This document shows positions 1-64,000 of a stretch of 64,000 bases of DNA, one piece after another. Both the position numbers and the translations under genes were made by a program. Every line of letters begins with the position of its first letter. The first letter of the stretch is position 1. The notes beneath the pieces are model-generated. The model saw only the letters and a list, made by a program, of their open reading frames with translations. It was not told where the DNA came from and ran no database searches. The DNA lies in contig NZ_CP032757.1 in the NCBI RefSeq assembly GCF_003641185.1, positions 2,046,001-2,110,000 on the forward strand. The letters run 5' to 3'. The DNA is from Lactiplantibacillus pentosus (GTDB lineage: Bacteria > Bacillota > Bacilli > Lactobacillales > Lactobacillaceae).

Positions 1-214
1 GCGGGTTTCCCGGGCTAGAAGAAGACTCGTATTTGAAATTGCGCAGTGATCTTCTGCGTGAGTTCAAATCGATGTCCGCCCTGTTCCAGCGTTGTCAGCC
101 AGCCCCGGAGGTCGGACTAAGACAATCACCGGCAGACGAACAACAATCTGCCCAATCGGCACGTTTCAATCATGATTCATGACAACTAATTAGCATGATA
201 TGTTCAGCTTGAGC
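1..214 (+). repeat. Dispersed foldback repeat, copy A (right end only)
   Basis: Non-coding. From base 1 it is almost identical to 28081 onward in copy B, including the hairpin with arms ATTTGAA and TTCAAAT, the segment ending in CGTTGTCAG, and the terminal CATGATTCATGAC. The window opens inside the element, so its left part is unseen. The right end runs up to the ribosome binding site of the kinase gene at 235. Loop bases of the hairpin differ from B while the stem is kept. Confidence 0.8.
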
Positions 215-234
215 TTTGTTAGGAGGTTCTTTTG

Positions 235-1077
235 ATGCAATTAACAACAAAATGGTTAGCGCAACTGCCCGTGTCCGAGATCACCCGCGCCATTCCAGTC
301 AGTGGTGGTGATATTAACGCCGCGATTCGAATCGAGACGGCGGACCAGTCGTATTTTTTGAAGGTCCAACCACAGCGCGATGAACGCTTTTTTGCCCATG
401 AAATCGCTGGGTTACGTTTACTAGGTGCTGTCATCACCACCCCACAAGTGATTGCCACCGGGACGATTGACGATGATGGCTACCTATTGCTCAGTTGGTT
501 AGACTCTGGTACTGGTAGTCAGTACGCCCTCGGTCAAGCCGTTGCGGCCGTTCACCAGCAGCATCAAGCACAATTTGGTCTCGACCATGACTTTACATTC
601 GGAAAGCTCCCCAAAATTAATCATTGGCAGTCCGATTGGGCCACTTTTTACACGGAACAACGCTTAGATGTATTAGTCAAGTTGGCTTCACAGAACCACT
701 TGTGGTCTACAAATCGTGAACACCATTATCAACGGCTCCGCCAAGAACTACTAGCAGACCCTTACATGCATCAAGTTCAGCCGAGCCTATTACACGGTGA
801 TTTATGGTCCGGCAATTATCTGTTTACGTCGACAGGCACCCCGGCGTTGATTGACCCAGATGTCTTTTATGGTGACCGTGAGATGGATCTCGCAATGACG
901 ACCATTTTCGGTGGCTTCAATGAAGATTTTTATCATGGCTATCAAGCAGCCTATCCATTAGCTCCTGGTAGTCAGCAGCGACTGCCACGCTACCAGCTAT
1001 ACTACTTGCTCGCACACCTCAACTTGTTTGGTGAGACCTATGGACCGGCCGTGGACCACATTCTAGACCAATACTAG
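235..1077 (+). CDS. Fructosamine kinase family protein
   Basis: A 280-residue protein of the fructosamine/ketosamine-3-kinase family, which phosphorylates sugar groups attached to amines so that glycated proteins or metabolites can be repaired. The N-lobe has SYFLKVQP with the expected ATP-binding Lys near residue 40. The catalytic loop HGDLWSGNYL lies near residue 186 and the metal-binding IDPDVFYGDREMDLA near residue 206, as in aminoglycoside phosphotransferase folds. Start chosen at the ATG at 235 because AGGAGG lies 8 bases upstream; a TTG three bases earlier is too close. It stands alone and converges on the HAD gene. The substrate is not known from sequence. Confidence 0.85.
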   Translation: MQLTTKWLAQLPVSEITRAIPVSGGDINAAIRIETADQSYFLKVQPQRDERFFAHEIAGLRLLGAVITTPQVIATGTIDDDGYLLLSWLDSGTGSQYALGQAVAAVHQQHQAQFGLDHDFTFGKLPKINHWQSDWATFYTEQRLDVLVKLASQNHLWSTNREHHYQRLRQELLADPYMHQVQPSLLHGDLWSGNYLFTSTGTPALIDPDVFYGDREMDLAMTTIFGGFNEDFYHGYQAAYPLAPGSQQRLPRYQLYYLLAHLNLFGETYGPAVDHILDQY

Positions 1078-1144
1078 CTGTAGCGTGATTCAACTTGCCT
1101 ACACTGCCATCACCGTCAACCGACACGAGCATCATCTCAACAGG

Positions 1145-1200
1145 AAAAGCCCCGTCACCAGCATCCCATGTGAAATGTTGCTAGTAACGAGGCTTTTATA
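1145..1200. terminator. Bidirectional terminator between convergent genes
   Basis: Arms AAAAGCCCCGT (1145-1155) and ACGAGGCTTTT (1187-1197) pair at 10 of 11 positions and are flanked by A and T runs on the two sides, so the hairpin can end transcripts from both the kinase gene and the HAD gene. Confidence 0.7.
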
Positions 1201-1236
1201 CTGGCCTATTCAACCGAGCTGCATAATAGGCATCAT

Positions 1237-1860
1237 TTAGCGGACCAGTGGTAATAACTCATTTAAATTGGTAACTTGAACCTCAGGCGTACTAGTCACA
1301 TGGATCAGCCGGTCAATATCAAACAAGTAGCCGGCAATGCCAGCGTTGTGGCCCGCATCAATATCCAAGTTACGGTCACCTACCATGACTGCTTGTCGGC
1401 GGTCAACTTGGTGCTTATCTAATAAATAATTCAGCGCAGCGGGATCTGGTTTGCGTGGAAAGGGCTGCGCGGCAGTGACTGCATCCGTAAAATACTGTGC
1501 CAATCCTGCTTCTTGTAGGTAAACTTGGGCCTGTTCATTCCGATGGGTCATCAAATAGTTATGACCACCGACTGCGACGACGCGTTCCAGGACGGCCTGA
1601 GCACCATCAAACGCAGCTGGATGTTGTTGCAATTGCGGTTCAAAACGTTGATAACCCGCCCGCAGTTCATGCCAGTCCCAGCCATATTGCTTGGCCACGG
1701 TCCGTTCAGCATAACCGACGGACTGTTGCCGCATTAATTGATAAGTTGCTTCAGCGGTAATCGTGCCCCCTAATTCAGTCACTGCCCGCTGAAAGGCTTT
1801 GACCATTGCCGGGTACGTATCCAGCAAAGTTCCGTCTAAGTCCCATAAAAATTCGCGCAT
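1237..1860 (-). CDS. HAD-superfamily hydrolase (phosphoglycolate phosphatase-like)
   Basis: A 207-residue haloacid dehalogenase phosphatase. Motif I is DLDGTLLDT at residues 6-14, with the nucleophile Asp and the acid/base Asp; motif III is the Lys of KPDPAAL; motif IV is MVGDRNLDIDAG. A helical cap sits between motifs I and II, as in Gph/PGP-like subfamily members. Upstream in-frame ATGs exist, but AGGAGG lies just before the ATG at 1860. It follows dtd by about 70 bases and may be cotranscribed with it. Its substrate cannot be told from sequence. Confidence 0.85.
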   Translation of the reverse strand: MREFLWDLDGTLLDTYPAMVKAFQRAVTELGGTITAEATYQLMRQQSVGYAERTVAKQYGWDWHELRAGYQRFEPQLQQHPAAFDGAQAVLERVVAVGGHNYLMTHRNEQAQVYLQEAGLAQYFTDAVTAAQPFPRKPDPAALNYLLDKHQVDRRQAVMVGDRNLDIDAGHNAGIAGYLFDIDRLIHVTSTPEVQVTNLNELLPLVR

Positions 1861-1932
1861 GATTCTCCTCCTAAAATTAGTTGGGTGACGCAAAAAGCCG
1901 AAAGTACCGTAATTGGTCTTTCAGCTTAATGG

Positions 1933-2379
1933 TTAGCGTTGGTCCGTATCGTAACAAATCGTCACGGGACCATCATTCGTTAATGACACTTGCATATCAG
2001 CACCGAATTCCCCAGTTGCCACTTGAACCCCACCGGCAGCAAGTTGTTGATTGAATGTATCATACAATTTGCTAGCAGTATCAGGATCACCTGCATCCGT
2101 AAAACTCGGGCGATTGCCGTGGCGCGTGTCCGCATAGAGCGTAAATTGCGAAATCGATAAAATGGCGCCACCAACTTGTTGGACATTTAGGTTCAGCTTA
2201 CCCGCATCATCACTAAAAATCCGCAAGTTCAAAATTTTGTGGGTCAGATAGTCGAGTTCGGCCTGGCCGTCACCATCTTCAAATCCCACTAATAGCACTA
2301 GACCGTGGTCAATGGCCCCTTTAACCTGGCCATCAATCGTGACTTGAGCTTGTCGTGCGCGTTGAACAACTACTCGCAT
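1933..2379 (-). CDS. dtd: D-aminoacyl-tRNA deacylase
   Basis: A 148-residue DTD homologue that hydrolyses D-amino acids wrongly attached to tRNA (for example D-Tyr-tRNA), protecting translation. Both family signatures are present: [11 protein letters not shown] near residue 78 and the C-terminal TNDGPVTI with the Gly-cisPro element. Length is normal for bacterial DTD. AGGAGG lies 5 bases before the ATG. The gene follows rel by 9 bases, the usual rel-dtd arrangement of Firmicutes, so it is almost certainly cotranscribed with it. Confidence 0.95.
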
Positions 2380-2388
2380 TGTAACCTC

Positions 2389-4656
2389 CTAAAACATCTT
2401 CCGTTCGACGACGTAAACATCTTGAACATTTTTCAGGCTATCCACGATTCGTTGCAAGTGCTCGAGATTTCGAACGCCCAACGAAACGCTAATAATCACC
2501 ATCTTGTTATGGTCAACTTTCCCATTGACGTTCGTTAAGAACTTGGTGTGATTATTGATAACCTTCAAAACATCATTCAACATGCCATTGCGGTTATACC
2601 CTTGAATCTCGAGGTCGGAATTATAATTAGTCCGGTCACCCTCAGGATTTTCCCATTCCACGTCAATCAAGCGCTCGCCATTTGCTTCGGCGCTCTTGAC
2701 GTTTGGACAGTCGACCCGGTGAACGGAGACCCCGCGACCCTTGGTAATATAACCGACGATGTCATCACCCGGAATTGGCGAACAACAGTGGCTCAGGCGA
2801 ACCAGCAAGTTGTCGACACCCTGGATAATGACCCCGCCTGAAGAAGAAACTTTTTGACGTTTACGTTCTTGTTTCTCCTGTTCTTCATGCTGCTGGTCTT
2901 TCGACTTCTTCTTGGTCGAAGATTCGGTTGAATCAGCCAGAATCGCTTCTTCTCGTTCACGTTGACGGGTTGCTTCCCGCTCTTTGCGCACATCACTCGT
3001 TAAACGATTGGCGATTCCCACAGGTTGAATGTCACCAAAGCCCAGGGCAGCAAATAAGTCGTCTTCGCCCGAATAATGCATTTTCTGTGCGACCGCGGTC
3101 ATCTTTTCCTTGGTCATGACTTCTTTGGGGTTGAATTCTAAATCACGTAGCTGCTTTTCGAGCATCTCGCGACCTGAAATAATATTTTCTTCCCGATCAG
3201 CATTCCGGAAGAATTGCTTGATTTTATTACGGGCCCGGCGCGTATAAACTAACTTCTGCCAGTCACGACTAGGACCAGTCGAACTAGTCGACGTTAGAAT
3301 ATCAACAATGTCACCGTTCTTGATCTGATAATCCAACGGCACGATTTTACCATTGACCTTGGCACCAGTCGTATGATTGCCGACTTCGGTGTGAATCGAA
3401 TAAGCCATATCGAGTGGTCCAGCACCCTTTGGTAATTCAGTCACATCACCCTTAGGCGTAAACGCGTAGACCCGGTCACTGAAGAGGTCGCCTTTGACGC
3501 CTTCCATAAAGTCGGCGGCGTCCTTACTTTCGTCCTGTAATTCGATAATTTCCTTAACCAGGTTCAACTTGTTACCAGATTGTGTTTCTTGAACCTCGTC
3601 ACGCTTACCTTCCTTATAAGCCCAGTGTGCCGCAACCCCATATTCAGCCACACGGTGCATTTCAAAGGTCCGGATTTGGATTTCCAACGGTTTGCCTTCT
3701 GGACCGACAACTGTCGTATGCAACGATTGGTACATGTTGGCTTTTGGCATCGCAATGTAGTCCTTAAAACGACCAGGCATGGGTTTCCACTGCGTATGAA
3801 TCGCACCAAGCACCGCATAACAGTCCTTGATGGAATCAACGACCACCCGAATCGCCAACAAATCATAAAGTTGACTAAATTGCTTGTGCTTGTCACGCAT
3901 CTTTTTATAAATCGAATAGATATGCTTCGGCCGGCCATAAATCTCCGCCTCAGGCAATTCCAAGTCATGGAGCGCCTTTTGAATATCCTGAATGGCGATC
4001 TCAATGTATTTTTCGCGGTCTTCGCGCCGTGAATTCATCAGATGAACGATTCGATAGTACTGTTGAGGGTTCAAGTATCTTAAGGAAATATCTTCTAGTT
4101 CCCATTTAATCGTACTAATCCCTAAGCGGTCTGCGATTGGCGCGTAAATTTCCAAGGTTTCATTGGCGATTCGCCGTTGCTTATCAGGACGTAAATGTTG
4201 CAATGTCCGCATATTGTGTAACCGGTCTGCCAATTTGACGATCATCACACGAATATCCTTGGACATCGCAAGCAACAGTTTCCGGTGATTTTCAGCCAGC
4301 TGTTCCTTATTCGACTTGTAACGAATCTTACCAAGCTTCGTGACGCCATCGACAATCACGGCAACATCATGGCCGAACAATTCTTCGACGTCACCTAACG
4401 TTACACCGGTGTCTTCAACGACATCGTGCAAGAAACCCGACGCCACCGTTTCTGGATCCATTTTTAACTCGGCTAAAATTCCAGCAACCTGAATCGGGTG
4501 CATAATATACGGCTCACCTGATTGGCGATACTGATCCTTATGCACGTAGGTTGCAAAATCACACGCACGTTTAACCAGTGCCACGTGATCACTATTCATA
4601 TACTCTTGGACCATGTCCAGGACATCCTGAGCAGTCCATGTAGGCTGTTTGGGCAT
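2389..4656 (-). CDS. rel: Bifunctional (p)ppGpp synthetase/hydrolase
   Basis: Long RelA/SpoT homologue (755 residues) that makes (p)ppGpp from ATP and GDP/GTP on starved ribosomes and degrades it otherwise. Order of domains: HD hydrolase with FLHDVVEDT near residue 75, synthetase with YSIYKKM and MYQSLHTTV (about 245-310), TGS with FTPKGDVTELPKG near 395, a zinc-finger-like Cys stretch (LSHCCSPIPGD) and a C-terminal ACT/RRM domain. Both catalytic halves look intact, so it should be bifunctional. An in-frame ATG lies 57 bases upstream, but the ATG at 4656 begins the conserved part and has a GGTG motif. A terminator precedes the gene. Confidence 0.95.
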   Translation of the reverse strand: MPKQPTWTAQDVLDMVQEYMNSDHVALVKRACDFATYVHKDQYRQSGEPYIMHPIQVAGILAELKMDPETVASGFLHDVVEDTGVTLGDVEELFGHDVAVIVDGVTKLGKIRYKSNKEQLAENHRKLLLAMSKDIRVMIVKLADRLHNMRTLQHLRPDKQRRIANETLEIYAPIADRLGISTIKWELEDISLRYLNPQQYYRIVHLMNSRREDREKYIEIAIQDIQKALHDLELPEAEIYGRPKHIYSIYKKMRDKHKQFSQLYDLLAIRVVVDSIKDCYAVLGAIHTQWKPMPGRFKDYIAMPKANMYQSLHTTVVGPEGKPLEIQIRTFEMHRVAEYGVAAHWAYKEGKRDEVQETQSGNKLNLVKEIIELQDESKDAADFMEGVKGDLFSDRVYAFTPKGDVTELPKGAGPLDMAYSIHTEVGNHTTGAKVNGKIVPLDYQIKNGDIVDILTSTSSTGPSRDWQKLVYTRRARNKIKQFFRNADREENIISGREMLEKQLRDLEFNPKEVMTKEKMTAVAQKMHYSGEDDLFAALGFGDIQPVGIANRLTSDVRKEREATRQREREEAILADSTESSTKKKSKDQQHEEQEKQERKRQKVSSSGGVIIQGVDNLLVRLSHCCSPIPGDDIVGYITKGRGVSVHRVDCPNVKSAEANGERLIDVEWENPEGDRTNYNSDLEIQGYNRNGMLNDVLKVINNHTKFLTNVNGKVDHNKMVIISVSLGVRNLEHLQRIVDSLKNVQDVYVVERKMF

Positions 4657-4693
4657 TTTATCACCACGACTTCCACAAGATTCTATTTGATAA

Positions 4694-4728
4694 AAGGCAC
4701 GCGAGGTTCCCACCCGACGTGCCTTGAC
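4694..4728 (-). terminator. Terminator upstream of rel
   Basis: On the minus strand GGCACG pairs with CGTGCC around a second stem GGGT/ACCT, followed by TTTTATC. It lies just after the membrane protein gene and before rel, so rel probably needs its own promoter or read-through. Confidence 0.65.
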
Positions 4729-4735
4729 AACCGTT

Positions 4736-5071
4736 TTAACGCAAACTTGCGCGGGGACCAGTTAACCCGTATGCTAAGTAGGATATGCCTAAATCAACTA
4801 ATGCTAAATAATAGACATAGGTTGGGAAAAACAAGTACAGCCCAACAAAGCAGCCGACTGGAAATAACCAGACGAGCCAACCAGTACGTGCGGTACGGCG
4901 AATTTGCCAACCCACCATGGCAGCTAACAGGAAATCGACGACAAAGAGTAGCCAAACGATTTGATGAAAACGACTGACACTTAAGAGTTTCAGTAACCAT
5001 GGTAATACGATTCCAACGACAAGCGCAATCAGCCAATACTGGCCATTAAACTTACGAAACTTTTCCGTCAA
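4736..5071 (-). CDS. Small integral membrane protein, unknown function
   Basis: A 111-residue hydrophobic protein that I do not recognise. Three or four membrane helices can be seen: residues about 13-30, 38-55, 65-80 and 84-103, separated by short basic turns such as RRTARTG. No catalytic motif is visible. The start is a TTG preceded by GGGAG. It sits between rsmE and rel and is followed by a hairpin terminator, so it may be the last gene of a prmA-rsmE transcript, 70 bases after rsmE. Confidence 0.7.
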   Translation of the reverse strand: MTEKFRKFNGQYWLIALVVGIVLPWLLKLLSVSRFHQIVWLLFVVDFLLAAMVGWQIRRTARTGWLVWLFPVGCFVGLYLFFPTYVYYLALVDLGISYLAYGLTGPRASLR

Positions 5072-5141
5072 ACTAACTCCCTCGCTTACGCTTTATTGCC
5101 AAATGACTATGATTATTAATTGTACACCACCGACCATAAAA

Positions 5142-5894
5142 TTACACTAGTTCGCACCAAAAAGAAACACTACTTAACAAGTAAAGTGGCGCAGTTTCGG
5201 CACGCATGATCCGTGGTCCTAATCCGACTGGGGTCATCCCGGCCGCTTCTAGCTGCTCAACTTCTTGCGGTGCCAAGCCACCTTCAGGCCCAAAAATCGC
5301 CAGTAGTCGCTGCGGCGCCGTCATGTGCTTCAAAGTTTGGACCAACCGGCTGCTTTCACCCTGCTTGGCGGACTCTTCCCAGGCAACAACGCCCTGGTCA
5401 TAAGTCACGTGGGCCAGCACGCTCGTTAGGTCAGCTTCATATTGAACAGTCGGGATCATGGTTCGATGCGATTGTTCAGCCGCACCCTGGGCAATTTTCG
5501 CCAGCCGGGCTAATTTGCGTTCGCGTTTATTCGGCGCCCACTTGGCAACCGTCCACAAACTATCAAAAAACACGAAGGCGCTCGCGCCGAGCTCAGTTCC
5601 CCGTTGCACGATCTGCTCGGGTTTATCGCCCTTCGACAGGCCACAGGCAATCGTGACTGGTACCGGTAATTCAACCTGAGGCGTTGTCACTGCGGTAATC
5701 TTAGCGACCGCCGTTTGGCCAGTGGTACTTTGCAACGTCGCAATCACGACTTGATGTGCGTCAGTCACAAATTCAGCCGCGTCGCCGGGTTGTGCCCGCA
5801 TGACTTTAACCCAATGCTTGACCGTATCGCCGTCAATCGTGAAGGCCTGACCAACGCGCGCGTCGATTGGGGCGTTTAAAAAATATCGTTGCAT
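5142..5894 (-). CDS. rsmE: 16S rRNA (uracil1498-N3)-methyltransferase
   Basis: A 250-residue SPOUT-family methyltransferase that modifies U1498 in the decoding region of 16S rRNA. The N-terminal PUA-like part starts MQRYFLNAP. The C-terminal trefoil knot carries AIFGPEGGLAPQEVE near residue 197 and LGPRIMRAETA, which bind S-adenosylmethionine. It lies 11 bases after prmA, the usual prmA-rsmE pair of Firmicutes, so both are probably expressed together. Confidence 0.93.
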   Translation of the reverse strand: MQRYFLNAPIDARVGQAFTIDGDTVKHWVKVMRAQPGDAAEFVTDAHQVVIATLQSTTGQTAVAKITAVTTPQVELPVPVTIACGLSKGDKPEQIVQRGTELGASAFVFFDSLWTVAKWAPNKRERKLARLAKIAQGAAEQSHRTMIPTVQYEADLTSVLAHVTYDQGVVAWEESAKQGESSRLVQTLKHMTAPQRLLAIFGPEGGLAPQEVEQLEAAGMTPVGLGPRIMRAETAPLYLLSSVSFWCELV

Positions 5895-5905
5895 GCTCGT
5901 CCTCG

Positions 5906-6856
5906 CTAATCTTCGTCCGTTGGCAGATAAGCCACAATACCGTGCCAGTCGCCCATCTGCGTGTGTTGTGCAATTTGGAAACCAGCATCCGTCAACGCTG
6001 TTAGGACCGTTTGGAACTTATCATCAATAATTCCAGAGGTAATGAAATAACCGCCCCGTTTTAAGTTCTGACGAGCTTGTGGCACCAGTGGAATGATGAT
6101 TTCAGCTAAAATATTTGCGACAATAATATCTGCTTGTGTGTCGATGCCAGCCAACAAGTCATTGGCGGCAACCTTCACGTCTTTGGCAACTGGATTCAAA
6201 TCAAGATTGGTTTGTGCGGAAGCAACAGCGACGTCATCTAAGTCATAAGCTTCGACAGCGCCGACTCCCATGGCCTTGGCCGCGATACTTAACACGCCAG
6301 AACCCGTACCGACATCAATCAAGTGCTCACCACCGTTAATGACGGTCTCTAGGGCTTGCAGGCAGAGCTTAGTGGTCGGATGAGTCCCCGTCCCAAACGC
6401 CCGACCAGGATCGAGCCGTAAGACGAGTTCGCCGGATTGTGCAGGTTGATAGTCTTCCCAGCTCGGCACGATCGTCAAATACCGCGTCACCCGTACAGGA
6501 TGGTAATATTTTTTCCACGCCGTTGCCCAGTCTTCATCAGACAGCGCCGTCATGCTTACCTCGTTGGGAGCCGGATTTAGGCCAAAATCGCTCAACTGGC
6601 TCACGCGTTGTTTGATCGTTGGCAGAATTTCAGGCACGAACACCGTCTCGGGATAATAGGCCGAAACCTGTGCGCCGCTGGTGACATGGGGAATGGTATC
6701 CAGGTCGATAATTTCACCATACCGATCGGGTTTTAAATTCTGATAATCCAAAGCGTCATCAATTTTGACACCACTGGCTCCAGCTTCCATCAAAATATTC
6801 GAAACCGCCTCAACGGCTTCGTTGGAAGTACTAACGGTTACTTCAGTCCATTTCAT
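5906..6856 (-). CDS. prmA: Ribosomal protein L11 methyltransferase
   Basis: A 316-residue PrmA that trimethylates ribosomal protein L11. An N-terminal substrate-binding region is followed by a Rossmann methyltransferase with [13 protein letters not shown] near residue 178 and the NILAEII stretch near residue 245; [13 protein letters not shown] precedes motif I as in the family. Start at 6856 because AAGGAG lies 10 bases upstream and MKWTEV is the usual family N-terminus; an in-frame ATG 30 bases earlier is ignored. Confidence 0.93.
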
Positions 6857-7114
6857 AAATGACGTGCTCCTTTTGTGTGATTTCATTTTAGTGAATTACG
6901 GTGATGCGTTTTAGGTTGAATATTTGCACACTTTGCGACTAATTTTGAATTAAAGGCAATGGCGCGCCTGTTTTGATTACTTTGGCGAGAGCGTCTGGAT
7001 GTCCCAGAAAATAGATTTGATTGCATCACACAAACTTCAGCTCAAGCCACAATCTTGGGTCACTCACTCAAACGGCCAAGACTCCCTAAACAGCCGCATT
7101 TCCCATCAGCAACA

Positions 7115-7144
7115 ATTATATAACAAGCACAAACCGTTTGACAA
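7115..7144 (-). promoter_or_regulatory. Probable sigma-A promoter upstream of prmA
   Basis: On the minus strand TTGTCA (7139-7144), an 18-base spacer and TATAAT (7115-7120). It would give a leader of about 250 bases before prmA; the glycosylase gene ends just upstream of it. Confidence 0.55.
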
Positions 7145-7150
7145 TCGGGC

Positions 7151-7783
7151 TTACTGCCAGCCATGGGTGTGTGAGTCAATCGTTTTCCGGCCAATTTTAG
7201 ACACAAACGGATTGCCAGCAACGTAGAACCGCAACGGCGCACTGGTCCATTCCGCCTTATTAACGATGCCAATTCGGGGTGACTTAATAATTTGACGTGG
7301 CTGCCGGACATGGTCTAAATCTAGCGAGAGCGTCGCCTTTTGCAACGGCTGGCCGTTCAACGTTTTATCCAAACCTAGTGCCTGCATCAATTTCCCTGGT
7401 CCGTTGGTCAAATTAGCCAGTGGAACGGGCCGATTGTGTTGCATCTGCTCGACGCCGCTAGCTGGTTCAATTCCCCGAATCAGCACACATTCGGGCGTGC
7501 CAGCTACTTGGGTCACGAGATTCAGCAAATACAACGCGCGCATTTGATAAATGTAAATCGTCCCTGCTGGTTGCCACAGGGCGCGGTTACGGGCCGTCTG
7601 GTGATTTTGATAAGCGTGCGCCCCGGCATCGTTGGCGCCCAAATACGCCTCAGTCTCGGTAATCCACGCCGTTAACGGTCCACTCGTGGTTTGCAGCCGC
7701 AACTGCTTACCGAGTAAAGCGGCCGCGATTTCAGTCGTTGGCCGCGAGCTTAAAAAAGATTGCATCCGATTTGTCATCATCAT
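7151..7783 (-). CDS. 3-methyladenine DNA glycosylase (AAG/MPG family)
   Basis: A protein of about 210 residues that excises alkylated purines to start base excision repair. Family features visible: LLGKQL near the N-terminus, the catalytic region ITETEAYLGANDAGAHA with the general-base Glu, GTIYIYQMRALYLLN, and LTNGPGKLMQALG near residue 127. The start is uncertain: several ATGs (7783, 7780, 7777) follow a GTG at 7798 and no clear ribosome binding site favours one. It is a monocistronic-looking gene on the minus strand. Confidence 0.88.
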   Translation of the reverse strand: MMMTNRMQSFLSSRPTTEIAAALLGKQLRLQTTSGPLTAWITETEAYLGANDAGAHAYQNHQTARNRALWQPAGTIYIYQMRALYLLNLVTQVAGTPECVLIRGIEPASGVEQMQHNRPVPLANLTNGPGKLMQALGLDKTLNGQPLQKATLSLDLDHVRQPRQIIKSPRIGIVNKAEWTSAPLRFYVAGNPFVSKIGRKTIDSHTHGWQ

Positions 7784-7903
7784 TAATAGCGGGGACACGC
7801 TGTCGGTTATGCTGGGCCTTCATGACCTGGCTAGCCAGTCGCAAACCAGCGACATGGGTGGTCTCCCGTCGTTCTCCTTTCTAGTAAATATTGGCCTCTA
7901 TAT

Positions 7904-7940
7904 CGAAAACGGGGCTGGTGCTAAATTACACCAGTCCCGT
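7904..7940 (-). terminator. Terminator of the small basic-protein gene
   Basis: Minus-strand hairpin with arms ACGGGACTGGTG and CACCAGCCCCGT (one mismatch) followed by TTTTCG, placed just after the 96-residue gene. Confidence 0.75.
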
Positions 7941-7952
7941 CTTCAAGTTAAC

Positions 7953-8243
7953 TTAGTCATCATTCGTGGCTTTTTTCGTTAAATGCTTGTTCAAATACTT
8001 GATCATATCCGCTTCGTGCTTAAAAATTCGTGGATGCTTTTGTTTATGCAGACGGACGGCGATCTCGTTAATCTTAACGCGCCCAGTCCAAGTATGGCTG
8101 TACTTAACGACCACCCGATTATTACGATGATCCTTACCGAATTTCAACACGTAAACGCTGTCTGGCACCATCAGCGGTCTAATATATGTTTTATCGTAGT
8201 CATAATGTATTGATCGCAGAAACTGTTTCGTGCGTTTTAACAT
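7953..8243 (-). CDS. Small basic protein, unknown function
   Basis: A 96-residue protein rich in Lys, Arg and His that I do not recognise. It has no signal peptide or membrane segment, so it is likely cytosolic; the high positive charge would suit nucleic acid or membrane-surface binding, which is only a guess. Coding is supported by GGAGAG about 8 bases before the ATG and by a good terminator after the stop. It is divergent from the gene at 8501, with an AT-rich intergenic stretch between them. Confidence 0.75.
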   Translation of the reverse strand: MLKRTKQFLRSIHYDYDKTYIRPLMVPDSVYVLKFGKDHRNNRVVVKYSHTWTGRVKINEIAVRLHKQKHPRIFKHEADMIKYLNKHLTKKATNDD

Positions 8244-8280
8244 GTCGTCGATCTCTCCTTCACAACGTGAAATTGATTAA

Positions 8281-8336
8281 ATAATAAATTAATTAATTAA
8301 TTGTCGCTACGTTTTATTTCTAACCTTAATTATAGC
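8281..8336 (-). promoter_or_regulatory. AT-rich divergent promoter region
   Basis: A run of TTAATTAA repeats at 8288-8302 lies next to a minus-strand TATAAT (about 8325-8330) 80 bases before the basic-protein gene. The -35 element is poor. Confidence 0.4.
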
Positions 8337-8500
8337 AGACTTTAAACAGACAGTGTATCAATTTGCGGTTGGTTTGGCAAGAAAACCGCCTAAAATCCTA
8401 ATATTTTCTCAAAGCGTGGTCGCTTGGTTTTCGGTGCTTCAGGGATATGGTAAAATATTAATAAATCAGTCAGGTTATCAATATTGAGGGGGATTTACTG

Positions 8501-8791
8501 ATGGTACTAATTGAAAGAATTTATCGGCGCGGGCACGAACCGTTGACCAGTGTCGACCAAATCGAAAAATTTGAAACCAGCGACGGCTACGTGACACCTA
8601 ACGAAGTGTTAGCACGCGAAATTGGTGCGGATAGCGAGAACTGTTTCTATAAAAATCAAGAAGGCAAACGTAAAAAAGTCGTCGCCACTAAAGATGATCA
8701 AGGTGTCTGGCATATGCAAACCATCGGGACAACCGATCCGACCACGGACGGTCTATTACAGTTGCCACACATGCAAGATATTTGGGGTTAG
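8501..8791 (+). CDS. DUF3892-like small protein
   Basis: A 96-residue soluble protein resembling the short DUF3892 family: an initial beta-strand region, a GYVTPNEVLAREI segment, a central ENCFYKNQEGKRKKVV and a C-terminal DGLLQLP, where that family usually has an Asn-Leu-Leu-Leu-Pro-like ending. Function is unknown. GAGGGGG lies 8 bases before the ATG and a strong terminator follows. It is a single-gene transcript divergent from the gene at 8243. Confidence 0.7.
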   Translation: MVLIERIYRRGHEPLTSVDQIEKFETSDGYVTPNEVLAREIGADSENCFYKNQEGKRKKVVATKDDQGVWHMQTIGTTDPTTDGLLQLPHMQDIWG

Positions 8792-8825
8792 CGTTATTTG
8801 CTAATTAAATCGGACATTTGGATTA

Positions 8826-8859
8826 GCCGCTGGCAGGTTTTGAACTGCTGGCGGTTTTT
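8826..8859 (+). terminator. Terminator of the DUF3892-like gene
   Basis: Arms GCCGCTGGCAG (8826-8836) and CTGCTGGCGGT (8845-8855) pair along 11 positions with some G-T wobbles, followed by TTTTT. Confidence 0.8.
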
Positions 8860-8925
8860 GTTTGTGTTCGTGCTATAGCCTACATTATTTTTTATTAAAT
8901 TCTTATTTATTTACGATAACTATAT

Positions 8926-8934
8926 TGATATAAT
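8926..8934 (+). promoter_or_regulatory. Extended -10 promoter of the lipoprotein gene
   Basis: TGATATAAT at 8926-8934 fits the extended -10 (TG, one base, TATAAT). It would give a leader of about 195 bases. The rest of 8860-9138 holds nothing I recognise. Confidence 0.5.
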
Positions 8935-9138
8935 TTAAATGCAAAATTGTTCATTCGATTGATTATCTACATACGCGTCTTCTACCTTGCCAGCAAACAT
9001 TATCTCTGCCGGTTCGATATCATCGACGCAACAATACGCTTGACCAGCTAGGACGTCACTAAAAGCTAACTGTTTGGTTAGATTTATCACATACCGGGGA
9101 ACCAATTTGGGGAAATACATTTATTGGAGGAGTTTCAT

Positions 9139-10023
9139 ATGTACAAAGTAGCTACAGGGGTCGCTACCATTGCCGCACTCGTGCTCTTAGGTGGTTGTCA
9201 ACAAAGTTCTGAGAAGAAGGCTGATACTTCTTCTTCATCAACTGAGAAAGTGACTAAAGCTGAAAAGGCACAGTCTAAAGCCGCGTCAGAACGGAAAGCT
9301 AAGCTAGAGAGCGCCACGACTGATGTTGATAACCTATTTTCAGACGTTGATCACACCGCCCTAGATGAAAGCGTTACCCAGGACTTGATTGATAGTGTTA
9401 GCAAAGAAGTTAATAAGTTACCAAATTCATCCAAGAAACATGATTTACAGGCTGATATCAAAAAAGCCAATAAATTGCTTCCTGGGTTAGCTTCTTCGGT
9501 TGCTTCATCCAAGGCCAAGGAAAAATCAGAAAAGGCAGCTGCTAGCTCGAAAGCTGCGTCCGAAGCGGCAGCTGCAAGTGCCTCATCCAAAGCAGAAAGT
9601 GAATCCGAAGCCGCCGCTAGCTCTTCCTCGAAAGCCGAGAGTGAATCAATCGCAAGTGCAAAAGCTAGTTCGAAAGCTGAATCAAAATCTGAATCCAGAG
9701 CAAAAGCTGTTGCAGGCGCCGAAAAATCAGCAGCGCTGAGTACTGCAGAAGACTATGCAAATGATATGCATATGTCAAAACAAGCGGTTTATGAACAACT
9801 TGTTTCCGATGCTGGCGAAGGATTCACTGCTGAAGCCGCACAATATGCCGTCGACCATTTAACAGACGTCAATTGGAATGACAATGCATTGCAAACTGCT
9901 AAGGACTATCAAGACGAAATGCCAATGTCTCAAAGTGAACTGCTTGACCAGTTAACTTCTTCTGCTGGTGAACAATTCACCCAATCACAAGCTCAATACG
10001 CGCTCAATCATCTTTATGACTAA
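9139..10023 (+). CDS. Surface lipoprotein with two Ltp-type C-terminal domains
   Basis: A 294-residue lipoprotein. The signal peptide ends in a lipobox (LVLLGGC), so mature protein is lipid-anchored at Cys20 on the outer face of the membrane. Residues about 60-120 form a helical segment, residues 120-195 are an Ala/Ser/Lys/Glu spacer of ASSKAES-like repeats that probably reaches through the cell wall. The last 95 residues are two copies of a motif of the Ltp family (host cell surface-exposed lipoprotein, PF07553), each with MSxxxxxxQL, GExFT and AQYAxxHL. Phage-borne Ltp blocks DNA entry of infecting phages; this gene is chromosomal and its role is not proven. Start at 9139 follows GGAGGAG. 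Confidence 0.85.
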   Translation: MYKVATGVATIAALVLLGGCQQSSEKKADTSSSSTEKVTKAEKAQSKAASERKAKLESATTDVDNLFSDVDHTALDESVTQDLIDSVSKEVNKLPNSSKKHDLQADIKKANKLLPGLASSVASSKAKEKSEKAAASSKAASEAAAASASSKAESESEAAASSSSKAESESIASAKASSKAESKSESRAKAVAGAEKSAALSTAEDYANDMHMSKQAVYEQLVSDAGEGFTAEAAQYAVDHLTDVNWNDNALQTAKDYQDEMPMSQSELLDQLTSSAGEQFTQSQAQYALNHLYD

Positions 10024-10028
10024 TTAGG

Positions 10029-10066
10029 AAACCTCGTGAAGTCTCGTGCTTCACGAGGTTTTATTG
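10029..10066 (+). terminator. Terminator of the lipoprotein gene
   Basis: A perfect 13-bp stem, AAACCTCGTGAAG (10029-10041) with CTTCACGAGGTTT (10049-10061), then TATT; almost directly after the stop codon. Confidence 0.9.
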
Positions 10067-10243
10067 TCCAATCATCGCCCGAGATACAACAAAAATCACC
10101 AACGCTGAACATTCACCGCATCAGTCGCTTATCCAACGCTACTCGTCACCATGGTATCATTTTCAGCTGTTTGTTGTTTCCAGAAAAGTTTAAACTTTAA
10201 AAGTGAGCCTTTTAAAACCATCCTCAGCACAACAAAAGACGGA

Positions 10244-10453
10244 CTACCTAGCATGCCATAAAATACGTTTAATTTGCGATGCACTAATGCCAATTGTATC
10301 CCAATTCTTTGGTCCAGTACCAACATCTACTTCAAATCCGGTTATTGCGTCTTTAGGAACAAACACAATAGTTGCTTCACGACCATCAATCAGTTCTACA
10401 ATGTCCAGCTCACGAATTTCTGATGGATCAACAGCTATTTTTCTTTCCATCAT
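10244..10453 (-). CDS. Small acidic protein, unknown function
   Basis: A 69-residue protein (68 if the second ATG is used) that I do not recognise. It has the look of a small beta-barrel: a PSEIRELDIVELIDGREATIVFV stretch alternating hydrophobic and charged residues, of the kind seen in short DUF4926-like proteins. GGAGG lies 5 or 8 bases before the two possible ATGs. No neighbour suggests a role. A weak AT-rich hairpin follows. Confidence 0.6.
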   Translation of the reverse strand: MMERKIAVDPSEIRELDIVELIDGREATIVFVPKDAITGFEVDVGTGPKNWDTIGISASQIKRILWHAR

Positions 10454-10807
10454 GCCTGCCTCCTTCCAAATTGAAATCTAACATGAACATCTCAGAAATG
10501 ACGACATAAGGATATACTATATAGTTTGCGATTGAACTTAAGTTAAAGTTACCAGATGCAAGTATCCTGACATCTTCATCCAGCTTTGCGAGTCTTATAC
10601 GTAGAAGATCTCTTGGAAAAACCTGTTTATGTTAAAATGAGACACTCACCAGCTCACGAATCATAATTCAACTAAACGAATTTTAACTCTAATTCATGAC
10701 AAATCACCCCGCATGCTATGGGTAACTTCAGATAAATAATAGCCATTTCTTCTACTTATGTCTATTTTGTCAAACAATCCAGTCTCAATGTTGGCAAATC
10801 CCCAAAA
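10454..10807. other. Intergenic stretch without recognised gene
   Basis: About 350 bases between the 69-residue gene and the lepA terminator. Both strands are broken by stops and no hairpin terminator, repeat copy or convincing promoter was seen, apart from a weak plus-strand TAAAAT near 10635. Confidence 0.6.
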
Positions 10808-10836
10808 TAAAAGAGCTCCGCCGTGGCGGAACCCTA
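10808..10836 (-). terminator. lepA terminator
   Basis: Minus-strand hairpin TTCCGCC-ACG-GGCGGAG followed by CTCTTTTATTTT immediately after the lepA stop. Confidence 0.75.
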
Positions 10837-12672
10837 TCAATTCGGCTTTTCTTCCTCGTCAGTTTTCAAAACTGCCATGAAGGCTTCTTGTGGGATTTCA
10901 ACTTTCCCCACGGCTTTCATGCGTTTCTTACCGGCTTTTTGCTTCTCAAGTAACTTCATCCGCCGGGTACGGTCACCACCATAGAGATGGGCGGTAACGT
11001 CCTTACGGTAAGCTTTGATGTTCGTCCGCGCAATCACCTTAGAGCCGATGGTTGCTTGTACTGGAATTTCAAAGTTTTGGCGTGGAATGATGGCTTTCAG
11101 CTTAGATGCGATTTCGCGACCACGTGCTGGCGCAAAGTCGCGGTGCGCGATAAAGCTTAACGCATCGACTTGGTCCCCGTTCAGTAAGATGTCGATTTTG
11201 ACTAAGTCACTGGCACGGTAGCCATCTAAATCGTAATCTAACGAAGCGTAACCACGAGTGTTGGATTTCAACTTATCAAAGAAGTCAAAGATAATTTCCG
11301 ATAGTGGAATATGGTAGACCACGTTGACCCGGTTGCTATCCAGATATTCCATCGTATCAAACTCGCCCCGTTTGCGTTGGGCCAGTTCCATGACCGCACC
11401 AACATAATCGTTAGGCACCATGATCTGGGCTTTGACGTAAGGTTCGCGAATTTCCTTGATGGCAGAAGCTTCCGGCATTTCGGCAGGGTTTTCAACCTGT
11501 TTTTCTGTGCCATCGGTCATTAAGACGTGGTACGTTACGGAAGGCGCCGTCGTAATCAGTTCAAGGTTGAATTCCCGCTCGAGCCGTTCCTGAATCACAT
11601 CCATGTGTAACAGTCCCAAGAAACCACAACGGAACCCGAAACCTAACGCTTGCGATGATTCAGCTTCAAATTCGAGTGCCGCATCATTTAATTTTAACTT
11701 TTCCAAGGCTTCGCGTAAGTCCGTAAACTTGGCGTTGTCAGTTGGGTAAATCCCGGCGTACACCATTGGATTCATTTCCCGGTAACCGGCGAGCGGTTTT
11801 TCAGCCGGCCGTTTGGCATTCGTCACCGTATCCCCGACCCGGGTGTCTTGGATATCCTTGATACTGGCGGTAATGTAACCAACATCCCCGGCCATCAGAT
11901 AATCGCGAGCTAATGGTTTAGGCGAGTTGACACCGACTTCAGTCACTTCGTATTCACTACCACTGTTCATCAAGCGGATTCGGTCACCAGGCCGAACAAT
12001 ACCTTCATGAATTCGAACGCTTAAAACCACGCCACGGTAGTCGTCATACACTGAGTCAAAAACCAAGGCCTTCAACGGTGCGTCTAAATCACCCTGGGGC
12101 GCTGGAATTTTATGCACGATCTGTTCCAGTAAGTCTTCAATTCCGATACCCGCTTTAGCTGAAGCCAAAACGGCATCTTCAGCATCGATTCCAATATCAT
12201 CCTCAATTTCTTTACGGACCTTTTCCGGTTCCGCTGAAGGCAAGTCAATCTTGTTGATGACTGGCACAATTTCTAAGTCATCATCAATGGCGAGGTAGAC
12301 GTTAGCCAAGGTCTGAGCCTCGACCCCTTGCGCTGCGTCGACGACTAACACTGCGCCTTCGCAGGCCGCCAAACTTCGCGAAACTTCATACGTAAAATCG
12401 ACGTGTCCTGGCGTATCGATTAGATGAAAGATATAAGTCTCCCCATCTTTAGCCTGGTAGTGCAATTCCACTGCATTTAATTTGATCGTAATCCCACGTT
12501 CACGTTCCAAGTCCATTGAATCCAGCACTTGGTCCTGCATTTCACGTTTGGAAATCGTATCCGTTAATTCCAAGATTCGGTCCGCCAACGTTGATTTGCC
12601 GTGATCAATATGGGCGACGATCGAAAAATTCCGAATATGTTGTTGTCGATCTTTCATTGTCGCTTTATCCAT
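10837..12672 (-). CDS. lepA: Elongation factor 4 (back-translocating GTPase LepA)
   Basis: A 611-residue EF4, a ribosome-associated GTPase that works on stalled or mistranslocated ribosomes. The G domain has [10 protein letters not shown] near residue 20, the DTPGHVDF switch II region and NKIDLPSA; domains II, III and V follow, then the LepA-specific C-terminal domain with [12 protein letters not shown]. Length is normal. The ATG at 12672 with AGGAAAATCA before it is preferred to an in-frame ATG 39 bases earlier. Monocistronic, with a terminator after it. Confidence 0.97.
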
Positions 12673-12891
12673 TGATTTTCCTACTTTCTTCCTAAGTCCT
12701 AATCTTATCAATTATACCAAGTAACCGGCACAATCACAATTTTTCTATTGCCGTGACCGTCATCCACGACCGTTTGCGACGCTCACTGGCACCGTCAGTG
12801 CACATCAGCCGCCAACTCAGCTACTGGTTTTACGACTGCTGTCGACATCGTCCCGGCCTCGTTTGGTCATTATCACATGGACTCAACCGAC

Positions 12892-12940
12892 AAAAGCGCC
12901 GCTGCAATCCGACTCAGCGAGTCCTTGCAGCGGCGCTTTT
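12892..12940 (-). terminator. dlt operon terminator
   Basis: Perfect 16-bp stem: AAAAGCGCCGCTGCAA (12892-12907) with TTGCAGCGGCGCTTTT (12925-12940). It follows dltD directly and would also work in the opposite direction. Confidence 0.9.
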
Positions 12941-12953
12941 CAGTTACGACAGC

Positions 12954-14231
12954 TTATTTGAAACTGTTGATTTGACTGGGCTTAAGTTCCTGCCACTTGT
13001 TCGAATAGAAGTTGTCATTAATGTGATAATGAACGGGCTTCGTCTTCTTGGTTAGGAACGGATCAACTTTTTGGTCGACCGCTAACCAGCCCCGCCAACC
13101 AAGATGAATGGTATCAGTCATGAAGTAATCTTGATTGCCATCCTGGGTCAGGTCCAAGATGTTATTAAACCCTTGGCTGCGAAGTTGATACTGAATTTTC
13201 TTATCAAACTGCCCAATCATCTTCATGGACAGGCCCGTGTATGAGGCCCAGCGCTGATTAATCGGTGGAATGATGAACAAGACATCAGTATGCGTCTTCG
13301 CGAACTGATTCAAGACTAATTGGAAATCGGCAAATTCTGGTGACTTCGTGTAATTCAAGTGACGCTGTGAATCCTTAAGTCGCTTGTAGTTACGTTTGAG
13401 CTTAGTGTTCCAGAATTGATTACTAATTTCCAAATCATTAGAAGTCGTTTGTGCAGCCCCAATCTTTCCAGCTAACTGGTCCAATTGGTTAAAGTTATAC
13501 GTCGATGGCAGCTTCTTGGCTTGCACATTGACCGTATTCAAGTTCTTACCTGAAATTCCAAAGCGTGAGAAGAATTCATCCTCACTACCGAGCACCCGAG
13601 CCTTATAATTGATATAAGCCATTTGGGCACTGGTTGGCTTGAACCCAGCGGCCACACGGGCTAAGGCGCCTTCCAAAACTCGGTCCGATGAACCAGACGG
13701 CATTTGTAGCAGACGTTGTGCCGCATAACGGTCCATTTCGGAATTATGCTCATCTTGTAGCCAGTCGATGGTCTGCAATGGTGAGTAGTAGTACGTAAAG
13801 GCATCTTTTCGCGTACCTTGTGGGACAAACCATTGTGGCGAAATTACAAAGACAGCCTTCTTATTTGTAATCTGCTTTTTCACAGACTGCATCGCGAAAT
13901 ACTGGGTCAGTGACTGGGTCCCCCGGGCACCGAGCAAGAATGGCCGGTAACTCCGGTGATACTTTTCTGCCAGTACGGACGGATGCATGGGATCAAATCG
14001 CGACCATTCCGATGAACCGAAGAATGGCACATAACCATCACTCAAGGCTTGGCGCTTCACTAATCGACCCTTTAAAACGTTGGACGAAAGTGAGACGGCG
14101 GCCGTTTTTTCGGTTTCCTTGGAGATATGATTTAATCCGAATGAGAACGGTGAAAGCAGTACGGCCAATAATAAGACAGCTGCCAAAATAATTGGCCCAA
14201 AAATCTTAAAAAGGCGTGTGGAGACCTTCAT
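12954..14231 (-). CDS. dltD: Teichoic acid D-Ala transfer protein DltD
   Basis: A 425-residue protein with an N-terminal membrane anchor (residues about 10-30) and an extracytoplasmic SGNH-like hydrolase domain: [12 protein letters not shown] near residue 70 carries the nucleophile Ser, and [10 protein letters not shown] near residue 375 carries the Asp-His pair. DltD makes the last transfer of D-Ala to lipoteichoic acid outside the membrane. The start overlaps the end of dltC by 4 bases (ATGA), so translation is coupled. Last gene of the operon. Confidence 0.96.
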
Positions 14232-14464
14232 TGCAAGTTCTCAACCTTTGATACGATTTTAGCCGGTGTGTCCCATTCTGACCGTTGAAATTCAGAGACC
14301 GGCACTTCGATACCTAATTGATTTTGAAGTTCCAATAATAATTGAACAGAACCCATTGAGTCCAGGATTCCTTCATCAAACAAGTTGACGTCCATATTGC
14401 TGGAAACGTCTTCCCCCGTTAAATCCGCTAAAATTGATAAAACTGTTGCTTTTGTATCATCCAT
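14228..14464 (-). CDS. dltC: D-alanyl carrier protein
   Basis: A 78-residue acyl-carrier-like protein. Ser36 in LDSMGSVQ is the site for the 4'-phosphopantetheine arm to which DltA attaches D-Ala. Its acidic helical make-up and length fit DltC exactly. It starts 30 bases after dltB with GGGAG upstream and overlaps dltD by 4 bases. Confidence 0.97.
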
Positions 14465-14494
14465 AGTTATTACGCTCCCTTAAGTGTACTTAAT

Positions 14495-15709
14495 TTATGG
14501 CCGGCCGCCGAAGAATAACGTGTTCAGGAATCCTGAGAAGATCAAGAAACTGAAACAAACGACGTTGAACGTGAGAAAAATCGCGAAGTATTCGGTGAAC
14601 TTGTTGGATGGCAACTGCGCTTGATGCTTCTTCTTGTAGCGCAACCAAGCATCGTTGATGACCATCGCAAAGCCATGGAATAGCCCATAGACGATGTAGT
14701 ACCACGTTTCCCCGTGCCAAAACCCCATGATCAACATATTAATGACATAACAAACATTGGCCGTCGTGATCCGACTCTTGAAGACTTTGTGCTTCATCAT
14801 AAAGAAGACGAGGCGCATGTAGATAAAGTCGCGGAACCAGAAGGACAACGTCATGTGCCAACGATTCCAGAAGTCCTTGATATTTTTCGACTTGAACGGC
14901 TGATTAAAGTTCATTGGCGTTTCAACACCCATCAGGTAGCTGACCCCAACGGCGAATAAACTATAGCCGGCAAAGTCGAAGAACAAGTCCATACTGTAGA
15001 CATACATCACACCGACTAGCGCCCAGGATAACCCGTGAGCTTGCAGTGCAGCGTGTTCGACAACTGGTAGCATCCGCGTCCCAAAAATATAAGCCAAGAT
15101 AAACTTATACAGGAATCCTAAGAAAATGTAGCGAATCCCCTTTTCGACTAATCCCAAGTACTTTTCACGGTTCGGCACACTGTCATAATCTTTGACAAAC
15201 CGCCGATACCGATCAATTGGCCCGGAAGAAATCGTTGGGAAGAACAGTAGGAACTGCCCAAACAGGACGGGATGGAACTCCTTAATCACACCATCACGTG
15301 TTTCCATGATCATCTGAACGACTTTGAACGTCAGATAGGAAATCCCCAAGAAACCGATGATGGAATTCGCACCGTGGGCGACCGCTGGCGTGATTTTGAC
15401 GACGGCTAGTGGAATAATCGCTAAAATCACACTGACGACGAACACCCACCCTTTATTCGGTGAATCTGGTCGTTGTCGATACTTGGAATACAACCAGACC
15501 AGGGCGATTTGATAAATCAAATATACAATTAGCGCAATCCCAGTACGCCACTTGACCCCACCAAACGTTAACATCAAGAAAACGAAGGAAATCAGTGACT
15601 CGTACCAGTGTGAACGCCGACCATATAACAAACTGATCATTAACGGCACCAACGCGATAAAGAGCAGCACAAAGTACGTTGGGTTACCGTACGGGTCAAA
15701 TGAAATCAT
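14495..15709 (-). CDS. dltB: MBOAT acyltransferase DltB
   Basis: A 404-residue polytopic membrane protein of the MBOAT family that passes D-Ala from the carrier protein across the membrane. About eleven hydrophobic segments are visible. The invariant MBOAT His is in MGFWHGETWYY near residue 332; the DRYRRFVKDY and FWNRWHMTLSFW stretches are also typical. It starts within the dltA stop (4-base overlap). Confidence 0.97.
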   Translation of the reverse strand: MISFDPYGNPTYFVLLFIALVPLMISLLYGRRSHWYESLISFVFLMLTFGGVKWRTGIALIVYLIYQIALVWLYSKYRQRPDSPNKGWVFVVSVILAIIPLAVVKITPAVAHGANSIIGFLGISYLTFKVVQMIMETRDGVIKEFHPVLFGQFLLFFPTISSGPIDRYRRFVKDYDSVPNREKYLGLVEKGIRYIFLGFLYKFILAYIFGTRMLPVVEHAALQAHGLSWALVGVMYVYSMDLFFDFAGYSLFAVGVSYLMGVETPMNFNQPFKSKNIKDFWNRWHMTLSFWFRDFIYMRLVFFMMKHKVFKSRITTANVCYVINMLIMGFWHGETWYYIVYGLFHGFAMVINDAWLRYKKKHQAQLPSNKFTEYFAIFLTFNVVCFSFLIFSGFLNTLFFGGRP

Positions 15710-17232
15710 TCTGGGTTAACCTCTTTAATAATCGACTTGACATCAATCTTACCGTTAGGCGTTAATGGCAAGCTCGTTTGATAGACGAACCGTTGTGGAA
15801 TCATGTATTCCATCATCATTCCTTGCAGGTCCTTCTTGATCGCGGTCGTCAACGCAAAGTCACTTTCAAAGTCATTTGGCTTTGGCACGACATAGGCAAT
15901 CATTTGGGTCACTTTGTGCTCTTTATCATATTTTGGTACGGCCACAGCTTGTTTGATGTGACGTTGTTGTGCTAAGAAGTGGTCGACTTCTTCTAATTCG
16001 ATTCGGTAACCGTGCATTTTAATCTGGAAATCGACCCGGCCGCGGTAACGGAATAACCCGTCCGCGTCCATCGTGCCAATATCACCAGAATGGTAAGCAC
16101 GTTGCCCGTCCAATTCGAAGAACGCTTTGGCCGTCTTCTCAGGATTGTTTAAATACCCCTTAGAAACGGATGGCCCGGCAATGATCAGCTCACCTTCCGT
16201 CCCATTCGGTACTGGCTCGCCATTATCATCAACGACCAACATCTGCGTATCTGCCTTCGCATAACCAATTGGTAACCGGTCGTACTTGGCGAGTGCTTGG
16301 TCGGTGATTTCGATTTGGGTGACGGCGACACAGGTTTCCGTTGGCCCATAAGTGTTAAAAATCCGGGCATCTGGGAACCGCTTCTTTAAAGCCGCCGCTG
16401 TCTTGTGGGTCAATTCCTCACCACAGAATAAGAAGTGCGTCAAACTTGGTAAATTCTCGGCGTTAAACTGTGGTTCCAACAAGCAGATATCCATGAAGGA
16501 AGGCGTTGAGACCCAGACATTGATCGGCAACGTTGGTAGCGCGGCAAATAACTGTTTGAAGTCATCAGTCACGGCTTTTGGCAACGCGTATAACGTGCCC
16601 CCTAAAGCCAATGTTGGATAGACATCCATCACTGACAAGTCAAAGGAATACGGTGGTTGTGATAATGAATTCGGTTGGTCTGGTAACCCAAAGTCGTCGC
16701 TTAACATCCAATCCACGTAGCTGACCAGATTGTCGTGACTGATCTGAACCCCTTTCGGCATTCCCGTCGTTCCGGACGTAAAGATAATGTAGTAATTATC
16801 ATCGCCACTAACGACGTGGTCCGCCTGATAATCGACCGGCGTTGCGAAGATCGCGTCCAATTGGTCTGGCGTAATCACCGGTGTCGTGCCAACCCCCGTT
16901 GGTAGATCGACCACCGCAATGACGGCCGCTGGCTTGGCAATCTCATTAATCATCGTGAGCCGCTCATTTGGTGAATGCGTATCGATTGGAATATACGCCC
17001 GACCGGATTTGACCACGCCCAGGAAGGTCGCAATCATTTCGAAAGTCTGACCACCAAAGACAATGATTGGATCCTTAGCTGGTAAATCTAGCGTATCAAG
17101 ATGCGCCGCCAGAGCATCGGAGTATACCTTTAATTCAGCATACGTGTGTGTGGTCCCCTGCACGTCATAGACCACTTTGTCGGGTTGTGTCCGTGCATAA
17201 TCATCGATGGTTGTAATGATATTCTTAATCAT
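15706..17232 (-). CDS. dltA: D-alanine--D-alanyl carrier protein ligase
   Basis: A 508-residue adenylating enzyme that activates D-Ala with ATP and loads it onto DltC in the cytosol. Adenylation motifs in order: IIFTSGTTGMPKG near residue 150, NTYGPTETC near 290, YRGRVDFQIKMHGYRIE near 395, and the catalytic Lys in TPNGKID near 492. The start at 17232 has GGGGGGAG upstream and fits the usual length; an in-frame ATG 18 bases earlier is not favoured. Confidence 0.98.
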   Translation of the reverse strand: MIKNIITTIDDYARTQPDKVVYDVQGTTHTYAELKVYSDALAAHLDTLDLPAKDPIIVFGGQTFEMIATFLGVVKSGRAYIPIDTHSPNERLTMINEIAKPAAVIAVVDLPTGVGTTPVITPDQLDAIFATPVDYQADHVVSGDDNYYIIFTSGTTGMPKGVQISHDNLVSYVDWMLSDDFGLPDQPNSLSQPPYSFDLSVMDVYPTLALGGTLYALPKAVTDDFKQLFAALPTLPINVWVSTPSFMDICLLEPQFNAENLPSLTHFLFCGEELTHKTAAALKKRFPDARIFNTYGPTETCVAVTQIEITDQALAKYDRLPIGYAKADTQMLVVDDNGEPVPNGTEGELIIAGPSVSKGYLNNPEKTAKAFFELDGQRAYHSGDIGTMDADGLFRYRGRVDFQIKMHGYRIELEEVDHFLAQQRHIKQAVAVPKYDKEHKVTQMIAYVVPKPNDFESDFALTTAIKKDLQGMMMEYMIPQRFVYQTSLPLTPNGKIDVKSIIKEVNPE

Positions 17233-17272
17233 AATTAAAACTCCCCCCAAACAATACTGTTACGGTACCTAA

Positions 17273-17422
17273 TTAAAATTCGTTGTAAATAAATTTCGCT
17301 TGGTTGATTCCGCTATACCCATACAGATAAACCAAGGCAAGCATGACAGCAAAATAGAAGACTGTAAGTGCAATGAATTGAACAACCGGCCGTTGAAACC
17401 AAGCTTTCAACTTTGCAAACAT
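17273..17422 (-). CDS. dltX: Small membrane protein DltX
   Basis: A 49-residue single-pass membrane protein: short basic N-terminus, one helix (residues about 12-34) and the characteristic C-terminal end FIYNEF. DltX is found upstream of dltA in many Firmicutes; its extracellular C-terminal motif is known to take part in the D-Ala relay with DltB and DltD. GGGGAGG lies 7 bases before the ATG. It is easy to miss because an upstream in-frame start lengthens the reading frame. Confidence 0.92.
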   Translation of the reverse strand: MFAKLKAWFQRPVVQFIALTVFYFAVMLALVYLYGYSGINQAKFIYNEF

Positions 17423-17453
17423 GCTTTCACCTCCCCTAATATCACGAAATACG

Positions 17454-18647
17454 TTATTTGATACTACCATTCATTAAATCGGCAAAAATTTTATTAGCTG
17501 CAGGCTGAATTGGTGCAGCTTTCCGATAATAATTGCTCATTAAGACGACCCCGGTCTTGCCATCCGGTGACAAGAAGACGCTTGATTCATAACCATAGCC
17601 CAGTCCGTGCGACCGGATCCCATTGCTAATGTTATAAACCCCGCCACCATATTCACCAGTTGCAGTCCGGGTGTGTAAAAGTGCCACATCCTTTTTAGGA
17701 AGCAATTTACCTTTCAAAATCGCGCTTTCGACTGTAAATAAGTCGTGAACGCTCATATAAACTTGTCCTGTGCCTAACTCATTGGCCATCTGTGCCTTAG
17801 TTTCTGGCATTGTTTCTTGATAATCTGGAACCGTTTGATCAGCCGGTCCGCGATATCCGGTCGTGGCGCGTTGGCCTTGACCATGAATCAGAAAACCAGT
17901 CGATTGTAAGTCCAACTTATCAATAAACCGCTCCGTGAAGAAATGTTGATAACTTTCCCCCGTGACTTGACGAATAATACCCGCCAATAGTAAGAAATTG
18001 ACCGATGAGTAATTCGAGATGCCATTCTTGTCCGGATAATAGTAGACATTGTGTTTCGCGTAATCAATGACTTTATTCTCCGGCAAGTACTCCTTTGACC
18101 CGTTCTTAAGTCGAAATCCCGTGGTCATATCCAACATCTGCCGAATCGTCGTCTGACGTCCGTGCTTGAGTGTTGGATAGTACATCGAAATCGGGTCAGT
18201 CAACTTAATTTTCCCCGCTTTGACGAGCTGCATAATACCAACGGCCGTCATCGACTTTTGAATCGATAAAATCTGATACTTAGAATCGACTTGATTACGT
18301 TCGTTTTTCGCTTTGTTCGCGTAACCAAAGGCCCGTTGGTAAATGACGTGGTCGTTCTTGACGACCAAGGCTGAACCAACAAAATGGCTTAGATTGAGTA
18401 TTTTAGTAATCTGTTGATTCGTATCCTGGTTGTTTGAAAACGAGGTTTGATTAACCTTCTGACTCAAGATACTGTCTTTCAAGGCTGCTTTTTTGTTACG
18501 CGCCTTTTTGGTTTGTTGTTTCTTAGCAATTGCGGCCTGTCGCTCGGTATGATAGACATAGTAGCCGCCCCCAGCACCAACAATCAGCAGTCCAAGCAAA
18601 ACTGTGACTAAAAGTTTGCTTCGCTTCACAATGATGAACCTCCCCAT
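17454..18647 (-). CDS. dltE: Serine hydrolase, DltE-type D-Ala esterase (PbpX2)
   Basis: A 397-residue membrane-anchored protein of the class C beta-lactamase/penicillin-binding fold: anchor at residues about 11-33, a Lys-rich linker, then the hydrolase domain with SIQK (Ser128-Lys131) and the Tyr213 of NYSS. The first gene of this operon in L. plantarum was first named pbpX2 and later shown to be DltE, an esterase that removes D-Ala from lipoteichoic acid and not a peptidoglycan carboxypeptidase; the active-site numbering matches. The best ribosome binding site (GGGGAGG) points to a GTG at 18629, inside the longer frame; the ATG at 18647 gives the published numbering. Confidence 0.9.
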   Translation of the reverse strand: MGRFIIVKRSKLLVTVLLGLLIVGAGGGYYVYHTERQAAIAKKQQTKKARNKKAALKDSILSQKVNQTSFSNNQDTNQQITKILNLSHFVGSALVVKNDHVIYQRAFGYANKAKNERNQVDSKYQILSIQKSMTAVGIMQLVKAGKIKLTDPISMYYPTLKHGRQTTIRQMLDMTTGFRLKNGSKEYLPENKVIDYAKHNVYYYPDKNGISNYSSVNFLLLAGIIRQVTGESYQHFFTERFIDKLDLQSTGFLIHGQGQRATTGYRGPADQTVPDYQETMPETKAQMANELGTGQVYMSVHDLFTVESAILKGKLLPKKDVALLHTRTATGEYGGGVYNISNGIRSHGLGYGYESSVFLSPDGKTGVVLMSNYYRKAAPIQPAANKIFADLMNGSIK

Positions 18648-18830
18648 TAGCTATCAATTACGAACTGATTGGTGATATTAGCGCTATTTGCTAATAGGAC
18701 GCTAAGTTCAAGTATCAGTGTACCAACCGAACAGGTGCTTGTACGGGCGATACCTCAAAAAGAACAAAAACCTGCATTTGCGTGTCTGAACATGACATAT
18801 TTGTAACGGTTTTGTAACATCAACGTTAGG
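18648..18830 (-). promoter_or_regulatory. dlt operon promoter and leader
   Basis: On the minus strand an extended -10 TGGTACACT (18717-18725). Upstream of it, two direct repeats of TTGTAAC as read on the plus strand (18801-18807 and 18812-18818) are 11 bases apart, one helical turn, as expected for a response-regulator site. In the leader a two-part hairpin (TTAGCG/CGCTAA around CTATT/AATAG, about 18680-18704) has no T-run. Confidence 0.5.
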
Positions 18831-18982
18831 CCCCCACACGTTAACGACGTATTACTTCACCTCCTTGACTAATTCTAGCACTCACGATTCACGAGATGAC
18901 AGGATAATGTAACCGTTTGAGCAAAAACCGCGCTACTGAAAAGTTAGTTAATAAACAGAGTGGTCTCACTTTACAAGGCCAC

Positions 18983-19033
18983 GAAAAAAAGCAGTCGGTC
19001 ACCCTTCATTTTCATGAAAGATGATCGACTGCT
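18983..19033 (-). terminator. dnaJ / heat-shock operon terminator
   Basis: Minus-strand stem AGCAGTCG (19026-19033) with CGACTGCT (18990-18997), an inner AT-rich stem, then TTTTTTT. Confidence 0.8.
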
Positions 19034-19065
19034 ACTTGTACGATTCTGGAATGAATTGACTGGCG

Positions 19066-20208
19066 TTAAACACCGCGTAACTTATCGAAGAGTGAACTCT
19101 TGCCGTTACCAGCGACCGTTTTACCGCTGGCTTTGGCAAAACTCTTCAACGCTTCTTTTTGGCCTTTGTTCAAATGGCTAGGTGTTTCAATATTGACCGT
19201 GACACGTTCGTCACCGTTCCCATTACCACGTAAGCGTGGCGCACCCTTGCCACGAAGCCGGAAAGTCGTTCCCGTCTGAGTTCCAGCCGGAATCTTCAAC
19301 TTAACGTCACCGTGAACCGTCTTGACTTGAACTTCATCACCCAAGGCCGCTTGAACAAAGTCGATTGGCAACTTGAAGTAGATGGTCGCGCCATCCCGTT
19401 CAAAGTCCTTGCTAGGTTCAACTCTAAAGATGATGAACAGATCCCCGTAAGGACCACCGTTTGTCCCGGCTTCACCTTGGTTTTGAAGACGCATCTGTTG
19501 GCCTTCTTCAACCCCGGCTGGGACCGTCACTTTGATGGAATGGCTTTGTTCAGTATGGCCAGTCCCACCACAAGTGGCACACTTGTCCTTGATTTCCTTA
19601 CCAGTCCCATGACAAACGTCACAGACTTGTTGGCTCATCATCCGACCAAGTGGGGTATTCGTCTGAACTTGAATGTACCCAGCACCATGACACTTCGAAC
19701 AAGTTACTGGCGAAGTCCCTGGCTTAGCACCAGTACCTTCACAAGTCTTACATTGTTCTTCGCGATTATAAGTGATCGTGGTCTTCTTGCCGAAGATGGC
19801 ATCTTCAAACTTCAGTGACATCTCATATTGTAAGTCGCGTCCCTGTTGCGGACCAGCTGGATTAGCTCGCCGTGAGCCACCAGCACCGCCACCGAAAAAC
19901 GAACTGAAAATATCTTCGAAGCCACCGCCACCGAAGCCGCCAAAGTCTTGGCCACCAAACCCACCGGCACCACCGCCGAAGCCTTGTTGGCCACCAGTTG
20001 ACCCAAATTGATCATACTGAGCCCGTTTTTGGGCGTCACCGAGTGTTTCGTACGCTTCGTTAACTGCTTTGAATTTTTCTTCCGCACCAGGTTCATGGTT
20101 CAAATCAGGATGGTACTTCTTCGAAAGCTTCCGATACGCTTTCTTGATTTCGTCCTGACTGGCATCCTTTTCAACACCCAGAACCTTATATAAGTCTTGC
20201 TCTGCCAT
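19066..20208 (-). CDS. dnaJ: Chaperone protein DnaJ
   Basis: A 380-residue type I Hsp40 that delivers unfolded proteins to DnaK and stimulates its ATPase. J domain with the HPD tripeptide at residues 33-35, a Gly/Phe-rich linker (about 75-115), four CxxCxGxG zinc-binding repeats ([32 protein letters not shown]) and two beta-rich C-terminal domains. Last gene of the hrcA operon, separated from dnaK by a strong hairpin. Confidence 0.98.
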
Positions 20209-20264
20209 TGTAACCTCCTAATGAACCTTAAATTAAGTCTCATTAATACTAGCATATTTGAACT

Positions 20265-20297
20265 AAAAAGGCCAAAGCCACGTGGCCTTGGCCTTTT
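20265..20297 (-). terminator. Intergenic hairpin between dnaK and dnaJ
   Basis: AAAAGGCCAAGGCCACGTGGCTTTGGCCTTTTT on the minus strand is a near-perfect palindrome followed by T's (shown here as arms AAAAGGCCAA and TTGGCCTTTTT). It may partly terminate transcription or stabilise the upstream mRNA. Confidence 0.8.
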
Positions 20298-20309
20298 GTT
20301 CTGACGATT

Positions 20310-22178
20310 TTACTTCTTGTCCTTGTCTTTATCCAAGTCTTCAAAGTCACCGTCAACCGTGTTGTCATCACCGCTCTTGGCTGAATCTGTGTTACCAGCG
20401 GCACTGCCGTCAGCACCAGCTTGACTACCCTGAGCTTCTTGAGCTTGTTGATACAACTTAACGGATAAGTCCTGAACGATCTTGTTCAAATCATCCTTCT
20501 TGGCCTTCATTTCGTCAATGTTGTTATCGTCTTGTGCCTTCTTCAAAGCATCGCGAGCATCTTGTGCCTTCTTAACTTCGTCTTCAGAAACTTTACCTTC
20601 AAGTTCCTTCAAAGTCTTGTCAGTCGTAAAGATCAATTGGTCAACTTCGTTCTTCAAGTCAACTTCTTCTTTACGCTTCTTGTCGGCATCTTCGTTTTCC
20701 TTGGCTTCCTTGACCATTTGATCAATTTCGTCGTCAGAAAGACCCGATGAACTCTTGATGGTAATCTTTTGTTCTTTGTTCGTGCCCATATCCTTAGCAG
20801 AAACGTTCACGATACCGTTCTTATCAATATCGAACTTAACTTCGATTTGAGGAACCCCACGAGGTGCAGCCGGAATATCCGTTAATTGGAACCGACCGAG
20901 TGTCTTGTTGTCAGCAGCCATTGGCCGTTCACCTTGTAAGACATGAATGTCAACAGCTGGTTGGTTATCGGCTGCCGTACTGAAGACTTGGGACTTGCTA
21001 GTTGGAATCGTTGTGTTACGATCGATCAACTTAGTGAAGACCCCACCCATGGTTTCAATACCAAGTGAAAGTGGCGTTACATCAAGTAAAACAACGTCCT
21101 TAACATCACCGGTAATCACGCCACCTTGAACTGCGGCACCTAAAGCGACCGCTTCGTCAGGGTTGATGGAATGGTTAGATTCCTTGCCAGTCCACTTTTC
21201 AACGGCTTCTTGAACGGCTGGAATCCGAGTAGAACCACCATTTAAGATAACAACGTCTAAGTCGCTAGCGGATAAATCAGCATCCTTCAACGCATTTTCA
21301 ACTGGGATCCGTGTCTTTTCAACTAAGTCAGAAGTCAATTCGTTGAATTTGGCACGCGTTAACGTGGTTTCCAAATGCAATGGGCCACTGGCACCAGCGG
21401 AAATGAATGGTAAGCTGATTTGTGCTTCAGAAACCCCAGAGAGGTCCTTCTTCGCTTTTTCAGCAGCATCCTTTAACCGTTGTAAGGCCATCTTGTCTTG
21501 TGACAAGTCGACACCGTTGTCAGCCTTGAAGTTGGCAATTAACCAGTCGATGATCTTTTGGTCAAAGTCGTCACCACCAAGGTGGGTATCACCATTCGTT
21601 GATAACACTTCGAAGACCCCGTCGCCTAATTCCAAGATGGAGACATCAAAGGTCCCACCACCAAGGTCATAAACTAAGATTTTTTCATCTTTGTCGGTCT
21701 TATCCAAACCATATGCCAAAGCAGCGGCAGTTGGTTCGTTAATAATCCGTTCAATGTTTAAACCGGCAATCTTACCAGCATCCTTGGTGGCTTGCCGTTG
21801 CGCATCGTTAAAGTAAGCAGGTACCGTAACGACCGCTTTTTCAACTGTGTCGCCAAGGTAATCTTCAGCAAAGCCCTTGATGTATTGTAAGATCATCGCT
21901 GAAATTTGTTGTGGGGTGTAGTCTTTACCTTCGATAGAAACTTTGTAGCCTGCTTCACCCATGTGACGCTTGATTGAAGCAACCGTATTTGGGTTGGTGA
22001 TCGCTTGCCGCTTAGCAACTTCACCAACTTGAGTTTCGCCATCTTTGAAAGCAACTACTGATGGTACCGTCCGGCCACCTTCAGGAGTCGTGATAATTTT
22101 AGGTTCTGTACCTTCAAGAACCGCTACCGCAGAGTTAGTAGTCCCGAGGTCAATCCCGATAATTTTATTACTTGCCAT
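20310..22178 (-). CDS. dnaK: Chaperone protein DnaK
   Basis: A 622-residue Hsp70. The ATPase domain opens with [11 protein letters not shown] and has the [10 protein letters not shown] and [11 protein letters not shown] signatures; the linker [16 protein letters not shown] leads to the substrate-binding domain, and the tail is rich in Gln, Ala and Asp/Lys as usual. As in other Gram-positive DnaK proteins the ATPase domain is slightly shorter than in Gram-negatives. Starts 40 bases after grpE. Confidence 0.99.
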
Positions 22179-22218
22179 AAATTAACAAACCTCTTTTAAA
22201 TTAGTTTTATTTTTTGAT

Positions 22219-22851
22219 TTATTGTGCCACAACGACCATCGCTGGACGGAGGGTCCGATCTTTCAACAGGTAACCCCGTTGTAAGACTTGAACCACCGTA
22301 TCAGCTGGGTGATCATCATCGACCGGCACTGTTTGAACAGCTTGGTGAACGTTTGGATCAAACTTTTCACCCGCAGCCGCAACTTCAGTGACCCCATGTT
22401 TCTTCAAAGCATCTTGTAGATGACCATAGACCATCTCAACACCCTTCTTCAACTGTTGGGCCGCTTCATCGTCCGCTTCAGTTGCCAACGCCCGTTCCAG
22501 ATTATCTAGAACGGGTAAAACGTCTTTTGCGAGAGCCTGACCGTCATACTTGAGCAACGCCGCTTGTTCTTTCTTGTTGCGGTTTTGCATGTTAACGATT
22601 TCGGCCTGTGCGCGTAGTAATTGATCGTCTTTATCAGCTAACTGCGCTTTTAAATCAGCAATTTGCTGCGCTTGTGGGTCAACTTGAGTGGCTTTTGCAG
22701 TTTGCTCGGCTTGCTCAGTTGCACTCGTTGCTGCCTTTGCAGTTTCACTGGCAGTTGAAGTTGTCGCTGAATCAGTGGACGTCGACTGAGTCTCCTCAGA
22801 CGTCGCACGCGTTGATTTTTTTGCCAATGTTTTCATCTCCCTGTCCGTCAC
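22219..22851 (-). CDS. grpE: Nucleotide exchange factor GrpE
   Basis: A protein of about 200 residues that releases ADP from DnaK. A long Ser/Thr/Ala-rich disordered N-terminus is followed by a coiled coil (residues about 65-105) and the beta-domain ending in [12 protein letters not shown]. The start is not certain: the frame opens with a GTG (22851) that overlaps the hrcA stop, has an ATG at 22836, and a TTG at 22827 that is the only one with a well-spaced GGGAG and gives the familiar MAKK beginning. Confidence 0.95.
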
Positions 22852-23891
22852 TCGTCAAAGTACCGGTAGTAATCTAATAATTTGCGGGCCAGTTCACGCT
22901 GGAACGCGCCCATCAGTCCAATCATCCGCGAGTACGGCATTGCAGTCGGTCCAAGCAGTGCAATGACCCCTTGACCGTGCTGATCAACATCGTAAGTCGC
23001 CGTGATTAAACTGTAGTTCTTCAGCAAATCGTTGGTGATCTCATTACCGATACGCACTTGAATGTGCTGACCAGGTGGGCCAATCACATTAGCTAAGCGA
23101 TCTGTTTGATCCAGTAACGAGTACAATGACCTTAATTCCTTAGGGCTCTGCTGGTCGGTATAGTTGAATAGATTCAACTTACCGCCAACATAGAAGCGCT
23201 CAGAAGCTGCCTTGGACAACACACTGCCAAAGATATCTAAGAACCCATCTGGATCTTGCAAGTACTGTGCAAGCTTCATTGGAATCTCATGATTCAATTG
23301 ACGGAGGACGTCTTGTAACGGCAGGCCAACCAGTTGATCATCGATAAAGCGAACGACTGGCTCGAGCTCGTCTCCCGAAATATCATTAGGAATCGTAAAC
23401 GTCTGGTTCTCGACATCACCGTTATTCGTCACCAGAATAGCCATGACCTGGTGATTACCTAATGGCACCAATCGAAATCCACTTAAGCGACTGTCCTTTA
23501 ACTCTGGTCGCAACGTAAAAGTCGTGTAACTCGTGAGCTGTGATAAAATATCCGCTGACTGAGCCACGATTTCATCAATCTTATGAAACTCGCCACCTAG
23601 CGAATGTTGAATCACCTTCAAGTCTTGGCTATCAACCTTTTCGGGTTTCAAAATATGATCAACATAGTAGCGATACCCTTTGATCGATGGAATCCGACCT
23701 GAAGACAAATGCGTTTTGACGATTAACCCTAAGTCTTCCAAATGCGCCATTTCATTACGAATCGTTGCCGAACTGACCTTCATCGGTAGTTCTTGAACCA
23801 ACGTTTTGGAGCCGACTGGATTACCGCCCTCGGTATAGTCACGGACAATTGCCGTTAAAATTAGGCTTTGTCGTTCAGTTAACGTGATCAT
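22848..23891 (-). CDS. hrcA: Heat-inducible transcription repressor HrcA
   Basis: A 347-residue repressor that binds CIRCE elements. The N-terminal winged helix ([18 protein letters not shown], then SSATIRNEM near residue 42) is the DNA-binding part; the GAF-like middle and the C-terminal region with [14 protein letters not shown] are typical. HrcA needs GroEL to stay active, so free GroEL reports on folding stress. A GTG just before the ATG is a possible alternative start. It is the first gene of its own operon and is preceded by a CIRCE box 10 bases upstream. Confidence 0.98.
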
Positions 23892-23900
23892 CACCTCTTT

Positions 23901-23927
23901 TTAGCACTTAACTTAATGGAGTGCTAA
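23901..23927 (-). promoter_or_regulatory. CIRCE operator 1
   Basis: TTAGCACTT, 9 bases, GAGTGCTAA: one mismatch to the consensus inverted repeat. It lies between the promoter and the hrcA start, in the leader, where HrcA binding blocks transcription. Confidence 0.95.
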
Positions 23928-23937
23928 CACAATTACT

Positions 23938-23966
23938 AATATAACAACCCCCCCGACGAAAGTCAA
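23938..23966 (-). promoter_or_regulatory. hrcA operon promoter
   Basis: On the minus strand TTGACT (23961-23966), a 17-base spacer and TATATT (23938-23943). The start point would fall at the edge of CIRCE operator 1. Confidence 0.85.
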
Positions 23967-24055
23967 GGAAAGACAAAGTATTTCTGGAAAAGAATGTCAC
24001 TGATTTCATTTCAGAAACCATTGCCATGTAAAGGCTGGCTTCACCTTGATCAGCT

Positions 24056-24082
24056 TTAGCACTCCTAACCTTCGAGTGCTAA
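24056..24082 (-). promoter_or_regulatory. CIRCE operator 2
   Basis: TTAGCACTC, 9 bases, GAGTGCTAA: a perfect consensus CIRCE, 90 bases upstream of the -35 box. Together with operator 1 it could allow looping by HrcA. Except for the aldB terminator, the remaining bases to 24315 hold nothing I recognise. Confidence 0.95.
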
Positions 24083-24243
24083 TATACACCCTTTAATTAG
24101 GCAATGCAAGTGGGATGCCTGTATCGTGTTTGTTAGTTTGTCAGGCCCGAGTTGATGGTCTTAAACGCACCGCTTGTCTCGGTCGTTCAAGCCTTGTCAG
24201 CAATTTTAAATTAGCAAGCCAACCTTCAAACAAAGCGCCAACT

Positions 24244-24278
24244 AAAAAACTCCCAGAAATTATTCGTTTCCGAGAGTT
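24244..24278 (-). terminator. aldB terminator
   Basis: Minus-strand arms AACTCTCGGAAA and TTTCTGGGAGTT (one mismatch), then TTTTTAG, 36 bases after the aldB stop. Confidence 0.8.
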
Positions 24279-24314
24279 GAGCTTGATTTCAACCAAGCGC
24301 CGTCGTTGACTAAT

Positions 24315-25028
24315 CTAGCGTTCCGCCTTATTGATGGCGTGGTCGATCGTTTCATTATCAAATTGTTCTTGCAGATAAGCTTCATTATCAATTGGCAAGT
24401 GCACGTGGAAATCAGCAAAATGTTGCACTTTCAACGTCGCTTGCGCAATTTCAAAGCCCAGTAAGTGGCCGCCTAATTGGTGATCAGCACTGAGAAAATG
24501 CAAATGGAAGCCACCTACCGTCGCACCCTGGAACAAGTGTGGTGCATAGTAGCCAATGATCGTGCCATCGACGTTTTCACCGGTAAATTCTGGTTGGGTC
24601 GCCGTTGCTTCAACCAATGTCTTGTAAGGTGGCTCCTGCCGTGGCGCAACCCGGGTCTTGACCTTAGCAAACGTCCCATCAACACGAATCGCGGCAAACA
24701 CGTTGGTCAACCGGTAATCACGAATCACTTGTTGTTCAAAGTCAGCTTGCTTCAGGTCAGCAAGTTGTGCACTGATCGTTGGCTTTTCAAAGTGCACCGA
24801 TGCAAATGGCAAGGTCTCATCAGCCGCAATCTCGCGGATCTGACCGTCTTCACGCGCCTGATAAGCATGGCCATCCAAAATAATGACCTCTCCGTTCAAC
24901 CCGTCCAACGTCCCGATGCCCGTGTCTCCATGCGTTAAGAGTTCACCAGCCGTAATCGTGCCATCAAATAAACCAGGAACGAGTAAACCGAGTGTGCCGT
25001 GTTGAAAAATTGTGCTTGTATCCATCAT
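24315..25028 (-). CDS. aldB: Alpha-acetolactate decarboxylase
   Basis: A 237-residue enzyme that turns alpha-acetolactate into acetoin, diverting pyruvate into a neutral product. LLTHGDTGIGTLDGLNGEV near residue 30 and the metal-binding HLHFLSADHQLGGHLL near residue 176, with its His triad, are characteristic; a conserved Glu-containing ATATQPEF region precedes it. The ATG is one base from the ribF stop, with GGAGG before it, so it is cotranscribed with truB and ribF, an unusual partnership for a fermentation enzyme. Confidence 0.95.
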   Translation of the reverse strand: MMDTSTIFQHGTLGLLVPGLFDGTITAGELLTHGDTGIGTLDGLNGEVIILDGHAYQAREDGQIREIAADETLPFASVHFEKPTISAQLADLKQADFEQQVIRDYRLTNVFAAIRVDGTFAKVKTRVAPRQEPPYKTLVEATATQPEFTGENVDGTIIGYYAPHLFQGATVGGFHLHFLSADHQLGGHLLGFEIAQATLKVQHFADFHVHLPIDNEAYLQEQFDNETIDHAINKAER

Positions 25029-26027
25029 CTATGCCTCCAATGAATTTGATTGTGCTGTCACTTGTAACCGTGGTGTTGCTTGGAATGGGTGTGCTTCGTA
25101 ATAATCACGCGTCGCTTGTTCGTCATGTTTTAACTGCTCGACAAGCGCATCCGCGCCGGAAAATTTGATTTCCCCGCGCATTCGGTGACCCCACCGAATG
25201 GTCAAATGCTGACCGTATAAGTCACCATGAAAATCGAGCAAATAAATTTCAACGGTAATCGGCCGATGATCGCCGAACGTGACGTTGCGCCCAACTGAGG
25301 CCATCCCCATCACCCATTGACTGCCCGTTTTGACCATCGTGGCATAAATGCCGATTCCAGGCACTCTAGTATTCGAATCATGCGCCACATTGGCGGTGGG
25401 AAATCCAAGCGTCCGCCCGCGCGCTTCACCATGGACGACCTCACCGGCAGTTTCATATTGATAGCCTAATAAACGGTTGGCGACGTCAATTTGGCCGTCA
25501 TCCAATGCCTGTCGAATGCGTGTAGAGCTGATTTTTTCAGCATCCAATTCCGCTTTGGGCACTTCGATAATGTTAAACCGGTCGCGGCCATAGTCGTTGA
25601 GCCGCTGCATATTCGCGATATCAGCCGGACCATACGTGTAATCAAAGCCTGCGACGACGGTGGTGGCGTGTAGCCCCACAATCAGCTGATCGACGAACGT
25701 TTGCGGTGGCATGGCACCGACCGTTGCATCAAAATGCAGCACGTATAAAATGTCGACGCCCAGTTCAGCCATCAGCGTGGTCTTTTGGTCGATCGTGGTC
25801 AAATATCGCACCTGTTGCGGATCCGTGTGCTGAAAAACGACCGAGGGATGCTGGTCAAACGTCATCACTGCGAGCTTGGCCCCCTGAGTTTGGGCGGCTT
25901 GACGCGCAGTTGCGACAACTTGTTGATGTCCGCGGTGAACGCCGTCAAAAAAACCGAGCGCCAAGACAATTGGCCCAGCGGGAATTTGGCTCGCCGCCAC
26001 GGGGTACTTTAAATTAATCACCTGCAT
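25029..26027 (-). CDS. ribF: Bifunctional riboflavin kinase/FAD synthetase
   Basis: A 332-residue enzyme making FMN from riboflavin and FAD from FMN. The N-terminal nucleotidyltransferase has ALGFFDGVHRGHQ near residue 28 and the SSTRIRQAL motif near residue 165; the C-terminal flavokinase domain has RGRTLGFPTANV near 206 and the catalytic Glu of TVEIYLLDF. It follows truB by 12 bases, as in many Gram-positive genomes. Confidence 0.97.
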   Translation of the reverse strand: MQVINLKYPVAASQIPAGPIVLALGFFDGVHRGHQQVVATARQAAQTQGAKLAVMTFDQHPSVVFQHTDPQQVRYLTTIDQKTTLMAELGVDILYVLHFDATVGAMPPQTFVDQLIVGLHATTVVAGFDYTYGPADIANMQRLNDYGRDRFNIIEVPKAELDAEKISSTRIRQALDDGQIDVANRLLGYQYETAGEVVHGEARGRTLGFPTANVAHDSNTRVPGIGIYATMVKTGSQWVMGMASVGRNVTFGDHRPITVEIYLLDFHGDLYGQHLTIRWGHRMRGEIKFSGADALVEQLKHDEQATRDYYEAHPFQATPRLQVTAQSNSLEA

Positions 26028-26039
26028 GACAAAAACTCC

Positions 26040-26963
26040 TTAATTGACCGCAAACATTTTAAACGGCTTGTACCGCTGTTCGTCCGGTCGATAACTATAT
26101 AGACATTTTAGGCTGTTTTGGTAAACTAACGCAACCATCGTGTTCGCATCTGGTGCGGATTGTTGCCCCTCAGCGGCTGAAATTGGGGCACCGTTCTTCA
26201 CGCGCTGCCACTGTTCATCAGTCAAAGTCACCCGTGGGTATTGACTGAGTGCTTTGTCGATAGGTGCTAGCAATTCGCCAGCTGTCCCGGCATCTGCATG
26301 CGCCGCAATTTCTTCAAAAGTCACCGTTTCATCAAGGGTAAAACCGCCGCTCTTGAGGCGCGTCAGGTCACTCATGACGGCTGGAACCCCGAGTGCCCGG
26401 CCCACATCAACGGCTAACGTGCGGACGTAGGTGCCTTTACTGCAGGCGACCGTGAAATAAATCGTCTGCGTCTTGGCTTCTGAATCATAAGTTGCCGGCT
26501 GGCGTTGTTTGAAGCTGGTAATCGTCACGTGCCGTTGCGGCCGTTCGACCGTCTCACCATGCCGGGCATAATCATAGAGCCGCCGTCCATTAACTTTGAC
26601 CGCCGAAAACATGGGCGGAATCTGCGTGATGTCACCCGTCATTTGGGCGAGTGTGTCATCGATAGCGGCATCAGAAAACGGGGCATCGACAGCTTGACGA
26701 GCGATTTCATCACCATCTAAGTCTTCAGTCGTTGTGGCGAAGCCCAGTGTAATACTGCCCTGATATTCTTTACCAGAAGCCACTAGAAATTGCACGACCT
26801 TGGTCGCATTCCCGATACAAATCGGCAAGACACCGTCCACATTTGGATCCAGCGTCCCAGAGTGACCAACTTTGCGGGTTTGATACAACCGCCGAATTTT
26901 TGCAACGCAGTCAAAACTAGTCATTCCGCGTGGTTTATATAATGGTAGAATCCCGTTTAACAT
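26040..26963 (-). CDS. truB: tRNA pseudouridine(55) synthase
   Basis: A 307-residue TruB that makes pseudouridine 55 in the T-arm of tRNAs. The catalytic Asp lies in KVGHSGTLDPNVDGVLP near residue 42; GTYVRTLAVDVG near 176 and a C-terminal PUA-like part complete it. GAGGAG lies 6 bases before the ATG at 26963; an in-frame ATG 27 bases earlier is rejected. First gene of a truB-ribF-aldB operon. Confidence 0.96.
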   Translation of the reverse strand: MLNGILPLYKPRGMTSFDCVAKIRRLYQTRKVGHSGTLDPNVDGVLPICIGNATKVVQFLVASGKEYQGSITLGFATTTEDLDGDEIARQAVDAPFSDAAIDDTLAQMTGDITQIPPMFSAVKVNGRRLYDYARHGETVERPQRHVTITSFKQRQPATYDSEAKTQTIYFTVACSKGTYVRTLAVDVGRALGVPAVMSDLTRLKSGGFTLDETVTFEEIAAHADAGTAGELLAPIDKALSQYPRVTLTDEQWQRVKNGAPISAAEGQQSAPDANTMVALVYQNSLKCLYSYRPDEQRYKPFKMFAVN

Positions 26964-27004
26964 AAAAAACTCCTCTAAATAATCGTTCATTTAATCGTTT
27001 CGGT

Positions 27005-27160
27005 CAGATTAATGGTATTTCGTTCTCATCCGGATTAATCACTGTTCTCGCTAAGTCAGCTGCTGACCTGCCATCGCTAATGCGGTCATGGCACCACGAA
27101 AAGCAGATTAATCGACATTTTTCAGTATACCACATCCACCCAATATGTAAGCGGATTAAT
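27005..27160 (-). promoter_or_regulatory. truB promoter with four GATTAAT boxes
   Basis: Minus-strand promoter CTTACA (27146-27151), 16-base spacer, TATACT (27124-27129). Around it, (C)(A/G)GATTAAT occurs four times on the plus strand at 27005, 27031, 27104 and 27152, always in the same orientation. No known operator was recognised. Confidence 0.5.
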
Positions 27161-27231
27161 ACGTGAATTCATCGTATCCACTGATTAGCCTTTACTAGCT
27201 ACTGTCCGACCTAGTTGCTCACTCACCGCAC

Positions 27232-27263
27232 AAAAACCGCGCTGGTTTAGAGCAAGCGCGGTT
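27232..27263 (-). terminator. Terminator downstream of repeat B (end of aro transcript)
   Basis: Minus-strand arms AACCGCGCT (27255-27263) and AGCGCGGTT (27235-27243), then TTTTG. It lies just outside the left end of repeat B, so any aroK read-through would carry the whole repeat. Confidence 0.8.
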
Positions 27264-27298
27264 CTGATGTGATCGATATTATTCATTTAATGGCAATG

Positions 27299-28262
27299 AT
27301 ACATTGTGAGCTGGCACTAAAGATGGTTAAAAGATCCCAATTCTTAAGTTCAAAAGCAGCCAGCTGAGGCCCGCTGGAAACGACTCGAGTTTACGTAAAC
27401 TTTCAGCGATAGAAACGTCCTATACCGGCCTCCAGGCATTTCTGACAACGCTGGAACGCGATGGACACAGATTTAAGCCGAGAACCCACGTCTTAAATAC
27501 TGGTCTTTCACGTTAGCTGCAGTATGGATGAAACGTGTTCGGGTCAGACTGGGACTTCACACTCTGAAAAACACTGAGCATTGTCAGAAATACCTTCCAG
27601 CCTGGATGGTATTCGAAAGGCAGATATGTGTGGACCCAACCTTTTAATGGAATGGTCGTTGACACTTAATAACAGCCATTTTGAGATTCGCCGGTAAGAC
27701 AAGTTTCAGTAATTTTCATTAATATTCAAACTGACTTACCCGTGCTGTAAAACGATGAACCATCAGCATAGCTGAACATTAACGGAACTTTCTTTGTTGA
27801 CGCAACCGTTAAAACCTCAAATTCTACACTAATGGCAATTTTATCGTCTGATTTTTAGCCTAATTTCCATTGAATCAAGTGATAATCTTCAGACTTACTG
27901 GTAAATGAGCACCACAAATTATCATCAATGTTGTTGTTCAAAGTTCGCATGAAGGGCCCGTCTTTTAATATTCAATGGTCAATTGCACCAAGATTAGTGG
28001 CCGTTCATCTGCCATTCGAGCGGTTTCCCGACTGTAGGGGCTGGCTGACAATGCTCAAGGGCGAAATTCTTCTTGTCCGGGCGGGTTTCCCGGGCTAGAA
28101 GAAGACTCGTATTTGAAATTGCGCAGTGGGTTTCTGCGTGAGTTCAAATCGATGTCCGCCCTGTTCCAGCGTTGTCAGCCGGCCCCGGAAGTCGGACTAG
28201 GAAGCGCATCGGCTGACGAACAGTAATCCAACTAAATGGCACGTTTCAACCATCATTCATGA
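27299..28262 (+). repeat. Dispersed foldback repeat, copy B (near full length)
   Basis: About 965 non-coding bases between aroK and the aro terminator. The left end (ATACATTGTGAGCTGG, 27299 onward) is a worn version of the terminal repeat of copy E. Left segments reappear as reverse complements on the right: CTGACAACGCTGGAAC at 27442 against its complement near 28170; ATTCGAAAGGCAGAT at 27611 against the complement near 28010. A small hairpin TTAACGG/CCGTTAA (27779-27811) marks the centre. Stops in every frame, no protein. Confidence 0.85.
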
Positions 28263-28279
28263 CGCACAAGCCGTGATAC

Positions 28280-28807
28280 TTATTCAGCCTGCCGTACCGC
28301 ACGCTGATCGCTGAGCCAATCCTGAATCTGTTCAGCAATTTGCGCGGGCGTCAATTGGTCGGTGGCGATCGTTAAGTCGGCGACATCGGCATATAACGCT
28401 TGGCGACGCCGTTTGAGCGCGAGTAGGCTTGTCTGGTCTAATTGATTGACTAGTGGCCGCCCGGAATCTTGTTGGACCCGCTGAATAATCGTGTCATCAT
28501 TTGCAGTTAACCAAATGACGGGTACCGTACTTTGTTTTAGACTAACCGCATTCATCTCAATCGTCGGTGTACCGCCACCGGTTGAAAGCACCCCGGTTGC
28601 TTGAAGCGCACGCAACAGGGTTTGGTGTTCTAACTGTCGGAAGTAGGCCTCACCCTGTTCAGCAAAAATCGTCGTAATTGGCCGCCCCGCTTGTTGGACG
28701 ATCAAGTCATCCAAATCCGCGTGGGCAGTTGCTAGACTGCGCGCTAGAATCCGGCCGACCGTTGTCTTGCCACTACCCATAAATCCAATTAAAATTGCTT
28801 GCATCAT
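28280..28807 (-). CDS. aroK: Shikimate kinase
   Basis: A 175-residue P-loop kinase phosphorylating shikimate at the 3-hydroxyl with ATP. Walker A is GFMGSGKTT at residues 9-17; DLDDLI near 32 binds shikimate/Mg; the STGGGTP loop near 77 and the lid Arg in QDSGRPLVNQ near 117 are present. GAGGAGG lies 9 bases before the ATG. Last gene of the aromatic operon, 3 bases after tyrA. Confidence 0.95.
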   Translation of the reverse strand: MMQAILIGFMGSGKTTVGRILARSLATAHADLDDLIVQQAGRPITTIFAEQGEAYFRQLEHQTLLRALQATGVLSTGGGTPTIEMNAVSLKQSTVPVIWLTANDDTIIQRVQQDSGRPLVNQLDQTSLLALKRRRQALYADVADLTIATDQLTPAQIAEQIQDWLSDQRAVRQAE

Positions 28808-28810
28808 TAA

Positions 28811-29908
28811 TTAATTCCTCCTCACGATCTGGTATCCGGCTGTTGTTAATAAAGTTGCCGCCTCATTTTGTGCAACGGCATCGTTGAACGTCAGCTGTAA
28901 AACGCCGTCGATTTCTTCTCGAATTTCTAAAATATGAATATTCACCAAGCTCAACTTTGCAGCTGCCAAACGTTGAGTGACATCCGCAATCGCCCCAACC
29001 TGGTCAGGCACGTTTAAAAACAGGTCATAAAAGTTAGGTAGCCCACCCAGTTGTTCGGGTCCAAGCCGGTCACGGGTGACTTTGGCCGTCGCAAAAAACT
29101 CATGAACACCAGTCGCATCTTGATGAGTAATGGCCGTCTTAATGTCACTCAATTGGTCAATATAACCCTGCAATTCACTGGTTACGAGTTCAGCGTTAGT
29201 GGCCAAAATCGCCGTCCACATCGTTGGATCAGAACTGGCAATTCTGGTAATGCTTTTAAAGCCACCCGCTGCGAGTCGCAAGCCTAATGGTGAATCGGCC
29301 AACACCTGTTGGGTCTGATTAACGAGTGCGGCGGCAACCACGTGCGGCAAATGGCTCAACTGGCCCACGATTCGGTCGTGTTGGCGCGCCGTCACCGTCA
29401 ACCATTTAACCCGCGTCGCCGACAGTAACGTTTGTAATTGCGTCACGACGGTATCGGACGTGCGACCAGGAATCAAAAAGTAAAAGGCATTCTCAAACAA
29501 ATCCGCGCGACCAGCCGTCACCCCTGACTTATGCGACCCTGCCATCGGGTGACCACCGATAAAGTTGATCCCCCGTTGTTGTAACGGCTGTGCGGCTTGT
29601 ACAACTTGTTGTTTGGTACTACCAACATCCGTGACCAGCACGTTAGGTTTCAGTGTTAAGGTCGCGAGCGTTTTTAAGTCTGCCACGATGACATCGACCG
29701 GTCCCGCCAACAAAATGACATCCGCTTGCAGTGCGGCAGCCTGCCAATCCTTAACGGCCGCATCAATGATGCCTTGCTGTTGGGCATAGCTCAGACTGGC
29801 GACATCGCAGTCACTCCCGAGCACCCGCATTTCCGGGTGAGCTTGTTTGATTGCTAATGCCAATGAACTACCAATTAAACCAATCCCCTTGACTAAGACT
29901 GTTGTCAT
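28811..29908 (-). CDS. tyrA: Prephenate dehydrogenase with ACT domain
   Basis: A 365-residue enzyme that oxidises prephenate to 4-hydroxyphenylpyruvate, the tyrosine branch. Rossmann motif GIGLIGSSLALAI near residue 7; catalytic region GGHPMAGSHKSG near 117; His-containing LSHLPHVVAAAL near 190. The last 75 residues form an ACT domain (FLNVPDQVGAIADV), expected to sense tyrosine. The ATG at 29908 overlaps the aroA stop by 4 bases, so an earlier in-frame start is not needed. Confidence 0.95.
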   Translation of the reverse strand: MTTVLVKGIGLIGSSLALAIKQAHPEMRVLGSDCDVASLSYAQQQGIIDAAVKDWQAAALQADVILLAGPVDVIVADLKTLATLTLKPNVLVTDVGSTKQQVVQAAQPLQQRGINFIGGHPMAGSHKSGVTAGRADLFENAFYFLIPGRTSDTVVTQLQTLLSATRVKWLTVTARQHDRIVGQLSHLPHVVAAALVNQTQQVLADSPLGLRLAAGGFKSITRIASSDPTMWTAILATNAELVTSELQGYIDQLSDIKTAITHQDATGVHEFFATAKVTRDRLGPEQLGGLPNFYDLFLNVPDQVGAIADVTQRLAAAKLSLVNIHILEIREEIDGVLQLTFNDAVAQNEAATLLTTAGYQIVRRN

Positions 29909-31209
29909 ACACGCACCCCCTGACAAAGCTGTGCTAAATCTTCAAAAAAGGTCGGGTATGAAATGTCGACTGCTTCGGCACCTGCGAGTTGCGTCGGTTG
30001 AGGGAACCGTAATGCTGCAATCGCCATCATCATGCCAATTCGATGATCACCATGACTATCCAAATTCTCTTTTGGTTGGTGCCAAGTTGCCCGACCATCA
30101 ATCGTAAATCCATCCGGTTGGGCCGTAATCACCACGCCGAGTTTTTGCAGCTCAGTCACGATAGTCGCAATCCGGTCGGTCTCCTTGACGCGCAATTCTG
30201 CAGCGCCACTAACCGTACTGATACTATCCGCCGTGGCAGCTAACAAGGCCACTAATGGGAGTTCATCAATAATAGCTGGAATATCGGCAGCCGTCAGGTG
30301 AATCGGATGCAACTGCGCACAGGATACTTCAATGTCTCCCACTGGTTCAGTGGTTTGAGTTTGCGGCGTTACGGTAACATGGCCACCCATCCGCTGCAAA
30401 ACATTCAGTAGACCCGTGCGCGTTGGATTTAGTCCGACCTGGGTCAAGCGAATATGGGCTTTTGGCACGATGCTGGCGGCTGTCAGAAAAAACGCTGCCG
30501 AAGAAAAATCGCCGGGAATCTGCACCGTTTGACCCTGCAATTGTGGTTGTGGCGTTACGGTAATCGTACGTTCATCCGCCGCAGTTTCGATATTGCCACC
30601 AAATTGACGTAATAATCGTTCGGTGTGGTCACGGGTCGGTAATTGTTCGACGATCGTACTGGGTCCGTCCGCTTGTAATGCCGCAAGGATCAGGGCACTT
30701 TTGACTTGCGCGCTAGCTACCTGCATGTCGGTATGACCACCGTGTAGTCGTTGCCCATTAATCCTCATTGGTAAATGTCCCGCCGTTAGTTCAATGTGAG
30801 CCCCCATTGCCTGCAAAGGTTGCCGGACGCGTTCCATTGGACGACGGCTCAGTGAAGCATCCCCAATCAGTGTCGTTGCAAACGGTTGTCCGGCTAACAA
30901 ACCGGCTAGTAACCGAGTGGCCGTTCCCGCATTTCCCATATCTAGCGGCTGCTTGGGTTGGGATAACCCGTGTAACCCGCGCCCAGTAATCGTAACCGCC
31001 GTCCCATCGCGGTGAATCGGGACGCCTAACGCCTGCAGTGCAGTCAGAGTGGACAGACAGTCAGCAGCGGGTAAAAAGCCGTGGAGCGTCGTTGTCCCCT
31101 GACTGATGGCCCCTAAGATCAGACCGCGATGCGATAAACTCTTATCGCCAGGAACCGCTAATGTCCCATGGAGGCCGATTTTGGGCGCTCCAGTTAATGT
31201 TTTTATCAT
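29905..31209 (-). CDS. aroA: 3-phosphoshikimate 1-carboxyvinyltransferase (EPSP synthase)
   Basis: A 434-residue EPSP synthase joining shikimate-3-phosphate and phosphoenolpyruvate. The beta-alpha-beta repeats carry GDKSLSHRGLILGA near residue 22, LDMGNAGTATRLLAGLL near 89, and the C-terminal RVKETDRI and DHRIGMMMAIAAL signatures. It starts at the ATG at 31209; a TTG directly before it is ignored. Translation is coupled to tyrA downstream. Confidence 0.97.
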   Translation of the reverse strand: MIKTLTGAPKIGLHGTLAVPGDKSLSHRGLILGAISQGTTTLHGFLPAADCLSTLTALQALGVPIHRDGTAVTITGRGLHGLSQPKQPLDMGNAGTATRLLAGLLAGQPFATTLIGDASLSRRPMERVRQPLQAMGAHIELTAGHLPMRINGQRLHGGHTDMQVASAQVKSALILAALQADGPSTIVEQLPTRDHTERLLRQFGGNIETAADERTITVTPQPQLQGQTVQIPGDFSSAAFFLTAASIVPKAHIRLTQVGLNPTRTGLLNVLQRMGGHVTVTPQTQTTEPVGDIEVSCAQLHPIHLTAADIPAIIDELPLVALLAATADSISTVSGAAELRVKETDRIATIVTELQKLGVVITAQPDGFTIDGRATWHQPKENLDSHGDHRIGMMMAIAALRFPQPTQLAGAEAVDISYPTFFEDLAQLCQGVRV

Positions 31210-31221
31210 CAATCATCATCC

Positions 31222-31749
31222 CTAATTAATTTGATAGACGCACCACACCATCGATGGTGTCAGGCGCGCGAGTTGGCGTTCATTGTGCGTTAATGTCACA
31301 TTTTTTTCGTTGGTTAAGACGTAGGCGGCCTGATTTTCTTGATAGGCCTGATACGCTAAGTATTTACTGGCAGCAGTTTGGACTGTCACCCGCTGGACTA
31401 ATCGTTTGAGCAATTGTGCTGTTGCGGCGTGCGTATAGCCAATCTGGTTGTCGGCATCTAACCGTTGGACAACCACTAAGGGATCCAGTTTGGTCATAAA
31501 ACAATCGCACAATGTCAACTGATTCAGCAAGGCGTAGTGGACATCGCCCCAGCTTGCATGCAGCGTTGGCGATTTGAAGGCCGCGGGAATCACGAGCTGC
31601 GCACCCTGGTAAGCGTTCAGATTCGTCAAAATCGATTCAAAACTGGGATGGCCAACAATCGTCGCCTGCCCCTGCCAGACACGTTGGTTATAAGTCCACG
31701 CTGCCGCGTAACTATCAGTCGCTGTGGGACCTAATGTATGAATTTCCAT
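31222..31749 (-). CDS. Short prephenate dehydratase-like protein
   Basis: A 175-residue protein resembling the catalytic domain of prephenate dehydratase: LGPTATDSYAAA at the N-terminus, QLVIPAAFKSP near residue 52 where the family has its VPxENS-like loop, and IGYTHAATAQLL near 103. It differs in two ways: no ACT domain follows, and the Thr-Arg-Phe motif that carries the catalytic Thr is absent from the C-terminus, replaced by LTPSMVWCVY. It could be a divergent dehydratase, a ligand-binding relative or a decaying copy. It sits between aroC and aroA, 9 bases after aroC. Confidence 0.6.
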   Translation of the reverse strand: MEIHTLGPTATDSYAAAWTYNQRVWQGQATIVGHPSFESILTNLNAYQGAQLVIPAAFKSPTLHASWGDVHYALLNQLTLCDCFMTKLDPLVVVQRLDADNQIGYTHAATAQLLKRLVQRVTVQTAASKYLAYQAYQENQAAYVLTNEKNVTLTHNERQLARLTPSMVWCVYQIN

Positions 31750-31758
31750 ATTGACGTC

Positions 31759-32928
31759 CTAATATTGCCGAAGTTCGTCGCGGTAGTCGGCCAGCATCCG
31801 CTGTAGCCGTTGTAAGTTACTCCCATCAAACGTGGCAGTCAGCGCCCGCGCCAGTTCGATCGCCACGACACTCTCGACCACCAACGAGGCTGGCACGATG
31901 GCCGTCGTATCCGAACGTTCAACGCTAGCCTTTTGACGAACTTTAGTCGCAATGTCGACGCTTTGTAATGGCTTGTAAAGGGTTGGAATCGGCTTCATTG
32001 CGGCTTTGATCACAATTGGCATGCCATTCGTCATTCCGCCTTCAAAGCCGCCTAAATGATTGGTCAAACGGGACCAGCCGGCAGCCGTATCCCAGTCAAT
32101 TTCATCCATCACTTGACTTCCGTATTGCCCAGCGGCCGTAAAGCCATCACCGATCTCGACGCCCTTCATCGCGTTGACGCCCATGACAGCAGCTGCCAAC
32201 TGCCCATCTAACTTGGTGTCCCAATTTGTGTAGCTCCCCAGGCCAGCAGGAACATTTTCTGCAACGACGCGAATCACGCCCCCGAGGGTATCACCGGCTT
32301 TCTTAGTCGCCGTGATGAGGTCATGCAGCGCCTCAACTTGATCGTTAGCTTCAATCCGCAAATCGTTTTGGCTCACTCGTGCTTGTAGTTGGCTGACAGT
32401 TAGGGTGCCATCGACTGGAATCTGTGTCGCGCCAATCTGTTGTACGTAACCAATTAGCTGAATGTCCAACTGCGCCAACAGCTGTTTGCAAATCTGACCA
32501 ATGGCCACCCGCATGGCCGTTTCACGAGCAGAGGACCGTTCCAACACGTTGCGCAGGTCGCGGTGCCCATATTTCATGCCACCAACCAAATCCGCATGAC
32601 CGGGTCGTGGCCGTGTCACCTGTCGTAACGTATTGGTCGCAGTCGCAGGACTAAGTGGATCCATGATTGCTGACCAGTGCGCGTGGTCGCGGTTGGTGAT
32701 GGTTAACGCGATCGGCGAACCTAGTGTCACACCATGTCGCACCCCACCGGTAATTTGAACCGTGTCGTGTTCGATTTGTTGGCGATTACCGCGGCCAAAC
32801 CCACCCTGTCGCGCGGCTAACCCCGCATTGATGGCGTCGATATCTAATGAAAGTCCGGCGGGAATCCCGGTTAAAATGCCGCTCAATTGCGGGCCATGCG
32901 ATTCTCCGGCAGTGACGTAGTTAATCAT
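31759..32928 (-). CDS. aroC: Chorismate synthase
   Basis: A 389-residue FMN-dependent lyase making chorismate from EPSP. Signatures: TAGESHGPQL near residue 6, RPRPGHADLVG near 110, the RSSARETAMRV stretch near 130 and the C-terminal RSDTTAIVPAS. A 41-codon in-frame extension upstream is not real: AAGGAGG precedes the ATG at 32928, which overlaps the last 8 bases of the MFS/chorismate mutase gene. Confidence 0.97.
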   Translation of the reverse strand: MINYVTAGESHGPQLSGILTGIPAGLSLDIDAINAGLAARQGGFGRGNRQQIEHDTVQITGGVRHGVTLGSPIALTITNRDHAHWSAIMDPLSPATATNTLRQVTRPRPGHADLVGGMKYGHRDLRNVLERSSARETAMRVAIGQICKQLLAQLDIQLIGYVQQIGATQIPVDGTLTVSQLQARVSQNDLRIEANDQVEALHDLITATKKAGDTLGGVIRVVAENVPAGLGSYTNWDTKLDGQLAAAVMGVNAMKGVEIGDGFTAAGQYGSQVMDEIDWDTAAGWSRLTNHLGGFEGGMTNGMPIVIKAAMKPIPTLYKPLQSVDIATKVRQKASVERSDTTAIVPASLVVESVVAIELARALTATFDGSNLQRLQRMLADYRDELRQY

Positions 32929-34372
32929 GATTAATTTCCTCCTTGTGTAAATCGTGCAAATCTGTCTGGTAAGCGCGTGAGTTGCGCATAATGGCTTGAT
33001 AAATTGCTTGTAAGTACGGCGTGTGGGCCGTTTGTTTGCTCTTGGCGGCAACTTGATGTAACACCCGTTGTTCGCGTTGTTGATCTAGGACGGGCAACTG
33101 CTGCTGTTGTTTTAATTCACCGATTGCCGTGACCGTATCAAACCGCTCGTTGAGTAGACGGACGATCTGTTGGTCGATGTGGTTGATTCGCTGACGTTCT
33201 TGACTCAGTGACTTCGGACTGCGAATTGCCCAGGCCGCTAATCCCACGCAACCAATGCCGGCCACACCAATCAATAAATCGAACCGCATTGCCAACGCCA
33301 CGTTTTGCTGTGACAGCCAGCCGGTAATTAACGGAATCGTGAAGGACGCAATGCTGCCAAACGTGAAGTAAATACCGGTGACGCGTCCCTTAACTTGCGG
33401 GTACAGCTTAATGAATAAGTTCAGTGCGACCTGCATCACACCACCAGCCGCGGTAAACCCGAATGCGAGTGCCGCAATCATTGACAGTCCAGCGATTGGA
33501 CTGTAACAAATCACCAACAATGCAACTAAGGATCCGACATTCATCGCCACTAGTAATTTGGTCTCCGCCACACCGCGGCGTAATAACCAGAAAATCACGA
33601 GCACGCCGCTAATCGAACCGATGCTGTATAACGACAACAACCAATGTGCGAGTATCGCCGAAAAATGAAACGTGCGGGTCGCGAATAAGCTGATCCATTG
33701 CGTGTACAGAATCATGATTGCCATCGACGTGTAGCCGTATCCCGCAAGCCCAATCGTGGCCAGCCAACGCCGACCGTGACTGATTTGCTGACGAACGGCC
33801 AAGGCCGAAGCATTAGCTTGGTTACGAACGGGAAACTGCTGCCGATTAAGTAAAACGCCGTTGATGAGTAAAATGACCGCCGCCAACATGAACGACCACC
33901 CGTACCAAAGTTGCTGGGCTTCAAGGTTGGCAACCAGCAGTGGTAACAAGAATTCCCCAGCTGACATGAACGCTTTCAGTAAGACATTAGCAGAACCCTG
34001 GCGACCACCCATCTCGATAAACGTGGTATACGTGCCCGAGTCGAGGGCTGAATTCGCCACCCCGGCTAAAATTGCCAACCCATAAGCAACCTGAATGTTG
34101 GTCACTACGGCCATCCCGAGGAAGAAAATCAGGTAACTCGCCATCCCGATGTTGACGAACACTTTACGGCCAAACCGGTCTGATAAGTTGCCCAGAATAA
34201 AGTAAGCGAATAATCGACCAATCCCAATTCCTGAAATAACGTAGGAAACTGTCGCTAACGGGGTTTGCCAATGCTGCCCTAGCGCCTGCATATTTTGCGT
34301 TAAAATAATCAAGCCAATACCATGGACAAAATAGTTCAAGTAGAGACTAATTGATAACTGTCGTTGATGCAT
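32921..34372 (-). CDS. MFS transporter fused to a chorismate mutase domain
   Basis: A 483-residue fusion. Residues 1 to about 390 are a major facilitator permease with roughly twelve membrane helices and the loop 2-3 signature GNLSDRFGRKV near residue 60. Residues from about 395 are a cytosolic AroQ-type chorismate mutase: RINHIDQQIVRLLNERFD, AIGELKQQQ, DQQREQRVL and a final Gln-containing helix, which hold the Arg, Lys, Arg-Glu and Gln positions of that active site. Chorismate mutase makes prephenate, the substrate of tyrA in this operon. The permease substrate is unknown; an aromatic acid or shikimate pathway compound is the natural guess. First structural gene behind the attenuator. Confidence 0.88.
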   Translation of the reverse strand: MHQRQLSISLYLNYFVHGIGLIILTQNMQALGQHWQTPLATVSYVISGIGIGRLFAYFILGNLSDRFGRKVFVNIGMASYLIFFLGMAVVTNIQVAYGLAILAGVANSALDSGTYTTFIEMGGRQGSANVLLKAFMSAGEFLLPLLVANLEAQQLWYGWSFMLAAVILLINGVLLNRQQFPVRNQANASALAVRQQISHGRRWLATIGLAGYGYTSMAIMILYTQWISLFATRTFHFSAILAHWLLSLYSIGSISGVLVIFWLLRRGVAETKLLVAMNVGSLVALLVICYSPIAGLSMIAALAFGFTAAGGVMQVALNLFIKLYPQVKGRVTGIYFTFGSIASFTIPLITGWLSQQNVALAMRFDLLIGVAGIGCVGLAAWAIRSPKSLSQERQRINHIDQQIVRLLNERFDTVTAIGELKQQQQLPVLDQQREQRVLHQVAAKSKQTAHTPYLQAIYQAIMRNSRAYQTDLHDLHKEEINHD

Positions 34373-34392
34373 AAACCACCACTCCTTAATGG

Positions 34393-34431
34393 AAATAAAA
34401 AAGGCCAGCTAGATTGAATAATCTAGCTGGC
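34393..34431 (-). terminator. Attenuator terminator of the aro operon
   Basis: Minus-strand perfect 12-bp stem GCCAGCTAGATT (34420-34431) with AATCTAGCTGGC (34404-34415), 4-base loop, then CTTTTTTATTT. It ends 20 bases before the first structural gene. Confidence 0.95.
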
Positions 34432-34466
34432 TCATCAAATTTTAATTCCAATTGATGATTATTATT

Positions 34467-34569
34467 CCAGCTAGACTCACAGTGTCTAGCTGGTCAAGAT
34501 GAATTGACTCTGCTTAGACACGAACGTAGGTGCCGTCCGTATCTAAGGTTCCAATACGGGCGCTACCTA
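34467..34569 (-). promoter_or_regulatory. Attenuator control hairpins of the aro operon
   Basis: Minus strand, 5' to 3'. Hairpin 1 (34527-34569) pairs TAGGT with ACCTA and CCGTAT with ATACGG and overlaps the last leader codons. Hairpin 2 has a perfect 10-bp stem CCAGCTAGAC/GTCTAGCTGG (34467-34493). The 3' arm of hairpin 2 is also complementary to the 5' arm of the terminator, and GTGTCTAAGC (34512-34521) can pair with the 5' arm of hairpin 2, so two exclusive folds are possible. Confidence 0.85.
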
Positions 34570-34616
34570 AAATAAGCAAAGCCATAATAATAAGCTGTCG
34601 TGTTGAATTGAGTCAT
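34563..34616 (-). CDS. Aromatic leader peptide (4 Tyr, 3 Phe)
   Basis: A 17-residue reading frame, MTQFNTTAYYYGFAYFR, preceded by GAAAGGAT at about 8-10 bases and followed by TAG. Seven of 17 residues are Tyr or Phe, with three Tyr codons in a row. It lies about 30 bases after a good promoter and directly before the exclusive hairpins and terminator of an operon for Tyr/Phe synthesis. The arrangement is that of the enterobacterial pheA/trp attenuators: slow translation of Tyr/Phe codons during shortage should favour read-through. The frame is too short for gene finders. Confidence 0.85.
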   Translation of the reverse strand: MTQFNTTAYYYGFAYFR

Positions 34617-34651
34617 TATCATCTATCCTTTCCGTTTCATTGATTGTTTAT

Positions 34652-34680
34652 ATTAAAACATTCTCATTTAGATTCGTCAA
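34652..34680 (-). promoter_or_regulatory. aro operon promoter
   Basis: Minus strand TTGACG (34675-34680), 17-base spacer, TTTAAT (34652-34657). The start point would be near 34645, about 30 bases before the leader peptide. Confidence 0.75.
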
Positions 34681-34720
34681 CCCTAATTTCATTTTAATTT
34701 GGAATTTTGTTTCAAATATT

Positions 34721-35483
34721 ATTCAGCTGTGGCCCGCTGGAAACAGTGCGAGTTATCGTAAACTTTCTGGGGTGGATGCTTCCTATGCCGGCTTCCAGGC
34801 ATTCGAAAGGCAGACATGTGCGGACCCAATTTTTAATGTACTGATCGCTGATTCTTAGTAACCAGTCAGAATAATGATTAACGGTAAGGGTGACTTCTGA
34901 TGATTTCTGGCTCGTCACTCTTGCGTTTGGATCGTCAAATCCTCGGTCTTACTTTACGTTATCAAGATTTTCTCTAGACATTGAATTGGTCGAATCTTAA
35001 ATACAAACTGAAAGGTAATTCTACGTTTCAGTTCAATCGTCTATCTTAAGACGAATTGCCAATGAATCGATAATCTTCAAATCATCTCATCAGTATTTAG
35101 ATGCTATAAATCATCATAGACGCGAATTCAACGTTTGAATAAAGGACCAGTCTCCTAATATTCAGTGGTCAATTGTACCCAGATAGGTGGTTGTTCATCT
35201 GTCATTCGAGCGGGTTCCCGACTGGAGGGGCCGGATGACAATGCTCAGTAGCCAAATTATTCTTAGCTGGAAGTGGGCTTCTTCCGGCTTAGAATAAGAC
35301 TCGTATTTGAAATTGCGCAGTGGTCTTCTGCGTAAGTTCAAATCGATGTCGGCTTACGTTCCAGCAATTGTCAGCCGGCCCCGGAAGTCGGATTAGGGAG
35401 TGCATCGGCTGACGAACAGTAAACCAAACAATTGGCACGTTTTAATCATGATTCACGCCAAATTAGCGGGCACAATACGTTAA
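34721..35483 (+). repeat. Dispersed foldback repeat, copy C
   Basis: About 760 non-coding bases between the infB operon terminator and the aro promoter. It shares with B the left block (GGCCCGCTGGAAAC, 34732 onward), the CATTCGAAAGGCAGA block, the ATTCAGTGGTCAATTG block (35159) and the whole right domain (35235-35483), but lacks the 160-base inner left module of B (27440-27600). Local hairpins such as AACTGAAA/TTTCAGTT and CGTCT/AGACG fill the middle. The left terminal repeat is not recognisable. Confidence 0.8.
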
Positions 35484-35492
35484 TTGGGTACT

Positions 35493-35532
35493 AAAAAACG
35501 CCCTCGTCACACAATAGCGACAAGGGCGTTTG
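35493..35532 (-). terminator. infB operon terminator
   Basis: Minus-strand stem AACGCCCTTGTC with GACGAGGGCGTT (one mismatch), followed by TTTTTAG, right after rbfA. Confidence 0.9.
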
Positions 35533-35545
35533 GTTTGGCAAGTGG

Positions 35546-35899
35546 TTAGTCTTGCCGTTTTAAATTATTGATTAATTCATCGATCCGGCTACCGTACTGA
35601 ACAGAGTTATCCCGTTCAAACGTTAATTCCGGCGTCTTGTAGATGCTAAGTCGTGACCCTAATTCGCTACGAATCAGGCCAGTTGCCTTAGACAAACCAG
35701 CTGCCGTCTTCTCGCCATCGGATGCTTTATCGGACAAAATACTGTAGTAGATGGTCGCCTGTTGTAAGTCACCAGTAACTGTGACGCCAGTAATCGTCAC
35801 ACCTGCGACCCGTGGATCACGAACCCGTTTTAATAAAATATCATTAACTTCACGTTCGATTTCCTGTTCTAGACGACCCACACGATAATGTTGTGCCAT
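35546..35899 (-). CDS. rbfA: Ribosome-binding factor A
   Basis: A 117-residue KH-fold protein that binds the small ribosomal subunit and helps mature the 5' end of 16S rRNA. The N-terminal RVGRLEQEIEREVNDIL and the VSxx-like ATIYYSIL strand are typical. It follows infB by 22 bases with AAGGGGG upstream and ends the rimP-nusA-infB operon. Confidence 0.96.
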   Translation of the reverse strand: MAQHYRVGRLEQEIEREVNDILLKRVRDPRVAGVTITGVTVTGDLQQATIYYSILSDKASDGEKTAAGLSKATGLIRSELGSRLSIYKTPELTFERDNSVQYGSRIDELINNLKRQD

Positions 35900-35921
35900 C
35901 GGTTAATCCCCCTTTGAAAGG

Positions 35922-38513
35922 TTATTCAATCGGAACTTCCTTCATGACGTAAGCTTCAATGACATCATTAACTTTGATATCGTTGTAGTCTTCGACCCGA
36001 AGACCAAGTTCGAAGCCTTGCTTGACTTCCTTCACATCATCCTTGAAGCGCCGTAAACTAGCTAACTTACCGTCATAAATCACGACACCATCACGAATGA
36101 CGCGAACACCGGAATCGCGGTGGATGACCCCGTCAGTGACCATCCCACCACCGATAGTTCCAAGCTTAGAAACCTTGTAGATTTCACGAATTTCAGCTTG
36201 ACCAGTGATTTCTTCTTCATACTTCGGTTCGAGCATCCCTTTCATCGCGCTCTCGATTTCATCGATAGCGTTGTAGATGACTTGATGCAAACGAATATCA
36301 ACATCGTCTGTGTCAGCTTGGGCTTTGGCTTGTGGCGTTGGCCGTACGTTGAACCCGATGATGATGGCGTTACTTGCTTCGGCTAAGGCAACGTCACTTT
36401 CGTTGATTGCCCCAACGGCCGTATGAATAATGTTGACCCGAACACCTTCAACGTCGATTTTACGTAAGCTACCAGCTAAGGCTTCAACAGAACCTTGAAC
36501 GTCAGCCTTAATAATCACGTCAACTTCCTTGAGTTCCCCTTGCTTCATAGAATCAAAGAGGTTATCCAAGGTTACATGCGTCGTCTGCTTACGTTCTTCC
36601 ATTAAGGCTTGTTTTGCCCGTTGTTCACCGGCGTCGCGAGCCGTCTTTTCATCATCAAACACAACGAAACGGTCACCAGCATCTGGCACATCATTCAACC
36701 CAGTAATTTCAATTGGGGTTGAAGGAACGGCTTCTTTGATGCGTTTCCCATGGTCGTTGGTCATTGTCCGAACTTTCCCATAGGTATTGCCGACAACGAT
36801 TGGATCACCGACATGCATCGTCCCTTGTTGAACAAGCAAGGTCGCAGTTGACCCTTTCCCACGGTCAAGGCTGGCTTCCAAGACAGACCCAGCCGCATTT
36901 TGCTTAGGGTTAGCCGTTAATTCAAGGACTTCAGATTGTAATAAGATCATGTCCAATAATTCGTCAAGGTTCTTACCGAACTTAGCCGAAATTTGAACGA
37001 AGATCGTGTCGCCACCCCAGTCTTCAGGAATCAACCCATATTCAGTCAATTGTTCCATGACATGGTTCGGGTTAGCACCTGGCTTATCAATCTTGTTGAC
37101 TGCAACAATGATTGGCACCTTAGCAGCCTTCGCATGGTTGATGGCTTCGATGGTTTGTGGCATCACACCATCATCCGCAGCAACCACTAAGACCGTGATA
37201 TCAGTAATATCAGCACCACGCGCCCGCATTTCAGTAAAGGCCGCATGCCCTGGTGTATCTAAGAAAGTGATGATCTTGCCATCGTGCTTAACTTGATAAG
37301 CCCCGATTGCTTGTGTGATCCCACCGGCTTCGCCTTCAGTAACGTGAGTATGCCGTAATTTGTCCAGCAAGGTCGTCTTACCATGGTCAACGTGTCCCAT
37401 GACAGTAACCACTGGTGCCCGTGGTTCAAGGTTATCGGTATTATTCACTTCGTCATCGAAGAACTTGTCCAAGTCAGTGACGTCAACTTCAACTTTTTCT
37501 TGGGCGTCAATGCCGTAATCTGTCGCTAAAATTTCAATCGTATCCTTGTCGAGTGACTGGTTTTGGTTAACCGCCACGCCCAACATGAATAACTTCTTAA
37601 TAATTTCAGCTGGTTCACGGTGCAATAACTTCCCTAAATCTTGGGCGTTCATGCCGACCGTGTAAACCAGTGTTTCTGGCAACGGCTTGTCCTTACGAAC
37701 TGGCGCCGGCTTGTTGTTCACTTGGCGAATCCGTTGATTCTTATTGTTATTGCGGTTGCGGTTGTTGCGGTTGTTACGACGACGGTTATTGTTGTTACCA
37801 CCACGATAACGACCACCACCGTTGCCGCCACCATTGTTGTTACTATTCAAACTACCACCGAAGCGGCCGCTACCATTCCGCGCACTGTTCGTCGTCCCGT
37901 TAGAACGATTGTTGTTGGAATTGTTGCTGTTCGAACTACGGTTGTTGTTGCTATTCCGGTTTTGGCCACCGTTATTGTTGCTGCGGTTGCTAGTGTTGTT
38001 AGAACGGTTACCGCCATTGTTAGACCGGTTCGATGAATTGTTGTTCGAACGGTTGTTATTTGGCCGGTTACTGCTGTTATTAGACCGGTTAGCCCCATTG
38101 CCGCCGTTATTGCGACTATTGTTTGTCCGCGTATTATTGTTGGACCGGGTTGCGTTACCATTAGACCGGCTGCCGCCATTGTTATTGCGACTTTGACTAT
38201 TATTTTGGTTATTATTACGATTATTATTCAAAGAATCACCACTCTGTAAATGACGCGAGTTGGATTGCTGCTGATTAGCAGTTCGTGTCACATTTTTGGC
38301 GACGGGATGCGTCGCCTGACTCCGCTGTGTCGGAGCCGATTGAGACTTAGGATGGGTAACGGTCGCCGCGCCAGTTAATTGGCGGACTTCAGCGTCACCG
38401 AGGGTCGACATATGATTTTTAACCGCGAAGCCCAATTGTTGTGCTTGCGCAATCAATTGTTTGCTTGGCACGTTCAAGGTCTTCGCAAGTTCGTAAATTC
38501 GCTGTTTTCCCAT
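35922..38513 (-). CDS. infB: Translation initiation factor IF-2
   Basis: An 863-residue GTPase that places fMet-tRNA on the 30S subunit and promotes subunit joining. Residues 1-52 form the IF2-N domain. Residues about 80-265 are a low-complexity stretch dominated by Asn with Ser, Arg and Gly, almost free of acidic residues. A second IF2-N-like part follows, then the G domain with [13 protein letters not shown] near residue 372, DTPGHAAF and NKIDKP, and domains II, III and IV ending in [21 protein letters not shown] lies before the ATG. The Asn-rich insert is unusual in composition for IF-2. Confidence 0.98.
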
Positions 38514-38527
38514 AGTTTCACCCTCCT

Positions 38528-38833
38528 TTACTGATTCATGATCGCCACCATTTTCTTGGCAAACCCGGCGTCAGTAATGGCATAAACTGTTCGTTTATTG
38601 CCCGTCGCCGCATTCATTTCAGCTTTAGTAAAGGTATCGATCACAGGAACATCATAAGATTGGGCCTTATCATGGAACTTTTTGGCAGTCGTGGGACCGG
38701 CATCACTAGCAATAAAGACTAGCTTGGCCGTCTGATTACGAATCGCAGCTAAGGTCAAGCCTTCGCCTGCAATTTGCTTACTGGCACGCCGTGAAAGGCC
38801 CAGTAGGTTCAAACAAGCTTGGTTAGGCGTCAT
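38528..38833 (-). CDS. ylxQ: L7Ae-family K-turn RNA-binding protein YlxQ
   Basis: A 101-residue protein of the L7Ae/L30e fold that binds K-turn [19 protein letters not shown] opens it, and [16 protein letters not shown] is the family core strand-helix. A 44-codon in-frame extension upstream belongs to the overlapping ylxR and is not coding. It overlaps the 3' end of ylxR by 11 bases, the normal order in Firmicutes. Confidence 0.92.
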
Positions 38834-39122
38834 TTCCGAAGAGTTCCTTTCGCGCTTGTTGGTGATCCACGTAGGCCACCAATTCATCGTAAAAATCCGC
38901 GTCGACTTTGATGCCGAATGCCTTATCGAAGGTTTTTTCCTTCTTGGCACGTTGGGCAACTGCAACGTCTAACGCAATGTAAGCACCGCGTCCTGGCTTC
39001 TTACCAGTTGGATCTACGGAAACTTCATCCTGCTTGTTCTTAACGACCCGGACTAAGTCTTTTTTGGGATGCATTTCACCCGTCACAATGTCCTTTCGTA
39101 ACGGCACTTTTCTTTTTTTCAT
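38823..39122 (-). CDS. ylxR: RNase P modulator-type protein YlxR (DUF448)
   Basis: A 99-residue basic protein of the DUF448 family with KRKVPLRKDIVTGEMHPKK at the start and GKKPGRGAYI near residue 40, the two family signatures. Homologues bind RNA, and one has been reported to act on RNase P. AAAGGAGG lies 9 bases before the ATG. Lies between nusA and ylxQ. Confidence 0.93.
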   Translation of the reverse strand: MKKRKVPLRKDIVTGEMHPKKDLVRVVKNKQDEVSVDPTGKKPGRGAYIALDVAVAQRAKKEKTFDKAFGIKVDADFYDELVAYVDHQQARKELFGNDA

Positions 39123-39163
39123 AATCCCAGACCTCCTTTGATTACTTCATTACGAACCTGACC

Positions 39164-40426
39164 CTATTCAGCGTCACTGGCAGCTTCATCAGAGGCTGCA
39201 GCTTCTGAATCGGTGACTGCTTCAGGTTCAGTTGCTTCTGAATCAGTTGCTTCAGGTTCTGCGTCAGTCGCTGCTGATGGTTCAGCGGCAACATCGTCAG
39301 CCACACCATCACTGACAGGGGCATCTTCAGTCGCTGCTTGTGGTGCTGTTTCGGCAGCTGCCACATCATCAGGGTTTGCATCCATTATATCAGATGCTTC
39401 GGTTTCAGATTTGATATCGATCTTGAAGCCGGTCAACTTAGCTGCTAAACGTGCATTTTGACCACGTTTCCCAATTGCTAATGATAATTGGTAATCAGGA
39501 ACGACCACGGTACAGCCGCGTTCGTTTTCAGGGTCAAAAATGACATCCAAGACTTCGGCGGGGTTCAACGCATTGGCGATGAAGACTGCCGTATCATCCG
39601 TCCATTCAACGATATCCATGTTTTCGCCATGGAGTTCGTTAACAATGGTTTGGACCCGTTGGCCTTTTGGTCCGACACAGGTCCCGACTGGATCAACGTT
39701 TGGATTGTTTGAACGAACTGCGACCTTAGCGCGATCACCCGCTTCACGAGCAATTGAGACGATTTCAACGATCCCGTCGAAAATTTCAGGCACTTCTTGT
39801 TCGAACAACCGTTTCAACAAGTCCGGCGCAGTCCGCGAAACGAACACTTGGGGACCCTTAGTGGCATTTTCCACTTTAGAAACGTAAACCTTGATTTTAT
39901 CGTGAATCCGGTATACTTCACCTGGTAATTGGTCGGAGCGGCCCATAACGGCTTCCACCTTACCTAAGCTAACGTAAACGAACCGATTATCTTGGCGTTC
40001 AACTTCACCAGTGACGATTTCATTTTCGTACTGGCTGTATTCGTCATAGATGATCCCACGTTCAGCTTCACGTACCCGTTGCATGATGACCTGCTTTGCC
40101 GTTTGAGCGGCGATGCGGCCAAAGTTCTTAGGTGTGACTTCAAACCGAATGTCATCACCAATTTCGTAAGCCCGGTTAATTGCTAACGCGTCTTGTAAGC
40201 TAACTTCCAGCCTTGAGTCAAAAACATCTTCAACGACTTCTTTGACCGCATATACGTGAATATTACCCTTTACTTGATCAAAGTCAACTTCAACGTTTTG
40301 CGCCTGACCGTAGTTCCGTTTGTATGCAGAAACCAAGGCAGCTTCGAGGGCTTCGATCACAACTTCTTTTTTGATGCCCTTTTCTGATTCGAGGGTGTCT
40401 AAGGCCCCTAATAATTCCTTACTCAT
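39164..40426 (-). CDS. nusA: Transcription termination/antitermination protein NusA
   Basis: A 420-residue NusA that binds RNA polymerase and modulates pausing and termination. The N-terminal domain is followed by an S1 domain (IVTGEVERQDNRFVYVSLG near residue 137) and two KH domains (GPKGQRVQTIVNELHGE near 245; LAIGKRGQNARLAAKL near 320). The last 70 residues form an acidic, Ala/Glu/Asp/Ser-rich repetitive tail with no helix-hairpin acidic repeats of the E. coli type. AAAGGAG precedes the ATG. Confidence 0.97.
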   Translation of the reverse strand: MSKELLGALDTLESEKGIKKEVVIEALEAALVSAYKRNYGQAQNVEVDFDQVKGNIHVYAVKEVVEDVFDSRLEVSLQDALAINRAYEIGDDIRFEVTPKNFGRIAAQTAKQVIMQRVREAERGIIYDEYSQYENEIVTGEVERQDNRFVYVSLGKVEAVMGRSDQLPGEVYRIHDKIKVYVSKVENATKGPQVFVSRTAPDLLKRLFEQEVPEIFDGIVEIVSIAREAGDRAKVAVRSNNPNVDPVGTCVGPKGQRVQTIVNELHGENMDIVEWTDDTAVFIANALNPAEVLDVIFDPENERGCTVVVPDYQLSLAIGKRGQNARLAAKLTGFKIDIKSETEASDIMDANPDDVAAAETAPQAATEDAPVSDGVADDVAAEPSAATDAEPEATDSEATEPEAVTDSEAAASDEAASDAE

Positions 40427-40446
40427 GTGTAGACTCCTTTACTTAT

Positions 40447-40923
40447 TTAGAACTTTACCGCTAAGCGGGCTTGTGAAATCTGATCACGATTGATCGTGAC
40501 CGTCTTATGACGGGTCTTATCTAAATAATCGATTGTCACCGTGGTTGGCGTGACTTCCGTCAAATCACCTTCAAAGACCTTTTTACCATCTAATTTCTGG
40601 TATAAACCAACGTGTACATATTTTCCGATGGCATTTTGATAATCTGCTTCCTTCTTCAGCGGCCGTTCCGCACCAGGCGAAGAGACCTCTAAAAAGTAAG
40701 CTTGTGGAATTGGATCAGGTTCCATCGTATCCAACTTCTCACTTAGTTCATCACTAACCATCGCACATTCTTCAATATTAATGCCGCCTGGCTTGTCGAT
40801 GTAGAGCCGCAAGTACCAGCTCTGACCTTCGCGCACAAATTCCAGGTCGACGAGTTCAAACTGGTGTGCGCTGACAATGGCTGCGGCCACTGGCTGAATG
40901 GTTTCAACAACATTATTGCTCAA
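40447..40923 (-). CDS. rimP: Ribosome maturation factor RimP
   Basis: A 158-residue protein needed for 30S subunit assembly. [18 protein letters not shown] and [18 protein letters not shown] are the family signatures. The start codon is TTG (40921-40923) preceded by TAGGAGG at 7 bases. First gene of the rimP-nusA-ylxRQ-infB-rbfA operon, behind a leader with two exclusive hairpins. Confidence 0.96.
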
Positions 40924-40953
40924 GGCTGTGCCTCCTATTCAGATTAGTCCAAT

Positions 40954-40990
40954 AAAAAGAGTGAGCATCGCTGCTCACTCGTTAACGAGT
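40954..40990 (-). promoter_or_regulatory. Leader attenuator of the rimP-nusA-infB operon
   Basis: Minus strand. An intrinsic terminator GAGTGAGCA/TGCTCACTC (40959-40980) with TTTTT lies only about 30 bases before the rimP start. Its first GAGT is also the end of a palindrome ACTCGTTAACGAGT (40977-40990), so the two cannot form together. There is no room for a promoter between terminator and rimP. Confidence 0.65.
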
Positions 40991-41011
40991 TTTAAATTAC
41001 AATCATATATT

Positions 41012-41036
41012 AGCACAATTATGGTCAAACCGCAAG
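41012..41036 (-). promoter_or_regulatory. Possible rimP operon promoter
   Basis: Minus strand: TTGACC near 41031-41036 and an extended -10 TGCTAATAT near 41012-41020, though the distance between them is short (about 10 bases), so the extended -10 is the stronger evidence. 41040-41218 holds nothing I recognise. Confidence 0.4.
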
Positions 41037-41218
41037 CTCACGCCTTTTATAGCCGTTAGCACTGGCAATTAATTACCCGTCGAAACCATGCCACAAAAGC
41101 ACGTTAATCACTGATATGACGGCATTGCTGCGCATCATATGGCCACAAACTGCAATGTTGCCCGTTGCACGTCCAATTTGACTAAAATTTCATCAATTTT
41201 TAACTTATTGGACGCGTT

Positions 41219-41406
41219 GTACTCGTGTTTAAAATTGCGAAGTGGGTTTCTGCGTGAGTTCAAATCGATGTCGGCTTACGTTCAAGCAATTGTCAACCGG
41301 CCCTGGAAGTCGGACTGGGACGAGCACATGCAGACAAACAGCAAGCCCAACAATTGGTATGATTTAATCATCTATAACGCTAAATAACAACTAGCATAAC
41401 GCGTAA
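41219..41406 (+). repeat. Dispersed foldback repeat, copy D (right end only)
   Basis: Matches the right domain of copies A-C from ACTCGTGTTTAAAATTGCG (41221) onward, including GAGTTCAAATCGATGTCGGC shared with C, and ends with AACTAGCATAACGCGTA (41389-41405), one base different from the terminal repeat of copy E. The left part is missing. One arm of the inner hairpin has decayed. It lies between polC and rimP. Confidence 0.8.
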
Positions 41407-41437
41407 AAGATGATTAAACCGTACAATCCATCTTCAA
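41406..41437 (-). terminator. Weak polC terminator
   Basis: Minus-strand AAGATGGATT and AATCATCTT pair with one bulge, followed by TTAC; directly after the polC stop and overlapping the repeat boundary. Confidence 0.4.
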
Positions 41438-44400
41438 TTAAAACAGAGATAATTGGTTTTCATCCGGTAAATCGTTCAGAACCCCATTTTCGGTCATGAA
41501 GTCGATCAAACTCTTAGAAACCTTACCGCGTTTCGATAAATCTTCCTTCGATAGGAATGGTTTATCCGCCCGTGCGGCCACGATCTGCTTGGCGACGTTC
41601 AGTCCAAGACCAGGCACGGCTCGGAATGGTGCAATCAGCGTGTCACCATCAATCAACCAATCGGATGCATCCGACTTATCTAAGTCGACCATGGAGAAGT
41701 TGAAGCCACGTTCCAACATTTCATTTGCCAGCTCGAGCACCGTCAGCAAGTTCTTTTCCTTGGCACTCGCATCCATCCCTTTATCCGTGATGGCTTTCAT
41801 CGAGGCCTTGACCGCTTCCTTACCATGAGCCATCGCGACGAGGTCGAAATCATCCGCCCGCACCGAGAAGTAGGCCGTGTAGTAAATCAGTGGGAAGTAT
41901 ACTTTGAAGTACGCGACCCGCAACGCCATCAAAATATAAGCCGCCGCATGCGCCCGTGGGAACATGTACTTGATTTTGAGACACGACTCGATGTACCAAT
42001 CGGGAACGTCAGCATCCTTCATCGCCTGTTGCCACTCGTCAGGAATCCCACGACCCTTCCGCACGTGTTCCATGATTTGGAAGGACATATCAGATTCCAT
42101 CCCATAGTGAATCAAGTCGGTCATGATGTTATCACGACACCCAATAACTTCGGCCAGCGTAACCGTACCATCCTTGATCAATTCTTCCGCGTTGCCGAGC
42201 CACACGTCGGTCCCGTGGGAGAGTCCAGAGATTTGAAGCAATTCGTTAAACGTCGACGGATGGGTTTCTTCCAGCATCCCCCGGACGAAGCGCGTCCCGA
42301 ATTCAGGAATACCCAGGGTCCCCGTTTTAGAGAAAATCTGGTCTTCGGTGACGCCTAAGACTTCGGGACTTGAGAAAATCTTCATGACATTTGGATCAAC
42401 TGGCGGAATGCTTTCAGGTTGAATTCCCGACAAATCTTGGAGCATCCGAATCATCGTCGGGTCATCATGTCCCAGAATATCAATTTTCAAGATATTATCA
42501 TGAATCGAATGGAAATCAAAGTGGGTCGTTTGCCAGGCCGCACTCTGGTCGTCAGCGGGATATTGGACTGGTGTAAAGTCATAAATATCCATATAGTCCG
42601 GCACAACAATGATACCGGCCGGATGTTGCCCAGTCGTCCGCTTGACCCCCGTCGTGCCTTTGGCTAACCGGTCGACCTCGGCTGAACGCAACGTTTGATT
42701 GGTATCACGTTCGTACGCCTTGACGTAGCCATAACCAGTCTTATCTGCGACCGTTCCAATCGTCCCGGCACGGTAAACATTTTTCTCACCGAACAAGACT
42801 TTGGTATAGTTGTGGGCAATCGGTTGGTAGTCACCGGAGAAGTTTAAATCAATATCCGGCACCTTGTTTCCGTAGAAACCAAGGAAAGTTTCGAATGGGA
42901 TGTTTTGCCCATCACGAACCATGTTAGTGCCACATTCAGGACAATCCTTCGGCGGTAAATCGTAGCCAGAACCATATTCATTATTCGTATAGAAATGCGA
43001 ATATTGGCAATTTGGACAACGGTAATGTGGCGGCATCGGGTTAACTTCCGTAATCCCAGATAGCGTTGCGACCAGACTAGACCCAACGGAACCACGCGAC
43101 CCAACCAGGTAACCGTCCTTGTTACTCTTGAACACCAGCCGTTGGGCAATCAAGTAAATAACCGAGAACCCGTTCCCGATAATACTCTTCAACTCTTTGT
43201 CGACTCGTTTTTGGACGATTTCCGGTAATGGATCACCGTACCAAGCATGGGCTCGATCCATGGTCAGCTTCTCGATTTCAGCTTCGGCACCCTTCATCCG
43301 CGGCGTATACAGTTTGTCCTTGACCGGACGGACGATTTCAAACCGGTCCGCAATCGCGCGTGGGGTATCGACAACGATTTCATGGGCGGTATCCGCACCG
43401 AGAAAATCAAAGTCTTTGAGCATTTCGTCTGTCGAGCGGAAATGCACATCTGGGCGTTCCGTTCGATTCAATGGATTACCCGGTTGCGAATGAATCAAGA
43501 TCTTACGATAAATTTTATCTTCTGGGTTGAGATAATGAACATCGCCAGTCGCAGCGACCGGAATATTCATTTCATGACCCAGTTCGACCATGTTACCGAT
43601 AATCTCTTCTAAGTGAGCCGTATCGGCAATCAAGCCACTCTCAATCAGTGCCGAGTAAGCCGCTTTTGGTTGGACCTCCAGGAAGTCATAGTAACCAGCC
43701 TTCTGACGGGCTTCTTCCTTCCCTTTTTGCATCATTGCGGTGAAGACTTCACCACTTGAGCAAGCCGAACCGACCAGAATTCCATCTCGATATTTATTCA
43801 GAATGCTTCGCGGCACCCGTGGCACCCGGTAATAGTATTCGACGTTAGATAGTGAAATGATTCGGAACAGGTTCTTCAAACCGGCTTGCGTCTGCGCATA
43901 CAATGTCGCGTGGAATGGCCGCGCGTGGCGATAAGCTGCATTCTCATTCATATGATCATTTAATTGTTCGTGGAACTGGACCCCATAGCGTTCCTCAGCG
44001 TCCTTCAAAAAGATGTGGTTCAAATGTCCCGTAGATTCCGCATCATAAATCGCCCGGTGATGGTGTTCCAAGTTAACGTTGAATTTCTTGGCCAGCGTAT
44101 TTAACCGGTAACCCCGTAAATTCGGGTATAGCCAGCGCGCCAGCGTTAACGTGTCAATGATTGGGTTCGTGATGGGGCCCATATGATGACGCGCGTACCC
44201 GGTATTCATGAACCCGATATCGAAAGTAACGTTATGACCAACGACGATGGCATCGCCATAGAATTCACGGAATAACTTGAAGACTTCCTCTTCGGATTTC
44301 GAACCACGGACCATGTCATCCGTGATACTGGTCAAATTGGTCGTCGTTTCCGATAAATGAAAACCAGGGTCGATAAATTCTTCAAACTGGTCGACAACGT

Positions 44401-45751
44401 TTCCTTTGACCATCTTAACTGCAGACAATTCGATGACACGGTCATAAATGGCGGATAGTCCGGTCGTTTCAGTATCAAAGATAACGTAAGTCGATTCTTT
44501 TAAATCGACGTGCGCGTCATTGTAAGCAATCGGCACCCCATCATCAACCATGTTGGCTTCGACCCCGTACAAAATTTTGATGTTATTCTTTTCACCAGCT
44601 GCAAAAGCTTCCGGAAAGGCCTGAGCGCCCGAATGGTCAGTGATAGCGATTGCCGGATGGCCCCACTTGGCCGCCTGTTTGACGTAATCGCTGACGCTGT
44701 TGGTCGCATCCATCTGACTCATGTTGGAGTGTAGATGTAATTCCACCCGTTTATCATCCGCTGGCGCCGTATCTTGACGACTGGCGTGCGACGTCTCATT
44801 AATGTCGTAGGCGTTGATCGTCAAATCCCGCATGAAACTATCTTCTTGGACGGAACCGCGAACACGGACCCACATCCCAGTGTGTAGCGCTGCAAATTGG
44901 GCCTCGTCGTCTGCATTGCGAGAGAACTTCTTAACAACCATCGACGAGCTATAATCGGTTACTTTTAAAATCAATAACTGTCGTTGTGAACGCAGCGTCC
45001 GGACTTCCATGTCGAAAACGTAACCTTCAACGATGACAGACCGCTCTTCTTCCGTAATTTGAACCATTTGTTTGGCTGGTTCTTGCGGATTGATTTGCTT
45101 TCCTAATTGCACTGGACCATCGATTGGCGCCGGAGAATCAGCCTGCTTCTGCCGCTTTTCATTGGCTTTCTTGATGGCCGCTTCGGCCTTTTTTGCTAGT
45201 TCTTGATCCGACTTGGCCTTCTGCTCGTGGAATTCCTTGATTTTTGCTTGCGACGCACTTTCGTCAATCATCGTGTGGATCGAGAACTTTGGAAACCCGA
45301 GTCGATGATACGTCGATTCAATCGGCCCCAAAGCTTGATTGGTCAAGAAATTTTGAATCACTTCATTTTCAGCTAATAGAATAACGCGACCATCTTCATA
45401 GGTCGGTACGTTGCTATTGCACAGAGACTGAACAAGTGACGACTTAATCCCACTATGTTGAACGATCCACTCCCAATACTCTGCTAGTTCGCGACCATTG
45501 ACTTCGGTATCATCCGTGACGATTTTATACGTCACCCGGGCAATGTCCTTGAACGCAATTTGGAGTTTGTTTTGAAACGTCATAAATTGCGAGTAAGGTA
45601 GCACGTGTTGAAAATGCAAATGAAATTCCCAAACCTTGGAAGCTTGATGCACGGTCAACTTATCGATCGCCGCGGCCTCGAATTCAGGACCTGTCGGCAT
45701 CTCAATTTGTTCGAGGAGTTTCTCGAACATTTCTTGTTGGTTTAAACTCAC
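41438..45751 (-). CDS. polC: DNA polymerase III subunit alpha, Gram-positive type
   Basis: The 1437-residue replicative polymerase of low-GC Gram-positives. In order: N-terminal domains, an OB fold near residue 235, PHP domain with [14 protein letters not shown] near 332, an inserted DnaQ-type 3'-5' exonuclease with [12 protein letters not shown] near 420, and the polymerase core with the [16 protein letters not shown] stretch near 885 and a four-Cys zinc motif ([12 protein letters not shown]) near 910. The start is GTG with AGAGGAGG upstream. It is alone, behind a structured leader of about 225 bases. Confidence 0.98.
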
Positions 45752-45991
45752 CAGTGGTCCTCCTCTTATCTCATTTAAACGTTCTTGATTAGTTAACGCC
45801 TATTTCGGTGCTGATGTGAACGGCTGTCTGAGTCTGACTACGAGCTAATCAGCATCACTTCTGAAGCATCATCAAAGTCCAAAGTGAAGCCAGTTACTGC
45901 AATCACACGGTTCAGAGAACCTAAGTACTCACATCTATCACCGATTCAGTGAAGGTGTGACCCGTTCACATGAAACGTTACTATTTTATCA
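45752..45991 (-). promoter_or_regulatory. polC promoter and structured leader
   Basis: Minus strand: extended -10 TGATAAAAT (45983-45991) gives a start near 45976. The leader begins with ATGTGAACGG (45962-45971), complementary over 10 bases to CCGTTCACAT at 45814-45823; inside are further hairpins such as GGTTC/GAACC. No T-box sequence and no T-run after these stems, so this is not a standard attenuator. Confidence 0.5.
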
Positions 45992-46027
45992 CAGTCTGCG
46001 GCTCACGCCACGTGATTGGTTGGCAAA

Positions 46028-46070
46028 AGAAAAATCATCTAGTTCTCGTAAATCCCAACTAGATGATTTC
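46028..46070 (-). terminator. proS terminator
   Basis: Minus-strand 13-bp stem AAATCATCTAGTT with AACTAGATGATTT, then TTCTTTT, about 55 bases after proS. Confidence 0.9.
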
Positions 46071-46125
46071 TTCCAATAACTAACAAAAATGAATAGCGCG
46101 TTACATGACGCACGCTACCGTGTAA

Positions 46126-47835
<1,710 letters not shown>

Positions 47836-47873
47836 CTACAAATCTTCTCCTTATTATTCCAAATTAGTATCGC

Positions 47874-49151
47874 TTAGAAGAAATATCGTTGGATATCATT
47901 CCAAGTGACTAAAATCATTAATAACATCAAGAGGCCAAAACCAATCAAGGTAATGACACTTTCCGTTTCCACTCGTAGTGGTTTACCCCGAATGCCTTCA
48001 ACAATGTTTAATAATAGTTTACCACCATCGAGGGCTGGAATTGGTAATAAATTGACAATTCCCAGGTTGATCGACAAGACTGCCAGCAAATAAATCACCG
48101 TTCGCAGACCTGATTTAGCCGCTTGCGAGGTCGTGGCAAAGATAGCGACCGGGCCACCTAAATCGTTCAAACTGAAGCCATGCGTGACCATCCGGCCGAG
48201 GACCTGAAAAATCTGTTTGGTGATATTCCACGAGCCCGTAAACCCATAGGCCAATTTGGCACCAAAACTCTTGTCAGTCTTCGTCGCCCACATCACGCCG
48301 ATTTGGCCGATACGATTACCAGAGACCGTCTTAGCAGCTGGTGTTACCGTAATTTTTTTGGTTTGACCATCACGTTTGATCGTCAAACGCAACCATTGCT
48401 TGGGACTGTCTTGAATCAGGAGCGAAATCGACTGCGCACTGGTCATCTTTTTACCATTGACAGCGACAATTTGATCACCTTTTTGAATCCCAGCTTGGCG
48501 TGCAACCGAATTGGCCGTCGTCGCCGAAACATTAGTCGTCGTACTCGTCACGCCACCCTGCATGAACGCCAGGATTGCAAACGTGATGATGGCTAAGATG
48601 AAGTTATTCATGGGACCAGCAAAATTGGTCAGCATCCGCTGCCAAAGCTTGGCTGACTGAAATTGAACATCTACTGGGGCAATCTGCACCTCAGTCCCAT
48701 CACTTTCGATAATGGTCGCATCGTGGTCGACTGAATAACGTTTAACTTCGCTCTCGTCGCCATTCTCATAGCCTTCGATCCATAGCTCGCGCTCTAAGTC
48801 GGTCGCCGTGACAGATAGCGGAATCCCGTTGAACAACGTCGTCTTCTTACTAGCATTGATTGAATGGACGATGCCATCCTGACCGATCTGTAAGCTGACT
48901 GGCGTTCCGGGTTTCAGTTCCTCATCTTCATCGTCAGCGACTCCGGCCATCCGCACGTACCCACCAATTGGCAAGAAACGTAACGTATAAGTCGTCGCAT
49001 TCCGCCGAAACGCAACTGCCTTGGGTCCCATCCCAACAGAAAATTCACGCACCAAAATCCCAGCCTTTTTGGCAAAATAGAAGTGCCCAAATTCATGGAC
49101 GATAACCAAGATTCCGAAAACGATAATGAACGTAATAATTGTAACGATCAA
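47874..49151 (-). CDS. rseP: Site-2 protease RseP (RIP metalloprotease)
   Basis: A 425-residue intramembrane zinc protease. HEFGH at residues 19-23 lies in the first membrane helix; a PDZ domain (QAGIQKGDQIVAVNGKKMT, near 222) is on the outside; the second zinc ligand site is NLLPIPALDGGKL near 372. Homologues cut anti-sigma factors and signal-peptide remnants. The start is a TTG with GGGGC upstream. Order cdsA-rseP-proS is common in Gram-positives. Confidence 0.95.
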   Translation of the reverse strand: MIVTIITFIIVFGILVIVHEFGHFYFAKKAGILVREFSVGMGPKAVAFRRNATTYTLRFLPIGGYVRMAGVADDEDEELKPGTPVSLQIGQDGIVHSINASKKTTLFNGIPLSVTATDLERELWIEGYENGDESEVKRYSVDHDATIIESDGTEVQIAPVDVQFQSAKLWQRMLTNFAGPMNNFILAIITFAILAFMQGGVTSTTTNVSATTANSVARQAGIQKGDQIVAVNGKKMTSAQSISLLIQDSPKQWLRLTIKRDGQTKKITVTPAAKTVSGNRIGQIGVMWATKTDKSFGAKLAYGFTGSWNITKQIFQVLGRMVTHGFSLNDLGGPVAIFATTSQAAKSGLRTVIYLLAVLSINLGIVNLLPIPALDGGKLLLNIVEGIRGKPLRVETESVITLIGFGLLMLLMILVTWNDIQRYFF

Positions 49152-49187
49152 TTTAGCGCCCCTTTCTTCCGCGTTTCGGGTATTCGC

Positions 49188-49973
49188 TTAGAACAAGCCG
49201 AATAAGTGTGCAATTGGGAAAACTAATAACATACTATCAAAACGGTCTAAAATCCCACCGTGTCCTGGTAAAATCTTACCAGAATCTTTAACGCCATAGT
49301 AGCGTTTTAAGGCTGATTCGACGAGATCGCCGAATTGCCCCACGATTGATAAGACAATCGTAATCAAAATCATACTGATGGCACTCGCATAACCGACGTG
49401 GAACCCGATGGCAAACGCACTGGCGATGATGACACCAATCACGCTACCACCGATGCAGCCTTCCCACGTCTTATTGGGACTAATGGGTGTCACCTTATGT
49501 TTACCAAGCTTGCGGCCAACCATGTACGCACCACTATCTGTCGCCCACACGATGAACATTAAGAACAACAACATTTCAACGTTGATGCCACGTGCCGCGG
49601 TAAAGTAGTTAAAGCCCATCCCAATATACAAAATACCAAGCGTCAACACACCCGCATCATCGAATGAGAACCGATTGCGTGACCAGACCGTGTGCAGCAA
49701 CAACAGAATAACTAAGAAGTAAACCACGTATTCTTTATTGAGCTGATCTGGTAACCCGTTGAACCATTTTGTCGGCGCAATTTGAATCATAACTGCGAGC
49801 ATACTAACGATGGCTTCAAATGAAATCAATAGTTTCTTACGCATGATGAGTAATTCACTCATCGCGATGGCACCGAGCAACATGGCAACGATGTCTAAAG
49901 TAATCCCACCCACAAAAATGACTGGGATAAATAAAATTAACGCAACGACTGCCGTAATGACCCGTTGTTTCAT
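49188..49973 (-). CDS. cdsA: Phosphatidate cytidylyltransferase
   Basis: A 261-residue polytopic enzyme making CDP-diacylglycerol from phosphatidic acid and CTP, the branch point of phospholipid synthesis. About seven membrane helices are visible, and the C-terminal signature KDSGKILPGHGGILDRFDS near residue 228 is complete. GGGAG precedes the ATG. It follows uppS by 15 bases. Confidence 0.97.
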   Translation of the reverse strand: MKQRVITAVVALILFIPVIFVGGITLDIVAMLLGAIAMSELLIMRKKLLISFEAIVSMLAVMIQIAPTKWFNGLPDQLNKEYVVYFLVILLLLHTVWSRNRFSFDDAGVLTLGILYIGMGFNYFTAARGINVEMLLFLMFIVWATDSGAYMVGRKLGKHKVTPISPNKTWEGCIGGSVIGVIIASAFAIGFHVGYASAISMILITIVLSIVGQFGDLVESALKRYYGVKDSGKILPGHGGILDRFDSMLLVFPIAHLFGLF

Positions 49974-49988
49974 ACTGAAAACTCCCTT

Positions 49989-50768
49989 TTATTTATGATC
50001 AGACAACCCGCCGAAGCGCCGATCACGACTCTGAAAGTCCGCGATACAAGCTTGCAGGGTCGTCGCTGTGAAGTCTGGCCACTTGACATCCGTGAAGACC
50101 AGTTCACTATAAGCAATCTGCCACATTAAGAAATTTGAGATTCGTTCTTCACCGCTCGTTCGAATCAGCAAATCTGGATCATTATAAGGGGCAAGTGGTG
50201 CCGTCATCAACGCCGCGTCGATGGTCGCATCATCAATATCAGCGACATCTAATTCACCATCACGCACCCGCTTGGCAATCTGTTGCACACCCGTCACGAT
50301 TTCGGCTCGCGAGCCATAGTTAAGGGCAAAGTTTAACACCATACCGTCACACTGCTGCGTATCCGCAATCGCATCTTGAACGGCTTTTTGCGTGGCAACG
50401 GGCAACCGGTCGATATACCCCATCACCTGTACCCGCACATTATTCTTGACTAAATCGGGAACGAACGTGTCAAAGAAACTCACGGGCAGCTGCATCAGGT
50501 AATTGACCTCGTCAGTTGGCCGCTTCCAATTTTCAGTAGAAAATGCATACAGTGTCAAGACTTTGACGCCTAAATCACTGGCTGCGATGGTAATTTTTTT
50601 GACCGTGTTCATGCCTTCTTTGTGTCCAGCAATTCGCGGTAAGTGCCGTGACTTTGCCCAGCGGCCGTTGCCATCCATAATGATGGCGATGTGTGCTGGA
50701 ATGCGGTTTGGATCCAGTTGAATCTCAGTTTGATCGGCAGGATCATCCTTATTAAAAAAAGCGAACAA
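49989..50768 (-). CDS. uppS: Undecaprenyl diphosphate synthase
   Basis: A 259-residue cis-prenyltransferase that builds the C55 lipid carrier for peptidoglycan and teichoic acid. The catalytic Asp is in IAIIMDGNGRWAK near residue 33; YAFSTENWKRP near 83 and RTSGEERISNFLMWQ near 205 are the other signatures. The start is a TTG with GGAGG 6 bases upstream. First gene of its operon. Confidence 0.97.
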   Translation of the reverse strand: MFAFFNKDDPADQTEIQLDPNRIPAHIAIIMDGNGRWAKSRHLPRIAGHKEGMNTVKKITIAASDLGVKVLTLYAFSTENWKRPTDEVNYLMQLPVSFFDTFVPDLVKNNVRVQVMGYIDRLPVATQKAVQDAIADTQQCDGMVLNFALNYGSRAEIVTGVQQIAKRVRDGELDVADIDDATIDAALMTAPLAPYNDPDLLIRTSGEERISNFLMWQIAYSELVFTDVKWPDFTATTLQACIADFQSRDRRFGGLSDHK

Positions 50769-50803
50769 AGCGCACCTCCATAAAATTAGCTTAACTATGC
50801 ACT

Positions 50804-50812
50804 ATTTTACCA
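50804..50812 (-). promoter_or_regulatory. Extended -10 promoter of the uppS operon
   Basis: Minus strand TGGTAAAAT, about 35 bases before uppS and just after the frr terminator. Confidence 0.55.
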
Positions 50813-50841
50813 AAAAATGCAGCAATTAACTATTCGTCAAC

Positions 50842-50870
50842 AAAAAAAGGCTTGAATTTCTCCAAGCCTT
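50842..50870 (-). terminator. frr terminator
   Basis: Minus-strand AAGGCTTG with CAAGCCTT and a run of seven T's. Confidence 0.9.
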
Positions 50871-50887
50871 AATAAATTGGTCGGTAA

Positions 50888-51451
50888 TTAGCCTTCCAAA
50901 ATTTCTTTTTCTTTGTCCGCCACGATCGCGTCGACATCCTTGCCGGCTTGATCGGTCAGCTTTTGGGCTTGATCTTCCAACTGATGAAGTTGGTCATCAG
51001 TGAATTGACCATCCTTGTGGCCCTTCTTCAAAGCTTCCATGGCGTCACGCCGAACGTTCCGTACCGCAACCTTCGCACGTTCACCTTCAGCCTTGACATC
51101 CTTGGCTAATTCTTTCCGGCGTTCTTCCGTCAATTGTGGAATCACCAACCGAATGGCAGAGCCGTCATTAGCAGGACTGATTCCTAAATCTGAAGCCAAA
51201 ATTGCCTTTTCGATTTCCTTAAGGGCGCTCTTATCAAACGGTGTCACCATTAAGACCCGTGGTTCTGGGACCGTGATTGCGGCCATCTGATTCAATGGTG
51301 TTTGTGCGCCATAGTAATCTGCTGAGATCCGGTTCAACAATGAGGCGTTGGCGCGTCCGGCACGAATGTTACCTAATTCGCGTTGGAGTGCGGCTTCAGC
51401 CTTCTTCATCCGTTCTTGTGCTTCTTTTAAAATTGGTTCTGTGACTGCCAT
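50888..51451 (-). CDS. frr: Ribosome recycling factor
   Basis: A 187-residue three-helix-bundle protein that splits post-termination ribosomes together with [21 protein letters not shown] near residue 26 and the C-terminal coiled coil are typical. It starts one base after the pyrH stop with AGGGGGA upstream; an in-frame ATG 42 bases earlier lies inside pyrH. Confidence 0.97.
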
Positions 51452-51452
51452 C

Positions 51453-52202
<750 letters not shown>

Positions 52203-52207
52203 CTATT

Positions 52208-52216
52208 ATTTTACCA
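52208..52216 (-). promoter_or_regulatory. Extended -10 promoter of pyrH-frr
   Basis: Minus strand TGGTAAAAT, 33 bases before pyrH, after the tsf terminator. Confidence 0.55.
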
Positions 52217-52304
52217 TATATTTGAATTAGCGTTTGGCTTGCAAGCACAATCCGCGCGAAAAATTAACCGAATTCTCTTTTTAAAGCGGCTTCACGCCCT
52301 GGCA

Positions 52305-52350
52305 ACAAAAAAGAGACCGCGGCAAAAAATGACTTTTTGTCGCAATCCCC
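52305..52350 (-). terminator. tsf terminator
   Basis: Minus strand: GCGACAAAAA and TTTTTTGCCGC form a hairpin around GTCA, followed by GGTCTCTTTTTT. Confidence 0.65.
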
Positions 52351-52375
52351 AATTAGCTAATCCTTTAGACAGTAA

Positions 52376-53254
52376 TTAGTCTTTGATTTGGCTCATAACT
52401 TCATCGATAAAGTTGTCAGCCTTCTTTTCGATTCCTTCGCCAACTTCGAAGCGAATGAATGCGTTAACCTTGCCACCCTTTGATTCAACAAAGTGTGCAA
52501 CCGTTTGGTCAGAATCCTTAACGAATTCTTGGTCGTCTAAGCTGATTTCTGAGAGCCATTTGTTCAAACGGCCTTCAACCATCTTTTCAACGATCTTTTC
52601 AGGTTTACCTTCGTTCAAGGCTTCCTTAACTAAAACTTCTTTTTCGTGTGCTAACCGGTCAGCAGGCACTTGTTCGCGGTTAACGTATTCTGGGTTGATG
52701 GCAGCAACGTGCATGGCAACATCTTTAGCAGTTGCACTGTCCGCACCGTCTAACACAACTAAAGCGGCAATTTGGCCACCGTTGTGGATGTATGAACCAA
52801 AGTTTTGGTCGGCACCCTTTTCAACCACTTGGAAACGGCGAAGGCTGATCTTTTCACCAGTAACTTGAGTCGTTTCGATAACGTCATCTTTGATCGTACC
52901 GTTAGCCGTCTTTAAAGCTAAGGCATCGTCAACAGATGCTGGGTTTTCTTCTGCGATCTTGTCAGCAACTTCAGCGACTAAGTCCTTGAACTTGTCAGTT
53001 GAAGCAACTGAGTCAGTTTCACAGTTGATTTCAACAATGGCAGCCTTGTTGTCTTTGATGGCAACAGCGGCGATACCTTCAGCGGCAACCCGGCCACTCT
53101 TCTTTTCAGCCTTGGCAACCCCTTTTTCACGTAAAACGTCAACGGCTTTTTCCATGTCGCCTTCAGTTTCAACCAACGCCTTTTTAGCGTCCATCATACC
53201 AACACCGGTTTTATCACGAAGTTCTTTAACTTGTGCTGCAGAAATCTTTGCCAT
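52376..53254 (-). CDS. tsf: Elongation factor Ts
   Basis: A 292-residue guanine nucleotide exchange factor for EF-Tu. The UBA-like N-terminal domain has [15 protein letters not shown] near residue 13; the core domain has [11 protein letters not shown] near 76. Length is normal. It follows rpsB after about 100 bases that contain a terminator-like hairpin. Confidence 0.98.
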
Positions 53255-53288
53255 AGTTTACTCTCCTTTGAGTCTCTTGTTTTTAGAT

Positions 53289-53340
53289 AAAAAGCTGCCC
53301 ACAAAATCAGGCCGTAATGGTCCGCGATTTTTAGGCAGCC
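53289..53340 (-). terminator. Terminator-like hairpin between rpsB and tsf
   Basis: Minus strand: GCTGCC pairs with GGGCAGC, with an inner AAATC/GATTT stem, then TTTTTA. It probably sets a lower level of tsf relative to rpsB. Confidence 0.65.
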
Positions 53341-53356
53341 TAATTATTTCAATTAA

Positions 53357-54160
53357 TTATTTGTCAGACTTTGCGTCGTTGTCGCCTTCAACAGCTTCAA
53401 CGATGTCTTCCAATGAATCAACGGACTTCTTAGCATCCTTGTCATCTTTGAAAGAATCTTCAGTAACGTCTTCGTCTTCACCTTGACGACCTTCAATGAC
53501 AGCGTCAGCCATCTTAGAAGTGATCAAACGAACGGCACGGATAGCGTCATCGTTTGATGGGATAATAACATCGATATCATCTGGATCGGTGTTCGTATCA
53601 ACCATGGCAACGATTGGAATGTTCAACTTTTGAGCTTCCTTAACCGCAATTTGTTCCTTGCGAGGGTCAACGATGAAGATAACGTCTGGAATCCGAGGCA
53701 TGTCTTCGATACCGCCCAAGAATTTTTCGAGCTTAGCCCGTTGCTTCATTAATAATGAAACTTCCTTCTTAGGTAAACGTTCGAAAGTACCGTCAGCTTC
53801 CATCTTCTTCAAGTCTTTAAGACGCTTGATCCGAGTTTGGATGGTGTTCCAGTTGGTCAAAGTCCCACCTAACCAACGATGGTTAACGTAGTATTGACCT
53901 GCACGAGTTGCTTCTTCTTCGATTGAATCTTGGGCTTGCTTCTTAGTCCCAACAAACAAGATAACGCCATCATCAGCGGCAGCGTCCTTAACGAAGTTGT
54001 AAGCTGAGTCGATCATCTTGACCGTCTTTTGTAAGTCAATGATGTAGATTCCGTTACGTTCCGTAAAGATGTATGGTTTCATCTTTGGGTTCCAACGACG
54101 AGTTTGGTGACCGAAATGGACACCGGCTTCAAGCAATTGTTTCATAGAAATAACAGCCAT
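53357..54160 (-). CDS. rpsB: Small ribosomal subunit protein S2
   Basis: A 267-residue uS2. [15 protein letters not shown] near residue 13 and the [15 protein letters not shown] stretch near 145 are signatures. The C-terminal 35 residues are an acidic tail of Asp, Glu and Ser beyond the conserved core. GGAGG lies before the ATG. Confidence 0.98.
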
Positions 54161-54309
54161 AATAAATGTGCCTCCAAAAATTTGTTTTATTCCTCCCCAC
54201 TGCTCATCTAATTACGACACTCTCCCGAGCACCGCCGTAATTATCCCAGTAGGTGTGAATTGGTTTTAACACCGAAAATTAGTATACCGAAAATCCCGGT
54301 TGTATGCAA
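54161..54309 (-). promoter_or_regulatory. rpsB promoter and structured leader
   Basis: Minus-strand promoter TTGCAT (54304-54309), 17-base spacer, TATACT (54281-54286). The leader of about 115 bases contains a perfect 8-bp stem TAATTACG/CGTAATTA (54209-54243), the kind of element by which ribosomal proteins regulate their own mRNAs. Confidence 0.7.
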
Positions 54310-54383
54310 GCAATTTCAGCAAGAATTTGTGAATTACAGAAAGTGTGTTAAAATACTATCTCGCATAGGGGGCTCACTTAATT

Positions 54384-55106
54384 ATGATAAAAGCCATCAT
54401 TTTTGATCTTGACGATACGTTATATGATCAAAAATCACCGTTCGTCGCTGCTTTAACCAAAACTTATCAATCGGTTTTAAGTCAGGACGAATTGGCAAAA
54501 ATATTTAATCGGTTCCACGATTTCAATGAACAAACCTTTAATCAAGTCATGGACACGACGATGAGTCTTGAAGCTTGGCAGACCGCTAGAATTCGCCACG
54601 CCTTAGCACCCATCGTCAAACACGTCAGTACCGATTGGGCCATTCAATTTGAAATGGCTTATCAACAGGCGCTCGACCACATCAGTTTGTTCGATGGACT
54701 GGCTGGCACGCTGACCAAGCTAAGCCACGCGTTCAAAATCGGCATCATTACGAATGGTCCAGCACCGATCCAACATCAAAAGCTGCACCAACTCCAAATT
54801 GAACATTTTGTTCACCCAGACAATATTTTCATTTCTGATGAACTGGGTATTGCTAAGCCGGACCCATCCATCTTCACCACTTGGGCACATCAGGTCGGCA
54901 TTAAGGCTAATGAAGCCGTCTATGTCGGTGATAATGCGGCGCTAGATATGACCAGCGCCAAACACGCCGGCTGGCAAACTTTTTGGTTTAATTATCGACA
55001 CAATGACCAAGTCACTCCAAGTGTCATTCCGGACCAAATCATTCAGAGCCCTGCTGAATTAAACGAGCTCCTACTGGCATTGGTTCAGGCAGCCAGTGCG
55101 TCGTAA
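54384..55106 (+). CDS. HAD-superfamily hydrolase (YjjG-like)
   Basis: A 240-residue haloacid dehalogenase phosphatase. Motif I FDLDDTLYDQ at residues 8-17, motif II Thr in IITNGP near 119, motif III Lys in GIAKPDPSIF near 154 and motif IV YVGDNAALDM near 179. The DDTLYD form and the helical cap resemble YjjG-type nucleotidases, but the substrate is not certain. It is alone on the plus strand, divergent from rpsB, with AGGGGG before the ATG. Confidence 0.88.
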   Translation: MIKAIIFDLDDTLYDQKSPFVAALTKTYQSVLSQDELAKIFNRFHDFNEQTFNQVMDTTMSLEAWQTARIRHALAPIVKHVSTDWAIQFEMAYQQALDHISLFDGLAGTLTKLSHAFKIGIITNGPAPIQHQKLHQLQIEHFVHPDNIFISDELGIAKPDPSIFTTWAHQVGIKANEAVYVGDNAALDMTSAKHAGWQTFWFNYRHNDQVTPSVIPDQIIQSPAELNELLLALVQAASAS

Positions 55107-55149
55107 GCCGAAGCATCGTGCGTTGATTTCGATTTTCAGCGATACTTTT

Positions 55150-55193
55150 AAAACAGACCTTAGTCAGCGAGCTTGGCTGAGGTCTGTTTTTTG
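55150..55193 (+). terminator. Terminator of the HAD gene
   Basis: AAAACAGACCTTAGTC and GGCTGAGGTCTGTTTT pair with few mismatches and end in TTTTTT. Confidence 0.9.
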
Positions 55194-55419
55194 TTGCGCG
55201 ATTTGCGACAGTCTTGATTGTTAACCGTATACATATTAAAAAGACGTGATACCCGTCCCAGTTGCCTTGGTATACGTCGTCTGCTTGTGCAGTCTTAACA
55301 GTTCGTTAGGTTTATTTATATTGTCCTGACCCGTCTTAAGCAGCTGTACAACTTCGATTAATTGACCTGTATCCTTTCCAATTTGAGATGCAGTTCACTC
55401 GTTGTCAGATGTCTGTCCG

Positions 55420-55541
55420 TTGTACCGATTGCGCCACCGTGATATGATATCACATGCAGAGGAAGGGCTACTTGACCTAGCCTACACCCGCATGTATGAC
55501 GCAATATCTCAACTTGCTACATCGTACGAGATTGCTTTTTT
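55420..55541 (+). ncRNA. Candidate small RNA, possibly a type I toxin relic
   Basis: Promoter TTGTAC (55420-55425), 17-base spacer, TATGAT (55443-55448); start near 55455. The transcript has GAGGAAGGGCTACTTGACC followed by CTAGCC, a stem that would hide the ribosome binding site, and ends in a terminator GCAATATCTC/GAGATTGC with six T's (55501-55541). A 22-codon frame (55492-55560), MYDAISQLATSYEIAFLL at its start, resembles the opening of short holin-like toxins but runs through the terminator, so it may be decayed. The rest of 55194-55836 shows nothing else. Confidence 0.4.
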
Positions 55542-55836
55542 ACTGTCGTTAAAAACTTAAACCACATTATATCAGTTTTAACCCTGATGTATTTTGCACG
55601 GCTTAAATTTAGGACTGCACGACTGTAAATGTCATACGCGACTGCAAGCAAAGGATAGCTTGAACTGCCGATACGACAATCATCAAAGTCAAGCACCATC
55701 ATGACGCATCGCAACACCTCATTCAATTTCAATTAACTTTTGTAAGTGTTGTCCTGTGCCATCGCTGCGATGTACCACACGGCCTAATTACCCGTATGCA
55801 GCAAATAGCTGATCGTATCTCCTTATTCGGTTCCAA

Positions 55837-55893
55837 TAAAAAAAGTGTGTTCTAGCCTTCTTAAAAAGAAGTTTAGAACACGCTTTTTATTTT
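55837..55893. terminator. Bidirectional terminator
   Basis: AAAAAGTGTGTTCTA and TAGAACACGCTTTTT pair around an inner CTTCTT/AAGAAG stem, with A and T runs on both sides. Confidence 0.75.
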
Positions 55894-55933
55894 TCAGTCT
55901 ATGCGACGAACATCGACGCTTATGGCTTATTAA

Positions 55934-56068
55934 AAATCCAGACTAGATACGGCCGCTGCTTTTGAGCATAGTCGCTGGCTTTGCGAGACGCACAACATCA
56001 CGGCAATTCTACATGCGATGGAACCAGCACCATATCAAAAACTTATGGCCTATTTGTACCGCCTATAA
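55934..56068 (+). pseudogene. Possible C-terminal gene relic
   Basis: A 44-codon open stretch with no start codon, opening directly after a TAA and ending in TAA. Its translation has a protein-like composition (for example FEHSRWLCETHNITAILHAM). No family recognised. It ends on the stop of the convergent membrane-protein gene. Confidence 0.25.
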
Positions 56069-56260
56069 ATGGATTTTGCGATAAATATAGTTATTCAAAG
56101 GCTTATCAACACTCGTCAGGTACATTAACACCATGGCGACAATAAAATACACGATATTAAAATAGACATTATTAAATAAATAGATTGCAAATGCCACCAT
56201 AAGGATCAAAAGTAAAAATGAAATCCACGAAATGAATGTTTTTAACCGTTTTTCTTTCAT
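56063..56260 (-). CDS. Small two-helix membrane protein, unknown function
   Basis: A 65-residue protein with a basic start (MKEKRLK) and two membrane helices at residues about 10-28 and 30-48, followed by a charged tail. I do not recognise it. GAGGAGG lies 6 bases before the ATG at 56260, which decides the start over an ATG 15 bases earlier. It begins about 35 bases from the end of repeat E. Confidence 0.65.
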   Translation of the reverse strand: MKEKRLKTFISWISFLLLILMVAFAIYLFNNVYFNIVYFIVAMVLMYLTSVDKPLNNYIYRKIHL

Positions 56261-56294
56261 TGGTTGCCTCCTCAATAATCCTGAAATATAAATA

Positions 56295-56990
56295 TACGCG
56301 TTGTGCTAGTTAATTTGTCATGATTCATGGTTAAATCATGACAAGTTGGCGTCCTGTTCGTCAGCCGATACGCGCCTTAGTCCAGCCTCTACAGTCGGGA
56401 ACCCGCTCGAATGGCAGATGAACAGCCACCTATCTGGGTGCAATTACCCACTGAATATTAAGTGACTGGTCCTTCAGGCAAGCTTTTAGTTGGTATCGAT
56501 AAAGGCTTATAGCATTTAATTACTGAGAAGATTCCTGAATGCTATTTACACCTCTCAATACCACAAATTCAATGGCAATTAGTCTTGAAATGAGTCGATG
56601 AAATTGTCGTCGTTTATAATTTGAGACTTTGCTATCTCAGGCGACTAGAGAAAATTCTGCCAATTTCAGTGAAACTGCGTGTTCGAAGTATTAAATCATG
56701 GATAAGGAAGCTAAACAATTATTAGAAAACAGTCTGACCCGAACACGTTTCATCCATACTGCAGCTAATGTGAAAGACCAGTATTTAAGACGTGGGTTGT
56801 CGGCTTAAATCTGTGTCCATCGCGTTCCAGCGTTGTCATAAATACCTGGAAGCCGGTGTAGGACGAACAACACGACAGCTTTACACTAAGTCGCACTTTT
56901 TCCAGCGACCCTCAGCTGGCAGCACTTGAACTTAGAAATTGTCATGATTTAACCATCTTTAAGGCTAAATCATAACTAGCACAACGCGTA
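56295..56990 (-). repeat. Dispersed foldback repeat, copy E (terminal repeats intact)
   Basis: About 695 non-coding bases in the opposite orientation to copies A-D. The ends TACGCGTTGTGCTAGTT (56295-56311) and AACTAGCACAACGCGTA (56974-56990) are perfect 17-bp inverted repeats, and similarity continues inward through GGTTAAATCATGAC on both sides. The left module is nearly identical to B over about 120 bases (27440-27550). The inner right domain of B (28045-28190) is missing, joined at a GCTGG/GTCGG match. No clear target duplication was found. Confidence 0.85.
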
Positions 56991-57143
56991 AATGTGTATA
57001 AAGCTAATAAGCACGAATTCTCGGCTTTTCGATGCACAGTGTAATATAACCAATCGCCTAAAATTTCAGCTTTAATAATTGCTGGTTTGAGTGCATTTCA
57101 CAAGATTCAGGCGACGAGTTCACGTTTTTCCTTCTTGGCGCGC

Positions 57144-57307
57144 TTAATTCGTCGTTGAAACAATTTTACCATTATCGAGCGTCTTCTCAAATGCATGCGC
57201 CATCCGTGCTGTGTAATTCCAATTGAAGAAGTACAGAATGGCATCGCTTTCTACCGGTCGACAGCTGCACGCGCAATCTTGGAATCAATTCCTTCTAAAT
57301 TGAACAT
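57144..57307 (-). pseudogene. Frameshifted gene relic
   Basis: Minus strand: from the ATG at 57307 an 18-codon frame (ending AARAAVDR-like, IARAAVDR) meets a TAG; shifted by one base, a protein-like frame continues as DAILYFFNWNYTARMAHAFE and ends with TAA at 57144. No ribosome binding site. The family is not recognised. The remainder of 56991-57310 holds nothing else. Confidence 0.35.
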
Positions 57308-57310
57308 GAA

Positions 57311-57358
57311 AATAAAAAAAGATGATAACAAGAAATCAAAAAGATTTTCGTTACCATC
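57311..57358 (-). terminator. ldhD terminator
   Basis: Minus-strand imperfect stem GATGGTAACGAAAATC with GATTTCTTGTTATCATC, then seven T's, about 55 bases after ldhD. Confidence 0.8.
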
Positions 57359-57413
57359 CATTTTACAAACCGAAACCTAAGTCTCAGTTGCTTTTAATTA
57401 ACGATTGTCGAAA

Positions 57414-58412
57414 TTAGTCAAACTTAACTTGCGTGTCAGCTTTACCAGTTTCGATGAATTGCTTGTTGCTGTTCATTGAAACGTGCACCATGTTGTGAAC
57501 GGCAGTTTCAGTGTAGAAAGCCGTATGTGGTGTAATCAAAACGTTGTCACGGTTGAACAAGTTCATGAAGACCTTGTCATCAATCGTTTGACCTTCAAGA
57601 TCCTTGTTGAAGATCTTAGTTTCGTATTCGTAGGTATCGAGGGCAGCACCGGCAACTTTGCCACTGTCCAAGGCTTTGATCAAGTCTTCTGAGTCGATGA
57701 GTGTCCCACGAGCGAAGTTTAAGATGTAGGCGCCATCTTTCATCTTGCTGAAGGCATCCGCATTTAACATGTGGTAGTTATCCTTCAATGCAGGAACGTG
57801 TAACGTGATAACATCAGCTTGGGCGTATAATTCGTCCAAAGTATCAACGTACATACCTTCTTTTTCAAGTTCAGCATTCCGGTAAACATCGTAACCGATA
57901 ACCTTAGCACCGAAACCTTTGAAGATATCAATGGCTGCGCGACCGATACGGCCAGTACCAATAACACCAACAGTCATCGTGTTTAATTCTTTAGCGATGT
58001 CTGGAGCCCAACGGAAGTCTTGCTTAGCTAACTTCTTGTTGAACATTGGGGTTTGACGTAATAATTGCATCAATTGCGTTACTGATAATTCAGCAATCGC
58101 ATTTGGTGAGTATGCAGGTACGTTAGAAATGTTTAAGCCACGTGCTTTAACAGTAGGAACGTCCAAGTTATCAACACCAACGTTACGAAGAGAGATGTTC
58201 TTAACCCCTTCGTCGGCTAACTTGTTTAATACTTCAGCAGTATAGTCCTTTTGTTGGTATACATCGGCACCGTCGAAACCTTTAGCTAAGTCAACGTTGT
58301 CTTCAGTAAGTAATTCTGGAACTAATTTTACTTCAACATCTGGGTTTTCTTTCATCCAAGTATCGAAGAATGGACGTTCGTCATCACGTACAGCATATGC
58401 AATAATTTTCAT
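57414..58412 (-). CDS. ldhD: D-lactate dehydrogenase
   Basis: A 332-residue NAD-dependent 2-hydroxyacid dehydrogenase reducing pyruvate to D-lactate, one of the two main fermentation end reactions. NAD-binding motif GVIGTGRIGRAAID near residue 151; catalytic Arg in LNFARGTLID, Glu in ALDTYEYETK, and His in ITPHTAFYTE near 294. AGGAGG precedes the ATG at 58412. Monocistronic, with promoter and terminator. Confidence 0.97.
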   Translation of the reverse strand: MKIIAYAVRDDERPFFDTWMKENPDVEVKLVPELLTEDNVDLAKGFDGADVYQQKDYTAEVLNKLADEGVKNISLRNVGVDNLDVPTVKARGLNISNVPAYSPNAIAELSVTQLMQLLRQTPMFNKKLAKQDFRWAPDIAKELNTMTVGVIGTGRIGRAAIDIFKGFGAKVIGYDVYRNAELEKEGMYVDTLDELYAQADVITLHVPALKDNYHMLNADAFSKMKDGAYILNFARGTLIDSEDLIKALDSGKVAGAALDTYEYETKIFNKDLEGQTIDDKVFMNLFNRDNVLITPHTAFYTETAVHNMVHVSMNSNKQFIETGKADTQVKFD

Positions 58413-58447
58413 TACAAAAATTCCTCCTATATATTGATACATTAAAC

Positions 58448-58456
58448 ATTATAACA
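58448..58456 (-). promoter_or_regulatory. ldhD extended -10 promoter
   Basis: Minus strand TGTTATAAT, a perfect extended -10; no good -35 is visible. It is about 36 bases before the start codon. Confidence 0.7.
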
Positions 58457-58496
58457 GTAAATGCCAGAAATAAAATCATAAATTGTGAAAACTTTG

Positions 58497-59042
58497 CTAA
58501 ATTTTTACATCGTGTGCTGACAAGTATTTTAGCTTGGCAGCTCTCGATTGATGTTTGAAGGCATATTCGGCCTTTAAGGCACTTGATTTATCATTGAAAG
58601 TTTCATGGTAGATCATTTTAACGGGCCGTCGTGATTTGACCCGCGTATACTTGGCACCCTTCCCGGCATTGTGGGTTGCTAGCCGCCGTTCCAGATTGTC
58701 TGTAAAGCCGCCATAGAGGGTCGCGTCAGCACAGAGTAGCACGTAAAAGTAATACTGCTTGACAGTCACTTGGTCAGCAGGATGTGTATCAGCAGGCTGT
58801 TCGGCCATTGACTCTGTGGAAGATTGTGAATCGACTGTCGCCGCGTTGGCCTTCAGCTTTTTTTGTTTCGACTTTGGCTTTACCGGCTTCAATTTTTGGG
58901 ACTTCGACTTTGGTTGTGTCGACTGCGACTTTTTTGACCGCGGCTTTAGTGAGACCTGCTTACCTTTCGTCCGTCGCTTAGAAGCCGTAGTAGCTGGCGT
59001 CGCTGGTTCAGATTCAACTGGTTTATGCTTTTGTTTCGCCAT
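58497..59042 (-). CDS. GIY-YIG nuclease-domain protein with Lys-rich tail
   Basis: A 181-residue protein. The last 85 residues are a GIY-YIG domain of the small UPF0213/YhbQ type ([32 protein letters not shown]), with Tyr and Arg of the active site present. The first 95 residues are an unusual Lys/Ser/Pro/Gln-rich, strongly basic and repetitive extension, likely disordered and nucleic-acid binding. It overlaps the methyltransferase gene by 20 bases with AGAGGTG upstream; the pair trmN6-like/GIY-YIG is common in Firmicutes. Confidence 0.85.
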
Positions 59043-59784
59043 AAAGTAACGTGTGCACCTCTTTTCCATAGGTGCCATCGGCGTGGTAAACGACTAACGG
59101 CGGTAAAATTCGAACCCCGTTTGGTTTGCCGTCCTTGATCATTTCGATCAGGACCATGTTCGCTTCCCGGTCAGCCTTGGGATGCACGAATCGCAGCCGT
59201 TTTGGTGCTAAACGGTGAGCCTGCATTAAGGTGAATAATTCATCTAGACGTTCTGGACGATGAACAAAGTAGGCTTTGCCATTCATTTTAAGTAAATCAC
59301 TTGTCACAGCTAAAATCTGATCCAAGTTGGCCGAAAGTTCATGGCGCGCGATGGCCAGGTGCGGATTGGGATTTTTGACGCTCTGTGGCTGGTCCTTAAA
59401 ATAAGGTGGATTACACAGCACCGTATCCACGAAATCTTTGGGTAGTTGCTGGGTAATTTTTAATAAGTCTTCATTAAGTACCGTCATCTGCGCCGTCAAA
59501 TCATTCAAAATAACGCTCCGTTCAGCCATATCCGCAAGGCGCGGCTGGATTTCAACAGCGGTGATGTGGCCGTGCGTCTTGGCACTGACAAATAACCCAA
59601 CGGCACCATTGCCAGCACACAGGTCGACGATCTGACTCTTGGCCCCCTTCGCAACCTGGGCGAAGTCCCCCAATAAGACCGCGTCCAATGAGAACGCAAA
59701 GACTTGGGAACTCTGAATAATTTGAACTTGTTTACTATATAGTTGGTCAATCCGCTCATCGGCGTGTAACGTGACATCTGCCAT
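59023..59784 (-). CDS. tRNA1(Val) adenine-N6-methyltransferase-like protein
   Basis: A 253-residue class I methyltransferase. Motif I is [13 protein letters not shown] near residue 48, and the N6-adenine/amide signature is CNPPYF near residue 125, as in the YfiC/TrmN6 family that modifies A37 of tRNA-Val. AGAGGTGG precedes the ATG at 59784; a longer frame upstream is rejected. Translationally linked to the GIY-YIG gene. Confidence 0.87.
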
Positions 59785-59895
59785 GTTCGGCCACCTCTCT
59801 TCTGAATTCACTGCAACGTTATCATACAATTAACTTGCAGAATTTATCAAATTTCGTCATACTGTGAGCAGTTAGTAATTGAAAGGAAGATCGTC

Positions 59896-60525
59896 ATGTT
59901 TTATTCATTCATGCGCGGGCTCGTCCGGCTCATCATCACGGCAATCAATGGTCGCCCCCGTTATCAAGGACGCGAAAACCTTCCCGAAGGCGCTTATATC
60001 CTGGTTGGACCGCACCGTACTTGGTTCGATCCGCTGTACTACGCCCTCGCCGGCAGTCCAATGAAATTCAGTTTTATGGCTAAGGAAGAATTATTTAAAA
60101 ATCCGGTCTTGCGGTTCATCCTGGTTCATGCCAATGCGTTTCCAGTCAACCGGAAACACCCCGGTCCGTCCGCCATCAAGACGCCCGTCAAATTTTTGCG
60201 AAGCGGCAAATTATCACTGATTATGTACCCTTCAGGAACGCGCCACTCGCAAGAATTAAAAGGCGGTGCGACCGTGATTGCCAAGATGGCGGGTGTCCCA
60301 CTCGTTCCAACGGTGTATCAAGGCCCATTGACGTTCAAACAACTGTTTAGTCGCCAGCAAGTCACCGTACGCTTCGGCGAACCAATTTACGTTGACCGCA
60401 AGCTCAAACTCGATGATGCCGGTCAAAAACAAATTGAAACACAAATGTTAACGGCGTTTGATGACTTGGATCGGCAAATTGATCCATCCTTCAAATACGT
60501 TGATCCTGCTAGTACCAAGAAATAG
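59896..60525 (+). CDS. plsC: 1-acyl-sn-glycerol-3-phosphate acyltransferase
   Basis: A 209-residue lysophosphatidic acid acyltransferase making phosphatidic acid, the substrate of CdsA encoded in this window. HRTWFDPLYY near residue 40 is the His-x4-Asp catalytic motif and YPSGTRH near 113 the glycerol-phosphate-binding motif (usually EGTRS, so slightly altered). A hydrophobic N-terminus suggests membrane association. GAAAGGAAG precedes the ATG. It is divergent from the methyltransferase gene. Confidence 0.92.
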   Translation: MFYSFMRGLVRLIITAINGRPRYQGRENLPEGAYILVGPHRTWFDPLYYALAGSPMKFSFMAKEELFKNPVLRFILVHANAFPVNRKHPGPSAIKTPVKFLRSGKLSLIMYPSGTRHSQELKGGATVIAKMAGVPLVPTVYQGPLTFKQLFSRQQVTVRFGEPIYVDRKLKLDDAGQKQIETQMLTAFDDLDRQIDPSFKYVDPASTKK

Positions 60526-60536
60526 GTCTAGCCATC

Positions 60537-60576
60537 AAAAAAGTGTCGGTTGCAACTTGCGACCGGCACTTTTTTG
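60537..60576. terminator. Bidirectional terminator between plsC and the yneF-like gene
   Basis: AAAAAAGTGTCGGT (60537-60550) and ACCGGCACTTTTTT (60562-60575) pair over 14 positions with one wobble. Confidence 0.9.
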
Positions 60577-60581
60577 AATGC

Positions 60582-60818
60582 TTACTTTTTATCGTTTTTA
60601 GATGCAGCCTTCATCGAGTTCAACATCTGATGAAGCTTCTTTTCGGATGGGCGCTGACCCATTTGCATCATCATGCTCCGAAGCATTTCTTCGCTAATCG
60701 GCGGGTTTTGCTTCAAGTAGTTTTGCATATAGTGTCGCGCACCAAAGAAACCACCGGTTAAACCGACCAATACACCGATCACGACGATTAAAATCCAAAT
60801 TCCAGTAGACACAGTCAT
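60582..60818 (-). CDS. YneF-family membrane protein (UPF0154)
   Basis: A 78-residue protein with one N-terminal membrane helix (residues about 6-26, ending FFGARHYM) and a charged cytosolic helix with NPPISEEMLRSMMMQMGQRPS, the family signature. Function unknown. A GTG six bases after the ATG is better spaced from GGGAGGGG and may be the true start. In Firmicutes the gene lies near lexA and ynzC, as here. Confidence 0.9.
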   Translation of the reverse strand: MTVSTGIWILIVVIGVLVGLTGGFFGARHYMQNYLKQNPPISEEMLRSMMMQMGQRPSEKKLHQMLNSMKAASKNDKK

Positions 60819-60915
60819 TCCCCTCCCTTATTACAGTCTTCATTAAACTAGTCTACACAAATTAATAATAAAAGAAAAGGAAAATTTGTCAGTTGGCAAA
60901 TTTTCCTGAAATCGG

Positions 60916-61155
60916 TTAATCATCCCGGAGACCGCGATCACGTTGAACCTGGCGGACCTTTTCTGGGGTAACTTCCTTACCGTCCTTATCATAGACCTGA
61001 AGCATTTCGACTTGTTGCCGAAACCCAGCCCGGAATTCTTTTAAATATTTTTCGCGTAACTCTTGTCGTTCCGCTTCTTCTAACTCGGTGAGCCCTTCAG
61101 CTTTCGCCTTATGAGCCAACTCATTGATCCGAGCGATTAATTCTTTTGAAATCAA
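60916..61155 (-). CDS. YnzC-family protein (DUF896)
   Basis: A 79-residue two-helix protein: ARINELAHKAKAEGLTELE at the start and EVTPEKVRQVQRDRGLRDD at the end are the family signatures. In Bacillus the homologue belongs to the SOS-controlled yneA operon, divergent from lexA, and the same divergence is seen here. The start is a TTG with GGGAG 8 bases upstream; longer in-frame ATG starts lack a site. The cell-division inhibitor YneA is not present between them. Confidence 0.9.
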   Translation of the reverse strand: MISKELIARINELAHKAKAEGLTELEEAERQELREKYLKEFRAGFRQQVEMLQVYDKDGKEVTPEKVRQVQRDRGLRDD

Positions 61156-61226
61156 AGCAGCAGCTCCCTTCATCAAAGCAATATACACGAAAATGGACAC
61201 TAAATCAATTAATTGTGTTTGTCAAC

Positions 61227-61240
61227 CGAACATTTGTTTG
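61227..61240. promoter_or_regulatory. LexA (SOS) box
   Basis: CGAACATTTGTTTG matches the Gram-positive SOS box CGAAC-N4-GTTCG with one change. It overlaps the lexA -35 and sits 72 bases before the divergent ynzC-like gene, so it can control both. Confidence 0.88.
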
Positions 61241-61266
61241 AAAGCTGGCAAACGCTATGCTACAAT
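61238..61266 (+). promoter_or_regulatory. lexA promoter
   Basis: TTGAAA (61238-61243), 17-base spacer, TACAAT (61261-61266). Confidence 0.8.
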
Positions 61267-61304
61267 TGGTTTAACCATTAATGACAAAAAAATGAGGTGC
61301 CAAG

Positions 61305-61937
61305 ATGAGTAAAACATCGGAAAGCAAACAAATGGCCGTTCTCCGTTTTATTTATGAACGCGTCAATGAAAAAGGATATCCGCCAACCGTACGTGAAATT
61401 GGCGAAGCCGTTGACTTATCTTCGACTTCCACCGTTCACGGACATATTTCACGGCTTGAAAAGAAAGGGTTAATTCAAAAGGACCCGACTAAGCCGCGAG
61501 CAATCGAAGTCACGCCTGCTGGTTTTGAAGCGCTCGGGGTCGAAACAACGCCCCACCAGATTCCAGTGCTTGGAACCGTTACAGCCGGCCAGCCAATTCT
61601 CGCAGTCCAAGAAGCAACCGACTATTTTCCAATTCCAAAAGAACTCGAATCATTCGGCGGCGACTTGTTCATGCTGACGATTCGCGGTGAAAGTATGATC
61701 AACATTGGCATCATGAACGGTGACCAAGTCATCGTTCGCCGTCAAAGTTCGGCTGACAATGGCGACATCATCATTGCGATGACCGACGAGAACGAAGCCA
61801 CTTGCAAGCGATTCTTCAAAGAAGCGGACCATTACCGCCTACAACCAGAAAATGATACGATGGCGCCAATTATTTTAAATAACGTCTCCGTATTAGGTAA
61901 AGTTGTGGGACTCTACCGCGATATGCTCTATCAATAA
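61305..61937 (+). CDS. lexA: SOS response repressor and self-cleaving protease LexA
   Basis: A 210-residue repressor. The winged helix-turn-helix ([20 protein letters not shown], residues about 26-45) binds SOS boxes. The cleavage site is Ala94-Gly95 in VTAGQP and the catalytic pair is Ser130 (RGESM) and Lys168, all in the expected places. RecA filaments trigger self-cleavage. GAGGTG precedes the ATG. Its own promoter carries a LexA box. Confidence 0.98.
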
Positions 61938-61947
61938 ACACTAATTT

Positions 61948-61977
61948 AAGGTGGCCTTGTGCCATCTTTTTTATTTT
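61948..61977 (+). terminator. lexA terminator
   Basis: AAGGTGGC and GCCATCTT pair (one wobble) around CTTGT, then TTTTT. 61980-62160 shows no feature I recognise. Confidence 0.8.
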
Positions 61978-62171
61978 TCAGTCAGACAATCACCACTTCG
62001 GAGACGTTTAATTGTAGGTCGTGCCAATTAATCTGTCGGTGCGGCCGATTCCGCTTTCCGGCCCCGCTACAAACCAGTTCAAGTCATGGGTCATGTGATG
62101 ATTTTGGCATTGCACTGGCTGCCAAAGATAAAATATTTGAATTCCACCGGAACTGGCCGATAGTTCAATGG

Positions 62172-62177
62172 TATAAT
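62172..62177 (+). promoter_or_regulatory. Probable -10 box of the following gene
   Basis: TATAAT 35 bases before the start codon at 62212; the -35 is poor. Confidence 0.4.
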
Positions 62178-62211
62178 GATTATACTATTTCAAACATTGG
62201 GAGTTGGTTAC

Positions 62212-62844
62212 ATGTTGTTCCTAGCCATTATGGGCTTGATTGTTTTTCTATTAGCATTATTTTCCGTGATTTACGCACGGCAAACCGGTGGTGGTTGGAA
62301 GTTTCTGACAGTCGTAACGGTTCTGAGCGCGGTGGTCACCATCTATGCGGTGATCAAATTGCCATACTGGCCTTATAACCAGTCACACGCCGCAGCCACC
62401 AGCCAAACTGCTTCGAGTTCGACAAGCAGTTCCAGCACGAGTAAGTCTAAAACGACGAGTTTAAGTTCCTCACAAGTTGTCTTTAATGAAGGTAGCGCCA
62501 AGCGTGAGGCTGCGACGACTAAGTTGAACGAAGAAAATATTCTCAAACAGTTGCAGGAAAATTACAAGTCAATTGGTACCGTCGCCTTCACGAAAGCCAC
62601 TAAGACATATACGATTACTCCAACTGGTAAAAAATACGTCAAATCGTTAAAAACGATCAAATCGTATCCTGATGAAAACCAGAAGGCCATCACGACAATC
62701 ACTTCCAATTTCAAGTCCCTATCCAAGTCGCTTAAAAAGAATTTAGCTGCTGGCTATACGATTCAACTTTTGCAACCTGATACGACAGATAAGACCTTGT
62801 TGAGTGTCAAAGATGGTGTCATTACCGCCAATAATTTCAAATAA
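62212..62844 (+). CDS. Membrane-anchored protein with Ser-rich linker, unknown function
   Basis: A 210-residue protein that I do not recognise. Two membrane helices (residues about 2-22 and 31-50) form a hairpin, followed by a Ser/Thr linker (about 58-85) and a C-terminal domain of about 125 residues rich in Lys and Thr, probably outside the cell. That domain has alternating strands and helices but no catalytic motif. GGGAG lies 8 bases before the ATG at 62212; an earlier in-frame ATG is rejected. Confidence 0.75.
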   Translation: MLFLAIMGLIVFLLALFSVIYARQTGGGWKFLTVVTVLSAVVTIYAVIKLPYWPYNQSHAAATSQTASSSTSSSSTSKSKTTSLSSSQVVFNEGSAKREAATTKLNEENILKQLQENYKSIGTVAFTKATKTYTITPTGKKYVKSLKTIKSYPDENQKAITTITSNFKSLSKSLKKNLAAGYTIQLLQPDTTDKTLLSVKDGVITANNFK

Positions 62845-62846
62845 CA

Positions 62847-62892
62847 AAAAGCACTTGTCCTAGCCATCTTGCTAGTAACAAGTGTTTTTTGT
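62847..62892. terminator. Bidirectional terminator between convergent genes
   Basis: AAAAAGCACTTGT and ACAAGTGTTTTTT pair around an inner CTAGC/GCTAG stem. Confidence 0.85.
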
Positions 62893-64000
62893 TAGACCTC
62901 ACGATCCAAATATTGGCGTTGCTCATCCTGCTGACCAGTCAAGACGAATCGATGGGGATCATCGGCCACATCAATGGTCTGGTCATCCGCGCGCCAAGCC
63001 AACTGTCCGTTGAACAGCTTTTCGTACTCGGACACGCTCACCCGTTGCCGGCGTGCTAACCGTTGTGGTAATCCAACATCCAAGCCGGCTTCGTAATCTG
63101 GTTGCAACTCACCCATAAAGAATTCGCCTTCAGCTCCGGAACCATAACTGAATAAGCCTAAGCGGTCACCGGCCTTTAATTTGTCGTCGGTCACCAATTG
63201 TGACAACAAACTCAAATACAGTGAGCCGGTGTATAAGTTACCCACCTGTCGATTTAGTTGCCGAGCGTGCTCGAAATGGGCGAGCCAACTCGCTTGTTGG
63301 GCATCATCTACTAATGGCAAGGCGCTTCGAAGTGCTTTAAGTCCCATCTTTGTATATGGCAAATGAAAGACGAGCGCCGTTAAATCTTCTGGCTGCATCC
63401 CCGTTTTCTGCAAGTACCCCTTGAAGACATCTTGAAAATAATCAATATAGATGTTTGATGAGTATTTGCCGTCCACCAAGGCAGTTGTATGATACAATGG
63501 TCGCCAAAAATCCATGACATCTTCACTCAGCACACATGATTCGGTCCCCAGTGCCAAAATTTGGGGATCAGTACTGACTAACATGGCGACCGCACCGCCG
63601 CCCTGAGTGGGTTCGCCAGGTGTGTTGAGTCCGTAGCGTGCAATGTCGCTACCAATAACGAGTGCTTTCTTATCAGGATGAACGCGGACGTGTTCTTGCG
63701 CCAATTGCAATCCTGCCGTAGCCGCATAACAGGCTTCCTTCATTTCAATCGTGCGTACCCGGCGATTCAATCCTAAGAGTCGAGCCACATAGATGGCACT
63801 GGCCTTTGAGTTATCAATGCCTGACTCCGTTCCAACGATCAGCAAGTCGATTGCTTCAATGTCAGCGGCTGTTAACATCGGGGCTGCAGCGTTTGCGGCT
63901 AAGGTCACCGTATCCTGACTCGGTGGGATGACCGCCATCCGTGACTGACCAATTCCAATCAAATATTTGTCAGGTTCTTCCTGACGTGCCGTTGCCAATT
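62892..64000 (-). CDS. mvaS: Hydroxymethylglutaryl-CoA synthase (5' end outside window)
   Basis: 369 visible codons of the thiolase-fold enzyme that condenses acetyl-CoA and acetoacetyl-CoA to HMG-CoA, the first committed step of the mevalonate route to isoprenoids (including the UppS substrate). The reading frame is open to the window edge and begins with ATARQEEPDKYLIGIGQ, which in the family lies about 20-25 residues after the start, so the N-terminus is missing. The catalytic Cys is in EMKEACYAAT; the catalytic His is in VFHLPYTKMG. Confidence 0.93.
   Translation of the reverse strand, partial: LATARQEEPDKYLIGIGQSRMAVIPPSQDTVTLAANAAAPMLTAADIEAIDLLIVGTESGIDNSKASAIYVARLLGLNRRVRTIEMKEACYAATAGLQLAQEHVRVHPDKKALVIGSDIARYGLNTPGEPTQGGGAVAMLVSTDPQILALGTESCVLSEDVMDFWRPLYHTTALVDGKYSSNIYIDYFQDVFKGYLQKTGMQPEDLTALVFHLPYTKMGLKALRSALPLVDDAQQASWLAHFEHARQLNRQVGNLYTGSLYLSLLSQLVTDDKLKAGDRLGLFSYGSGAEGEFFMGELQPDYEAGLDVGLPQRLARRQRVSVSEYEKLFNGQLAWRADDQTIDVADDPHRFVLTGQQDEQRQYLDREV

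What the first reader, a model, noticed from the sequence alone, without database searches (positions are those of the whole stretch)
34393..34680. Tyr/Phe leader-peptide attenuator controls the aromatic operon
Promoter (34652-34680), a 17-codon leader with 4 Tyr and 3 Phe, hairpins whose arms can re-pair, and a perfect 12-bp terminator follow each other before the MFS/chorismate mutase gene. The 3' arm of hairpin 2 (GTCTAGCTGG) fits the 5' arm of the terminator (CCAGCTAGA), giving an antiterminator. Enterobacteria use such ribosome-mediated control; in Firmicutes T-boxes or TRAP are the better known routes for aromatic genes.
Basis: partly seen in the sequence, partly recalled or inferred. 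Interest (0 to 1): 0.78.

Follow-up and report, generated by a model that had tools for sequence, protein, structure and literature searches.

The report
Tyrosine-codon cascade attenuator, order-wide family
Upstream of an aromatic amino acid operon in a Lactiplantibacillus genome sits a short tyrosine-rich leader gene followed by a chain of RNA segments that can each pair with the next, so that a ribosome waiting for tyrosine should switch the operon on; the same RNA design, with other codons swapped in, appears across lactic acid bacteria and may explain an orphan riboswitch candidate and a listed small RNA.

Summary
In detail: promoter, a 17-codon leader (MTQFNTTAYYYGFAYFR, stop 34565-34563), re-pairing arms and a 12-bp terminator. 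Seven segments a-g run from the stop codon to the T-tract, each complementary to the next; a leader segment z also pairs with y. Termination set: b:c, d:e, f:g. Readthrough set: a:b, c:d, e:f. Both show compensatory changes (58 sequences; 99). Masked folding of the window RNA gives antiterminator with a ribosome on Tyr codons and terminator with one at the stop, with exceptions by set-up and mixed results in relatives. Covariance models find the scaffold in 236 of 397 family and 177 of 395 order genomes (weak tail partly false), with leader codons matching the gene: Phe before prephenate-dehydratase-like genes, Tyr before aro genes, Ile/Leu/Val before ilv-type genes, Cys before one cystine-like binding protein. 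Rfam sRNA_2410 overlaps members, and 29 of the 30 trpB-motif loci read carry a Trp leader. No expression data.

The parts
34652..34680 (-). promoter: -35 TTGACG (34680-34675), 17-nt spacer, -10 TTTAAT (34657-34652)
   Evidence: sequence; closely similar hexamers in the printed upstream regions of relatives
34563..34616 (-). leader peptide gene MTQFNTTAYYYGFAYFR, stop codon TAG included
   Evidence: conserved frame and codons
34584..34592 (-). three Tyr codons TATTATTAT, predicted stall site (codons -9 to -7 before the stop)
34576..34584 (-). segment z TGGCTTTGC inside the leader, pairs with y
   Evidence: swap tests
34554..34562 (-). segment a CGCCCGTAT, directly after the stop codon; masked by a terminating ribosome; pairs with b (8 of 9 positions here)
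34534..34547 (-). segment b CTTAGATACGGACG, pairs with a or c
34513..34526 (-). segment c CGTTCGTGTCTAAG, pairs with b or d
34505..34513 (-). segment y GCAGAGTCA, pairs with z
34482..34493 (-). segment d CCAGCTAGACAC, pairs with c or e
34467..34477 (-). segment e AGTCTAGCTGG, pairs with d or f (antiterminator)
34420..34431 (-). segment f, 5' arm of the terminator
34397..34415 (-). segment g, 3' arm of the terminator, and T-tract
32921..34372 (-). first gene after the element: major facilitator transporter fused to chorismate mutase
   Evidence: PF07690 and PF01817
28280..33051 (-). following genes of the presumed operon: chorismate synthase, prephenate-dehydratase-like protein, EPSP synthase, prephenate dehydrogenase, shikimate kinase
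   Evidence: Pfam for all but the second; fold of the second

Best explanation
A ribosome-mediated transcription attenuator that senses charged tRNA-Tyr (Phe possibly as well) through a leader peptide and passes the ribosome's position down a chain of RNA segments. Fed cell: the ribosome reaches the stop codon and covers segment a, so b pairs with c, d with e, and f with g; f:g is the terminator and the operon stays off. Tyr-starved cell: the ribosome waits on the Tyr codons, covers z and leaves a free, so a pairs with b, c with d, and e with f; the terminator cannot form and the operon is read. With no ribosome on the leader, z pairs with y, which encloses a-b-c and should hinder c:d, so the default is probably off. 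Shown by sequence and comparison: leader, codon conservation, the six chain helices and z:y, gene content. Inferred: translation of the leader, stalling, order of folding, the role of z:y, termination in the cell.
For: Termination helices: 94.4% of 2050 cells paired, 26 of 36 pairs with changes on both sides. Readthrough helices, on the same alignment, which was fitted only to the termination set: 95.2% of 1476 cells, 17 of 26 pairs; none of 500 shuffles reaches either on any of five measures. Swap tests over 99 relatives beat all 200 permutations for the six chain helices and z:y. In the window RNA, antiterminator e:f 0.96-0.98 with the ribosome at Tyr -9 to -7 against 0.06 at the stop. Codons match genes in relatives: 6 of 6 prephenate-dehydratase-like leaders have Phe and none Tyr; 5 of 5 leaders before ilvB, ilvE and livJ-like genes are Ile/Leu/Val-rich (gene types checked for one of each by Pfam). 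RF02863 sRNA_2410, which by name is a 195-nt enterococcal RNA seen on Northern blots as two transcripts (PMC5593968, passages), matches 14 of 20 loci given to it up to E 0.1, 5 above its threshold.
Against: No measurement of termination or translation. Equilibrium folding of 91 relatives is mixed: e:f rises in 38, falls in 10, changes little in 43; c:d rises in 61, falls in 4. In the window RNA, e:f is still 0.55 with the ribosome at Tyr -3 and 0.42 with no ribosome; with a longer 5' part the no-ribosome state is off (0.03), but Tyr -9 gives only 0.12 and the non-regulatory Ala -10 gives 0.79. When only segments up to e are made, d:e wins at every ribosome position, so readthrough needs c:d to form first or to be restored once f appears. 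In 38 more distant members c:d does not exceed the best swap (15.82 against 15.93). RF02863 begins about 14 nt before the leader's stop codon, so the 195-nt RNA leaves out most of the leader gene and is not a plain full-length terminated transcript. Swap and shuffle tests do not remove shared ancestry.
Confidence: 0.88

Rival explanations
1. A shorter attenuator: leader, hairpin 2 and terminator, with the region between stop codon and hairpin 2 without a role.
For: Hairpin 2, antiterminator and terminator alone give a switch of the classical shape.
Against: The Tyr codons lie about 90-100 nt from hairpin 2, too far for a stalled ribosome to touch it (coordinates); a:b, b:c and c:d are conserved with compensatory changes.
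Confidence: 0.06
2. A riboswitch or protein-binding leader in which an aromatic compound or a protein is sensed directly and the small reading frame is incidental.
For: The related trpB motif was listed as a strong riboswitch candidate (PMC11109978, passages).
Against: Codon content follows the downstream gene while the RNA scaffold stays recognisable; no T-box or other Rfam family reaches its threshold in the window.
Confidence: 0.03
3. The short transcript acts in trans as a small RNA, with or without attenuation.
For: Rfam files the enterococcal relative as a small RNA, and its mapped extent leaves out most of the leader gene.
Against: Position before biosynthetic or transport genes, leader codons, and terminator/antiterminator pairing are explained by cis control.
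Confidence: 0.05

Closest known systems
trp and his operon attenuators of enterobacteria (recalled, from no call)
   Same: leader peptide with codons of the product; mutually exclusive helices; intrinsic terminator
   Different: as recalled, trp has four segments and his six; here seven plus z:y, the stop-codon ribosome acts by covering the first segment, and one scaffold serves several amino acids
ilv-leu leader of Staphylococcus aureus (PMC5794164, passages); BCAA leaders predicted in Lactococcus lactis and Streptococcus (as cited there and in PMC6123439, passages; originals not seen)
   Same: leader-peptide attenuation of an amino acid operon in Gram-positives; the lactococcal and streptococcal predictions may concern members of this family
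   Different: staphylococcal case: Leu/Ile only and a different proposed antiterminator; whether the cited lactococcal and streptococcal leaders share this scaffold was not tested
Rfam RF04312 trpB motif (PMC11109978, passages)
   Same: two hairpins, second a terminator, 3' arm of the first an antiterminator; 29 of the 30 best-scoring loci read here have a Trp leader
   Different: shorter chain a, b, c, f, g; described as riboswitch candidate, the authors not ruling out a classic attenuator
Rfam RF02863 sRNA_2410
   Same: covers the cascade of relatives, including the second copy in this genome (40.1 bits, cut-off 61)
   Different: filed as a small RNA; starts about 14 nt before the leader's stop codon; the window locus itself does not match it
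uORFC-13-1 of Acholeplasma (PMC8632094, section 26 read)
   Same: leader with Phe codon before an aromatic pathway gene
   Different: 24 sequences, one genus plus environmental, before aroF; no cascade described

Membership tests
ribosome-mediated (leader-peptide) attenuators | short reading frame with ribosome-binding site, conserved as coding | tested here: met
   (frame and codons; a third-position excess is seen in 14 close relatives only)
ribosome-mediated (leader-peptide) attenuators | codons of the pathway's product in the leader | tested here: met
ribosome-mediated (leader-peptide) attenuators | terminator and exclusive antiterminator, both conserved | tested here: met
ribosome-mediated (leader-peptide) attenuators | ribosome position decides between the two folds | tested here: inconclusive
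   as expected at most positions in the window RNA, with exceptions, and mixed in 91 relatives; equilibrium folding only
ribosome-mediated (leader-peptide) attenuators | readthrough rises when the tRNA is uncharged | not testable with these tools
   needs experiment
T-box | match to the T-box covariance model | tested here: not met
   no Rfam match at gathering in the whole window
Rfam RF04312 trpB motif | score over gathering threshold 59 | tested here: not met
   window locus 32.5 bits
Rfam RF02863 sRNA_2410 | score over gathering threshold 61 | tested here: not met
   window locus no match up to E 1; second copy in the genome 40.1 bits
TRAP-regulated leaders | array of spaced GAG/UAG repeats | not tested
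   no repeat scan was run for it

The most novel reading that the evidence does not exclude
One ancestral RNA scaffold, found in at least seven of the nine families sampled in this order of lactic acid bacteria, works as an exchangeable attenuator chassis: an odd number of segments starting at the leader's stop codon, with the sensing codons swapped to suit the gene (Tyr, Phe, Trp, Ile/Leu/Val, Cys). It includes the orphan riboswitch candidate 'trpB motif' as its Trp form with five segments and the listed small RNA sRNA_2410 as its terminated, perhaps processed, transcript, and z:y adds a third state that keeps the gene off when nothing is translated.
Probability: 0.62. Interest if true: 0.85.

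Novelty: new variant of a known kind. Interest (0 to 1): 0.75.

Why it matters
These bacteria are usually discussed in terms of T-boxes for amino acid genes (recalled); here many of the same kinds of genes would be under ribosome control through one shared scaffold. If true, the leader codons predict the substrate of unassigned transporters and enzymes (a Phe leader on TrpX-like binding proteins, a Tyr leader on an NhaC-like carrier, a Phe leader on an orphan prephenate-dehydratase-like protein), an orphan riboswitch candidate gets a mechanism, and the chain of exchangeable segments gives a ready test of how far a ribosome's position can be relayed along an RNA.

Tried and rejected
Weak own-genome hits at 2825848 and 2367921 and hits outside the order in G1018, G848, G752, G900 and G995 were read and rejected: no fitting leader, mainly a palindromic terminator. 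Of 15 genomes outside the order with a class-scan match I read 6; only G838 is real, with two copies; the other 9, all with E of 3e-4 or weaker, were not read. Hits in order family f8 are all weak (E 8e-5 or worse) and were not read. Eleven antisense rows of A2 and three antisense rows plus one duplicate of A4 were dropped before counting; L185, L186 and L190 fell out because a segment was missing from the alignment. From the family scan I fetched and aligned a chosen part of the listed hits, not all: six near-duplicates among the fetched loci (L070, L092, L103, L111, L126, L144) were left out. L023 has a Tyr-rich leader but a different layout and was left out of A1. The masked-fold survey used 91 of 99 relatives. 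A first run of the segment script stopped with an error and was repeated. Position-specific substitution counts show no third-position excess over all 99 leaders (0.434, 0.561, 0.521 by codon position), though 14 close relatives do (0.103, 0.183, 0.272). In the trpB loci c:f does not exceed the swaps (17.82 against a maximum of 18.33), and a:b is short in L211 and L229. Literature searches without a report of an aromatic leader-peptide attenuator in lactic acid bacteria: (one search was on enterococcal small RNAs); only open-licence full texts were searched, and of the papers listed only those named here were opened, as passages or one section.

Full report
What is there. On the minus strand a sigma-70-type promoter (34680-34652) is followed by a leader gene of 17 codons, MTQFNTTAYYYGFAYFR, whose stop codon TAG is at 34565-34563, then by about 160 nt of structured RNA ending in a 12-bp terminator with a T-tract (34431-34397), and then by six aromatic genes in a row: transporter-chorismate mutase fusion, chorismate synthase, a prephenate-dehydratase-like protein, EPSP synthase, prephenate dehydrogenase and shikimate kinase. 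No Rfam family reaches its threshold in the window.

The chain. Reading 5' to 3' after the stop codon, segments a (34562-34554), b, c, d, e, f and g are each complementary to the next. The set b:c, d:e, f:g contains the terminator; the set a:b, c:d, e:f contains the antiterminator; they exclude each other. A further segment z inside the leader pairs with y between c and d.

Conservation. All 17 genomes of the genus with the orthologous gene (of 21 sampled) carry leader and chain (the genus Lactiplantibacillus is named). On 21 sequences both sets show compensatory changes (in one search one of five measures is reached by 84 of 500 shuffles). On 58 sequences aligned only to the termination set, 95.2% of the readthrough cells still pair, with both-sided changes in 17 of 26 pairs, and none of 500 shuffles reaches that; the termination set has 94.4% and 26 of 36. 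Over 99 relatives, of which the 58 are a part, the six helices pair in 86.5% to 97.2% of cells. Each chain helix, and z:y, pairs better within its own sequence than in any of 200 permutations of partners. In 38 further members (36 from other families of the order, L189 from outside it, and L067 from this genome) six of the seven pass the same test; c:d does not. These counts do not remove shared ancestry.

Mechanism. A ribosome stopped at the stop codon covers a; one waiting on the Tyr codons covers z and leaves a free. Folding the window RNA with those stretches masked gives d:e 0.94 and e:f 0.06 at the stop, and e:f 0.96-0.98 at Tyr -9 to -7; in that set-up e:f is 0.64 at Phe -5, 0.55 at Tyr -3 and 0.42 with no ribosome. 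With more 5' sequence e:f is high at -10 and -8 to -6, low at -9 (0.12), at Phe -5 (0.04), at the stop (0.01) and with no ribosome (0.03). Across 91 relatives c:d rises in 61 and falls in 4, but e:f rises in 38, falls in 10 and changes little in 43. In every state the transcript cut after e favours d:e. The direction fits; equilibrium folding does not prove it.

The wider family. Model R1 hits 236 of 397 genomes of the family at E up to 0.01; model R2 hits 177 of 395 of the order at E up to 0.001 and 37 of 398 of the class. Outside the order 15 genomes matched; of the 6 read only G838 held true members, two of them. Within the order, loci with leader and chain were read from families f1, f2, f3, f4, f5, f7 and f9 of nine. 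The weakest hits include false ones. The genome of the window has three copies: this one; one with a Phe-only leader before a TrpX-like binding protein; and a weak-scoring one (E 3e-4) with a Phe/Tyr/Trp leader before an aminotransferase, whose c:d and d:e are short. Among 137 aligned members, leaders before the prephenate-dehydratase-like gene have Phe and no Tyr (6 of 6); those before TrpX-like proteins within the family have Phe and no Tyr (20 of 20), while outside it 21 of 26 have Tyr; those before the transporter (53 of 53 with a readable leader, of 54), chorismate mutase (7 of 7) and AroE (12 of 12) have Tyr; the five before ilvB, ilvE and livJ-like genes have Ile/Leu/Val; one cystine-like binding protein has five Cys codons, and the other member of that class has Tyr. 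Gene labels come from BLAST to references, one of each class of which was checked by Pfam or NCBIfam, except the prephenate-dehydratase-like one, which has no family match. A copy before a transketolase (L190) fits the aromatic pathway too.

Two catalogue entries. RF02863, an enterococcal small RNA, matches 14 of 20 loci given to it up to E 0.1, 5 above threshold, and 84 of 148 order genomes at E up to 0.001, 37 over the cut-off. The paper reports 195 nt and two transcripts on Northern blots for sRNA_2410 (passages); the model begins about 14 nt before the leader's stop codon, so the catalogued RNA is the cascade without most of the leader gene. RF04312, the trpB motif, matches 87 of 148, 35 over the cut-off. 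Of the 30 best-scoring loci, 29 carry a leader with Trp codons, 26 of them with W-x-x-W, with an a-type segment near the stop codon that pairs with the first arm of the motif (median 8 bp); a:b and b:c beat all swaps there, c:f does not. Several trpB hits lie inside RF02863 or R2 hits, mostly with a weak score of one of the two models. I take the trpB motif to be the Trp form with five segments; its authors left the attenuator possibility open.

What is known. Leader-peptide attenuation in Gram-positives is described for ilv-leu in Staphylococcus aureus, is reviewed as experimentally implicated in Listeria monocytogenes and as predicted for branched-chain genes of Lactococcus lactis and Streptococcus (passages), and for his genes in bacilli. 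So ilv-type members in this order may have been predicted before; I did not see those originals. I found no report of the aromatic family in lactic acid bacteria in the open-licence library (searches in Tried and rejected). It works like, and by the features tested belongs to, ribosome-mediated attenuators; the long odd-numbered chain, z:y and the shared scaffold with exchanged codons are what appears new.

Noticed in passing
window 31222-31749 (-): 175-residue protein without any Pfam or NCBIfam match; its predicted structure (pLDDT 94.8) has prephenate dehydratase 3mwb as best PDB match (E 2e-9, 13% identity, TM 0.54), though many periplasmic-binding-type folds match as well; the genome has no PF00800 match while 14 of 14 controls do, and 6 of 6 relatives that follow the element directly have Phe-only leaders: probably the missing prephenate dehydratase.
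   Followed up: partly
window 32921-34372 (-): A major facilitator transporter fused to a chorismate mutase domain heads the operon; substrate unknown.
   Followed up: no
L137 251-462: The same scaffold with a leader of five Cys codons (QSNCCCTCCMI) before a binding protein closest to the cystine family, below its cut-off.
   Followed up: partly
L142 and L143: Tyr-rich leader and cascade before an NhaC-like carrier just under the NCBIfam cut-off (366.5 of 370, L142): possibly a tyrosine transporter.
   Followed up: no
L190: Leader MMMIKQKGCFQLNRYYYFGWFS before a transketolase (PF00456) in a genome outside the order (G838); transketolase supplies erythrose 4-phosphate to the aromatic pathway.
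   Followed up: partly
L211-L240: Rfam trpB-motif loci, 29 of 30 with a Trp leader peptide directly upstream.
   Followed up: yes
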